In this document: piece after piece, positions 1-37,986 of the stretch | Layout of the letters: each line of letters opens with the position of its first letter | Position numbering within the stretch: the first letter of the stretch is position 1 | NCBI GenBank assembly: GCA_025059775.1 | Contig: JANXCW010000016.1 | Location: forward strand, 1 to 37,986 | From: Armatimonadota bacterium | GTDB taxonomy: Bacteria; Sysuimicrobiota; Sysuimicrobiia; Sysuimicrobiales; Sysuimicrobiaceae | Reading direction: 5' to 3' | DNA: 37,986 nt | Translations under genes and position numbers: made by a program | The notes under the pieces: generated by a model | The model's database searches: none | Seen by the model: only the letters and a program-made list of their open reading frames with translations | What the model was told of the DNA's origin: nothing

Positions 1-320
<320 letters not shown>

Positions 321-327
321 TCGGCCC

Positions 328-735
328 ATGGTTCCACGGGACCTGGTGGATGCTTTCCGAACTGACCCCTTCGGTCGGCTGCTGGGTGTGGAGGTGGAGG
401 AGGTCCGGCCCGGGTATGCCCGGGTGGCCTTAGAGCTTCGTCCCGAGCACCGGAACTTCCACGGCGTGGTGCACGGAGGGGTAATCTTCTCCCTGGCGGA
501 CTGCGCGTTCGCCGCTGCCAGCAACGCCCACAACGAACAGGCGGTGGCCATCTCCGCCACCATCCACTTCCTCCGCGCCCCCACTCCCGGCCGCCTACAA
601 GCCGAGTGCGTGGAGGAGCACCGCAGCCGGAGTCTCGGCTCCTACCGAATCACGGTACGGGATCCCCAGGGAGATCTTGTGGCCAGCATGCAGGCCCCGG
701 TGTACCGGCGGCAGGTCCCCGTGGTCCCGCGGTAA
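328..735 (+). CDS. PaaI-like hotdog-fold acyl-CoA thioesterase
   Basis: A 135-residue single hotdog-domain protein of the PaaI/YbgC thioesterase superfamily, which hydrolyses acyl-CoA or aryl-CoA thioesters in the cytoplasm. Characteristic features are the central NFHGVVHGGVIFSLAD segment (helix with the HGG turn and the catalytic-type Asp in SLAD), then AFAAASNAHN and the strand AVAISATIHFLR. Length is normal for the family. ATG 328 gives the usual N-terminus; a GTG at 310 would add six residues and overlap livF by 11 nt. Neither has a well-spaced Shine-Dalgarno, so the start is uncertain. Position directly behind a LivF-type ATPase fits amino-acid or aromatic-acid degradation, but the substrate cannot be told from the sequence. 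Confidence 0.85.
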   Translation: MVPRDLVDAFRTDPFGRLLGVEVEEVRPGYARVALELRPEHRNFHGVVHGGVIFSLADCAFAAASNAHNEQAVAISATIHFLRAPTPGRLQAECVEEHRSRSLGSYRITVRDPQGDLVASMQAPVYRRQVPVVPR

Positions 736-838
736 GCCACTCTCGCCCTCTCGTCGTGCTCGCGTGAGCCCCCGGAGCAGGAGCCTGACGGGGAAGGCCG
801 AACTTCCTCCCGGTAAGGTTGCGCGGAGGAGTGCGGAC

Positions 839-2110
839 GTGGCCATTCCCCCATCTGCACCCCCCAGGGGCGTGCCGCACCTTGTACGGCGGCACATGCG
901 CCTCCTCTTCTGGGCTCAAGCGCTCTCGGTGGCCACCTTCCAGCTCATGCCCGCCTTGGGCGGCGTGATGCTCCTTCACCTTACAGGTGCGGTAGCCGCC
1001 ACGGGGCTTGCCCTGAGCCTCAGCGGGTTTGGGCAGATCCTCACCGCCTACCCCGCGGGCCGGTGGATGGACCGGGTGGGGCGGGGACCGGTCTTCGCCG
1101 TAAGCGGAGCCCTCTCCGCCTTTGCCGCGGCCCTGGTGGGGTGGACCTTCCAGGCGCGCCACCTCTGGGGGTTCGCCAGCGCGGCGTTTCTGTTCGGAGC
1201 CCTCTCCGCGCCCCTGCGGCAGCTCTCCGTCGCCGCCGCGGACCTCCACCCACCGGAGGACCGGGGCAAGGCCGTGGGCTACCTGCTCATGGGGAGCGTG
1301 GTGGGCGCCCTGATCTCCCCCCTGCTCAGTTCCTCCATCCTTTGGGTTTGGCGGAACGAGGTCTCCGCCATCGCGTGGACGTGGTTCGGCGCCGCGGGGC
1401 TGCAGTTGGGAATTCTGCCTCTCATGCGCCTGCTCCGGCCGGACCCCAAGGAGGTGGCCCGATCGTACCTGGAACGTCCGGAGGAGGCCCTGGCTTCTCC
1501 AGGAGCATCCCCCAACGCCTGGAGCCTTGCGGCTGCCATCACCACCTACGCCGCGAGTTGGGGCATCATGACCCTCTCCATGGCCATCGCCCCCGTGTCC
1601 ATGCGTACCCATGGACACGGGGTTTCCGAGATCGTGTGGGCCATCACCCTCCACAGCATCGGAATGTTCGCCTTCGGTCGCCCCCTCGGGGCGGTCGCGG
1701 ACCGGCTGGGCCGGCCGCCCGTGATGGTGGGCGCTCTTCTGACCATCGCGCTGGCCACCTTCGGCTCCGTGGCCGCCTCGGAGTACTGGACGGCCACCTT
1801 CTTCCTGTTCCTGGTGGGCGTGGGGTGGTCCGCGGGAGTGGTGGCCTCCACCGCCCTCCTCTCAGACCTCTCCACGGCGGAGGAGCGGGGAAGGCGGTTC
1901 GGAACGGCGGAGCTGGTGGCGCGGGCAGGAGTGGTAGGGTTTCCCATGCTCGGTGCCGCGCTCCTAGGACAGTCCGGGCTCGGCCCCGTGGGAGCGGTCC
2001 TGGCGCTGAGCGCAGGCATCCCGCTGGGGTGCATCGCCGCCGCCGTCCGGGCCCTCCCCCTGCCCCCAGTCAGGGTCCCTCCCCGCGGCACCATGGATGC
2101 AGGGGATTGA
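839..2110 (+). CDS. Major facilitator superfamily transporter
   Basis: A polytopic membrane protein of about 423 residues with around twelve hydrophobic segments, typical of MFS drug or metabolite exporters. The MFS loop 2-3 motif appears as GRWMDRVGRGPVF, and its second-half counterpart as GAVADRLGRPPVM, each after a helix pair. A GTG start at 839 is preferred because GGAGG lies about nine bases upstream; ATG 896 (MRLLFWAQAL) is the next choice and would start right at the first helix. Longer readings would run into the thioesterase gene. Substrate is not recognisable. A long charged central loop (roughly DPKEVARSYLERPEE) separates the two six-helix bundles, as usual. Confidence 0.85.
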   Translation: MAIPPSAPPRGVPHLVRRHMRLLFWAQALSVATFQLMPALGGVMLLHLTGAVAATGLALSLSGFGQILTAYPAGRWMDRVGRGPVFAVSGALSAFAAALVGWTFQARHLWGFASAAFLFGALSAPLRQLSVAAADLHPPEDRGKAVGYLLMGSVVGALISPLLSSSILWVWRNEVSAIAWTWFGAAGLQLGILPLMRLLRPDPKEVARSYLERPEEALASPGASPNAWSLAAAITTYAASWGIMTLSMAIAPVSMRTHGHGVSEIVWAITLHSIGMFAFGRPLGAVADRLGRPPVMVGALLTIALATFGSVAASEYWTATFFLFLVGVGWSAGVVASTALLSDLSTAEERGRRFGTAELVARAGVVGFPMLGAALLGQSGLGPVGAVLALSAGIPLGCIAAAVRALPLPPVRVPPRGTMDAGD

Positions 2111-2176
2111 CGGGAATCAGCGTGCGCAAGGATCCTCAACCACGGAGAACCCGCACACGGAAAGGAGGGGAACCAA

Positions 2177-2671
2177 GTGGCCGAAGTTCGCGTGGGAGAT
2201 CCGGCACCGGATGTGACACTCGTAAGCTGGGACCGACAGGCCGTGCGTCTAAGTTCCCTCTTCGGTCAACCCCTCGTGCTCGCCTTCTTCCCCGCGGCCT
2301 TCACTCCAGTGTGTACCCGGGAGATGTGCACCTTCCGGGATCGACTCTCCGCCTTTGAGGCCCTCGGCGCCCGGGTGGTGGGGATCAGCGTGGACGGTCC
2401 TTTTGCCCTCAAGGCCTTCGCGGAGCAGCAGGGGCTTAACTTTTTGCTCCTGAGCGACTTCAACCGGGAGGCGGTGCGCGCGTTCGGCATCGAGGACCAC
2501 GGGCTCCTGGGGGGGCTGCTGCGCGGGGCCAGCAAGCGGGCGGTGTTCGTCCTGGACGCGCGGGGCGTGGTGATGTACCGGTGGGTCTCCGAGGATCCCC
2601 GGGTGGAGCCGGACTACGAGGCGGTGCAGAGGGTGGTGGAGGAGCTCGGGACGCGCAGCACCTCAGGCTGA
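2177..2671 (+). CDS. Peroxiredoxin, BCP/PrxQ-like (atypical 2-Cys)
   Basis: A 164-residue thiol peroxidase that reduces hydrogen peroxide or organic hydroperoxides using thioredoxin-like donors. The active-site loop AAFTPVCTREMC carries the peroxidatic Cys46 with Thr43, and a second Cys51 five residues on, the CX4C arrangement of BCP/PrxQ proteins. The preceding PLVLAFFP and the later VVGISVD strands fit the AhpC/TSA fold. The GTG start at 2177 is supported by AAGGAGG about nine bases upstream. The gene stands alone, 66 bp after the MFS gene and upstream of a structured intergenic region and two TlpA-like thioredoxins, which suggests a peroxide or thiol-stress role. The physiological partner is an inference. 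Confidence 0.9.
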   Translation: MAEVRVGDPAPDVTLVSWDRQAVRLSSLFGQPLVLAFFPAAFTPVCTREMCTFRDRLSAFEALGARVVGISVDGPFALKAFAEQQGLNFLLLSDFNREAVRAFGIEDHGLLGGLLRGASKRAVFVLDARGVVMYRWVSEDPRVEPDYEAVQRVVEELGTRSTSG

Positions 2672-2985
2672 GCCCCGCCTGCATGGTGTACAGAGCACTC
2701 CCCTCATCGGGAGCACACGCCCTACAGGGGCAGCGGGGTGCTCCTGCTCCAGGGGATTCCCCGCTGGCCGTTGTGGGCCTAAACTCCATGCGGGAAAATG
2801 GAGGCAGCCCGGGGACGACCCGTACGCGCGCCGGAAGGGCGCATGGGCACGTCCGGGACGCTCCGCGCGAAGGGAGACGCGGAGATCCTGACAGGGCGGC
2901 GCCTGCGGGAGCCCGCGGACTCCGCGACGCAGGCATGCCCGGTGCACCCCCGGAGGTAGACCGTGTCGCACCGTCGTGCCGGACG
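2672..2985 (+). other. Gene-free 314-bp stretch with four or more perfect inverted repeats
   Basis: No convincing coding sequence lies between the peroxiredoxin stop and the first TlpA-like start. The stretch contains successive potential hairpins: CTCCC 2698-2702 with GGGAG 2709-2713; CAGCGGGG 2731-2738 with CCCCGCTG 2759-2766; GCGCC 2828-2832 with GGCGC 2838-2842; CTCCGCG 2861-2867 with CGCGGAG 2878-2884; and GCCTGCG 2901-2907 with CGCAGGC 2928-2934, which encloses a further GGAG/CTCC pair. None is followed by a T tract, so a simple intrinsic terminator is not obvious. It may be a structured 5' leader of the copper/thiol operon, a small RNA, or a remnant. No known riboswitch consensus was recognised. 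Confidence 0.5.
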
Positions 2986-3573
2986 ATGGCGTGCGCGCGG
3001 AGGTCCTCCCGCACTCCGTGGATACCGGTTGCTGTAACGCTCCTCCTGGTGGCCGGATTTCTGGCCCTGCTGTCCTCCGCGTTGTTCCGCGGCCAGAGCC
3101 CCGAGCGGAGAAGCCTTGCCATCAACACCGCGGGGCGTGCGGGGCAGGTGCGGGTGCGGCCGGTGCCCCCGTTCGCCCTGCAGCTGTTCGGAGGCGGCGT
3201 CTTCCGACCGACGGATCAGCGCGGAAGGGTCATGGTGGTGAACTTCTGGGCCTCGTGGTGTCCGCCCTGTCGGGAGGAAGCGCCGGAACTGGAGGCGGCC
3301 TGGCGGGGGCTTCGGAGCCAGGGTATCGTATTCGTGGGTGTGAACGTGTGGGATTCGGAGCAGGCCGCCAGGACGTTCCTCCAGAACTACGGGATCACTT
3401 ACCCGAACGGGCCTGACCCGCGAGGGCGGATCCTCGTGGAGTTCGGGGTCACGGGGATTCCCGAGACGTATGCGGTGGACCGCCAAGGAAGGCTCGTGCG
3501 GCGATGGATGGGGCCCATCACCCGGCAGGAACTCGCGAACCTGCTGGAAGGCCTCCGGAGACCAGTACCGTGA
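2986..3573 (+). CDS. TlpA/ResA-like membrane-anchored thioredoxin
   Basis: A 195-residue thiol-disulfide oxidoreductase facing outside the cytoplasmic membrane. The N-terminus has a short basic stretch and one hydrophobic helix (about residues 13-32) acting as anchor or signal, followed by a thioredoxin-fold domain. The active site is [13 protein letters not shown]; the cis-Pro region is [12 protein letters not shown]. Proteins of this kind reduce disulfides in apocytochrome c or copper-binding partners using electrons delivered by CcdA. ATG 2986 is the first start that leaves a sensible anchor; an upstream in-frame ATG at 2935 is possible. The stop overlaps the next gene's GTG (GTGA at 3570), so it is translationally coupled to the CcdA-like gene. 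Confidence 0.88.
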
Positions 3574-4394
3574 ACGCGGAGACCCCCCCCACACCTCGGA
3601 TCCGGGTCGACCCCTCGGGGATTCTCTTCGTGCTGGGGGGATTCGTCTTGGGCGGGATCCTGATCGCCTCCACGAAGGTCCTCTACCTGGCACAGGGGCG
3701 GATCGCCACCCTGGTCAGCTGGCTTCCCGTGGGGTACGCCTTCGCCGCGGGCATGGTGGCCGCGGTCAACCCGTGCGGGATTCTGCTCCTGCCCTCGCTG
3801 GCGGCCTACGCCCTTGCGCGCCCGAACCTGGAATCCGCAGGCAGGCGGGTTGGCCGGACCCTCACGTTCGGCCTCGTCGCCACAGGGGGATTTGTCCTGC
3901 TTTTCGGGGCTGCAGGACTCGTGGTGGGGACCGGCGGCTATGTCTTGGCCCAGGCGTTCCCGTACGGAGGCATGCTGGTCGGTGCTACCCTCGTCCTTCT
4001 CGGCACCTGGCTCGCCCTCTCCGGCCGGGAGTTCGGGATTGCGGCCGCGAGTCGGGTGTGGGAACGGGTGCAGCCGGAAAACCACTTCCTCTCCTTCTTC
4101 GGGTTCGGCGTGGCATACGGGACCTGCTCCCTCGCGTGCACCCTGCCCGTGTTCCTGGCGGTGGTGGGAAGCGCCCTCGCCGCCGGGAACTGGCTCGTGG
4201 CCACCCTCCGGTTTGTCGGGTATGCCCTCGGCATGGGCACGGTCCTCACCGCGGTACTGGTGGGGGTGACCTTCTTCGAGGCCGCGGTCACCCGGTGGAT
4301 CCGGACCGTGGTCCCCTACGTGCACCGGCTCGCGGCGGCCTTCCTCATCGGCGCGGGAGTGTTTACCGTAGGCTACTGGTGGAGGGCCTTTTGA
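3570..4394 (+). CDS. ccdA: CcdA-like cytochrome c biogenesis / thiol-electron transporter membrane protein
   Basis: A 274-residue polytopic protein of the DsbD-beta/CcdA family, which moves reducing equivalents from cytoplasmic thioredoxin across the membrane to TlpA or ResA-type partners. Both conserved redox cysteines are in place: VNPCGILLLP at about residue 69 in the first CcdA helix and GTCSLACTLPVF in the pseudo-symmetric second half. An extra N-terminal hydrophobic helix (about 17-36) precedes the canonical six helices. The GTG start at 3570 overlaps the TlpA stop by the GTGA pattern. Flanking TlpA-like proteins make an electron-relay role very likely; whether cytochrome c or copper-protein thiols are the sink is open. 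Confidence 0.88.
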   Translation: MNAETPPTPRIRVDPSGILFVLGGFVLGGILIASTKVLYLAQGRIATLVSWLPVGYAFAAGMVAAVNPCGILLLPSLAAYALARPNLESAGRRVGRTLTFGLVATGGFVLLFGAAGLVVGTGGYVLAQAFPYGGMLVGATLVLLGTWLALSGREFGIAAASRVWERVQPENHFLSFFGFGVAYGTCSLACTLPVFLAVVGSALAAGNWLVATLRFVGYALGMGTVLTAVLVGVTFFEAAVTRWIRTVVPYVHRLAAAFLIGAGVFTVGYWWRAF

Positions 4395-6484
4395 GCCTTC
4401 TGCGGGTTGTCCGGCGAGGACTCTGCCTTGCCGTGCTCATCATGGGGTTCCTTTGGGCACCTCCTACCTTTGCCCACGCGATCCTGATCCGCAGTAGCCC
4501 CCGGGACGGCGCCCGGCTGGACACATCCCCTCCGCAGGTGGCGCTGGTATTCAGTGAGGCCGTGCAGCCCCAGCTGAGCGCCGCGGAGGTGCTGGATCCT
4601 TCCGGGAAGGTACGCTCCCTGCGATCCGAGGTGACGGAGGACGGCCGGACCCTGGTGGTTTTCCTCCCACCGCTCCCTCAAGGGAGCTATGCGGTGCGGT
4701 GGCGAGTCCTCTCGCGGGTGGACGGACACCTCACCACGGGGTTTGTGGTGTTCGGGGTGGGTGTGGAGCCGGGCCGCGGAGGTTCGGAGCAGGACCGGCC
4801 TCCGCCGCTCCGGGTGGTGGTCCGGTGGAGCGCGTACGCGGCTATTCTGGTGCTCGCAGGACTCTCCGCCTTCGGGAACCTCGTATTGCGGTTTACCCTC
4901 CCGGCGCCCGCGGACGCCGCGCTCCGAAGGCTCACGGGGATCGCCGCGCTCGCTACGCTGCTCACGACACCCCTCGAGCTCGCCTTCTTTCTGGACGGTG
5001 CCTCCGTTGCGCAGGCCGCCCGGCTGCTGGCCTTGAGCCCTACGGGACCGGCGTTGGGATTCCGCATGGCCGCCGCGGCGGCGTTCCTGGTGCCGGACGC
5101 GGCCTGGGCCCGGTGGTCGCTTCCTCTGGCGGCCCTGCTGCTCTTCTCCGCCACCCTGGGCTCCCACGCGTGGGGCGGCGGAGTGCTGATGGCCCTCGCG
5201 GACTGGGTGCACTTGGCAGCTGCCTCCATCTGGATCGGAGGGATTGTAGGACTCCTCACCGTCCTCCGCACCGGCCGGGTATACCGCCTGCACGCAACGC
5301 AGGCGGTCCTCCGCTTCTCGTGGTGGGCGGGCTGGAGTTCAGGGGCCGCGGCGCTGAGCGGCGTGTACATGGCTGTGCGGGAGCTTTCTTCCCCTGCCGG
5401 ATTCCTCACCACGGACTGGGGGAGGCTCCTTGCGGGAAAGCTCGTCCTTGTGCTGATCCTGGTCATCTCGGGCGCGGTGAACCGGTATGGCCTCCTCCCC
5501 CGGTTGACTCCGGAGAACCCGAAGGAAGGGGTTCTTGCCCGGATCCAGCGGATGGTGGCGCTGGAGGCGGCAGTGGGTACGCTGGTGCTGCTGGCGGTGG
5601 GCGCCCTCACCATCACCCCCACCGCCCGGACGGTTCAGCTGCGCACCATCCCGCCACCAACCCTGGCCCTGGCGGGGGTTTCCGAGGGGCTGCGGATTGG
5701 GCTGCGGATCACCCCCGCGGAGCCGGGATGGAATCGGTTTGAGGTCACGGTGCATCGTCCGGACGGAGCTCCGGTGGACGCGGACCGGGTAATGGTCCGG
5801 TTGTGGAAGCTGGACGAGGAGGTCCTACCGGCCGCCGTGAGACTCACCCGGGAGGGATCCGGACGGTACGCGGCGGAGGGCGGTACACTCGCGCTTCCGG
5901 GCTACTGGGAGGCCCAGGTGGTGCTGCGGAGGCGGGGAAGGCCGGATGTCTCGGCGTCCTTTCCACTGCGCCTGGGGACGTTCCGGCTGCGGTCAGACGT
6001 GGAGGCCCTGCGGCTACTCCATCAGGCCCAGGAGGCGATGAAGGCCGTGCACACGTGGCGAGAGACGGAGCAGATCACCGACGGTGCGGGTAACGCGGTG
6101 GTGACCCGATACGCTTTTCAGAAGCCAGACCGGGTGCGGTTCGAGGTGCAGGGCGGGATGCGGGCCATCCTCGTGGGCCGGAATCGGTACGTGTGGACGG
6201 ATCGCGGGTGGGTTCGGGAGGCTCTTCCGGTGCCCTTTGAGGCGCAGGGCGTGGCGGGCTACCTGAAAAACCCCACGCGGGCGCAGCTCGGTCGGCGGGG
6301 AACCTGCGGGGACGAGCCGTGCCGGGTGGTCCTGTGGGACAGCCCCGATGGCCTCGCCTCCTTCGCCGCCTGGATCGGGGAGCGCACCCACCGCCCCCAT
6401 CGGCTCTTCATGTCCGCGCCCGCCCACTACATGGTCACCCTGCCCCGGGACTTCAACACGGCACAGGAGGTAATGCCTCCGTGA
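4391..6484 (+). CDS. CopC-CopD fusion with extra C-terminal beta and LolA-like regions
   Basis: A 697-residue multidomain copper-handling membrane protein. Residues 1-28 form a signal peptide ending in TFA, leaving a mature N-terminal His (HAILIRSSP), the Cu(II) ligand of CopC proteins. The CopC domain (about 29-125) ends with DGHLTTGFVVFGVG, containing the second conserved His. Residues 145-410 are a CopD domain of about eight helices with the family motif HLAAASIWIGG. Unusually it continues: a beta-rich YtkA/FixH-like stretch (about 425-525), then about 155 residues resembling LolA/lipoprotein-carrier folds (LLHQAQEAMKAV onward) with a Cys pair CGDEPC. TTG 4391 overlaps the ccdA stop and follows GGAGGG; GTG 4379 and ATG 4442 are alternatives. 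Copper import across the membrane is the known role of YcnJ-type CopCD fusions; the role of the C-terminus is unknown. Confidence 0.85.
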   Translation: MSLLRVVRRGLCLAVLIMGFLWAPPTFAHAILIRSSPRDGARLDTSPPQVALVFSEAVQPQLSAAEVLDPSGKVRSLRSEVTEDGRTLVVFLPPLPQGSYAVRWRVLSRVDGHLTTGFVVFGVGVEPGRGGSEQDRPPPLRVVVRWSAYAAILVLAGLSAFGNLVLRFTLPAPADAALRRLTGIAALATLLTTPLELAFFLDGASVAQAARLLALSPTGPALGFRMAAAAAFLVPDAAWARWSLPLAALLLFSATLGSHAWGGGVLMALADWVHLAAASIWIGGIVGLLTVLRTGRVYRLHATQAVLRFSWWAGWSSGAAALSGVYMAVRELSSPAGFLTTDWGRLLAGKLVLVLILVISGAVNRYGLLPRLTPENPKEGVLARIQRMVALEAAVGTLVLLAVGALTITPTARTVQLRTIPPPTLALAGVSEGLRIGLRITPAEPGWNRFEVTVHRPDGAPVDADRVMVRLWKLDEEVLPAAVRLTREGSGRYAAEGGTLALPGYWEAQVVLRRRGRPDVSASFPLRLGTFRLRSDVEALRLLHQAQEAMKAVHTWRETEQITDGAGNAVVTRYAFQKPDRVRFEVQGGMRAILVGRNRYVWTDRGWVREALPVPFEAQGVAGYLKNPTRAQLGRRGTCGDEPCRVVLWDSPDGLASFAAWIGERTHRPHRLFMSAPAHYMVTLPRDFNTAQEVMPP

Positions 6485-7044
6485 GGCGGTTCCTGGTGCT
6501 TTTGGCGGTGGCCCTCGCCTCCGTGGGCGTCGCCTGGGTATGGGAGCGGGCGCAGGAGCAGAGAGGCATCCCCACCATGCGCGCTCCGGCCCGATCCGGG
6601 GCCAAGGCTCTTCAGGACCGACCGCCCGCCCCGGACTTCATCCTGGAGACCCTGGACAGCCGCGAGCTGGCGCTCTCCCAGCTCCTGGGCAAACCGGTGG
6701 TGATGAACTTCTGGGCCTCGTGGTGCGTACCGTGCCGCCTGGAGATGCCCATCCTGGAGGACGCGGCCAAGCGCCACCGAGGACGGGTCCACTTCCTGGG
6801 AGTGAACGTCCTGGACCGTCCTTCCCTGGCCAGGGCATTCGTGCGCAAGCTCGGGGTGACCTTCCCCTCCGTGCTGGATGAGGACGGCACGGTGCTGGCG
6901 AGGTACCGGGTGGTGGGGCTTCCCACCACGGTGTTCATCACCCGATCCGGACGCATTTTCGAGGTACACGCGGGCCCCTTCGTGGGTCCTGAAGGCGCCC
7001 AACGCTTGGAGGAGTACATCACCCGGCTCCTGGGGCAGCCCTGA
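6481..7044 (+). CDS. Second TlpA/ResA-like membrane-anchored thioredoxin
   Basis: A 187-residue extracytoplasmic thioredoxin-fold protein. One hydrophobic N-terminal helix (about 4-19) is followed by a linker and the domain from APDFILETLD; the active site is NFWASWCVPCRLEMP and the cis-Pro loop VVGLPTTVFI. The GTG at 6481 overlaps the CopCD stop (GTGA) and has AGGAGG nine bases upstream, so the four genes from 2986 form one coupled unit. It differs from the first TlpA in the active-site dipeptide (CVPC versus CPPC), which may set a different redox potential. Likely it reduces thiols in a copper or cytochrome oxidase assembly partner; no cytochrome gene lies nearby to confirm it. Confidence 0.88.
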   Translation: MRRFLVLLAVALASVGVAWVWERAQEQRGIPTMRAPARSGAKALQDRPPAPDFILETLDSRELALSQLLGKPVVMNFWASWCVPCRLEMPILEDAAKRHRGRVHFLGVNVLDRPSLARAFVRKLGVTFPSVLDEDGTVLARYRVVGLPTTVFITRSGRIFEVHAGPFVGPEGAQRLEEYITRLLGQP

Positions 7045-7106
7045 CCCTCCGGGGCTGCGCCACGCCCCAGATCCTCTAAAATCCTAAGTTGCGGGAGGAC
7101 GGAGGG

Positions 7107-7697
7107 ATGGAGCCCCAGGAGTGGGTGGCGGGGGTGGTCGCGTACGCGCTGGGCAGTCTTCTGCCCGCGGAGGTCCTGGCCCGGCGGCGGGGCACATCCC
7201 TGCCGCGCGTTGGAGAGAATCCAGGGGGTGCCGGAACGTGGCGTACCCTCGGCCCCCGAGCGGGCGCGGCCGTGATCTTCTTTGACATAGGCAAAGGAGC
7301 GGTGGCGGCCTGGCTGGCGCGTCGGGTGGCCGCCACCGTGGAGGGCTTCGTGTTCATCTGCACCGCGCCCGTAGCCGGCCACAACTGGCCCTTCTATCTG
7401 CTGTTCCGCGGGGGTCGTGGTCTTGGCCCCGCAGCCGGGGTGCTCCTGGTCCTGGCCGGAAAACCCTTCCTGGTTGCCTTCGGGCTGGGGGCCCTGATGG
7501 CCCTGCGCACCCGGTGGGTTCCCACCGTGGGCATCGTGGCCCTGCCCACCTACCTGGGGCTGCTCCTGGCGGGAGGGTACCCTCCCCGCGAGGTCGCCGC
7601 AGCCACCGCGGTAAGCCTCACCGTGGCGGTCCGCCAGCTTCCCTGGCTTTGGAGCCGGCTTCAGCGATGGCGGCCTCCCGTGCCCGGTTCCCCTTAG
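7107..7697 (+). CDS. PlsY-like glycerol-3-phosphate acyltransferase homologue
   Basis: A 196-residue integral membrane protein resembling PlsY, which acylates glycerol-3-phosphate from acyl-phosphate in phospholipid synthesis. The three family motifs are recognisable but altered: GSLLPAEVLARRRG and GENPGGAGTWRTLGPRAG (usually GSGNxGATNVxRxLG), DIGKGAVAAWLA, and AGHNWPFYLLFRGGRGLG (usually GHxFPxFxxFKGGKG). The GSGN segment reads GENP and the KGGKG reads RGGRG. ATG 7107 is preferred because GGAGG lies about eight bases upstream; TTG 7089 would add six residues. The next gene is a fatty-acid-binding DegV protein, so a lipid role is consistent. A divergent paralogue with changed activity cannot be excluded. 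Confidence 0.75.
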   Translation: MEPQEWVAGVVAYALGSLLPAEVLARRRGTSLPRVGENPGGAGTWRTLGPRAGAAVIFFDIGKGAVAAWLARRVAATVEGFVFICTAPVAGHNWPFYLLFRGGRGLGPAAGVLLVLAGKPFLVAFGLGALMALRTRWVPTVGIVALPTYLGLLLAGGYPPREVAAATAVSLTVAVRQLPWLWSRLQRWRPPVPGSP

Positions 7698-7706
7698 GAG
7701 GTAGGC

Positions 7707-8558
7707 TTGGGACAGCCCGTGGCGGTGGTCACGGAGTCCGTTTCCTGCCTGACTCCTTCCCTCTGCGGGGAATGGGGAATCCTCCTCGTGCCCATGTGGG
7801 TCCTCCGCGGGGAGCACGGCTACCGCGATGGCATCGACGTGACCGTCCGGGAGGTCCTCACATGGCTTGCAGAGGGTCCTCCCTACCCCACCGCCTCTGC
7901 TCCTTCCCCTGCGGACTACCTCGCGGCCTTCGAGGAGGTTGCGCGTCAGGGGGCGGAACGGGTGGTCGTGCTCACGGTGGCCCGGTGGCTCTCGGCCGCG
8001 CACGACCACGCCCGGCGGGCAGCGGCTCGTTCGCCGATCCCCGTGGAGGTGGTGGATACAGGGACCGCAGCCGCGGCCCAGGGCCTGGTGGTGCGCGAAG
8101 CGGCCCGGCGCCTCTGGATGGGTGTACCGGTAGAGGAGGTGAGGCGCTGGGTCGCGCAGGCAGGGCCACGGGCTCGCCTTGTGGCCCTGGTGCGTTCCCT
8201 GGAGCATCTCGCCCGCAGCGGTCGGATCCCCCGCCTGGTCCATCTCCTGAACCGCCGCCTCGGAACCGTTCCCCTACTGGCCATCGGAGAGGGCCGGGTC
8301 CGGCGGGCTGGGGTGGCGCCGGGGTATGAGGCCGCGGTCCGGCGGCTCGTGGCGGAGGTGCAGAGAGCGAGAAGGCACGCGACCTGGCTGCAGGTGGCGG
8401 TGACCGGGGTGGGAATGCCGGAGGAAGCCCAGCGGCTTGCACAGACCCTCCGGGAGCTCCGGGTGGCGGACGCCCTTGACCTGCTCCCCTTTACCCCCGT
8501 GATGGCGGTGAACACGGGGCCGGAGGTCCTGGGGGTAGCGTACCTGGCGGAGCCCTAG
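7707..8558 (+). CDS. DegV/FakB-like fatty-acid-binding protein
   Basis: A 283-residue DegV-family protein. FakB members bind a free fatty acid and present it to the kinase FakA for phosphorylation. The N-terminal PVAVVTESVSCLTP strand, HGYRDGIDVTVREVL, the TASAPSPADYLAAF loop, EVVDTGTAAAAQGLVVREAARR, and the C-terminal domain SLEHLARSGRIPRLVHLL match the family. The usual LSGTxxSA segment reads LSAAHDHA, so the fatty-acid carboxylate site is altered. TTG 7707 follows AGGAGGT closely. The stop lies in the tetranucleotide CTAG that also holds the stop of the converging FakA-like gene. Its pairing with that protein is inferred from adjacency and family knowledge. Confidence 0.85.
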   Translation: MGQPVAVVTESVSCLTPSLCGEWGILLVPMWVLRGEHGYRDGIDVTVREVLTWLAEGPPYPTASAPSPADYLAAFEEVARQGAERVVVLTVARWLSAAHDHARRAAARSPIPVEVVDTGTAAAAQGLVVREAARRLWMGVPVEEVRRWVAQAGPRARLVALVRSLEHLARSGRIPRLVHLLNRRLGTVPLLAIGEGRVRRAGVAPGYEAAVRRLVAEVQRARRHATWLQVAVTGVGMPEEAQRLAQTLRELRVADALDLLPFTPVMAVNTGPEVLGVAYLAEP

Positions 8559-9547
8559 AACCCGGGTTCTTCGGGGCACGCGGGCCCGTCGCCGGAGAGC
8601 TCCTCTGGAAGCCGCGTCGCCCGGACCTCCTCCACACTCCCCCAGCGGAGGGCCTGTGCCAGGACAAGGTGCGGGGCGGAGGTGTGGAGGTGGATCCGAA
8701 GCAAACCGTCCCGCTCCGCCACCACCACCGCATCTCCCAGTCGCTCCAGGGTGCGCCGTACGCGGGTCACGGACGTCCGGCGCATCTGGACGAGCACCTC
8801 CGTGCAGTAGCGCACGGTCGTGGAAGTGGACTGGGAGGAAGCCGCCAGGGCGGGGATTCGGGCCGCGGGTGCGGGAGGGGAGAGGGGTGGGGGTACAGTG
8901 CCCCGGAGGGCGCCGGCCATGGCCTCCAGCAGGGCCACCAGGCCGGCCGCGCCCGCATCCACCACGCCCGCGCGGCGCAGCACGGGCAGCATCCGGGGGG
9001 TCTGGATCCATGCGGTCCGGGCCGCGGCGGCCGCGCGGTCCAGTACCTGGAGCGGTCCTTCCGCGTGGACTTCCGCGCCCGCGGCGGCCGCGTCCGCCAC
9101 CGTCAGGACGGTTCCCTCCACGGGCTCCTGAACCGCGCTTCGGGCCAAGCGCGCGGCCAGACGGAGGGCTGCGGCTAACTGCACGGCGTCGGCCTCCCTG
9201 AGGCCCTTCCAGGCCTCGCTCAGGCCGTAGAGATACTCCGCCAGGATGGCGCCCGAGCTCCCGCGGGCACCCAGGAACGCGCCCCGGGCCGCCGCGGCGG
9301 CGGTTCGTCCCAGCTCGTCGCCCTCCTCGGCACGCACGGCCTCCACGGCCGCGGCCAGGGTGGCGCACAGGTTCGACCCGGTGTCGTGATCGGCCACCGG
9401 GAAGACGTTCAGGGCGTTCACCTCGGCACGGCACCGGCGGAGCTCCGCCAGCGCGGTTTCCAGGGCGGTAGCAAAGTGTCCCCCGGTAAACCGCTCTCCG
9501 GCCGGATCTGCGGCTTCGTCCGACCGCGCCTCCGCAGGATCCCCCAT
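8555..9547 (-). CDS. DAK2-domain FakA-like protein, short form
   Basis: A 330-residue protein with an N-terminal DhaL/DAK2 ATP-binding domain (about 20-205) and the FakA middle domain. The nucleotide/metal motif reads NVFPVADHDTGSNL (commonly NxFPVPDGDTGTNM), so both Asp are kept but Gly is replaced by His. GARGSSGAILAEYL and PVEGTVLTVADAA are also typical. The middle domain shows YCTEVLVQMRR and LRIHLHTSAPHLVLAQAL. FakA/YloV proteins usually run to about 550 residues with a C-terminal DegV-like part; that part is absent. ATG 9547 follows AGGAGG by eight bases. The gene lies 68 bp after fabH on the same strand and converges on degV with a 4-nt overlap. Acyl-phosphate formation would feed PlsX/PlsY; direct evidence is lacking. 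Confidence 0.85.
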   Translation of the reverse strand: MGDPAEARSDEAADPAGERFTGGHFATALETALAELRRCRAEVNALNVFPVADHDTGSNLCATLAAAVEAVRAEEGDELGRTAAAAARGAFLGARGSSGAILAEYLYGLSEAWKGLREADAVQLAAALRLAARLARSAVQEPVEGTVLTVADAAAAGAEVHAEGPLQVLDRAAAAARTAWIQTPRMLPVLRRAGVVDAGAAGLVALLEAMAGALRGTVPPPLSPPAPAARIPALAASSQSTSTTVRYCTEVLVQMRRTSVTRVRRTLERLGDAVVVAERDGLLRIHLHTSAPHLVLAQALRWGSVEEVRATRLPEELSGDGPACPEEPGF

Positions 9548-9615
9548 AGAGGCTTCCTCCTCCCGCAGCCACAGGGGAACTCGTGCGTTGGGGGCCACGC
9601 GCGGAAACTGGCCCG

Positions 9616-10620
9616 CTACCGGCCCCACACGAGGGCGCAGGCGGCCCAAGTGAAGCCTCCCCCGAACGCCACCAGCACTACCCGGTCGTCCTCCCGGATG
9701 CGGCCGTCCCGGACCGCCTCCCACAGGGCCAGGGGTACGGAGGCGGAGGAGGTGTTCCCGTAGCGGTCGATGTTGCAGAGGAACCGGTCAAACGGCATCT
9801 CCAGAGCCCGGGCCACTGCCTCCACGATGCGCCGGTTCGCCTGATGGGGCACGATCCAGTTCACCTCCTCCAGGGCCCACCCAGCCCTCCGGACCACCTC
9901 CGCCACGGCCTCCGGAACCACCCGCACCGCCAGTCGGAAGAGGGTGCGGCCGTCCATACGGACGTAGTGGAGGCGCTGCGCCACGGTCTGCGGGCTCGCC
10001 GGAAGCCGTGTGCCTCCCGCCGGCATCTTGAGCACATCCCCCGCGCTTCCGTCCGAGCCCACCACCACCGCGTGCACCCCCCGCTCGCCCTGTGCGGGCC
10101 CCAGGACCACCGCCCCTGCTCCGTCTCCCACGAGCACGCAGAGGGTTCGGTCCGTCCAGTCCACGATCTTGCTAAGCACCTCAGAGCCCACCACCAGCAC
10201 GTACCGGGCCGCTCCACCCGCGATCATCTGGGATCCCAGGATCACCCCGTACACGAAGCCGGAGCACGCGGCGAGGAGGTCGAAGGCGCCTGCCCGGCGG
10301 GCGCCAAGCCGGTCCTGCACCAGGCACGCGGTGGCCGGGAGGAGATAATCGGGCATGGTAGTGGCGCAGATGATGAGGTCCAACTCCCCCGGGGAGACTC
10401 CTGCCTCCCGCAGGGCCTCCTCCGCCGCGGGGAGTGCCAGGTCCGAGGTGGCCACGTCTGGGTCCGCCACGTGCCGGGTGCGGATCCCCGTGCGTTCCAC
10501 GATCCACGCATCGGAGGTGTCCACCATCCGCGCGAGGTCGTGATTGGTGAGCACCCGGCCCGGCACATAAGCTCCGACCCCCAGGATCGCGGCGCGGAGG
10601 GAAGATCCCTGCATCCCCAT
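9616..10620 (-). CDS. fabH: Beta-ketoacyl-ACP synthase III (FabH)
   Basis: A 334-residue KAS III, the condensing enzyme that starts fatty-acid synthesis from acetyl-CoA or branched acyl-CoA and malonyl-ACP. The full catalytic triad is present: Cys119 in DLLAACSGFVYG, His259 in VPHQANRRI, and Asn289 in YGNTSSASVP. The Gly-rich C-terminal loop VAFGGGFTWA is normal. ATG 10620 directly abuts the FabL-like stop; an upstream overlapping GTG at 10623 and an ATG two codons in are alternatives, with GAGGTG serving as ribosome site. It follows the FabL-like gene without a gap, so the two are coupled. Acyl-CoA specificity cannot be read from the sequence. Confidence 0.93.
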   Translation of the reverse strand: MGMQGSSLRAAILGVGAYVPGRVLTNHDLARMVDTSDAWIVERTGIRTRHVADPDVATSDLALPAAEEALREAGVSPGELDLIICATTMPDYLLPATACLVQDRLGARRAGAFDLLAACSGFVYGVILGSQMIAGGAARYVLVVGSEVLSKIVDWTDRTLCVLVGDGAGAVVLGPAQGERGVHAVVVGSDGSAGDVLKMPAGGTRLPASPQTVAQRLHYVRMDGRTLFRLAVRVVPEAVAEVVRRAGWALEEVNWIVPHQANRRIVEAVARALEMPFDRFLCNIDRYGNTSSASVPLALWEAVRDGRIREDDRVVLVAFGGGFTWAACALVWGR

Positions 10621-11405
10621 CACACCTCACTCCGGGAGCGCTGGTAGGCGCCCATCAGGGTAAGGCCGCCGTCCACCACGATCACCTGCCCCACGATCCA
10701 CTCCGCGTCGTCCGAGCACAGAAAGGCGATGACCTTGGCGATGTCCTCCGGCGTGCCCATCCTCCCCTTTGGGGTGGAGGCCACCATGGCCCGGGTGAAG
10801 CCCTCCAGATCCCCCTCCGTATACACCTCCAGGGACTCCGTGTCCACGACCCCCGGGCTCACCGCATTCACCGTGATCCCCAGCGGAGCCGCCTCCACGG
10901 CCAGGTACCGGGTGAGGGCCTCCAGAGCCGCCTTGGCGCTCGCCAGGAGCGCGTAGTCCGGGAGGTAGCGCTGGGTGGGGAAGCCGGAGACCGTAACGAT
11001 GCGACCCCGGCGGCCCTGCATGAGCCGCATGGCCTCCTGAGCCGCCTGCACGAAGCTGAACACGTTCAGCTGGTAGGTGCGCGTGAGGTGGTGGGGTTTG
11101 AGGGCCTCGATGCGCCGGAAGGCGGTGGCGGCCGCGTTGGCCACGAAGATGTCGAGGTATCCGAACCGCTCCTCGATGGCCCGGAACAGCGCGGAGACCT
11201 CCTCCGACTGCTCGAGATCCGCCTGCACCGCCTCCGCTCTCCGGCCCAGGGCGGTGATGGCCTCCACCACCTCCGAAGCCCGGTCCTCCCGCCTCCGGTA
11301 GTGCACCACCACGTCCGCCCCCCGCTCCGCGAGCAACAGAGCGGTGGCACGCCCGATTCCCCGGCTAGCCCCGGTTACCAGCGCAACCTTGCCCTGTAGC
11401 GTCAC
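10620..11405 (-). CDS. fabL: FabL-like enoyl-ACP reductase III (SDR)
   Basis: A 261-residue SDR. The cofactor motif TGASRGIG (11-18) suggests NADPH use. Instead of the common YxxxK, Tyr151 and Lys158 are six residues apart (YALLASAK), the YX6K spacing known from FabL, the enoyl-ACP reductase III of Bacillus. The downstream sequence KAALEALTRYLAVE and VDGGLTLM also resembles FabL. GTG 11405 is chosen because GGAGGGAG lies just upstream and it overlaps the previous stop (GTGA). The same-operon FabH supports a role in fatty-acid elongation, reducing enoyl-ACP in the cytoplasm. A FabG-type ketoreductase is the main alternative, but the spacing argues against it. Confidence 0.8.
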   Translation of the reverse strand: MTLQGKVALVTGASRGIGRATALLLAERGADVVVHYRRREDRASEVVEAITALGRRAEAVQADLEQSEEVSALFRAIEERFGYLDIFVANAAATAFRRIEALKPHHLTRTYQLNVFSFVQAAQEAMRLMQGRRGRIVTVSGFPTQRYLPDYALLASAKAALEALTRYLAVEAAPLGITVNAVSPGVVDTESLEVYTEGDLEGFTRAMVASTPKGRMGTPEDIAKVIAFLCSDDAEWIVGQVIVVDGGLTLMGAYQRSRSEV

Positions 11406-12457
11406 GGTTCTCCCTCCGGTGTGATGACGTACCGCACGGCCTCCGGCGGGCGGGCCCGCAGGGTCGCGATGGCCTCGTGGATCCGCACCAGCGGCCATGT
11501 GCGGGTCACGCTACGGCTGAGATCCAGCCGGCCGGAAGCAGCCAGGCTGATGACGGTGGCGATCTCGTGCGGGGTGGCTCCGAAGGCGGAACGGATCTCG
11601 ATCTCCCGGCGCACCAGATACGAGGAGCCCGGAAGCACCAGGGGTTCGTCCGAAACCCCCACCAGCACCACCCGGCCGCCGATGCGGGTGGCGCCGATGG
11701 CTGCCCGCACCGTCTCCGGGCGGGAGACGAAGTCCACGGTGAGGTCCACCCCTCTGCCGTCCGTGAGACGCCGGATCTCCCGCACGGGGTTGCGATCCTG
11801 GGCCGCCACCACCACCTGCACGCCCAGGGGCCCCAGCCGCCGTGCGGTGGCCTCCCGCCGCACCACCACGATCACCGGATCCCCGCCGAAGAGTTTCGCC
11901 AGCAGCGCCCCGTGGGTTCCCACCCCACCCGCTCCGTAGATGGCCACGCTCTGGCCCGGCTGCAGCTGCCCGCGGGTCAGCACCGCGTGAAACGCGGTGG
12001 CCACCGCGTCCGGCAGGATGGCGCCCACCTCAAACGGCAGCGCCCCGGGCAGGTGAAAGAGGTTCTGAGCGGGTACCACGATGTACTCCGCGAACCCCCC
12101 GGGCCGCGTGAGCCCGATGAGCTCCGGGGAAAGGCACGCGGACTGCCGGCCATCCAAGCACGACCAGCACCGGCCGCACGCCACGTAGGGATTCACCACC
12201 ACCCGGTGGCCTGGCCGCCACGGCTCCGCGTCCTCCCCCGCCTCCACCACCTCCCCCGCCACCTCGTGCCCCAGCACCACGGGCCACCGGACCTCCGGGG
12301 GGAGTCGCAGACCGTCCAGGATTTCCAGATCCGTCCCGCAGATCCCCGCGGCCCGCACCAGCACCAGCACCTCTCCCCTTCCGGGCCGGGGATCCGGGAC
12401 CTGCTCCAGGCGCAGCTCCCGATGGGGCGAACGCTCGTACACCCGGGCCGCGAGCAC
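11402..12457 (-). CDS. Zinc-dependent medium-chain dehydrogenase
   Basis: A 351-residue alcohol or polyol dehydrogenase of the MDR superfamily. The catalytic zinc ligand appears in ICGTDLEI with GHEVAGEV; the structural zinc Cys series is NPYVACGRCWSCLDGRQSACLS (CX2CX2CX7C). The NAD(P) site is YGAGGVGTHGALLAKLF. GTG 12457 is preferred because GGAGG sits eight bases upstream inside the end of the previous gene; ATG 12475 would overlap it and has no good ribosome site. It is one base behind the acyl-CoA dehydrogenase stop and overlaps the FabL-like start. Substrate unknown; operon context hints at a fatty alcohol, acyl or carbonyl intermediate rather than a sugar. Confidence 0.85.
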   Translation of the reverse strand: MLAARVYERSPHRELRLEQVPDPRPGRGEVLVLVRAAGICGTDLEILDGLRLPPEVRWPVVLGHEVAGEVVEAGEDAEPWRPGHRVVVNPYVACGRCWSCLDGRQSACLSPELIGLTRPGGFAEYIVVPAQNLFHLPGALPFEVGAILPDAVATAFHAVLTRGQLQPGQSVAIYGAGGVGTHGALLAKLFGGDPVIVVVRREATARRLGPLGVQVVVAAQDRNPVREIRRLTDGRGVDLTVDFVSRPETVRAAIGATRIGGRVVLVGVSDEPLVLPGSSYLVRREIEIRSAFGATPHEIATVISLAASGRLDLSRSVTRTWPLVRIHEAIATLRARPPEAVRYVITPEGEP

Positions 12458-12458
12458 C

Positions 12459-13607
12459 CTACGCCTCCGATGCACCGGACCCCAGAAGGGATCGGGCGAT
12501 CACCAGCTTCTGGATCTCCGCGGTCCCTTCCTCGAACCACAGGGCCCGGGCGTCCCGGTAGATCCGCTCGATGGGGTGCCCCCGCAGGTACCCGATCCCG
12601 CCGCAGATCCGCAGGGCCTTATCCGTCACCCGTCCCACCATCTCCAGGCCATAGAGCTTGGCCATGGCGGCCTCCGTGGTGCAGGGTTCTCCCGCATCCA
12701 CCTTCCGGGCCGCATCCAGCACCAGCAGCCGCGCAGCCTGTACGTCCACCGCCATCTCCGCCAGGGCAAACTGGATGGCCTGTCTCTGCGCGAGGGGTCT
12801 GCCGAAGGTAACCCGGCGCTGCGCGTGTGCCTTCGCAACCTCCAGGGCCCGCTGCGCCAGCCCCACGCAGCTGGCGGCGATGGAGATGCGGCTCGGGTCG
12901 AGAAAGCCCCGCAACACCATCCTTAACCCCTGCCCCTCCTCCCCGAGGACCGCCTCTTGGGGCACAAAGCAGTCCTCGAACTCGAGCAAACCGTGCCCCG
13001 TGCCCACCAGCCCCATACCGTCCGGCTGGAGGGTGATCCGCAGACCGGGGCTTGTGCGGGGCACGAGGAAGGCGGAGATCCCCTCAGCCCCCCGGCTGCG
13101 ATCCGTATAGGCCACCACGATAAAGGCCTCCGCGAGGTCCGCGAAGGTGATGAGCCACTTGCGTCCCCGCAGCACCCACCCCCCTCGCACCCGCCGGGCC
13201 TCCGTGCGGATGTCCGTCCCTGTGCCCGCATCGGGCTCCGTGAGGGCGAACGCCAGCCTGGCCTCTCCCGTGGCCCAACGGGAGAGGTAGCGGTGTTTCT
13301 GCTCCTCCGTCCCGTACCGGTCCAGCAGACGCCAGAGGCCGTTGTGGACGTGCACCACCATGCGCACGGACCCGTGGGCCTGGGCCACCACCTCCAGGAT
13401 GGGAAGGTACTCCATCATGCGCAGGCCCCACCCGCCGTATCGGGTGGGCAACGTGAGGCGCAACAGGCCCTTCTGAGCGAGCCGATTCCACAGGTCCGGA
13501 GGGACCGCCCGGTTCCGCTCGATCTCCGCCGCGGCCTCCTCCAGTTCCCCGAGCACGAAGGCCCGGATCTCCTCTCGATAGGCCACTAGATCCTGCGGGC
13601 GCTCCAC
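12459..13607 (-). CDS. Acyl-CoA dehydrogenase family protein
   Basis: A 382-residue FAD enzyme that introduces a trans-2 double bond into acyl-CoA. Family signatures are FALTEPDAGTGTDI (about 120-133), the FAD-site stretch RVTFGRPLAQRQAIQF, and KALRICGGIGYLRGHPIERIYRDA. The catalytic-base region FEEGTAEIQ places a candidate Glu at about 360, the position used by short/medium-chain and glutaryl-type enzymes. GTG 13607 gives a standard N-terminus and follows GGAGG; an ATG at 13691 would add 28 non-homologous-looking residues. This is the first gene of a five-gene minus-strand operon ending at 8555. Mixing a degradative-type dehydrogenase with FabH/FabL is unusual, and the substrate is unknown. 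Confidence 0.9.
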   Translation of the reverse strand: MERPQDLVAYREEIRAFVLGELEEAAAEIERNRAVPPDLWNRLAQKGLLRLTLPTRYGGWGLRMMEYLPILEVVAQAHGSVRMVVHVHNGLWRLLDRYGTEEQKHRYLSRWATGEARLAFALTEPDAGTGTDIRTEARRVRGGWVLRGRKWLITFADLAEAFIVVAYTDRSRGAEGISAFLVPRTSPGLRITLQPDGMGLVGTGHGLLEFEDCFVPQEAVLGEEGQGLRMVLRGFLDPSRISIAASCVGLAQRALEVAKAHAQRRVTFGRPLAQRQAIQFALAEMAVDVQAARLLVLDAARKVDAGEPCTTEAAMAKLYGLEMVGRVTDKALRICGGIGYLRGHPIERIYRDARALWFEEGTAEIQKLVIARSLLGSGASEA

Positions 13608-13716
13608 GGCCCTGCATCCTCCCCAGCTGTGCACGCATAGGGACTCTACTTCCGACCCTTCCACGGCACCGGTATCCGGAGTATTCTGCACGAACCCCTA
13701 AAGTCCTACTCCCCCG

Positions 13717-13738
13717 ACGATCTCCGTTCGGGGATCGT
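13717..13738. promoter_or_regulatory. Inverted repeat overlapping the glnA -35
   Basis: ACGATC at 13717-13722 and GATCGT at 13733-13738 form a perfect 6+6 inverted repeat with a 10-nt spacer. Its right arm touches the predicted -35 of glnA. It could be an operator for a nitrogen regulator; no GlnR or TnrA consensus is evident. Confidence 0.35.
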
Positions 13739-13766
13739 TGTCCTGGAGGGGATCCCGTGGTAGAGT
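13738..13766 (+). promoter_or_regulatory. Predicted sigma-70 promoter of glnA
   Basis: TTGTCC (13738-13743) and TAGAGT (13761-13766) are separated by exactly 17 bases, each matching consensus at four of six positions. Transcription would start near 13773, leaving a leader of about 25 nt before ATG 13798. Confidence 0.45.
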
Positions 13767-13797
13767 GCTGGGCGGAGTGCACGCCCAAGGGGGTCGT

Positions 13798-15120
13798 ATG
13801 GACAAGCAAACGGTACTCGAGCGGGCTGAGGAACTCGGGGTGCGGTTTGTGCGCCTGCAGTTCACGGACATCTTCGGCACCCTGAAGAACGTGGAGATCC
13901 CCGCGGACCTGCTGGAGCGGGCGCTCGAGGGCGAGATCATGTTCGACGGATCCTCCATTGAGGGGTTCGTGCGCATCGAGGAGTCGGACATGTACCTGGT
14001 GCCCGACCCCTCCACCTTCGCCGTCTTCCCCTGGAAGGAAGGGGAGGTGAAGACCGCCCGCCTTATCTGCGACGTGTACACCGCGGACGGCGAGCCCTTT
14101 GAAGGGGATCCCCGGTACGTGCTCAAGCGGATGGTCCAGCGGGCGGCCCGGTCGGGCTACACCATGATGGCAGGCCCGGAGTGCGAGTTCTTCCTGTTCC
14201 CCGTGGATCAGGAGGGGGAGCCCGTGCTCACCACCCACGACCGGGCGGGCTACTTCGACCTCGCCCCCATCGATCAGGGGGAGGAGGCCCGGGCAGACAT
14301 GATCACCGCCCTGCGGGCCATGGGGTTTGAGGTGGAAGCCGGCCACCACGAGGTCGCGCACGGCCAGCATGAGATCGACTTCAAGTACGCGGACGTGCTG
14401 CGCACCGCGGACAACGTGGCCACCTTCCGGTTCGTGGTCCGCACCATCGCCCGACGGCACAACCTCCACGCCACCTTCATGCCCAAGCCCATTGCAGGCA
14501 TCAACGGAAGCGGCATGCACACCCACCAGTCCCTCTTCCGGGACGGCCGCAACGCCTTCTACAATCCGGAAGGCCCGTACCAGCTGAGCCAGGAATGCCT
14601 GTGGTACATCGGAGGACTCCTGACCCACGCGCGGGGGATGACCCTGGTCACCAATCCCCTGGTGAACTCCTACAAGCGGCTGGTCCCGGGCTATGAGGCC
14701 CCCGTGTACATCGCGTGGGCAGAGCGCAACCGCTCCCCCCTCGTGCGGGTCCCCGCGGCCCGGGGGGAAGGTACCCGGGTGGAGCTGCGCATGCCCGATC
14801 CCTCCTGCAACCCGTACCTGGCCTTCGCGGTGATGCTGGCCGCAGGCCTGGACGGCATCGAGCGCCACCTCGATCCCGGACCGCCCCTCAACCGCAACAT
14901 CTACGCCATGACGGAGGAGGAGCTGGATCGCCTCCAGATCCGGGTCCTGCCCCGTAACCTCGGGGAGGCCATCGAGGCGTTCCTCGCGGACGAGGTGGTG
15001 TGCGAGGCCCTGGGCTCCCACATCGTCTCCGACCTGGTGCGGGCCAAGCGGCAGGAGTGGCGGGAGTACTCTGCCCAAGTGCACGCCTGGGAGATCGAGC
15101 GCTACCTCACCCGGTACTAG
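13798..15120 (+). CDS. glnA: Glutamine synthetase type I (GSI-alpha)
   Basis: A 440-residue dodecameric enzyme forming glutamine from glutamate, ammonia and ATP. Recognisable are the N-terminal MFDGSSIEGFVRIEESDMYL segment (with Arg59 at the place of the Bacillus feedback-inhibition Arg62), GPECEFFLF, the metal/glutamate site HHEVAHGQHEIDF, NGSGMHTHQSL, and NRSPLVRVP. The roughly 25-residue insertion and the adenylylated Tyr loop of GSI-beta enzymes are missing, so control by adenylylation is unlikely and the enzyme looks Firmicutes-like. AAGGGGGT precedes ATG 13798 by five bases. It is monocistronic, divergent from the lipid operon. Confidence 0.96.
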   Translation: MDKQTVLERAEELGVRFVRLQFTDIFGTLKNVEIPADLLERALEGEIMFDGSSIEGFVRIEESDMYLVPDPSTFAVFPWKEGEVKTARLICDVYTADGEPFEGDPRYVLKRMVQRAARSGYTMMAGPECEFFLFPVDQEGEPVLTTHDRAGYFDLAPIDQGEEARADMITALRAMGFEVEAGHHEVAHGQHEIDFKYADVLRTADNVATFRFVVRTIARRHNLHATFMPKPIAGINGSGMHTHQSLFRDGRNAFYNPEGPYQLSQECLWYIGGLLTHARGMTLVTNPLVNSYKRLVPGYEAPVYIAWAERNRSPLVRVPAARGEGTRVELRMPDPSCNPYLAFAVMLAAGLDGIERHLDPGPPLNRNIYAMTEEELDRLQIRVLPRNLGEAIEAFLADEVVCEALGSHIVSDLVRAKRQEWREYSAQVHAWEIERYLTRY

Positions 15121-15158
15121 GGCAATCGTGGCACGGAAGTTGCATTCCCTCAGGGGGG

Positions 15159-15413
15159 ATGCGGTGCCTCCGGTGCGGTGGGACGCTTCAGGTCTCTATC
15201 TCCGGCCGGTTCGTCCGATCCGAGGAGGGGTGGGTGTGGGTGCGGGCCGTCTGGAGGACCTGCACCGGGTGCGGGGCGGAGTGGCCGGATCTGGATCCCT
15301 CCCTGCGGTGCACCCCGGTGCGGGAGTTCACCGAGAGCCTGCGGGGGCTGCAACGCTCAGGGGATCTCATCGTGGTTCGGCACCCGGATGGCTCCCTCGA
15401 GGTGGTGAGCTGA
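15159..15413 (+). CDS. Small two-CxxC zinc-ribbon-like protein
   Basis: An 84-residue protein of unknown function. It starts MRCLRCGG and has a second pair CTGCGAEW around residue 36, together a four-Cys zinc-ribbon arrangement that usually binds one Zn(II). The rest is a basic and acidic mix without membrane segments. ATG 15159 follows a G-rich stretch. It lies 38 bp behind glnA on the same strand, so it may be co-transcribed. Its last 57 bases overlap the 3' end of the converging yihY gene, which is unusual but seen elsewhere in this window on a smaller scale. Could be a transcription or RNA accessory factor; this is unproven. Confidence 0.6.
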   Translation: MRCLRCGGTLQVSISGRFVRSEEGWVWVRAVWRTCTGCGAEWPDLDPSLRCTPVREFTESLRGLQRSGDLIVVRHPDGSLEVVS

Positions 15414-16211
15414 CCGGCTGACCTCCGCCCCAAAGAGGAAGATGGCGGCCACCGCATATCCCCATACCAGGAAGACCACCGCGCCTGCAAGCGACCCGTA
15501 CACCAGCTGGTAGTGCACGAGACGGCCCACCCCCCAGAACATCCCCTGTCGGGCCAACTCGAAGAGGACCGCTCCCACAAGACTCCCCGGCCAGAGGTGC
15601 CGCCAAGGGATCCTACGGTTCGGCAGGAGCCGGTAGGCGGCCAGGAAGGCGAGAAGGACGAGGAGGAAGGGCAGGAAGACCCGGAGCCCCCACACCCCGA
15701 GGATCCCCCGGAACCACCGTGCGAGTTCCTCCGGTGCGAACCGCTCCACGAGCCCAAGGGCCACGGTCCACACGAGGGAAACTCCCAGGATGGCCCCCAC
15801 AAGAAGGGTGGTCAGGATCTCCTGGAGCTTCCGCCTCCAGTAGGCCCGGGCCCGTTTTACCCCCCAGATGCGGTTGAGGGCGTGACGGGCAACGCCCGCG
15901 GCCGCGCTGCAGGTCCACAGGAACGTGGCCACGGCCGCGATGCCCACGGTCCCCCGGGCCCGGGTGGCCTCCTCCACGTTCCGGTAGATGACCTCCGCGG
16001 CCTGAGGGGGAAGGTAGAGGGTGAGGGTGTCTGCCAGGGAGGCGCGGAGGTCGGACTCCTCCACAAAGAAGGCGGCAATGGCCGTGGCCCCGAGGAGCAG
16101 GGGGAAGACGGAGAGCAACACGTGGTACGCGATGGCCGCGGCGACCACCGTGCCGTCATGATCCACAAAGCCCCGAAGGGCGGCCCGCACAACCTGGGTG
16201 GACGTCCTCAC
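15357..16211 (-). CDS. YihY/BrkB family inner-membrane protein
   Basis: A 284-residue protein with about six transmembrane helices, of the UPF0761/YihY family (formerly misannotated as ribonuclease BN). Typical features are the N-terminal VDHDGTVVAAAIAYHVLLSVFP segment (the family's AAxAYYxLLSLFP), the central GVKRARAYWRRKLQEI, the loop RRIPWRHLWPGSLVGAVLFELARQGMFW, and the last helix LVYGSLAGAVVFLVWGY. Molecular function is not established for the family. GTG 16211 has no clear Shine-Dalgarno, but TACAAT six bases upstream might be a -10 for a leaderless transcript. The 3' end overlaps the zinc-ribbon gene. Confidence 0.88.
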   Translation of the reverse strand: MRTSTQVVRAALRGFVDHDGTVVAAAIAYHVLLSVFPLLLGATAIAAFFVEESDLRASLADTLTLYLPPQAAEVIYRNVEEATRARGTVGIAAVATFLWTCSAAAGVARHALNRIWGVKRARAYWRRKLQEILTTLLVGAILGVSLVWTVALGLVERFAPEELARWFRGILGVWGLRVFLPFLLVLLAFLAAYRLLPNRRIPWRHLWPGSLVGAVLFELARQGMFWGVGRLVHYQLVYGSLAGAVVFLVWGYAVAAIFLFGAEVSRSAHHLEGAIRVPNHDEIP

Positions 16212-16231
16212 GGCCCCATTGTAGGCCCCCG

Positions 16232-16260
16232 TTGCCGGGGAGGGGCCAGTTGCCTATAAT
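16232..16260 (+). promoter_or_regulatory. Promoter of tRNA-Val
   Basis: TTGCCG (16232-16237), 17-base spacer, and a perfect TATAAT (16255-16260). The tRNA begins 11 bases downstream of the -10, as expected for a short 5' leader. Confidence 0.8.
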
Positions 16261-16270
16261 GCTGGTGCGC

Positions 16271-16345
16271 GGGCGGTTAGCTCAGTGGGAGAGCGCCTGC
16301 TTCACACGCAGGAGGTCAGAGGTTCAAGTCCTCTACCGCCCACCA
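16271..16345 (+). tRNA. tRNA-Val(CAC)
   Basis: A complete 75-nt cloverleaf. The acceptor GGGCGGT pairs with ACCGCCC, the D arm is GCTCAGTGGGAGAGC, and the anticodon stem CCTGC/GCAGG encloses loop TTCACAC with anticodon CAC, reading GUG. The T arm is AGAGG-TTCAAGT-CCTCT. Discriminator A and an encoded CCA end the gene. Confidence 0.97.
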
Positions 16346-16396
16346 TACCCGAGCAGAACCCACGGGGAGGGGCAAGCGGGAGGGGGAGGCGGAGGG

Positions 16397-16705
16397 GTGC
16401 GTGCGCTCTACGTCCTGGCGGCTCTGAACCTGGCCGACGGGACTTTAACCGCCCTGTGGATCCGCTTCTTCCCCAACCTGGAGTGGAACCCTGTCTTCCG
16501 CGCCCTCGTGGAGACCTACGGGGTGGGAGGCTCCTTTCTCGTAAAAGCGGCTCTCTCGGGCGTTCTAGTATTGCGGGCCCACATGGGCCGCACCCTCGGC
16601 CGCTGGGAGAGGGCGGCCCTCCGAGGGCTCAGCTGGGTATACGCGGCCGCGGTGGCCCAGCAGGTTCCCATCGTGGTCTGGCTGGCCCTGCAGTTCAACG
16701 GGTAG
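16397..16705 (+). CDS. DUF5658-like small membrane protein
   Basis: A 102-residue protein with three or four hydrophobic helices. The pattern LNLADGTLTALWIR, EWNPVFRALVE and SFLVKAALSGVLVL matches the DUF5658 layout (N-x2-D-x2-LT, E-x-NP, F-x2-K). Function is unknown for the family. GTG 16397 follows GGGAGGCGGAGG. The gene sits 51 bp behind tRNA-Val and 11 bp before the aminopeptidase, so it may share its message. Confidence 0.75.
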   Translation: MRALYVLAALNLADGTLTALWIRFFPNLEWNPVFRALVETYGVGGSFLVKAALSGVLVLRAHMGRTLGRWERAALRGLSWVYAAAVAQQVPIVVWLALQFNG

Positions 16706-16716
16706 GGGGGAAAGCC

Positions 16717-17820
16717 ATGGATCCCAGAGTCACCAAACTCGCACAGGTGCTGGTGCGGTACTCCTTGGAGGTCCGGCCGGGGCAACTCGTACGCATCGCG
16801 GGCCCCGCGATCGCGGAACCTCTCCTGGTGGAGAGCTACCGCCAGGTGTTGCGGGCGGGAGCCCACCCCATCCTGCGCGTCACGCTGGACGGGATCGAAG
16901 AGGTGTTCTACAAGGAGGCCAGCGAGGAGCAGCTCCGCTTTGTGCCGGAGCTGCAGAAGCTCGAGGTGGAGCACATCGATGCCTCCCTCGGCGTCTGGGC
17001 CAACTACAACACCCGAGCCCTCACCCACACGCCGCCCGACCGCCAACGGATCCGGCGCGAGGCACTGCGCTCTATCAGCCAACGGTTCCTGGAGCGGGCC
17101 GCCGCGGGCGCGCTGCGCTGGGTGGGAACCCAATACCCCACCCAGGCGGACGCTCAGGAGGCGGAGATGTCCCTGCGGGAGTACGAGGACTTCGTGTACG
17201 GCGCGGGCCACCTCGATGCCCCGGATCCCGTGGCGGTGTGGCAGGAGATCCGCACGCGACAGCAGCGCATCGCGGACTTCCTCAGCACCAAGCGCACCCT
17301 CCGCGTGGTGGCGGAAGGGACGGAGCTCACGGTGGGCGTGGCGGGCCGCACGTGGGTGAACGCGGCGGGGGAGCACAACTTCCCGGATGGCGAGGTGTTC
17401 ACGGGCCCGGAGGAGGACCGTACGGAGGGATACGTGCAGTTCTCGTTTCCCGCCATCTACGGAGGGCGGGAGGTGAGCGGGGTTCGGCTGGTGTTCGAGC
17501 GGGGGCGGGTGGTGCATGCGGAGGCGAGCAAGGGGCAGGAGTTCTTGCACCAGATGCTGGAGGTAGATGAGGGGGCCCGGGTGCTGGGAGAGTTCGCCTT
17601 CGGGCTCAACGACAGCATTCAGTGCTTTACCCGCAACATCCTCTTCGATGAGAAGATCGGAGGCACCATCCACATGGCTCTGGGATCCAGCTACCCGGAG
17701 ACAGGCGGACGGAACCACTCGGGCCTACACTGGGACATGATCTGCGACCTCCGGCGAGGCGGGGAGGTCTACGCGGACGGGGAGCTCATCTACCGGGACG
17801 GGAAGTTCCTCCTATCCTGA
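16717..17820 (+). CDS. Aminopeptidase, peptidase family M29
   Basis: A 367-residue leucyl-type metalloaminopeptidase of the thermophilic M29 family (AmpS/PepS/aminopeptidase T), which removes N-terminal residues from peptides in the cytoplasm. The metal-site motifs are present: GEHNFPDGEVFTGP, the Glu in VLGEFAFGLN, TIHMALGSSYPETGG with the His and Tyr, and SGLHWDMICDL with the His-x-Asp ligands. The N-terminal domain KLAQVLVRYSLEVRPGQLVRI is typical. ATG 16717 follows AGGGGGGAAA. Length fits the family. The stop overlaps the converging 93-residue gene by nine bases. Confidence 0.93.
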   Translation: MDPRVTKLAQVLVRYSLEVRPGQLVRIAGPAIAEPLLVESYRQVLRAGAHPILRVTLDGIEEVFYKEASEEQLRFVPELQKLEVEHIDASLGVWANYNTRALTHTPPDRQRIRREALRSISQRFLERAAAGALRWVGTQYPTQADAQEAEMSLREYEDFVYGAGHLDAPDPVAVWQEIRTRQQRIADFLSTKRTLRVVAEGTELTVGVAGRTWVNAAGEHNFPDGEVFTGPEEDRTEGYVQFSFPAIYGGREVSGVRLVFERGRVVHAEASKGQEFLHQMLEVDEGARVLGEFAFGLNDSIQCFTRNILFDEKIGGTIHMALGSSYPETGGRNHSGLHWDMICDLRRGGEVYADGELIYRDGKFLLS

Positions 17821-18093
17821 TCCCTTGGGCTCGAACTGGGCGATGAGGGTCTCGAAAAGGCGGCGTTGCTCCTCTGCTACCTCCTCCGCCCGGGCTGCGT
17901 AGAAGGGGTGCTCGGTTGCCTTCAGCTCGATGTTCTGCAGCACCCGGGACTGGATCTCCCGGAGGAACGCAGCCACCTCAGGCGGATTGAAGGGACCGAA
18001 TTCCCCCGCCCGGAGCCGCTCTACGAACTCCTCAATCGGCCGCATCTCCTCCATGCACACCCGCTCGTAGGCCTCCCAGAGCCGCTCGTTCAC
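17812..18093 (-). CDS. 93-residue acidic helical protein, function unknown
   Basis: A soluble, probably all-helical protein rich in Glu and Arg (MEEMRPIEEFVERLRAG, REIQSRVLQNIELKATEHPFYAARAEEVAEEQRRLFETLIAQ). I do not recognise a family. GTG 18093 overlaps the pyruvate-kinase stop (GTGA) and has AAGGAGG about seven bases upstream, which supports real translation coupled to pyk. Its 3' end overlaps the aminopeptidase gene by nine bases on the other strand. It might be a regulator or partner of pyruvate kinase, but only the linkage suggests this. Confidence 0.65.
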   Translation of the reverse strand: MNERLWEAYERVCMEEMRPIEEFVERLRAGEFGPFNPPEVAAFLREIQSRVLQNIELKATEHPFYAARAEEVAEEQRRLFETLIAQFEPKGSG

Positions 18094-19550
18094 GCCCGCC
18101 CTCCTTCCCGGCGGCGAATGCGGTGTACCTTGAGGAAGTTGGTGCGGCCGCGGGCGATGATGGGACTGGACCCCGTGATCACCACCACATCCCCCGGCTC
18201 CACCAGCCCTCCCCTCAGGAGCACCTCCTCCGTGTGGGCCACCATGGCATCCGTGTCCTCCCGGAAGGAAGTGACCACGGGTTGTACGCCCCACCACAGG
18301 GCGAGGGATCGCGCCACCCGGGGGTCCTCCGTCACCGCAAGGATAGGCTCCGCGGGACGGTGCGTGGAGACGAGTTGCGCGGTGCGGCCGCTCCGGGTGA
18401 TCACCACGATGGCTCTGGCCCGCACATCCCGGGCGAGCGCGCAGGCCGCCGCGGCCACGGCCTCCGCGATTCCCATCCGATGGGTGTGCGAAGCGCCTAC
18501 CCGGTAGAGTTCGGGATGCGCGCTTTCCACCTCCACCGCGATCCGATCCACCATCCGCACCGCCTCCGTGGGGTAGGCGCCCACCGCGGTCTCGTCGCTC
18601 AGCATCACCGCGTCCGTGCCGTCCAGGATAGCGTTCGCCACGTCCGAGACCTCCGCCCGGGTGGGCCGGGGCTGATGGACCATGGACTCCAGCATCTGGG
18701 TGGCGGTGATGACGGGAATCCCGAATTCGTTGGCCCTGCGGATGATGGTCTTCTGCAGCACCGGAACCCGTTCCAGGGGAACCTCAATCCCCAGGTCTCC
18801 CCGCGCCACCATCACCCCGTCGCTTGCGGCCAGGATTTCCTCCAGGCGTTCCAGAGCCTCGGCCTTCTCCAGCTTGGCAATCAGGGGGATCTCCGCGCCT
18901 AGGCGCTCCAGCTCCGCCCGGGCGGAGAGCACATCCTCCGCCCGGCGCACGAAGGAGAGGGCCACCATGTCCACTCCCTGCGCGATGCCGAACTGCAGGT
19001 CCTCCAGGTCCTTGGGGGTAAGGGCGGGGGCGTGCAGCCGGACGCCGGGGAGGTTCATGCCCTTGTGCTCCTCCACCCGACCTCCCCGCATCACCCGGGC
19101 CTCCAGCTCGCCCTCCCGGACCGCGGTCACACGCAGCTCCATCTGGCCATCCGCGAGCAGGATGCGGTCACCGGGCCGCAATTCCCGCAGGAGCTCCGGA
19201 GAGGTGGTGGTGAGGGCACGCTCCGGAACGGGTCCGGGCTGGGCGAGGATCAGGACCTGCTCGCCCTCCCGGAGCTCCAGGGGCCGGTGTTCCGGCAGTT
19301 CCCCCACGCGCACCTTGGGGCCCTGCAGATCCTGCAGGAGGGCCACCATCCGGCCTAGTTCCTCCGCCGCCCGCCGAACCTCCCGCATCCGACGGGCGTG
19401 CTCCTCCCGGGTGCCGTGGGAGAAGTTGAACCGGAACACGTCCACGCCCGCCTGCACCAGCTCCCGGATCCGCTCCGGAGAGTCTGAGGCCGGGCCCAGG
19501 GTCGCCACGATCTTCGTACGACGCCGCAGGAGAGGGTGCCGTGCCACCAT
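18090..19550 (-). CDS. pyk: Pyruvate kinase
   Basis: A 486-residue glycolytic enzyme converting phosphoenolpyruvate and ADP to pyruvate and ATP. N-terminal TKIVATLGPASDSPERIRELVQAGVDVFRFNFSHGT, the active-site signature LIAKLEKAEALERLEEI with the catalytic Lys, MVARGDLGIEVPLERV with metal ligands, and PVITATQMLESMVHQPRPTRAEVSDVANAILDGTDAVML are all present. The usual SGETA reads SDETA. The C-terminal allosteric domain is about 120 residues with no extra PEP-utiliser domain. ATG 19550 is supported by AGGAGG eight bases upstream. It is co-transcribed with the 93-residue gene downstream. Confidence 0.95.
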   Translation of the reverse strand: MVARHPLLRRRTKIVATLGPASDSPERIRELVQAGVDVFRFNFSHGTREEHARRMREVRRAAEELGRMVALLQDLQGPKVRVGELPEHRPLELREGEQVLILAQPGPVPERALTTTSPELLRELRPGDRILLADGQMELRVTAVREGELEARVMRGGRVEEHKGMNLPGVRLHAPALTPKDLEDLQFGIAQGVDMVALSFVRRAEDVLSARAELERLGAEIPLIAKLEKAEALERLEEILAASDGVMVARGDLGIEVPLERVPVLQKTIIRRANEFGIPVITATQMLESMVHQPRPTRAEVSDVANAILDGTDAVMLSDETAVGAYPTEAVRMVDRIAVEVESAHPELYRVGASHTHRMGIAEAVAAAACALARDVRARAIVVITRSGRTAQLVSTHRPAEPILAVTEDPRVARSLALWWGVQPVVTSFREDTDAMVAHTEEVLLRGGLVEPGDVVVITGSSPIIARGRTNFLKVHRIRRREGGRA

Positions 19551-19631
19551 GGAACCGCCTCCTCTTTCTCCCTTCTCCGGCACAAACGATGCCCGCCCTG
19601 AGCCTGTTCCCCGCCTGCCGGAATCGGAATC

Positions 19632-19640
19632 TGGTATAAT
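19632..19640 (+). promoter_or_regulatory. Extended -10 promoter of tRNA-Thr
   Basis: TGGTATAAT: a TGN extension followed by a perfect TATAAT at 19635-19640. The tRNA begins 13 bases later. No good -35 is seen at 17 bases, which fits an extended -10 promoter. Confidence 0.65.
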
Positions 19641-19652
19641 CCAGGCGACCGG

Positions 19653-19728
19653 GCCGGCGTAGCTCAGCTGGCAGAGCGGGCGATTCGTAATCGCCAGGTC
19701 AGGGGTTCGAATCCCCTCGCCGGCTCCA
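19653..19728 (+). tRNA. tRNA-Thr(CGT)
   Basis: A complete 76-nt cloverleaf. The acceptor GCCGGCG pairs with CGCCGGC, anticodon stem GGCGA/TCGCC encloses TTCGTAA with anticodon CGT, reading ACG. The T arm is AGGGG-TTCGAAT-CCCCT. CCA is encoded. Confidence 0.97.
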
Positions 19729-19825
19729 TCCCTCTCAACCCGCCGCCCCTTCGAACCCCGGTTTTCCACGGGCCCGGCCTCGGGTCCTGACCGGACCACT
19801 GGCAGGGCAAGGAAGCATCGCACGA

Positions 19826-20321
19826 GTGGTGGCTGGCTACGCCCACGGGCGGGTGGACCAGCCCTACAACCAGGTGTATGACCCCGCCACGGACTCCTGG
19901 CGGGAAGTCGCGCCCATGCCCCGAGGGTTCAACCACGTGGCGGTCGCCGGATTCCGCGGTCGCCTGTATGCTTTCGACGGGTTCATCGAACAGAACCGCA
20001 ATCCGGTATCCGACTGCTTCGTCTATGACGTCCGGGAGGACCGGTGGAGCCGGATCGCAACCCTCCCCGCGCACCCCTTCCAGATCCGCGGGATCACATG
20101 GGGCTGGTGGTCCTGGAGGGACGCATCTCTGTTCTCGGCGGGGAGGAGCCGGGCAGGGGTGTTTCCTGACAACGACGCCTACGGTCCCCGGACCGACCGG
20201 TGGGTGCCCATGGCGCCCATGCCCACACCCCACCGTGGGAGAGTGGATCTGCATCCCCGCCGGGGGCCTCACCGTGGGCGGAAGCCGCCCCTCGGACGCC
20301 CACGAAGCCTTTCAGCCCTGA
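19826..20321 (+). pseudogene. Kelch-repeat protein remnant with frameshifts
   Basis: About 165 codons of a Kelch-type beta-propeller, recognisable from repeats such as YDPATDSWREVAPMPRGFNHVAVAG, LYAFDGF, YDVREDRWSRIATLP, and TDRWVPMAPMPTP. The frame breaks at about 20090-20160, where the expected blade LVVLEGRISVLGGEEPGRGV is read in a different frame before returning at VFPDNDAY. It breaks again near 20230, after which the propeller-like WICIPAGGLTVGGSRPSDAHEAFQP and a stop at 20319-20321 occur in yet another frame. No start codon context, signal peptide or promoter is seen. The 5' end lies just behind tRNA-Thr. Best read as a decayed, 5'-truncated gene. Confidence 0.7.
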
Positions 20322-20402
20322 CCGCGGCCTCTAGACCTCCTCCGCTTCCTCACACACCCCCGCCGAGCGTCGATCTGAAAAGTCGAGAACATAGGTTCGC
20401 GA

Positions 20403-20432
20403 TTGCATTATTTGTACGGACGTCCTAATAAT
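20403..20432 (+). promoter_or_regulatory. Predicted promoter of the GntR gene
   Basis: TTGCAT (20403-20408) and AATAAT (20427-20432, five of six matches to TATAAT) with an 18-base spacer, in the only clearly AT-rich pocket of this region. The start point would be near 20439, giving a short leader lacking a Shine-Dalgarno. Confidence 0.45.
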
Positions 20433-20442
20433 AGGACGTCCG
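20417..20442. promoter_or_regulatory. 11+11 perfect palindromic operator candidate
   Basis: Left arm CGGACGTCCTA (20417-20427) and right arm TAGGACGTCCG (20432-20442) are exact reverse complements around a 4-base ATAA centre. Each arm contains the self-complementary GACGTC. The predicted -10 lies in the centre, so binding of the adjacent GntR dimer would block its own transcription. Operator identity is inferred from position and symmetry. Confidence 0.65.
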
Positions 20443-20459
20443 GTTGACCGGTTTGGCTC

Positions 20460-21185
20460 ATGGGAAAAGTTGACTTGAACAGCGTCATCCCTCTCTACTA
20501 CCAGATCCGCGAGGATCTCCGCCGTCGGATCGAGGCCGGAGAGTGGAAGCCCGGGGAAGCCATCCCCTCCGAGGCGGAACTCCAGGAAATCTACGGGGTG
20601 AGCCGGGCCACGGTGCGGCAGGCCCTCTCCGAGCTGGTGATGGAGGGACTGCTCATCCGCAGACAGGGCCGGGGGACCTTCGTGGCTCCTCCGAAGATCG
20701 TGGAGCCCCTGCCGCGCTTGGTGAGCTTCACGGAGGAGATGCGGGCCGTGGGCATGGAGCCCAGCACCCGCAGCGTGAAGGTGGAGATCGTCACCGATCC
20801 CCCTAAGCGCGTCCGCGAGACCCTCCGGACCGACGAGGATCGGTTTCTCCGGATCGAGCGGGTGCGGTGCGCCAACGGGCAGCCCATCGTCCTTCTCGTC
20901 TCCTACCTTCCCGCTTCCCTGGGCATCGATCCTCAGGAGGACTTCTCCGGGTCCCTGTATGCATTGCTGGAGACCAAATACCACATCCGGCTCGGCGAGG
21001 CCCTTCAGATCATCGAAGCGGGGGTGGCGGACGAGTACACAGCAGCCCAGCTGGAGATCGAGGAAGGAGAGCCCGTCCTCATCATCCGGCGCGGCACGTT
21101 CGCGAAGGACGGGCGGGCGGTGGAGTACGTGGAGGGGTTCTACCCCGCGGACCGCTACCGGTACACCATCCGGCTCGAACGCTAG
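20460..21185 (+). CDS. GntR/HutC-family transcriptional regulator with UTRA domain
   Basis: A 241-residue DNA-binding regulator. The winged helix-turn-helix covers about residues 10-78, with PLYYQIREDLRRRIEAGEWKPGEAIPSE, then IYGVSRATVRQALSELVMEGLLIRRQGRGTFV, the HutC-type signature. From residue 85 on it has a UTRA ligand-binding domain (RVRCANGQPIVLLVSYLP; ending VEYVEGFYPADRYRYTIRLER), which senses a sugar, phosphosugar or other small metabolite. ATG 20460 has no obvious Shine-Dalgarno. It leads the transporter genes behind a palindrome overlapping its promoter, and so probably controls the whole cluster. Confidence 0.92.
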   Translation: MGKVDLNSVIPLYYQIREDLRRRIEAGEWKPGEAIPSEAELQEIYGVSRATVRQALSELVMEGLLIRRQGRGTFVAPPKIVEPLPRLVSFTEEMRAVGMEPSTRSVKVEIVTDPPKRVRETLRTDEDRFLRIERVRCANGQPIVLLVSYLPASLGIDPQEDFSGSLYALLETKYHIRLGEALQIIEAGVADEYTAAQLEIEEGEPVLIIRRGTFAKDGRAVEYVEGFYPADRYRYTIRLER

Positions 21186-21189
21186 AGGC

Positions 21190-21220
21190 TGCGGGATGGT
21201 GTCTGAACCCTCATCCCGCA
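21190..21220 (+). other. 9-bp perfect hairpin between gntR and the binding-protein gene
   Basis: TGCGGGATG (21190-21198) and CATCCCGCA (21212-21220) enclose a 13-base loop. No T tract follows. It may attenuate transcription after the regulator, mark an mRNA processing site, or serve as a second operator. Confidence 0.5.
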
Positions 21221-21303
21221 CGGACAGGGGGTGGGAGCGGAAAAGCGAGGAGACAAACGATCCACCGGGAACGCGCATCACGAAAAACCAGGGGGGTGCC
21301 ACG

Positions 21304-22464
21304 ATGCGGTGGTACGGACGGATGCTGGGAATTCTCCTGGCGCTTACGGTGGTCTGGGTGGGTGCCATCGCGATCGCGGGCGGGGCTCCGCGGTTGCCGA
21401 GGCAGATCACCCTGTGCTGGACGCCACCCGACATCACCGGGGTCTTCAAGACCGCCACAGACTTTTTCGAAAAGGCTGCCGCGGAAGCCCGGCAGCACGG
21501 CATCAACGTCCAGATCATCAGCCGCGCGCCCGCGGCCCACACGGAGTTCGCGACACAGGTGGCCATCATCGAGGACTTCATCCAGAGGCGGTGCAATGTC
21601 ATCGCCATCTCGCCCATCGAGGTGGAGGTCATCATCCCCGCCATCCGCAAGGCCAATGCGGCCCGGATCCCCGTGATCATCGTGAACCTCCTCGAACCCA
21701 TCCGCGGGGTGGAGGTGGCCAGCTACATCGGCTTCGACAACACCGTGGCCGCCATGGTCTCCGCGTACTCCCTGGTGGACTACTTCGGAGGTCCGGGAGT
21801 CCTCGGCACAGGGCCACGGGTCAACGTGCGGCCCGACCAGTACCTGGACCTGCAGTGGTGGCAGGGCGTGTACCGGAACTTCCAGGACCGGGTGAGCATC
21901 CGTGCGAATGTGGCCGTGATCGAAGGGATTGCGGGCGGCTTCTTCTCCACCGCCCGGGTGAACGGCTTCCGCAAGGTCACGGGCGCTTTCCCCAACCTCC
22001 GGATCCTGGACATCAAACCCGCAGACTGGAACCGGGAAAAGGGGCGCCGGGTGGCGGAAGACTACCTCACCCGCTGGCCCACGGGCATGGACGCCATCTG
22101 GGCCGCCTCCAACGAGATGGGCTTGGGCGCTATGCTGGCCGCGGAGGCCGCAGGACGCCTGGAGCTGGCGCAGGAAGGGCCCAAGCTGGGCGACGAGAAG
22201 GTGGCCGTCTTCACGAACGATGTTACCCCGGAGTCTACGGCCCGCATCTCGGAGGGCAAAATCGTGGCGGAGACCCACCACGGGTTCCCTGAATGGGGCT
22301 GGTACGGCACCAAGTTCGGTGTGATGCTGGCCCTGGGCCAGCGCGTCCCCAAGATCTTCGACATCCGCCCGCGCACCGTGTACCGGGGCAACCACCAGCT
22401 CTTCTATCCGAATCCGAAACTGGAACCCATTGACTGGGAGGCCATCAAGCGGGCGGCCAGGTAG
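21304..22464 (+). CDS. Sugar ABC transporter substrate-binding protein (RbsB/XylF-like)
   Basis: A 386-residue extracytoplasmic binding protein of the periplasmic-binding type I fold. The N-terminal 25 residues form a signal peptide (MRWYGRMLGILLALTVVW then AIAGG). The mature part has ITLCWTPPDITGVFKTATDFFEKAAAEA, IEDFIQRRCNVIAISPIEVEVIIPAIRKANAA, PVIIVN, and YIGFDNTVAA, all typical of family 4 sugar binders, but it carries an extra roughly 60-residue stretch in the middle. ATG 21304 follows AGGGGGGT by eight bases. Its two downstream partners (ATPase and permease) are separated from it by an SDR gene. Substrate is unknown; a pentose, polyol or inositol is plausible. Confidence 0.9.
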   Translation: MRWYGRMLGILLALTVVWVGAIAIAGGAPRLPRQITLCWTPPDITGVFKTATDFFEKAAAEARQHGINVQIISRAPAAHTEFATQVAIIEDFIQRRCNVIAISPIEVEVIIPAIRKANAARIPVIIVNLLEPIRGVEVASYIGFDNTVAAMVSAYSLVDYFGGPGVLGTGPRVNVRPDQYLDLQWWQGVYRNFQDRVSIRANVAVIEGIAGGFFSTARVNGFRKVTGAFPNLRILDIKPADWNREKGRRVAEDYLTRWPTGMDAIWAASNEMGLGAMLAAEAAGRLELAQEGPKLGDEKVAVFTNDVTPESTARISEGKIVAETHHGFPEWGWYGTKFGVMLALGQRVPKIFDIRPRTVYRGNHQLFYPNPKLEPIDWEAIKRAAR

Positions 22465-22470
22465 AGAAAC

Positions 22471-22506
22471 CGGAGGGGCGGGGATATCCGCTTCCTCGCC
22501 CCTCCG
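22471..22506 (+). other. 10-bp GC-rich hairpin after the binding-protein gene
   Basis: CGGAGGGGCG (22471-22480) pairs perfectly with CGCCCCTCCG (22497-22506) around a 16-base loop. No run of T follows. Such hairpins behind binding-protein genes often protect the upstream mRNA or partly terminate, so that more binding protein than permease is made; that is the likely role here. Confidence 0.55.
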
Positions 22507-22521
22507 TAAGGGAGTCCTGAG

Positions 22522-23277
22522 ATGCCGGGACGAGTGGTGCTCATCACAGGAGCCGGCAAGGGGATCGGGCGGGCGGCGGCGTTAGCGTTCGCCCGGGAGG
22601 GCGAGGCCATCTCTGTGGTGACCCGAAGCGAAGCCCCGGGCCGCGAGACCCTGGACCTCCTGCGCTATCGGGACGCTCGGGGAATCCTGGTGGTGGCGGA
22701 CATCTCCACGCCTCAGGGCGCGCGGCGGGCCGTGGAGGAGACTGTGGCGCGGCTGGGCCGCCTGGACGTGCTCGTGAACAACGCGGGGATCTACCGCCAG
22801 GGCGACATTCTGAGCACGTCTGAGGCCACCTGGGAGGAAGTCCTCCGAGTGAACCTCACGGGTGCCTTTCTGTGCGCGAAGTACGCGGCGGAGTTTATGG
22901 TCCGGCAGGGAAGCGGGGTCATCGTAAACGTAGCCTCAGAAGCGGGACTCGTGGGCATCCCGGACCAGGTGGCGTACAACGTCTCGAAGGCGGGCATGAT
23001 CATGCTCACGAAGAGCCTGGCGGTGGACCTAGCGCGTCATGGGATCCGGGCGAACTGCGTGTGCCCGGGCACCACGGATACTCCTCTCGTGCAGGAGGCC
23101 CTTGCCCGCAGCGGGGATCCGGACCGCGCCCGCCGTCGCCTGGAGGCCATCCGCCCCCTCCAGCGCTTGGGCACGCCGGAGGAGATCGCGGAGGCCATCG
23201 TGTTCTTAGCTAGCGAGCGGTGTGGTTATGCCACGGGAGCAATTCTCTCCGTGGACGGTGGGTACACAGCCCAGTAG
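22522..23277 (+). CDS. Short-chain dehydrogenase/reductase
   Basis: A 251-residue classical SDR. Cofactor motif TGAGKGIG (near residue 10), NNAG motif LVNNAGIYRQGD, catalytic Ser in VNVASEAG and Tyr-x3-Lys in VAYNVSKAGMI are intact, and the C-terminal VDGGYTAQ is typical. Such enzymes oxidise sugar or polyol hydroxyls with NAD(P). ATG 22522 follows GGGAG by about eight bases. It lies between the binding protein and the ATPase genes of the transporter, so it very likely acts on the imported substrate or an early intermediate. Confidence 0.9.
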   Translation: MPGRVVLITGAGKGIGRAAALAFAREGEAISVVTRSEAPGRETLDLLRYRDARGILVVADISTPQGARRAVEETVARLGRLDVLVNNAGIYRQGDILSTSEATWEEVLRVNLTGAFLCAKYAAEFMVRQGSGVIVNVASEAGLVGIPDQVAYNVSKAGMIMLTKSLAVDLARHGIRANCVCPGTTDTPLVQEALARSGDPDRARRRLEAIRPLQRLGTPEEIAEAIVFLASERCGYATGAILSVDGGYTAQ

Positions 23278-24775
23278 ACCAGATCCGGTGCTACGGCTGG
23301 TGGGCATCCACAAGTCCTTCCCGGGCGTCCACGCCCTCCGCGGGGTGAGCCTGGATCTCCGGCCCGGGGAGATCCACATCCTCCTGGGGGAGAACGGGGC
23401 AGGGAAATCCACGCTCCTGCGGATCGCGGGCGGTGCCCTGTGGAAGGATGCGGGAGAGATCCACGTGCTCGGCCGCCGGGTGGAGCTCCGCGGCGTTCAG
23501 CACGCGCGCCAACTCGGCATCGGGATGGTCCACCAGGAGCTCAGTCTCGTCCCCGACCTCTCCGTGGCGGAGAACCTCTTCCTCGGGCAATGGCCCCGGC
23601 ACCGGTGGGGCCTCGTGGCCTGGAGGAAGCTGCATGCGCGGGCCCGGCAGCTGCTTGAGGACCTCGAGATGCCCCTGGACCCGGAGCGGCCCGTCCGGGA
23701 GCTCTCCATCGCGGAGCGGCAACTGGTGGAGCTTAGCCGGGTTCTCGGCCTACAGGTCCGGATCCTGCTCCTGGATGAACCCACCTCCGCCCTGTCGGAG
23801 AGCGATCGGAAGCGCCTGTTCCGGATTCTCCGGGAGCTCCGCAAGCGTGGGGTCGCGGTGGTGTATACGAGTCACCGGCTCGCGGAGGTGTGGGAGATCG
23901 GGGACCGGGTGACGGTGCTCCGGGACGGGCAGGAGGTGGGGACATTTCCGGTGCAGGAGGTAGACGAGGAGGTGCTCGTGCGGCTGATGGTGGGGCGGAT
24001 CCTGCAGGAGCGGTTCCCCAAGGCGACAACTGCCCCGGGCCCTCCCCTTCTCGAGGTCTCCGGGCTCGCCGCGGGCCAGCTCGTGGACGTGAGCTTTCAG
24101 CTCCGGGCCGGGGAGATCGTGGGGGTGTTCGGGCTTCGCGGAAGCGGCCGTTCCACCCTCGCCCGGGCCCTGTTCGGTTTAGTGCGGGTCCGATCCGGCA
24201 CCATCCGGGTGAACGGGAGACCCACAGAGATCCGGAGCCCCCAGGATGCCATCCGGGCGGGGCTTGGGTACCTCACGGAGGACCGGCGGGAGGGCCTTGT
24301 TCCCCTTCTGCCCGTTCCCCCGAACATCACCCTGGCGAGCCTGCGCCGGTTCGTGCGCCGGGGCTTCCTCGACCGTTCCGCGGAGCGGGAGATGGCCCTT
24401 GGGCTCATGGAAGCCCTGGCCATCCACCCCCCTACTCCCTGGCGACCCGCCCTGTACTTCAGCGGCGGCAACCAGCAGAAGATCCTGTTGGGCCGGTGGC
24501 TCGCGAGCGGCGCCCGGATCCTCATCCTGGACGAACCCACCCGGGGAATTGACGTGGGGGCCAAGAGCGAGGTGTTCGCCCTGGTCGGGCAGCTGGTGCA
24601 GCAGGGAGTGGGGGTTTTGCTCCTCTCCTCCGAGATCCCCGAGCTCCTCGCGGTGGCGGACCGCATCCTCGTGCTCCGCTCCGGGCGGCTGACCGCAGAG
24701 TTCTCGAGAACGGAGGCCTCCCAGGAGGCCATCCTGCGCGCCGCGACCGAGCTCAAGGAGGCGGTATGGCCATGA
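23258..24775 (+). CDS. Sugar ABC transporter ATPase with two nucleotide-binding domains (RbsA/XylG-like)
   Basis: A roughly 505-residue ATPase of the ribose/xylose/galactoside type. Domain one has Walker A GENGAGKST, Walker B LLLDEPTSAL, and the signature-like LSIAERQLVE. Domain two has GLRGSGRST in the place of Walker A, the signature FSGGNQQK, and ILDEPTRGIDVGAK. The degenerate GLRGSGRS is common to the second half of this subfamily. The N-terminus is uncertain: GTG 23258 gives VGTQPSRPDPVLRLVGI, GTG 23288 gives a shorter form, and GTG 23222 and ATG 23228 are also in frame; none has a strong ribosome site. It overlaps the SDR gene slightly, suggesting coupling. Confidence 0.92.
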   Translation: MGTQPSRPDPVLRLVGIHKSFPGVHALRGVSLDLRPGEIHILLGENGAGKSTLLRIAGGALWKDAGEIHVLGRRVELRGVQHARQLGIGMVHQELSLVPDLSVAENLFLGQWPRHRWGLVAWRKLHARARQLLEDLEMPLDPERPVRELSIAERQLVELSRVLGLQVRILLLDEPTSALSESDRKRLFRILRELRKRGVAVVYTSHRLAEVWEIGDRVTVLRDGQEVGTFPVQEVDEEVLVRLMVGRILQERFPKATTAPGPPLLEVSGLAAGQLVDVSFQLRAGEIVGVFGLRGSGRSTLARALFGLVRVRSGTIRVNGRPTEIRSPQDAIRAGLGYLTEDRREGLVPLLPVPPNITLASLRRFVRRGFLDRSAEREMALGLMEALAIHPPTPWRPALYFSGGNQQKILLGRWLASGARILILDEPTRGIDVGAKSEVFALVGQLVQQGVGVLLLSSEIPELLAVADRILVLRSGRLTAEFSRTEASQEAILRAATELKEAVWP

Positions 24776-25830
24776 GAAGCGAACTCCCGGCTCCCGAGGC
24801 CTCCGCGGTCCGCCCTCTTCCCACCGGCTGGATGCGCGGCATGCTAGAGCTGGTGGTGGCCCGCGGAGGGCCGCTGGTGATCCTGCTCCTGCTGGTGGCG
24901 TACCTCGCCCTCTCCGCGCCCTACTTTTTCACCGTGGGGAACTTCAAAAACATCCTCCAGCAGACCGCCGCGGTGATGATCCTCGCGGTGGGGCAGAGCG
25001 TGGTCATCATCGGGGCCGGCATTGACCTCTCCGTGGCCGCTACCCTGGCTCTCTCTGCAAGCCTCGGAGCCGTGGCCATGACCTACTGGGCGCAGAGCGT
25101 GTGGGTAGGGGTTCTGCTGGCGCTGGCCGCGGGAACCGTGGTGGGCCTGCTCAACGGTGTAGTGATCACGAAAGGTCGGGTGCCCGACTTCATCGTGACC
25201 CTGGGAACCATGTCCGCGGCCCGCGGGGTTGCCCTCATCCTCACCGGCGGTCTTCCCGTGCCCTCCCACCTCACCGCCATCCAACTCCGGGCCTATCTCC
25301 CGCAGGAGATCATCTGGCTCGGCAGCGGTAGCCTCTTCGGCATCCCCGTGGCGCCCCTCGTCGCCCTCGCCATGGCCTTCGTGGGATGGGTGGTGTTGCA
25401 GCACACGCCTCTTGGGAGGGCCACGTATGCGGTGGGCGGGAACCGGGAGGCCGCTCGTGTGAGCGGCATCGACGTAGACCGGGTGAAGATCTGCGGGTAC
25501 ATGTTGTCGGGGTTCCTCGCGGCGGTGGCGGGACTCGTGCTCATGGGCCGACTGAACTCCGCCAACGCCCTCATGGCGGAGGGGATGGAGCTGCAATCCA
25601 TCGCCGCGGTGGTCCTGGGAGGGACGAACCTCTTCGGGGGCGTGGGCGGTGTGGGCGGGACGGTGGTGGGCGCCCTCATCATGGGCGTCCTGGGAAACGG
25701 CCTGAACCTGCTCAACGTCAGCGCCTTCTGGCAGCGGGTGATCATGGGACTCATGATCGTGCTGGTGGTGATCCTGGACCAGTGGCGCCGTCGGCGGTTC
25801 GAGGCATGGGGAGAGGGGAGAGGTCGGTGA
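24766..25830 (+). CDS. Sugar ABC transporter permease (RbsC-like)
   Basis: A 354-residue inner-membrane permease of the RbsC/XylH family with eight to ten helices. Family marks are NFKNILQQTAAVMILAVGQSVVIIGAGIDLSVA, LLNGVVITKGRVPDFIVTLGTM, the ATPase-contact loop VGGNREAARVSGIDVDRVKICGYMLSGFLA, and VVLGGTNLFGG. ATG 24766 lies four bases after AAGGAGG (24755-24761); ATG 24772 overlaps the ATPase stop as ATGA and is an alternative. As usual for this subclass one permease gene appears, presumably acting as a homodimer. Confidence 0.94.
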   Translation: MAMRSELPAPEASAVRPLPTGWMRGMLELVVARGGPLVILLLLVAYLALSAPYFFTVGNFKNILQQTAAVMILAVGQSVVIIGAGIDLSVAATLALSASLGAVAMTYWAQSVWVGVLLALAAGTVVGLLNGVVITKGRVPDFIVTLGTMSAARGVALILTGGLPVPSHLTAIQLRAYLPQEIIWLGSGSLFGIPVAPLVALAMAFVGWVVLQHTPLGRATYAVGGNREAARVSGIDVDRVKICGYMLSGFLAAVAGLVLMGRLNSANALMAEGMELQSIAAVVLGGTNLFGGVGGVGGTVVGALIMGVLGNGLNLLNVSAFWQRVIMGLMIVLVVILDQWRRRRFEAWGEGRGR

Positions 25831-25887
25831 GGGCACGCGACAGGTCATCCTCCGGCGGCTGCAGCCGTCGGAGGTGGAGGAGTGGGA

Positions 25888-26919
25888 ATGAATCGGATCC
25901 GGATTTGCCTAGTAGGGGCGGGGCGGGCTGGCCTCGTGCACGGCTACCACTTCGCCTTCCGAATTCCGGAGGCGGAGCTGGTGGCCGTGGTGGACGAGGA
26001 TCTCCACGCCCGGATGCACGCCGCGAAGGCGCTGCGGGCACGGCCCTTCGCCTCTCTGGAGGAGGCCCTGGAGGGAGTGGCCTTCGAGGGGGTGTGCGTG
26101 GCTACCCCCACCTTCACGCACCGGGACCTGGTGGTGCGCGCCGCGGAGGCCGGAAAGCACGTGCTATGCGAGAAGCCTCTCGCGCTCGAAGTGCCGCAGG
26201 CCTTGGAGATGATCCGGGCGGCGGAGCGGGCGGGCGTGGTGCTGCAGGTGGGGTTCATGCGGCGCTTCGATGCAGAGTTCCAGGAAGCCCGGGCCCGCAT
26301 CGTCTCCGGAGAGCTGGGCCGCCTCCTCCTGATCCGCTCCACCACCCGGGGGCCGGGGCTCCCGCCTCCATGGGCGTGGGATCCGAAGAAGGGAATCGGT
26401 CTGCTCGCGGAGGTCACCAGCCACGACTTCGACACCCTGCGGTGGCTCTCCGGGTCGGAGTACCGGTCCGTGTTCGCCCGGGTCGCGGCCCGGAAGGCCA
26501 CCCACCTCCTGGCGGAGTACCCGGACTTCTACGACGTGGCCCTGGTGAGCGTGGAGATGGAGGACGGAACCCTGGGCAGCATCGAAGGGGCCTGTCCTGT
26601 GGACTACGGGTACGACTCGCGGGTGGAGATCCTCGGAACCGACGGGATGATCTCCATCGGAGGGATCCGAAAGGGCTCATGGATGCGGGTCACGCGGGAG
26701 GGCCAGGTGCTGCATGAGGCGGTCCGGAGCTGGCGGGACCGGTACCACGACGCGTACCTGGCGGAGGACGAGCACTTTGTCGCTTGCATCCAGCGGAGCT
26801 GCCCTCCGGAGGTCACAGGGTGGGACGGACTGCGAGCCCTGGAAGCTACCCTGGCCGCGATACGGTCTGCGGCCGCCGGCCTCCCGCAGCCCGTGGAACG
26901 GGTGGAGGCAGGTCTGTGA
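25888..26919 (+). CDS. Gfo/Idh/MocA oxidoreductase, inositol 2-dehydrogenase-like
   Basis: A 343-residue NAD(P)-dependent dehydrogenase. It has the N-terminal Rossmann motif LVGAGRAGLVH, the cofactor/catalytic motif CEKPLAL with the conserved Lys, GFMRRFDAEFQEAR and SHDFDTLRWLSGSEY, the last two resembling IolG/inositol dehydrogenases. Substrates of this family are cyclic polyols or sugars. ATG 25888 lies behind GGAGGTGGAGGAG; GTG 25882 would add two residues. The gene overlaps the following zinc dehydrogenase by GTGA. The inositol assignment is tentative since no other iol gene is visible. Confidence 0.85.
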   Translation: MNRIRICLVGAGRAGLVHGYHFAFRIPEAELVAVVDEDLHARMHAAKALRARPFASLEEALEGVAFEGVCVATPTFTHRDLVVRAAEAGKHVLCEKPLALEVPQALEMIRAAERAGVVLQVGFMRRFDAEFQEARARIVSGELGRLLLIRSTTRGPGLPPPWAWDPKKGIGLLAEVTSHDFDTLRWLSGSEYRSVFARVAARKATHLLAEYPDFYDVALVSVEMEDGTLGSIEGACPVDYGYDSRVEILGTDGMISIGGIRKGSWMRVTREGQVLHEAVRSWRDRYHDAYLAEDEHFVACIQRSCPPEVTGWDGLRALEATLAAIRSAAAGLPQPVERVEAGL

Positions 26920-27944
26920 AGGCCGCGGTCTGCACACCCGGAGAGGGCATCTCGCTGGAGACGTGGCCCCCGCCGCGCCTGGAGCCCGGGGACGTCCTGG
27001 TCCGGGTACGCGCGGCCTCCATCTGCGCCACGGACCTGAAAATCGTCCGCCAGGGTCACTTCAGGATCCCGCCCGGGACCCGGCGCATCCTGGGACATGA
27101 GATCGCGGGAGAGGTGGTGGAGGTACGCGCTCCAGAGTTCACGGTGCGGGTGGGCCAGCGGGTGGGATTGGTGCCCAACGTGGGCTGCGGCCGGTGCGGC
27201 GCCTGCACCGCGGGCCTGGACTCCCTCTGCCCGGACTACGATGCCCTGGGCATCACCCTGGATGGGGGATTCGCGGAGCTCGTGCGGGTGCCGGCCCGGG
27301 CAGTACAGCGGGGTCACGTGGTGCCGCTCCCGGAGGACGTCACGTTCGAGGAGGCCGCGCTCGCAGAGCCCCTCTCCTGTGCTCTGAACGCACATGAGGT
27401 GGTGGCCACAGGTCCCGGGGACCGTGTGCTCGTTCTTGGAGCCGGTCCCATGGGACTCCTGAACGCCCTGGTGGCGAGGATCCGGGGTGCCGGAGAGGTG
27501 GTGGTGGTGGACCCCTGGCCTCAGAGGCGAGAGGCGGCACTCCGGTTGGGCGCGGATGAAGCCCTTTCCCCGGAGGTGGTCCCGCAGCTGGAGGACAGCT
27601 TCGACGTGGTGATCGTCACCGCCCCAGACCCCCGGGCTCAGGAGCAGGCGGTCCGGGCGGCCGCGGTGCGGGGCCGGGTGAACTTCTTCGCGGGCTTCCC
27701 CGCGGAGTGCACGCCGCCCTTGCTCGACACAAACCGGGTGCACTACCGCCAGCTCCTCCTCACGGGCACCACCGGCCAGACGGTGGCACACTACCACCGG
27801 GCGCTGCACCTCCTGCCCCGCCTCCGGCCGCATCTGGTGTACCTGGTGACGGACCGGCAGCCGCTGGAGGAAGTGGCCGCGGCCATGGCCTCCATGGCGG
27901 CGAGGCGGAGCCTGAAGGCCGTGCTGTTCCCCGCGGACCTCTAG
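26916..27944 (+). CDS. Zinc-dependent alcohol/polyol dehydrogenase (MDR family)
   Basis: A 342-residue MDR dehydrogenase related to sorbitol, threonine and galactitol-phosphate dehydrogenases. SICATDLKIV carries the catalytic-zinc Cys, GHEIAGEV the Glu, and PNVGCGRCGACTAGLDSLC the four structural-zinc Cys. The NAD site is VLGAGPMGLLNALVARIRGA with VVDPWPQRRE after it. Typical polyol-type AEPLSCALNAHEV is present. GTG 26916 overlaps the previous stop (GTGA) and follows GGAGG. It probably oxidises a hydroxyl of the imported polyol or a derived sugar; the exact substrate is unknown. Confidence 0.88.
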   Translation: MKAAVCTPGEGISLETWPPPRLEPGDVLVRVRAASICATDLKIVRQGHFRIPPGTRRILGHEIAGEVVEVRAPEFTVRVGQRVGLVPNVGCGRCGACTAGLDSLCPDYDALGITLDGGFAELVRVPARAVQRGHVVPLPEDVTFEEAALAEPLSCALNAHEVVATGPGDRVLVLGAGPMGLLNALVARIRGAGEVVVVDPWPQRREAALRLGADEALSPEVVPQLEDSFDVVIVTAPDPRAQEQAVRAAAVRGRVNFFAGFPAECTPPLLDTNRVHYRQLLLTGTTGQTVAHYHRALHLLPRLRPHLVYLVTDRQPLEEVAAAMASMAARRSLKAVLFPADL

Positions 27945-27982
27945 GGACGCGGGGAACAGATTCCCACACGGAGGAGGGTGTG

Positions 27983-29410
27983 ATGGAACACGTAGACCTT
28001 CTCATCGACGGAACCTGGGTGGAGGGCAGGGAGAAGCTCTCCGTCCTCAATCCCGCGGACGAGGAGGTGGTGGGGTCCGCCTCCGTAGCTGCCCCGGCGG
28101 AGGTGGACGCCGCGGTGGAGGCCGCGGAGCGGGCGTTCCGGGTGTGGTCCCGCACGGCCCCGGCGCACCGCGCGGCCCTGCTCCGCCGGGCTGCGCACCT
28201 CGTCCGGGAACGCCTGGAAGCGATTGCGCGCCTTTTGACCCTCGAGCAGGGCAAACCCCTCAAGGATGCGCGGGGGGAGGTGCAGGCCGGTGCGGAGGCC
28301 CTGGAGTACTATGCGGAGGAGGCCCGGAGAATCTTCGGCCGCACCATCCCCACGGATCACCCCAACCGCCGCAGCTTCGTCATCCATCAGCCCGTGGGGC
28401 CTGTGGCCGCCATCGGCCCGTGGAACTACCCCGTCCTGCTCCTGGCGTGGAAGATCGCACCCGCCCTGGCCGCGGGGTGCACGGTGGTGGCGAAACCACC
28501 TTCCCGGACGCCGCTCGCGGTCTCGCGGTTCCTGGCATGCCTGGTGGAAGCCGGCGCTCCGAATGGCGTGGTGAACACCGTGATCGGCCCGGGACGTACG
28601 GTAGGAACCTACCTCGTGCGACATCCCGGCATCCGCAAGATCGCCTTCACGGGGGAGACCTCAACCGGAAAGGAAATCCTCCGGATGGCGGCGGAGGGGA
28701 TGAAGCGGGTCTCCCTGGAGCTAGGAGGACACTGCCCGCTGCTCGTCTTTCCGGATGCGGACCTGGAGGCCGCGGCCCGGGGTGCGGCCTACCGCGCCTT
28801 CCGCAACATGGGACAGGTGTGCAATGCCGTCAACCGCATCTACGTCCACCACCAGGTGTACGAACCCTTCGTGGAGCAGTTCGTGGAGTACACCCGGCGG
28901 TTGCGGATCGGCCCCGGTCTGGAGGATCCCGATCTGGGGCCCATGACCAGCCGGGAAGGGCTAGAAAGGACCGTGGCGCACATCGAGGACGCCCGGGCCA
29001 AAGGTGCCCGGGTAGTATACGGGGGACACCGACCGGAGGGGTTCCCGAAGGGGTACTTTTTCACCCCCACAGTGTTGGTGGACGTGGACCACTCCATGGA
29101 GGTCATGCGGGAAGAGACCTTCGGCCCGGTCGCGCCCATCATGTCCTTTGGGGACCTGCAGGAGGCCTTGCGGCTCGCCAACGACACCCCCTACGGGCTC
29201 GTGGCGTACCTGTACACCCGGGACCTCCGCACCGCCTTCCTCGTGGCAGAGGGGCTGGAGGCGGGGACCGTAGGCGTCAACAACGTGGTGGGGGGAGAGG
29301 TACCCTTCCCCTACGGAGGCTGGAAGGAGAGTGGATTCGGCCTGGAACTCTCGCACGAGGGCCTTATGGAGTACCTGCTCATCAAGCACATCCGCGTTGA
29401 TCTCCCGTGA
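27983..29410 (+). CDS. NAD(P)-dependent aldehyde dehydrogenase
   Basis: A 475-residue aldehyde dehydrogenase of the succinate-semialdehyde/glycolaldehyde/lactaldehyde type. Catalytic residues are in place: Asn148 in GPWNYP, Lys171 in VAKPPSRTPL, Glu246 in LELGGH, and Cys280 in FRNMGQVCNAVNR. The late motifs EETFGPVAPI and GGWKESGFGLELSHEGLMEYL are typical. ATG 27983 follows GGAGGAGGG. The enzyme would oxidise an aldehyde, such as glycolaldehyde, lactaldehyde or a sugar-derived semialdehyde, to the acid. It is 38 bp behind the alcohol dehydrogenase and runs straight into the cupin gene. Confidence 0.94.
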   Translation: MEHVDLLIDGTWVEGREKLSVLNPADEEVVGSASVAAPAEVDAAVEAAERAFRVWSRTAPAHRAALLRRAAHLVRERLEAIARLLTLEQGKPLKDARGEVQAGAEALEYYAEEARRIFGRTIPTDHPNRRSFVIHQPVGPVAAIGPWNYPVLLLAWKIAPALAAGCTVVAKPPSRTPLAVSRFLACLVEAGAPNGVVNTVIGPGRTVGTYLVRHPGIRKIAFTGETSTGKEILRMAAEGMKRVSLELGGHCPLLVFPDADLEAAARGAAYRAFRNMGQVCNAVNRIYVHHQVYEPFVEQFVEYTRRLRIGPGLEDPDLGPMTSREGLERTVAHIEDARAKGARVVYGGHRPEGFPKGYFFTPTVLVDVDHSMEVMREETFGPVAPIMSFGDLQEALRLANDTPYGLVAYLYTRDLRTAFLVAEGLEAGTVGVNNVVGGEVPFPYGGWKESGFGLELSHEGLMEYLLIKHIRVDLP

Positions 29411-29418
29411 GGGATGCC

Positions 29419-29979
29419 ATGGACCCCACCCGAAGCGAACTGAGATGGGAGCCGGCGGGACTTGGTCCGAACGCGGTCCGAGGGGTGCGACGGGCAAGCG
29501 ATCTCCGGGGGGTGTTTGCGGACGAACAAGCCCTGGAGGCGTTGATCCAGGCTGGAGACCCCGTGGTATACGAGACCCATGAGCCTCCCGTCCCGAGGGA
29601 AGCAGGCCACCTCGCGTACGGGATCACGGTACTCTACTCCGGCTGCGTGGGCCGCGAGTACTTCATGACCCGGGGCCACTTCCACCTCCGGCGCGAGACA
29701 GCCGAGGTGTATGTTCCTCTGCGGGGAGAGGGTGTTTTGGTGCTCCAGGATGCCACGGGACGGTACCGCGTGGAGGCCCTGCATCCCGGGGCCGTGGTCT
29801 ACGTCCCGCCGGGCTGGGCCCACCGGAGCGTGAACACCGGTCCGGATCCTCTGGTTTTCTTCTACGTGTACCCCGCCCACGCGGGGCACGACTACGAGAC
29901 CGTGGCCCGCAGTGGCTTCCGCGTGCGGGTGCTGGCAGAAAACGGGCAACCCCGGGTGGTCCCAGTAGACGGGCCCTAA
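29419..29979 (+). CDS. Cupin-type (archaeal-class) phosphoglucose isomerase family
   Basis: A 186-residue single-cupin protein matching the metal-dependent phosphoglucose isomerases first described in Pyrococcus (PF06560). The four metal ligands fall at His87, His89, Glu96 and His135 in the motifs TRGHFHLRRETAEVYV and VYVPPGWAHRSVNTG. YPAHAGHDYETVARSGF near the C-terminus is a close family match. The enzyme interconverts glucose-6-phosphate and fructose-6-phosphate or a related aldose/ketose phosphate. ATG 29419 follows GAGGG; GTG 29407 would overlap the previous stop. It is placed between aldehyde dehydrogenase and an FGGY kinase, so the real substrate could be another sugar phosphate. Confidence 0.85.
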   Translation: MDPTRSELRWEPAGLGPNAVRGVRRASDLRGVFADEQALEALIQAGDPVVYETHEPPVPREAGHLAYGITVLYSGCVGREYFMTRGHFHLRRETAEVYVPLRGEGVLVLQDATGRYRVEALHPGAVVYVPPGWAHRSVNTGPDPLVFFYVYPAHAGHDYETVARSGFRVRVLAENGQPRVVPVDGP

Positions 29980-29991
29980 GGAGGAGGTACC

Positions 29992-31515
29992 ATGCCCGCC
30001 TGCCTGTGCGGCGTGGATCTGGGAACCACGGCCACCAAGGGAATCCTCATCCGGGAGGACGGGCAGGTCCTCGCGGAGGCAAGCGAGCCCTCGCGGCTCC
30101 TCCAGCGGGGCGCGGGATGGGTGGAGCAGGATCCCGAGGAGATGGTGGCATCGGCCATCCGGGTGGTACGGAGTTGCGTGGAACGGGCGGGGATCCCGCC
30201 TGAGGCGGTGGTGGGGCTGTGTCTGGACGGGCAGATGGCGGGCCTGAGCTCCGTGGATCGCGAGGGGCGGGCCGTCACGCCCTACGATTCCTGGCTTGAC
30301 ACCCGCTGCACCCCGTATGTGGAGCGGATGCGCTCCCACGGGGAGGAGATCTGTGCGCTCACGGGTGCAGCACCCACCTACTCCCATGGGCCGAAGATCC
30401 TGTGGTGGATGCACGAGCGGCCCGAGGCCTTCGCCCGGATCTGCAAGTTCGTGATGCCCGCGGGGTACGTGACCATGCGCCTGTGCGGGATGCGGGGGGA
30501 GGAGGCGTTCGTGGATCCCACGTATCTCCACTTCAGCTGCCTCAGCGATACGGAGCGCGGTCGGTGGTCCGAAGCCCTGTGCCAGCAGTTCGGCATTCCC
30601 ACAGATCGCCTCCCGCGGATCGTAGAGCCCTGGGAGATCGTGGGACGGCTCGGCCGGGAGGCTGCACGGGCCATGGGGCTGCGGAGCGGCACGCCGGTGG
30701 CCGCGGGCGCCGGGGATCAGGCCGCGGCCATGCTCGGAGCCGGCGTGCTGGAGCCAGGCATGGCCTACGATGCGGCCGGGACCGCCTCCGTCCTCAGCGT
30801 GTGCGTGGACCGTTTCGCCCCCGACGCTCGCACCGGTACCCTGCTCTGCGCCCGCATGGTGCCCAGAGAGCGGTGGTACCTGATCGGATACGTCGGCGGG
30901 GGCGGGCTGAATCTCCGGTGGTGGCGAGATCTGGTGCGCCAAGTGGCGGGGCCGGATCGCTGGGACTACCCGGAGCTCGATGCCCGGGCGCAGGTGGTCC
31001 CGCCCGGTTGCCACGGACTCTTCTTCATTCCCCACCTCGCTGGCCGGGTGTGCCCGAATCAGCCGGAACTTCGCGGGGCGTGGCTGGGACTCGCCTGGAC
31101 CCATGGACCGGAGCACCTATACCGGGCCATGCTGGAGAGCGTGGCCTACGAGTACGCCATCTACCTGGAGATCGCCCGGGATCGATCGGGCGTGGAGGGA
31201 CTCCGGGAGGTTCGGGTGGTGGGAGGGGGCGCGCGCAGCGATCTGTGGAACCAGATCAAGTGCGACGTCCTCGGCGTCCCGTACGCCCGGCTGAACCGCA
31301 CGGAGGCCGCGGCGCTCGGAAGTGCCATTCTGGCGGGGTACGCGGTGGGAGTGTTCCGGGACTGGCAGGAAGCCGTGGGCCGGTTCACCTGGCCCGTCCA
31401 GCACTACACGCCCGACCCAGAGCGCTACATCCGCTACCGTGCCGCCGCCGCCGTGTACCGGGCCGTGGTGGAGGACCGGGCCTTTTGGAGGAGGATCGCG
31501 GCACGGAATGCCTAG
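29992..31515 (+). CDS. FGGY-family carbohydrate kinase, xylulokinase-like
   Basis: A 507-residue sugar kinase. The N-terminal phosphate motif GVDLGTTATKGILI, CLDGQMAGLSSVD (xylulokinase-like SGQMHG position), YDSWLDTRC, the active-site base Asp242 in AAGAGDQAA, and the ATP motif VVGGGARSDLWNQIKCDVLGVP are all there. Such kinases phosphorylate ketopentoses, polyols or related sugars with ATP. ATG 29992 has an excellent AAGGAGGAGG upstream. It closes the catabolic operon; four bases separate its stop from the stop of the converging hydroxyacid dehydrogenase. Substrate might be a pentulose, tetrulose or uncommon hexulose. Confidence 0.9.
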   Translation: MPACLCGVDLGTTATKGILIREDGQVLAEASEPSRLLQRGAGWVEQDPEEMVASAIRVVRSCVERAGIPPEAVVGLCLDGQMAGLSSVDREGRAVTPYDSWLDTRCTPYVERMRSHGEEICALTGAAPTYSHGPKILWWMHERPEAFARICKFVMPAGYVTMRLCGMRGEEAFVDPTYLHFSCLSDTERGRWSEALCQQFGIPTDRLPRIVEPWEIVGRLGREAARAMGLRSGTPVAAGAGDQAAAMLGAGVLEPGMAYDAAGTASVLSVCVDRFAPDARTGTLLCARMVPRERWYLIGYVGGGGLNLRWWRDLVRQVAGPDRWDYPELDARAQVVPPGCHGLFFIPHLAGRVCPNQPELRGAWLGLAWTHGPEHLYRAMLESVAYEYAIYLEIARDRSGVEGLREVRVVGGGARSDLWNQIKCDVLGVPYARLNRTEAAALGSAILAGYAVGVFRDWQEAVGRFTWPVQHYTPDPERYIRYRAAAAVYRAVVEDRAFWRRIAARNA

Positions 31516-31519
31516 GGGA

Positions 31520-32500
31520 TCACCGCCGCTCGAAGACCTCCGGGTTCACCACGTGCGGCGGACGCTCTCCCCGGAGAACCGCGAGGACCTGCTCTGTGGC
31601 CTGCCGGGCGGCCCGGGCCGCGGCCTCCCGGGTGTGCCCGCCCACGTGGGGCGTGAGGACCACGTTGGGTGCTTGGAGGAGCGGGGAACGGACCGGAGGC
31701 TCTTCCTCGAAGACATCGCAGGCTGCGCCTGCGATCCACCCCTCCTGAAGGGCCCGCGTGAGGGCGGCTTCGTCCACCACGCCCCCACGGGAGGTATTGA
31801 TCAGATACGCGGTGGGCTTCATCCGACGTAGCTCCGCCTCGCCCACCAGATACTGGGTTTCCGGGAGGAGGGGGACGTGCAGGGTGAGGAAGTCCGCGCG
31901 CGCGACGACCTCCGGAAAGGGAACCAGGGCCACGCCTAGCGTCCGCGCCACCTCCGGGTCCACCAGGGGATCGGAGGCCACCACCTCCATCCCGAATCCC
32001 ACGCCGCGCCGCGCCACCGCCTGCCCGATGTGTCCGAATCCCACCACGCCCAGGCATTTCCCGAACAGCTCCACGCCAAAGGGTCGCACCCATCGACCCT
32101 CACGGACCCCCCGATCCGCCGACAGGATCCCACGGGCCAGTACGATCATGAGTCCGAACGCGAGCTCCGCCACCGCTTCCGCGTTGGCCCCCGGGGTATT
32201 GGTCACCACCACCCCCAGCTCCGTGGCCGCCTGGAGGTCTATGGTGTCCACCCCGACCCCCACGCGGGCGATGACCCGGAGGCGGGGAGCACCTTTTTGG
32301 AGGGCGCGTCGGCCGATCCGGTCCACGCCCGCCACGATGCCATCCACCTCGCCCAGCAGCCCTGCCATCTCTTCTTCCTCCAGGGGCCGGTCTGCGGGAG
32401 CCCGGAGCAGCTCCACGCCGGCCTCCTCAAGCCTCCGGGCGGCCTCGGGCGCGGCTTCCAGGAAGGAGCGCGAGGTCACGAGGACGCGCCACGCACTCAC
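31520..32500 (-). CDS. D-2-hydroxyacid dehydrogenase (SerA/GyaR-like)
   Basis: A 326-residue NAD-dependent dehydrogenase of the phosphoglycerate/glyoxylate reductase family. The catalytic triad is visible as Arg238 in NTSRGGVVDE, Glu267 in CDVFEEEP, and His285 in LTPHVGGHT. The Rossmann motif is VGFGHIGQAVARR and the linker NTPGANAEAVAELAFGLM. There is no C-terminal ACT domain, so it is more likely a glyoxylate or hydroxypyruvate reductase, or acts on sugar acids, than the biosynthetic SerA. GTG 32500 follows GGGAGG by about seven bases. The gene converges on the FGGY kinase and may belong to the same pathway. Confidence 0.9.
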   Translation of the reverse strand: MSAWRVLVTSRSFLEAAPEAARRLEEAGVELLRAPADRPLEEEEMAGLLGEVDGIVAGVDRIGRRALQKGAPRLRVIARVGVGVDTIDLQAATELGVVVTNTPGANAEAVAELAFGLMIVLARGILSADRGVREGRWVRPFGVELFGKCLGVVGFGHIGQAVARRGVGFGMEVVASDPLVDPEVARTLGVALVPFPEVVARADFLTLHVPLLPETQYLVGEAELRRMKPTAYLINTSRGGVVDEAALTRALQEGWIAGAACDVFEEEPPVRSPLLQAPNVVLTPHVGGHTREAAARAARQATEQVLAVLRGERPPHVVNPEVFERR

Positions 32501-32556
32501 GCCGAACCTCCCATGAGGGATTCCGCCTTCCCCCAGCGTAAGAAGGAGGGAGCGCC

Positions 32557-32760
32557 ATGGCAACCGTAGCGGTGGTCGGCAGCCTCGTCATGGACCTCCT
32601 CGTGCTGACGCCGCGATTGCCTGCCCGGGGCGAGAACCTCCCCCGCACCGACTGCCCATGGGCCCGGGCGGGAAGGGCGCCAACGCGGCGGTGGCCGCAC
32701 GGTGTCGTGGAAGCCCTGCTGGGCGAAAGCTAGCAGGAGTCCGCGGATCCCCGGCGAAGT
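32557..32760 (+). pseudogene. Ribokinase/PfkB N-terminal fragment, frameshifted
   Basis: A strong ribosome site (AAGAAGGAGGG) precedes ATG 32557, from which VAVVGSLVMDLLVLTPRLPARGENLPRT matches the start of PfkB/ribokinase proteins. The next conserved block GPGGKGANAAVAA is read only from 32658 in a different frame, and a stop comes soon after (about 32758-32760). The remaining 230 or so residues expected of a ribokinase, including the catalytic GAGD motif, are absent. The fragment runs into SDR-like sequence, so at least one deletion and one indel have occurred. Confidence 0.75.
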
Positions 32761-32805
32761 AGAGCTCGCGCCAAAAAGAACGGACTGTCCGCGAGCGATG
32801 TCCAG

Positions 32806-33276
32806 GTGGAGGTCGGAGAGCGGACTTGCCAGGAGCTGCGGGCCCTGGGGGAAGCCCTCTTCGTGGGGGAGACGTGAGCCGGGCGGAGGATGCGCGCCGG
32901 ATGGTGGAGCGCACCGTGGAGGCCTTCGGTCGGCTGGACGTCCTCGTGAACAACGCGGGGATCACCCTCCGGGCCACGGTGGTAGACACAGAGGAGGCGG
33001 ACTGGGATCGGGTGCTGGCCGTGAACCTGAAAGGGGTATACCTCTGCTCCAAGTACGCCATTCCCCACATGATCCGCAGCGGGGGCGGCAGCATCATCAA
33101 CATCGAATCCATCGCCAGTTTCATCGGTCTCGTGGAGAACGCAGCCTACAATGCCAGCAAGGGCGGGGTGCTCACCCTCACCCGGAATATGGCTTTGGAC
33201 TATGCCCGGCACAACATCCGCGTGAATACCATCTGCCCCGCCATGATCATGACCCCCATGCTGGAGGCCTTCATAG
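32806..33276 (+). pseudogene. SDR fragment lacking both ends
   Basis: Reads as the middle of a classical short-chain dehydrogenase: from [14 protein letters not shown] through a frame break in a GGGGG run (about 32864-32868) to [100 protein letters not shown]. The N-terminal TGxxxGIG cofactor motif is missing, and so is the C-terminal 50-60 residues. The YxxxK pair is kept. It follows the ribokinase fragment and continues directly into permease-like sequence without its own stop in the right place. Confidence 0.75.
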
Positions 33277-34737
33277 GTCGGCGGGTTGCACCTCAGTTTC
33301 GCGGGCCTGGGGAACTGGCATCGGTTGCTCACGGATCCCCGGTTCTGGACAAGTCTCGGGAACACGGTGGCGATCGTGGCGGGAGCCGTGAGCCTGGAGG
33401 TCCTGTTGGGGTTCGGGCTCGCGCTCCTGGTATACCGTCCCTTGCCGGGAGGGGCCTTCTTCCGCGTGCTCTTCGTCATCCCCATGGCCCTCACCCCCAT
33501 CGCGGTGGGGTATATGTGGCGGATGCTGCTCAACGAGACCATCGGTCCCCTCAACGCCATCCTGGAGGCCGTGGGCCTTCCACCCCTCGGCTGGGTGAGC
33601 GGAGATACGCTGCCCCTTCTGTCCATGATCCTGGTGGACGTGTGGCAGTGGACGCCCTTCGTCCTGTGTCTGGCCAGCCTGCAGGCCCTTCCGGAAGAGC
33701 TCTGGGAGGCAGCCCAGCTCGATGGGGCCTCCGGAGGGCAGACCCTCCGGTACCTGACCCTCCCCCTGATGATCCCCACCCTCCTCACCGCGGGCTTCCT
33801 GCGGGCCGTAGAGGCCTTTAAGATCGTGGACGTCATCTTCATCATCACGGGCGGAGGACCCGGCACCCGCACAGAAAGCCTCACCCTGCACGCCTACTAC
33901 CGGGGTCTCCACGCGTTTGACCTCGCATACGGGGCCACCATCGCCTTCAGTCTCTTCCCCCTGTACTGGCTTGTGACCGCCTCCTTGAAGGACGCCCTCG
34001 CCGTCCACCAGGGGCCGAAGTTCCTCCCCTGGGTGGACTTCCAACCGACCCTGGACGCCTGGCGGAACCTCCTCCTGGGGGTAGAGCGGGAGACGGTCTA
34101 CGGACCGCTCCTGAATAGCCTCGTGGTGGGAAGCAGCAGCAGCCTTCTCTCCATGGCCCTGGGCGCGAGCGCCGCCTACGGGCTCGCGCGGCTTCGGGTG
34201 CGGCTGGGACCCATGACCAACGAGGACGTGCTCTTCTGGATCGTCTCCCAGCGCATCATGCCCCCCATCGTCACCGCCCTAGCGCTTTTCCTCCTGCTGC
34301 GCACGGTGGGTCTCCTCGATACCCGTACGGGTCTTGTGCTCGTGTATGTGACCTTCAACCTTCCGCTTGCCACCTGGCTCATGCACAAATTCTTCCGTCA
34401 GATCCCGCCCTCCCTGGAGGAGGCGGCCCTGGTGGACGGTGCGACCCGGGCCCGGGTCCTGTGGCACGTGGTCCTGCCGGTTTCCGTGCCGGGACTGGTG
34501 GCCACGTTCCTGTTCTGCTTCCTGTTCGCGTGGAACGAGCTCCTGTTCGCCCTCATCCTCACCTTCAACCGGGCCCGTACCCTCCCCACCCTCATCGCGG
34601 CCCAGCACACCCAGCGGGGGATCGAGTGGCGGTCGCTCTCCGCCATGTCCCTCATCACCCTCGCCCCCGTGGTCTTGATCACCCTGTTGCTGCAGGGGTA
34701 TTTGGTAGGGCGGGTGCTGGGAGGGACGGAGCGATGA
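33277..34737 (+). pseudogene. Fused MalF/MalG-type sugar ABC permeases, 5' truncated
   Basis: About 480 residues in one frame. The first part, from [25 protein letters not shown] through [31 protein letters not shown] to [23 protein letters not shown] and LAYGATIAF, is a MalF/UgpA-like permease lacking its first transmembrane helix and a start codon. At about 33945 it becomes a MalG/UgpE-like permease (LFPLYWLVTASLKDALAV) that runs complete through IPPSLEEAALVDGATRARVLWHVVLPVSVPG to LLLQGYLVGRVLGG. MalF's last helix and MalG's start are missing, so a deletion fused the two. Function is doubtful. No binding protein or ATPase for this pair is nearby. Confidence 0.7.
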
Positions 34738-35531
34738 AGATCCGGGCACACGCGCGCAACGGCGTGCAATCCGTGGAGCGGGCCGCGGCGGTGCTGCGGG
34801 TCCTGGGGGAGGCAGGCCGGCCCCTGGGGGTTGCGGAGATCAGCGCGCGGATCGCGGTCCCCCGCCCCACCGTCTACCGCCTCCTCCAGTCCCTGGCCCG
34901 GGAAGGACTGGTGACCCCCGTGGGCCGCGGCTTCACCATCGGGGCTGGGGTGCTGTGGCTCGCCGCGCGGCGCCTGGAGCAGCTGGAACTCCGGACCGTG
35001 GGTCGCCCCATCCTCAAGGACCTGCGGGACCGCACGGGCGAGACCGTGCACCTTGCGGTGCTGGAGGGGGGCCAGGTGGTCTACGTGGAGAAGGTGGAGT
35101 CCCCCGGCCCCATCCGCATGGCCTCCATGGTGGGCCGCATCTTCCCTGCTCACAGCACCGCCCTGGGTAAGGCCATGCTGGCCTATCTGCCGCAGGAGCA
35201 GCTTCAGGAAATCCTCCGCCGGCACGGGCTTCCCGCCCGCACCGCAAACACCATCACGGACCCCGCCCGTCTGTTGGAAGAGCTTGCCCTCGTCCGCGCC
35301 CGGGGCTTCTCCATCGACAACGTGGAAAACGAGGAGGGGATCCGGTGCGTGGGCGCCCCCATCTTCGATCACACGGGCGCGGTGGCAGGCGCGGTGAGCG
35401 TCTCGGGATCCGTGGCCACCATCTCCCTGGAGCGGGCCCGACGGGAACTGGGACCCCTCGTGCGGGAGGCCGCGGAGCGCATCTCCCGGGCCCTGGGCTG
35501 GAGCGGAGCGCCCCGGTGGGGACGACGGTAG
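34734..35531 (+). CDS. IclR-family transcriptional regulator
   Basis: A 265-residue regulator. N-terminal winged helix: SVERAAAVLRVLGEAGRPLGVAEISARIAVPRPTVYRLLQSLAREGLV. The effector domain includes VHLAVLEGGQVVYVEKVESP, FPAHSTALGKAMLA, GFSIDNVENEEGIRCVGAPIFDHTG, and AVSVSGSVATISLERARR, as usual. IclR members respond to small acids and sugars. ATG 34734 overlaps the permease stop as ATGA and follows GGGAGGGACGGAG. It is intact despite the damaged genes before it, so it may now regulate something else or have lost its target. Confidence 0.93.
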   Translation: MKIRAHARNGVQSVERAAAVLRVLGEAGRPLGVAEISARIAVPRPTVYRLLQSLAREGLVTPVGRGFTIGAGVLWLAARRLEQLELRTVGRPILKDLRDRTGETVHLAVLEGGQVVYVEKVESPGPIRMASMVGRIFPAHSTALGKAMLAYLPQEQLQEILRRHGLPARTANTITDPARLLEELALVRARGFSIDNVENEEGIRCVGAPIFDHTGAVAGAVSVSGSVATISLERARRELGPLVREAAERISRALGWSGAPRWGRR

Positions 35532-35565
35532 CCTGGCCGCTCGACGCATACCGTCCCCATGCTCC

Positions 35566-36831
35566 TTACCCGGGCAGGGCGTTGCGGGCGCAGATCTCCG
35601 CGTACAGATAGGCGCTGGGCCGGAAGGTGCGGATCTGGGTTTGGGGGTCTAGGGCGATGAGCCCGAACCGGAGGCTCCACCCCTCCGCCCACTCGAAGTT
35701 GTCCACCAGCGACCAGTGGTAGTAGCCGCGCACATCCGCGCCCTCCTCGATGGCCCGATGGAGGGCGGAGAGGTGCTCCACCAGAAACCGAGGCCGTAGG
35801 TCGTCGTCCGCGTCCGGGAGCCCGTTCTCCGTGACGAACACGGGCCTGCGGTAACGTTCCCACACCTCCCGCACCACCCGGTACAGGCCCTCCGGATACA
35901 CCTCCCCGTAGTCCCCATCGCTGTAGACGGCACCGGGATCCCGCACGGTCTGCGCGAGGCCGTAGGAGACCCGCCAGGGGGCGAACCGAAGGCGGTCCCG
36001 GGTGTAGTAGTTCACGCCCACGAAGTCCAGGGTTCCCGCGCACTCCGGAAGGACCCAGCGTCCCAGGGCGGAACGGACCACCCCCCGGTGCAGCGCCTCC
36101 AGCCACATCCAGTTGAAGAACTGTCCGTGCACGGAGCAGATCCAACGGTCGAGCTTCCCATCCGGGCGGGCGGGATCGAAGGGACGGAGGTTGTGGGCGG
36201 TGCCCACCTGAGCGTCCCGCTGGACCTCATGGAGAGCCCGGTAGGCGGCCGCGTGGGCCCGCAGGAGGTTCGGGATGGCCTGCCAGGCCCGAAGCGGGTT
36301 GCGGACGGCCGGCGGGTGCTTGCCGTGCAGGTAGCCCAGGGCCACCACCACGTTGGGCTCGTTGATGGGGATCCACCAGGAGACGAGCTCCCCGAACGCC
36401 TCCGCGCAGCGCTCTGCGTACCGCGCAAACCAGTACACGATCTTGGGATTCTCCCACCCGCCCTGCTGGGCCACCCACAAGGGCAGGGTGAAGTGGTTCA
36501 GGGTTACCATGGGTTCAATCCCCCGCTCCCGCAGTCCCCGCAGCATCTGGCGGTAGCGGGCCTCGGCCTCCTCCTCCCACCGGTCCGGCTCCGGTTCCAG
36601 GCGGCTCCACTCCAGGGAAAGCCGATGGGCGTTCTGGTGCAGCGCCCGCATCCGGTCGAAATCCTCCTCCGCCCGGTGCCACCAGTCGCAGGCGGCTCCC
36701 GAGCGGCTTCCATCCCGGATGCGGCCGGGCTGCTGCTCAAACAGCCACCAGTCGTTGTTGGTGTTCCCCCCCTCCACCTGGTGGCTGCTGGTGGCAGTCC
36801 CCCAGCGGAACCCTTCGGGGAAGCGCTTCAC
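35566..36831 (-). CDS. Glycoside hydrolase family 1 beta-glycosidase
   Basis: A 421-residue beta-glucosidase or beta-galactosidase type enzyme. Acid/base Glu158 lies in PINEPNVV and nucleophile Glu335 in VFVTENGLPD. N-terminal FPEGFRWGTATSSHQVEGGNTNNDWW and C-terminal YYHWSLVDNFEWAEGWSLRFGLI are typical. There is no signal peptide, so it hydrolyses imported oligosaccharides in the cytoplasm. GTG 36831 gives the expected N-terminus but has no Shine-Dalgarno; four bases upstream begins the T run of an intrinsic terminator. TTG codons at 36837 and 36843 are less likely starts. Confidence 0.93.
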   Translation of the reverse strand: MKRFPEGFRWGTATSSHQVEGGNTNNDWWLFEQQPGRIRDGSRSGAACDWWHRAEEDFDRMRALHQNAHRLSLEWSRLEPEPDRWEEEAEARYRQMLRGLRERGIEPMVTLNHFTLPLWVAQQGGWENPKIVYWFARYAERCAEAFGELVSWWIPINEPNVVVALGYLHGKHPPAVRNPLRAWQAIPNLLRAHAAAYRALHEVQRDAQVGTAHNLRPFDPARPDGKLDRWICSVHGQFFNWMWLEALHRGVVRSALGRWVLPECAGTLDFVGVNYYTRDRLRFAPWRVSYGLAQTVRDPGAVYSDGDYGEVYPEGLYRVVREVWERYRRPVFVTENGLPDADDDLRPRFLVEHLSALHRAIEEGADVRGYYHWSLVDNFEWAEGWSLRFGLIALDPQTQIRTFRPSAYLYAEICARNALPG

Positions 36832-36835
36832 GCCC

Positions 36836-36875
36836 AAAAACAAAGGGCCGGGGCACAGGCATCGTACCCCGGCCC
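36836..36875 (-). terminator. Intrinsic terminator after the barrel protein gene
   Basis: On the minus strand GGGCCGGGG and CCCCGGCCC form a perfect 9-bp stem around a 13-base loop, followed by TTTGTTTTT. It lies 7 bp beyond the stop of the upstream gene and directly before the GH1 start. Confidence 0.9.
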
Positions 36876-36882
36876 GGATACG

Positions 36883-37986
36883 CTACCAGCTGGTGAACGC
36901 GTATGCGCCGAACACCTGATTGGTGGTCACGTTGTTCACCGCGATGTTCGTGTAGTACACGGAAAGGGAGGTGTTCGCGGCCAAATTCCAGGTCACCCCC
37001 AGCTCGTACAGGGCGTACGGGACCCCAGTGGATTTGTAGTTCCCGAACTCTCCCAGGCCCCATGCGGAGAGGGCATCCGTGAGGGTCCAGTCCACCCGCA
37101 GCCCCCACGCGCTCAGGTCCGCGTTGGGATCCAGGGTGCCGAAGAAGTCGGGACTTGCGAACTCCCCCCGGGGTGCAGGGGCCGCCGGGAGCACGTAAGG
37201 ATCCAGGTTCTTGTACCACAGGACAAGCCGCGGGGCCCGCTCCCAGGGCGACAGCTGCGCCAGGTTCAGCGCGAGCTCCGCGTACCCGTAGTTGCCCACC
37301 TGGCCCGTGGCGTCGTTTCGGTACTGCACGTACTCCCCGGTGAGGACGACCCCGCTCAGGAGCTCTGCCCGGAGGTCCGCTCCCCACCCCAGCCCCCGCT
37401 GGAGGGTCCCGGAGGGGTCGGTATCGCCGCGGAGGTTCACCCCAACCGTCCAGCCCGGAAGGAGGGCGTAGGCGAGGCGTCCCCCCAGCAGGGTGGCGGG
37501 ATTCGCCTGGTTGGGATCCGCATATTGCGCGAACCCGAGGAACTCTAGCCCGCCCAGCCGCCACCGAAGGAAGACCCCGGTGCGGTTGTCGTTGTAGTAG
37601 TCCTCGTCCAGCAGGAACCCGATGGGACCCAGGACCACCACATCCCGCCCCGCCCGGAGCTGCAGCCCCTCCACGCCCAGGAACCGGTCCAGCTGGAGGT
37701 AGCCCCGGTCGAAGTCCAAGGCGTTCTGGGGCGGGGGAGCGGTCCGGGAGATGTAGCGGGCCCGCAAGAGGACGCTTGCGCCTTCTGCCACCGTCCCGGT
37801 GTAGGTGATGCGGATCCGGGGGCCGAAGATGAGGTCCGGCGGGACCGCGGGGGTCTGGTTCACCGTGTACCACCACTCCAGGGTGCCCGTGATGCGGGTC
37901 TGGTCCAGGCGGGCCCGCAGGGCCTGCAACTCCTCCTCCAGCGCCGTCACCCGCACCCCCAACGCCTGCAACTCCGCCCGAAACTC
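36883..37986 (-). CDS. Coiled-coil plus beta-barrel outer-membrane protein, 5' partial
   Basis: At least 367 residues; the beginning is outside the window. The visible N-terminus is a heptad-rich coiled coil (LQALGVRVTALEEELQALRARL), then about 340 residues of alternating hydrophobic/polar strands with aromatic girdles (GTLEWWYTVN, YLQLDRFLGVEGLQLRAGRDVVVLG, GVFLRWRLGGLEFLGFAQYA, AELALNLAQL, ELGVTWNLAANTSLSVYYTNI) ending GAYAFTSW, with a terminal Trp as in proteins handled by the BAM machinery. This matches the OmpM/SlpA layout (SLH domain, coiled coil, barrel) of diderms that tether the outer membrane by an SLH domain; the SLH part would lie upstream. It is terminated by its own hairpin. Confidence 0.8.
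   Translation of the reverse strand, partial: EFRAELQALGVRVTALEEELQALRARLDQTRITGTLEWWYTVNQTPAVPPDLIFGPRIRITYTGTVAEGASVLLRARYISRTAPPPQNALDFDRGYLQLDRFLGVEGLQLRAGRDVVVLGPIGFLLDEDYYNDNRTGVFLRWRLGGLEFLGFAQYADPNQANPATLLGGRLAYALLPGWTVGVNLRGDTDPSGTLQRGLGWGADLRAELLSGVVLTGEYVQYRNDATGQVGNYGYAELALNLAQLSPWERAPRLVLWYKNLDPYVLPAAPAPRGEFASPDFFGTLDPNADLSAWGLRVDWTLTDALSAWGLGEFGNYKSTGVPYALYELGVTWNLAANTSLSVYYTNIAVNNVTTNQVFGAYAFTSW

Follow-up and report, generated by a model that had tools for sequence, protein, structure and literature searches.

A perfect palindrome upstream of a HutC-type gntR gene as part of a candidate operator for the regulator and its sugar operon

A perfect inverted repeat lies at the promoter of a gntR gene in the window, the 37,986-nucleotide stretch of DNA that was analysed here. 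The HutC-type GntR repressor encoded next to it would control both its own gene and the sugar operon behind it, and we consider it probable that the palindrome forms part of its operator. The kind of switch would be ordinary, but the conserved core is displaced leftwards from the palindrome by a few bases, and its centre is unusual. The best-conserved part of the site, TGTACGGACGTCC, overlaps the left edge of the palindrome, is kept together with the regulator in its orthologues, and is found at the operon promoter where the gene order has changed.

The assignment of the downstream gene to the GntR/HutC regulators in the original prediction is borne out by its domains, an N-terminal GntR winged helix-turn-helix (residues 12-75) and a C-terminal UTRA domain (residues 98-234). 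Among the named HutC equivalogs of NCBIfam (HutC, TreR, PhnF, PhnR and LSA1692) the best score is 145.6 bits, below the cut-off of 275. The nearest solved structures are those of NagR/YvoA (E 1.3e-45 for NagR) and DasR. The gene is followed by genes for sugar-type ABC transport and several dehydrogenases (Table 1). A hairpin-like repeat, GCGGGATG...CATCCCGC, lies between gntR and the gene of the periplasmic binding protein (SBP), at 21190-21220; to the eye it partly resembles its counterpart in G001, but the folds predicted for them disagree.

Table 1. Features of the candidate operator, its promoter and the genes behind it (positions in the window).
Feature	Position	Strand	Basis or remark
TTGCAT, weak -35-like hexamer	20403..20408	+	3/6; sequence, below scan threshold
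TGTACGGACGTCC, common to orthologues and SBP promoters of five rearranged operons	20413..20425	+	Sequence comparison
GTACGGAC, HutC-format core GT-N4-AC with CG centre	20414..20421	.	Candidate primary dimer site (box 1)
Inverted repeat CGGACGTCCTA-ATAA-TAGGACGTCCG	20417..20442	.	26 bp; feature of the original prediction
GGACGTCC, copy 1	20418..20425	.	Itself an 8-bp palindrome
AATAAT, -10-like hexamer at palindrome centre	20427..20432	+	5/6; sequence, below scan threshold
AATAGGAC, candidate box 2, orientation as box 1	20430..20437	+	Left half overlaps -10-like sequence
GGACGTCC, copy 2	20434..20441	.	16 bp from copy 1; GGACG part kept in 4/4 gntR-first sites
GntR-UTRA (HutC-type) regulator gene, 241 aa	20460..21185	+	PF00392 84 bits, PF07702 120.7 bits
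Sugar-type periplasmic binding protein (SBP; Peripla_BP_4)	21304..22464	+	Domain match
Short-chain dehydrogenase (SDR)	22522..23277	+	Domain match
Ribose/arabinose-type ABC ATPase	23222..24775	+	Domain and family match
Ribose-type ABC permease	24766..25830	+	Domain and family match
Gfo/Idh-type dehydrogenase	25882..26919	+	Nearest model inositol 2-dehydrogenase, 264 bits, below cut-off 355
Alcohol-dehydrogenase-like protein	26910..27944	+	Named by eye from translation; no NCBIfam match at 1e-60
Aldehyde dehydrogenase	27977..29410	+	Model match

The sequence and coordinates first given for a perfect 22-base palindrome are exact: arms CGGACGTCCTA (20417-20427) and TAGGACGTCCG (20432-20442) surround an ATAA loop, making 22 arm bases in 26 bp, and the repeat ends 17 bp before the ATG of gntR. 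Because each arm holds the self-palindromic GGACGTCC, two direct copies of it 16 bp apart automatically form a wide inverted repeat. Beyond these copies the symmetry comprises only C/G and TA/TA pairs, and the wide symmetry is largely a consequence of the two copies and their spacing. A Kelch-type reading frame (19826-20428) runs into the palindrome; Kelch models match only its first part, so the remainder may have decayed or acquired a frameshift.

No second place in the window matches the 26-mer at up to 3 mismatches. The genome-wide search for the arm sequence that had been suggested as a check found TAGGACGTCC at five places in the 2.35-Mb genome, two of them at this site, and the scan of the genome gave no near-copy of the whole site above the reversed-pattern control. 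In a regulon scan of two genomes with a degenerate 26-mer only the gntR sites rose above such a control, and the bare pattern GGACGTCC-N8-GGACGTCC, with 2 mismatches, showed no enrichment over control in most of 46 genomes.

The genomes compared include 43 of this phylum, all of one order; Sysuimicrobiota (CSP1-3) is described as a single class with a single order (PMC11604079). Proteins of the orthologous and rearranged loci were compared with the window's own proteins only. Orthologues of the regulator were found in G001 (96% identity), G006 (85%), G009 (74%) and G019 (about 71%, cut at the contig end). In G009, none of the window's other ten query genes lies beside the regulator within the 12 kb examined. 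A recognisable form of the site is present upstream of gntR in all three orthologues with upstream DNA (L007, L008 and L009: CGGACGTTCTAATAATAGGACGACTG, CGGACATCCTATCGTCTGGACGTCAG and CGGTCATGCTAACATCAGGACGAGGA). Of the 26 operator columns in the four-way alignment, 13 are invariant, compared with 10 among the 75 remaining upstream columns (Fisher p = 3e-4), and GGACG recurs in all four gntR-first sites at the same 16-bp offset. The symmetric pairs, in contrast, fall from 11 of 11 in the window to 8, 7 and 5 of 11 in the three orthologues. The original prediction was to stand or fall with conservation of the palindrome beside orthologous regulators; what is conserved is the site, whereas its perfect symmetry is lost. 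As the stability of the predicted RNA stem decays along with the symmetry, selection seems to keep neither a perfect dyad nor a hairpin. The two boxes can be read as direct or inverted copies with equal fit (8, 5, 6 and 4 of 8 matches either way).

The published HutC operator is NyGTMTAKACNy, with GT and AC 4 nt apart (PMC4494728). The core GTACGGAC fits GTM-NN-KAC and departs from the consensus at its centre, where CG replaces TA. No other match to GT-M-NN-K-AC occurs in the 138 bp before gntR; the whole window holds nine. The 4-nt spacing of GT and AC is also found in GTCCGGAC (L007 and G016), and the sites ATACGGAC (L008), GTACGGTC (L009) and GTACGGAT (four same-genus genomes) are one GT/AC position off. 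A CG centre, not TA, is seen in the window, the three orthologues and five rearranged operons. The departure from the common GntR core that had been noted for the palindrome is thus not upheld, apart from the centre: the core is present, and it was missed because it straddles the palindrome's left edge. In place of AATAGGAC, the format of the core at the second box, L008 carries GTCTGGAC.

HutC operators in general also combine the GTM-NN-KAC format with weaker extra boxes beside the main site, but their centre is TA, and these boxes are found at 7-12 nt from the middle of the site, compared with 16 bp here (PMC4494728). The operators of the HutC members SdhR, FarR and NagQ, named in the same survey, likewise have internal repeats beyond one simple palindrome (PMC4494728); they are A/T-rich and unrelated in sequence to the present site. 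Among the papers listed by searches of the GntR literature for GACGTC, CGGAC or GTCCG, none describes such a HutC site in its title or abstract.

Further evidence comes from operons in which the gene order differs. In G010, G023, G029 and G032, which belong to one genus, and in G016, the regulator is 54-56% identical to that of the window; the syntenic operon starts at the SBP gene and gntR follows the permease gene. Four of the five operons come from one genus, so the group represents two independent lineages. The SBP promoter regions carry, on the lower strand, TGTACGGATGTCT (the four same-genus genomes) or TGTCCGGACGTCT (G016), with CATCCGTCC as the second arm at a spacing different from the window's. 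A weight matrix built from the four gntR-first sites only was ranked over all positions on both strands of the five loci of 13-19 kb, and the SBP-promoter place came first (L146, L147) or second (L143, L144, L145; in L145 the first rank goes to this position read on the opposite strand) in every one. In the reverse matrix test, 20413 was the best-ranked position of the window, and the site of G001 came second in its own locus; the sites of G006 (L008) and G009 (L009) fell outside the best five of their loci. Exact TGTMCGGAYRTC was found in neither G006 nor G009, and in G001 and G019 only elsewhere. In the four same-genus loci the element starts about 20 bp after TTGACA-19-TATAAT or TAGAAT. Since the element stands at the SBP promoter when gntR lies inside the operon, it goes with the operon promoter and not with the gntR start codon.

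A second, near-identical copy of the composite operator is found in G016 at C9:34652 (L218 1501), upstream of another SBP gene and adjoining a further ABC operon; this copy suggests a two-operon regulon in that genome. Separately, the 18-bp near-palindrome TGTCCGGATATCCGAACA, which shares the TGTCCGGAT arm, occurs in G000 at contig C3:107916 (L205 1501). It precedes a gene for methylmalonate-semialdehyde dehydrogenase (TIGR01722) by about 50 bp and is kept with one change in G001 (L231, about 1749). It is possibly a second target of the window's regulator or of a paralogue.

The palindrome could instead be a single wide operator, all 22/26 bp of it read by one GntR dimer, as first proposed. 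The perfect 11-bp arms in this genome, and an inner CTA..TAG symmetry that exceeds what two GGACGTCC copies need, agree with this, as do the 8 and 7 of 11 pairs that two of the orthologues retain, values that 0.2% and 1.2% of random 26-mers reach. We nevertheless regard it as unlikely. L009 is down to 5 pairs, which 15% of random 26-mers equal, and the conserved element reaches 5' of the palindrome. Half-sites 16 bp apart do not readily fit one dimer, because in HutC sites 4 nt separate GT from AC (PMC4494728) and the two DNA-binding domains of NagR are next to each other within a single segment of the major groove (PMC4333415).

It is more doubtful still that the site serves some regulator other than the adjacent GntR. 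A CG-centred site falls outside the published HutC norm (PMC4494728), but the element stands at the promoter of the operon that holds this regulator in both gene orders, as seen in loci compared with the window's own proteins only, and its format agrees with HutC and with the substitutions in the recognition region described below. Pure chance in a GC-rich promoter is very improbable. Repeats of this length often turn up in a stretch as long as the window, some repeat with arms of at least 11 and a loop of up to 30 arising in 176 of 300 first-order resampled 38-kb windows (54 of 300 with a loop of up to 4), and three further repeats with arms of 11-13 occur elsewhere in the window; in the 140 bp upstream of gntR, however, such a repeat appeared in 12 of 20,000 resamplings and is rare at this scale, and chance does not explain conservation with the regulator and at the promoters of rearranged operons. 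Action in RNA as a hairpin, whether terminator, attenuator or stability element, was rejected as scarcely credible: the window copy folds to an 11-bp stem of -18.7 kcal/mol, but the predicted fold weakens across the orthologues (-8.2, -7.1 and -1.6 kcal/mol), no U run follows the palindrome, and the start site expected within it would leave most of the left arm untranscribed.

The operator of the adjacent regulator, our preferred reading, can also be compared with the residues expected to contact DNA. In NagR, Arg48 contacts G-4 and Arg38 contacts G-5, and the wing is anchored by Gly69 (PMC4333415). Counted along an alignment to NagR, Arg48 corresponds to Arg49 of the window's regulator, Arg38 to Ala39, Gly69 to Gly70 and Met49 to Ala50. 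With Arg48 kept and Arg38 replaced by Ala, a G at -4 and none at -5 would be expected, and in the core GTACGGAC both strands carry a G at -4 and no G stands at -5. The position reported to correlate with the central bases is Met49 by our own count (PMC4494728). In cases that are few and partly related, a CG centre accompanies Ala (four gntR-first sites), Gln (four rearranged) or His (G016) at this position, and the Met-bearing paralogues of G005 and G004 (L125, L130) have GTCTAGAC, with a TA centre, near their starts. A tentative idea is a code for UTRA repressors in which base -5 depends on the residue at NagR position 38, base -4 on that at position 48 and the central pair on that at position 49. 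The Acidobacteriota homologues keep Arg38, have Leu for Arg48, and carry upstream GCTATATAGC, whose G at -5 and C at -4 match this residue swap. In 35 of 42 loci, Acidobacteriota UTRA-GntR genes (L041-L099; motif SERxLAxxHxVSLMT) are preceded by GCTATATAG(C/T) at a distance of no more than 800 bp, and in L090 (2629) and L057 (2638) this sequence closely precedes a divergent gene. Matches of the 26-bp matrix in these two loci were rejected as the same operator, the site there being the different operator GCTATATAGC. No publication joining all the terms sought was found for the Acidobacteriota operator.

GACGTC near the start was found in 13 of the 65 regulator matches examined out of 78, the 13 left out being the G019 copy (contig end), the fragment L135 and 11 mostly distant ones. 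In a paralogous UTRA clade (L113, L115, L117, L035), CTAGACGTCTAG occurs about 20-30 bp before the match start. Nested arrays of GAC/GTC half-sites are seen at other UTRA-GntR genes of the phylum, namely GGACGTCTAGACGTCC (L125, near the start codon) and AGACGTCCGGACGTCC (L017, about -40). AraR of B. subtilis binds paired operators with an ACGT-type centre, and its effector domain is LacI-like, not UTRA. Its DNA-binding domain is of the GntR type and keeps one of the two NagR arginines (PMC4333415). The closest parallel in the comparison is NagR (YvoA) of B. subtilis with its dre sites, which shares the domain architecture, the Arg for G-4, the wing Gly and the GT-N4-AC core (PMC4333415). The present system differs from it in the Arg38 to Ala and Met49 to Ala changes, the CG centre instead of TA, the lack of G at -5, the two adjacent boxes and the operon controlled.

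The -10 that had been placed at the palindrome centre is weakly supported: a sigma-70-type scan found nothing over threshold in the window, L007 or L008, and called TTGACC-17-TAACAT in L009, with the -10 at the site centre. We propose that the core GTACGGAC within TGTACGGACGTCC would be the primary site, with a second, weaker box 16 bp downstream, GGACGTCC copy 2 or, in the format of the core, AATAGGAC. The two boxes would flank and overlap the -10 of the promoter driving gntR, and the same promoter would presumably drive the operon for ABC sugar transport and dehydrogenases that follows. Dimers on box 1 and/or box 2 (about 20430-20441) would cover the spacer, the -10 and the start region and block RNA polymerase, until a sugar or sugar-phosphate ligand at the UTRA domain releases them. 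With dimers at a shared promoter released by a ligand, the regulator would repress itself and the operon together. Binding, repression, occupancy by two dimers, co-transcription and the inducer are what we infer here. The autorepression of the original prediction is probably right, since the site is kept with the regulator, with control probably extending to the whole operon and not to the regulator alone. The proposed GntR/HutC dimer on the 22-base palindrome is not supported, its symmetry being unconserved and the conserved element shifted left beyond it.

For this HutC-type repressor, the site provides a concrete candidate operator together with a candidate target operon. The phylum, probably Sysuimicrobiota/CSP1-3, does not appear in the taxonomy table of the HutC survey (PMC4494728). 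It also illustrates that a striking perfect palindrome can mislead, as the conserved candidate binding element is offset from it. If a CG-centred HutC class is real, this phylum would have an early example of it in the window's operon, and if the residue-to-base pattern holds, the operators of uncharacterised UTRA regulators may be predictable from three residues.
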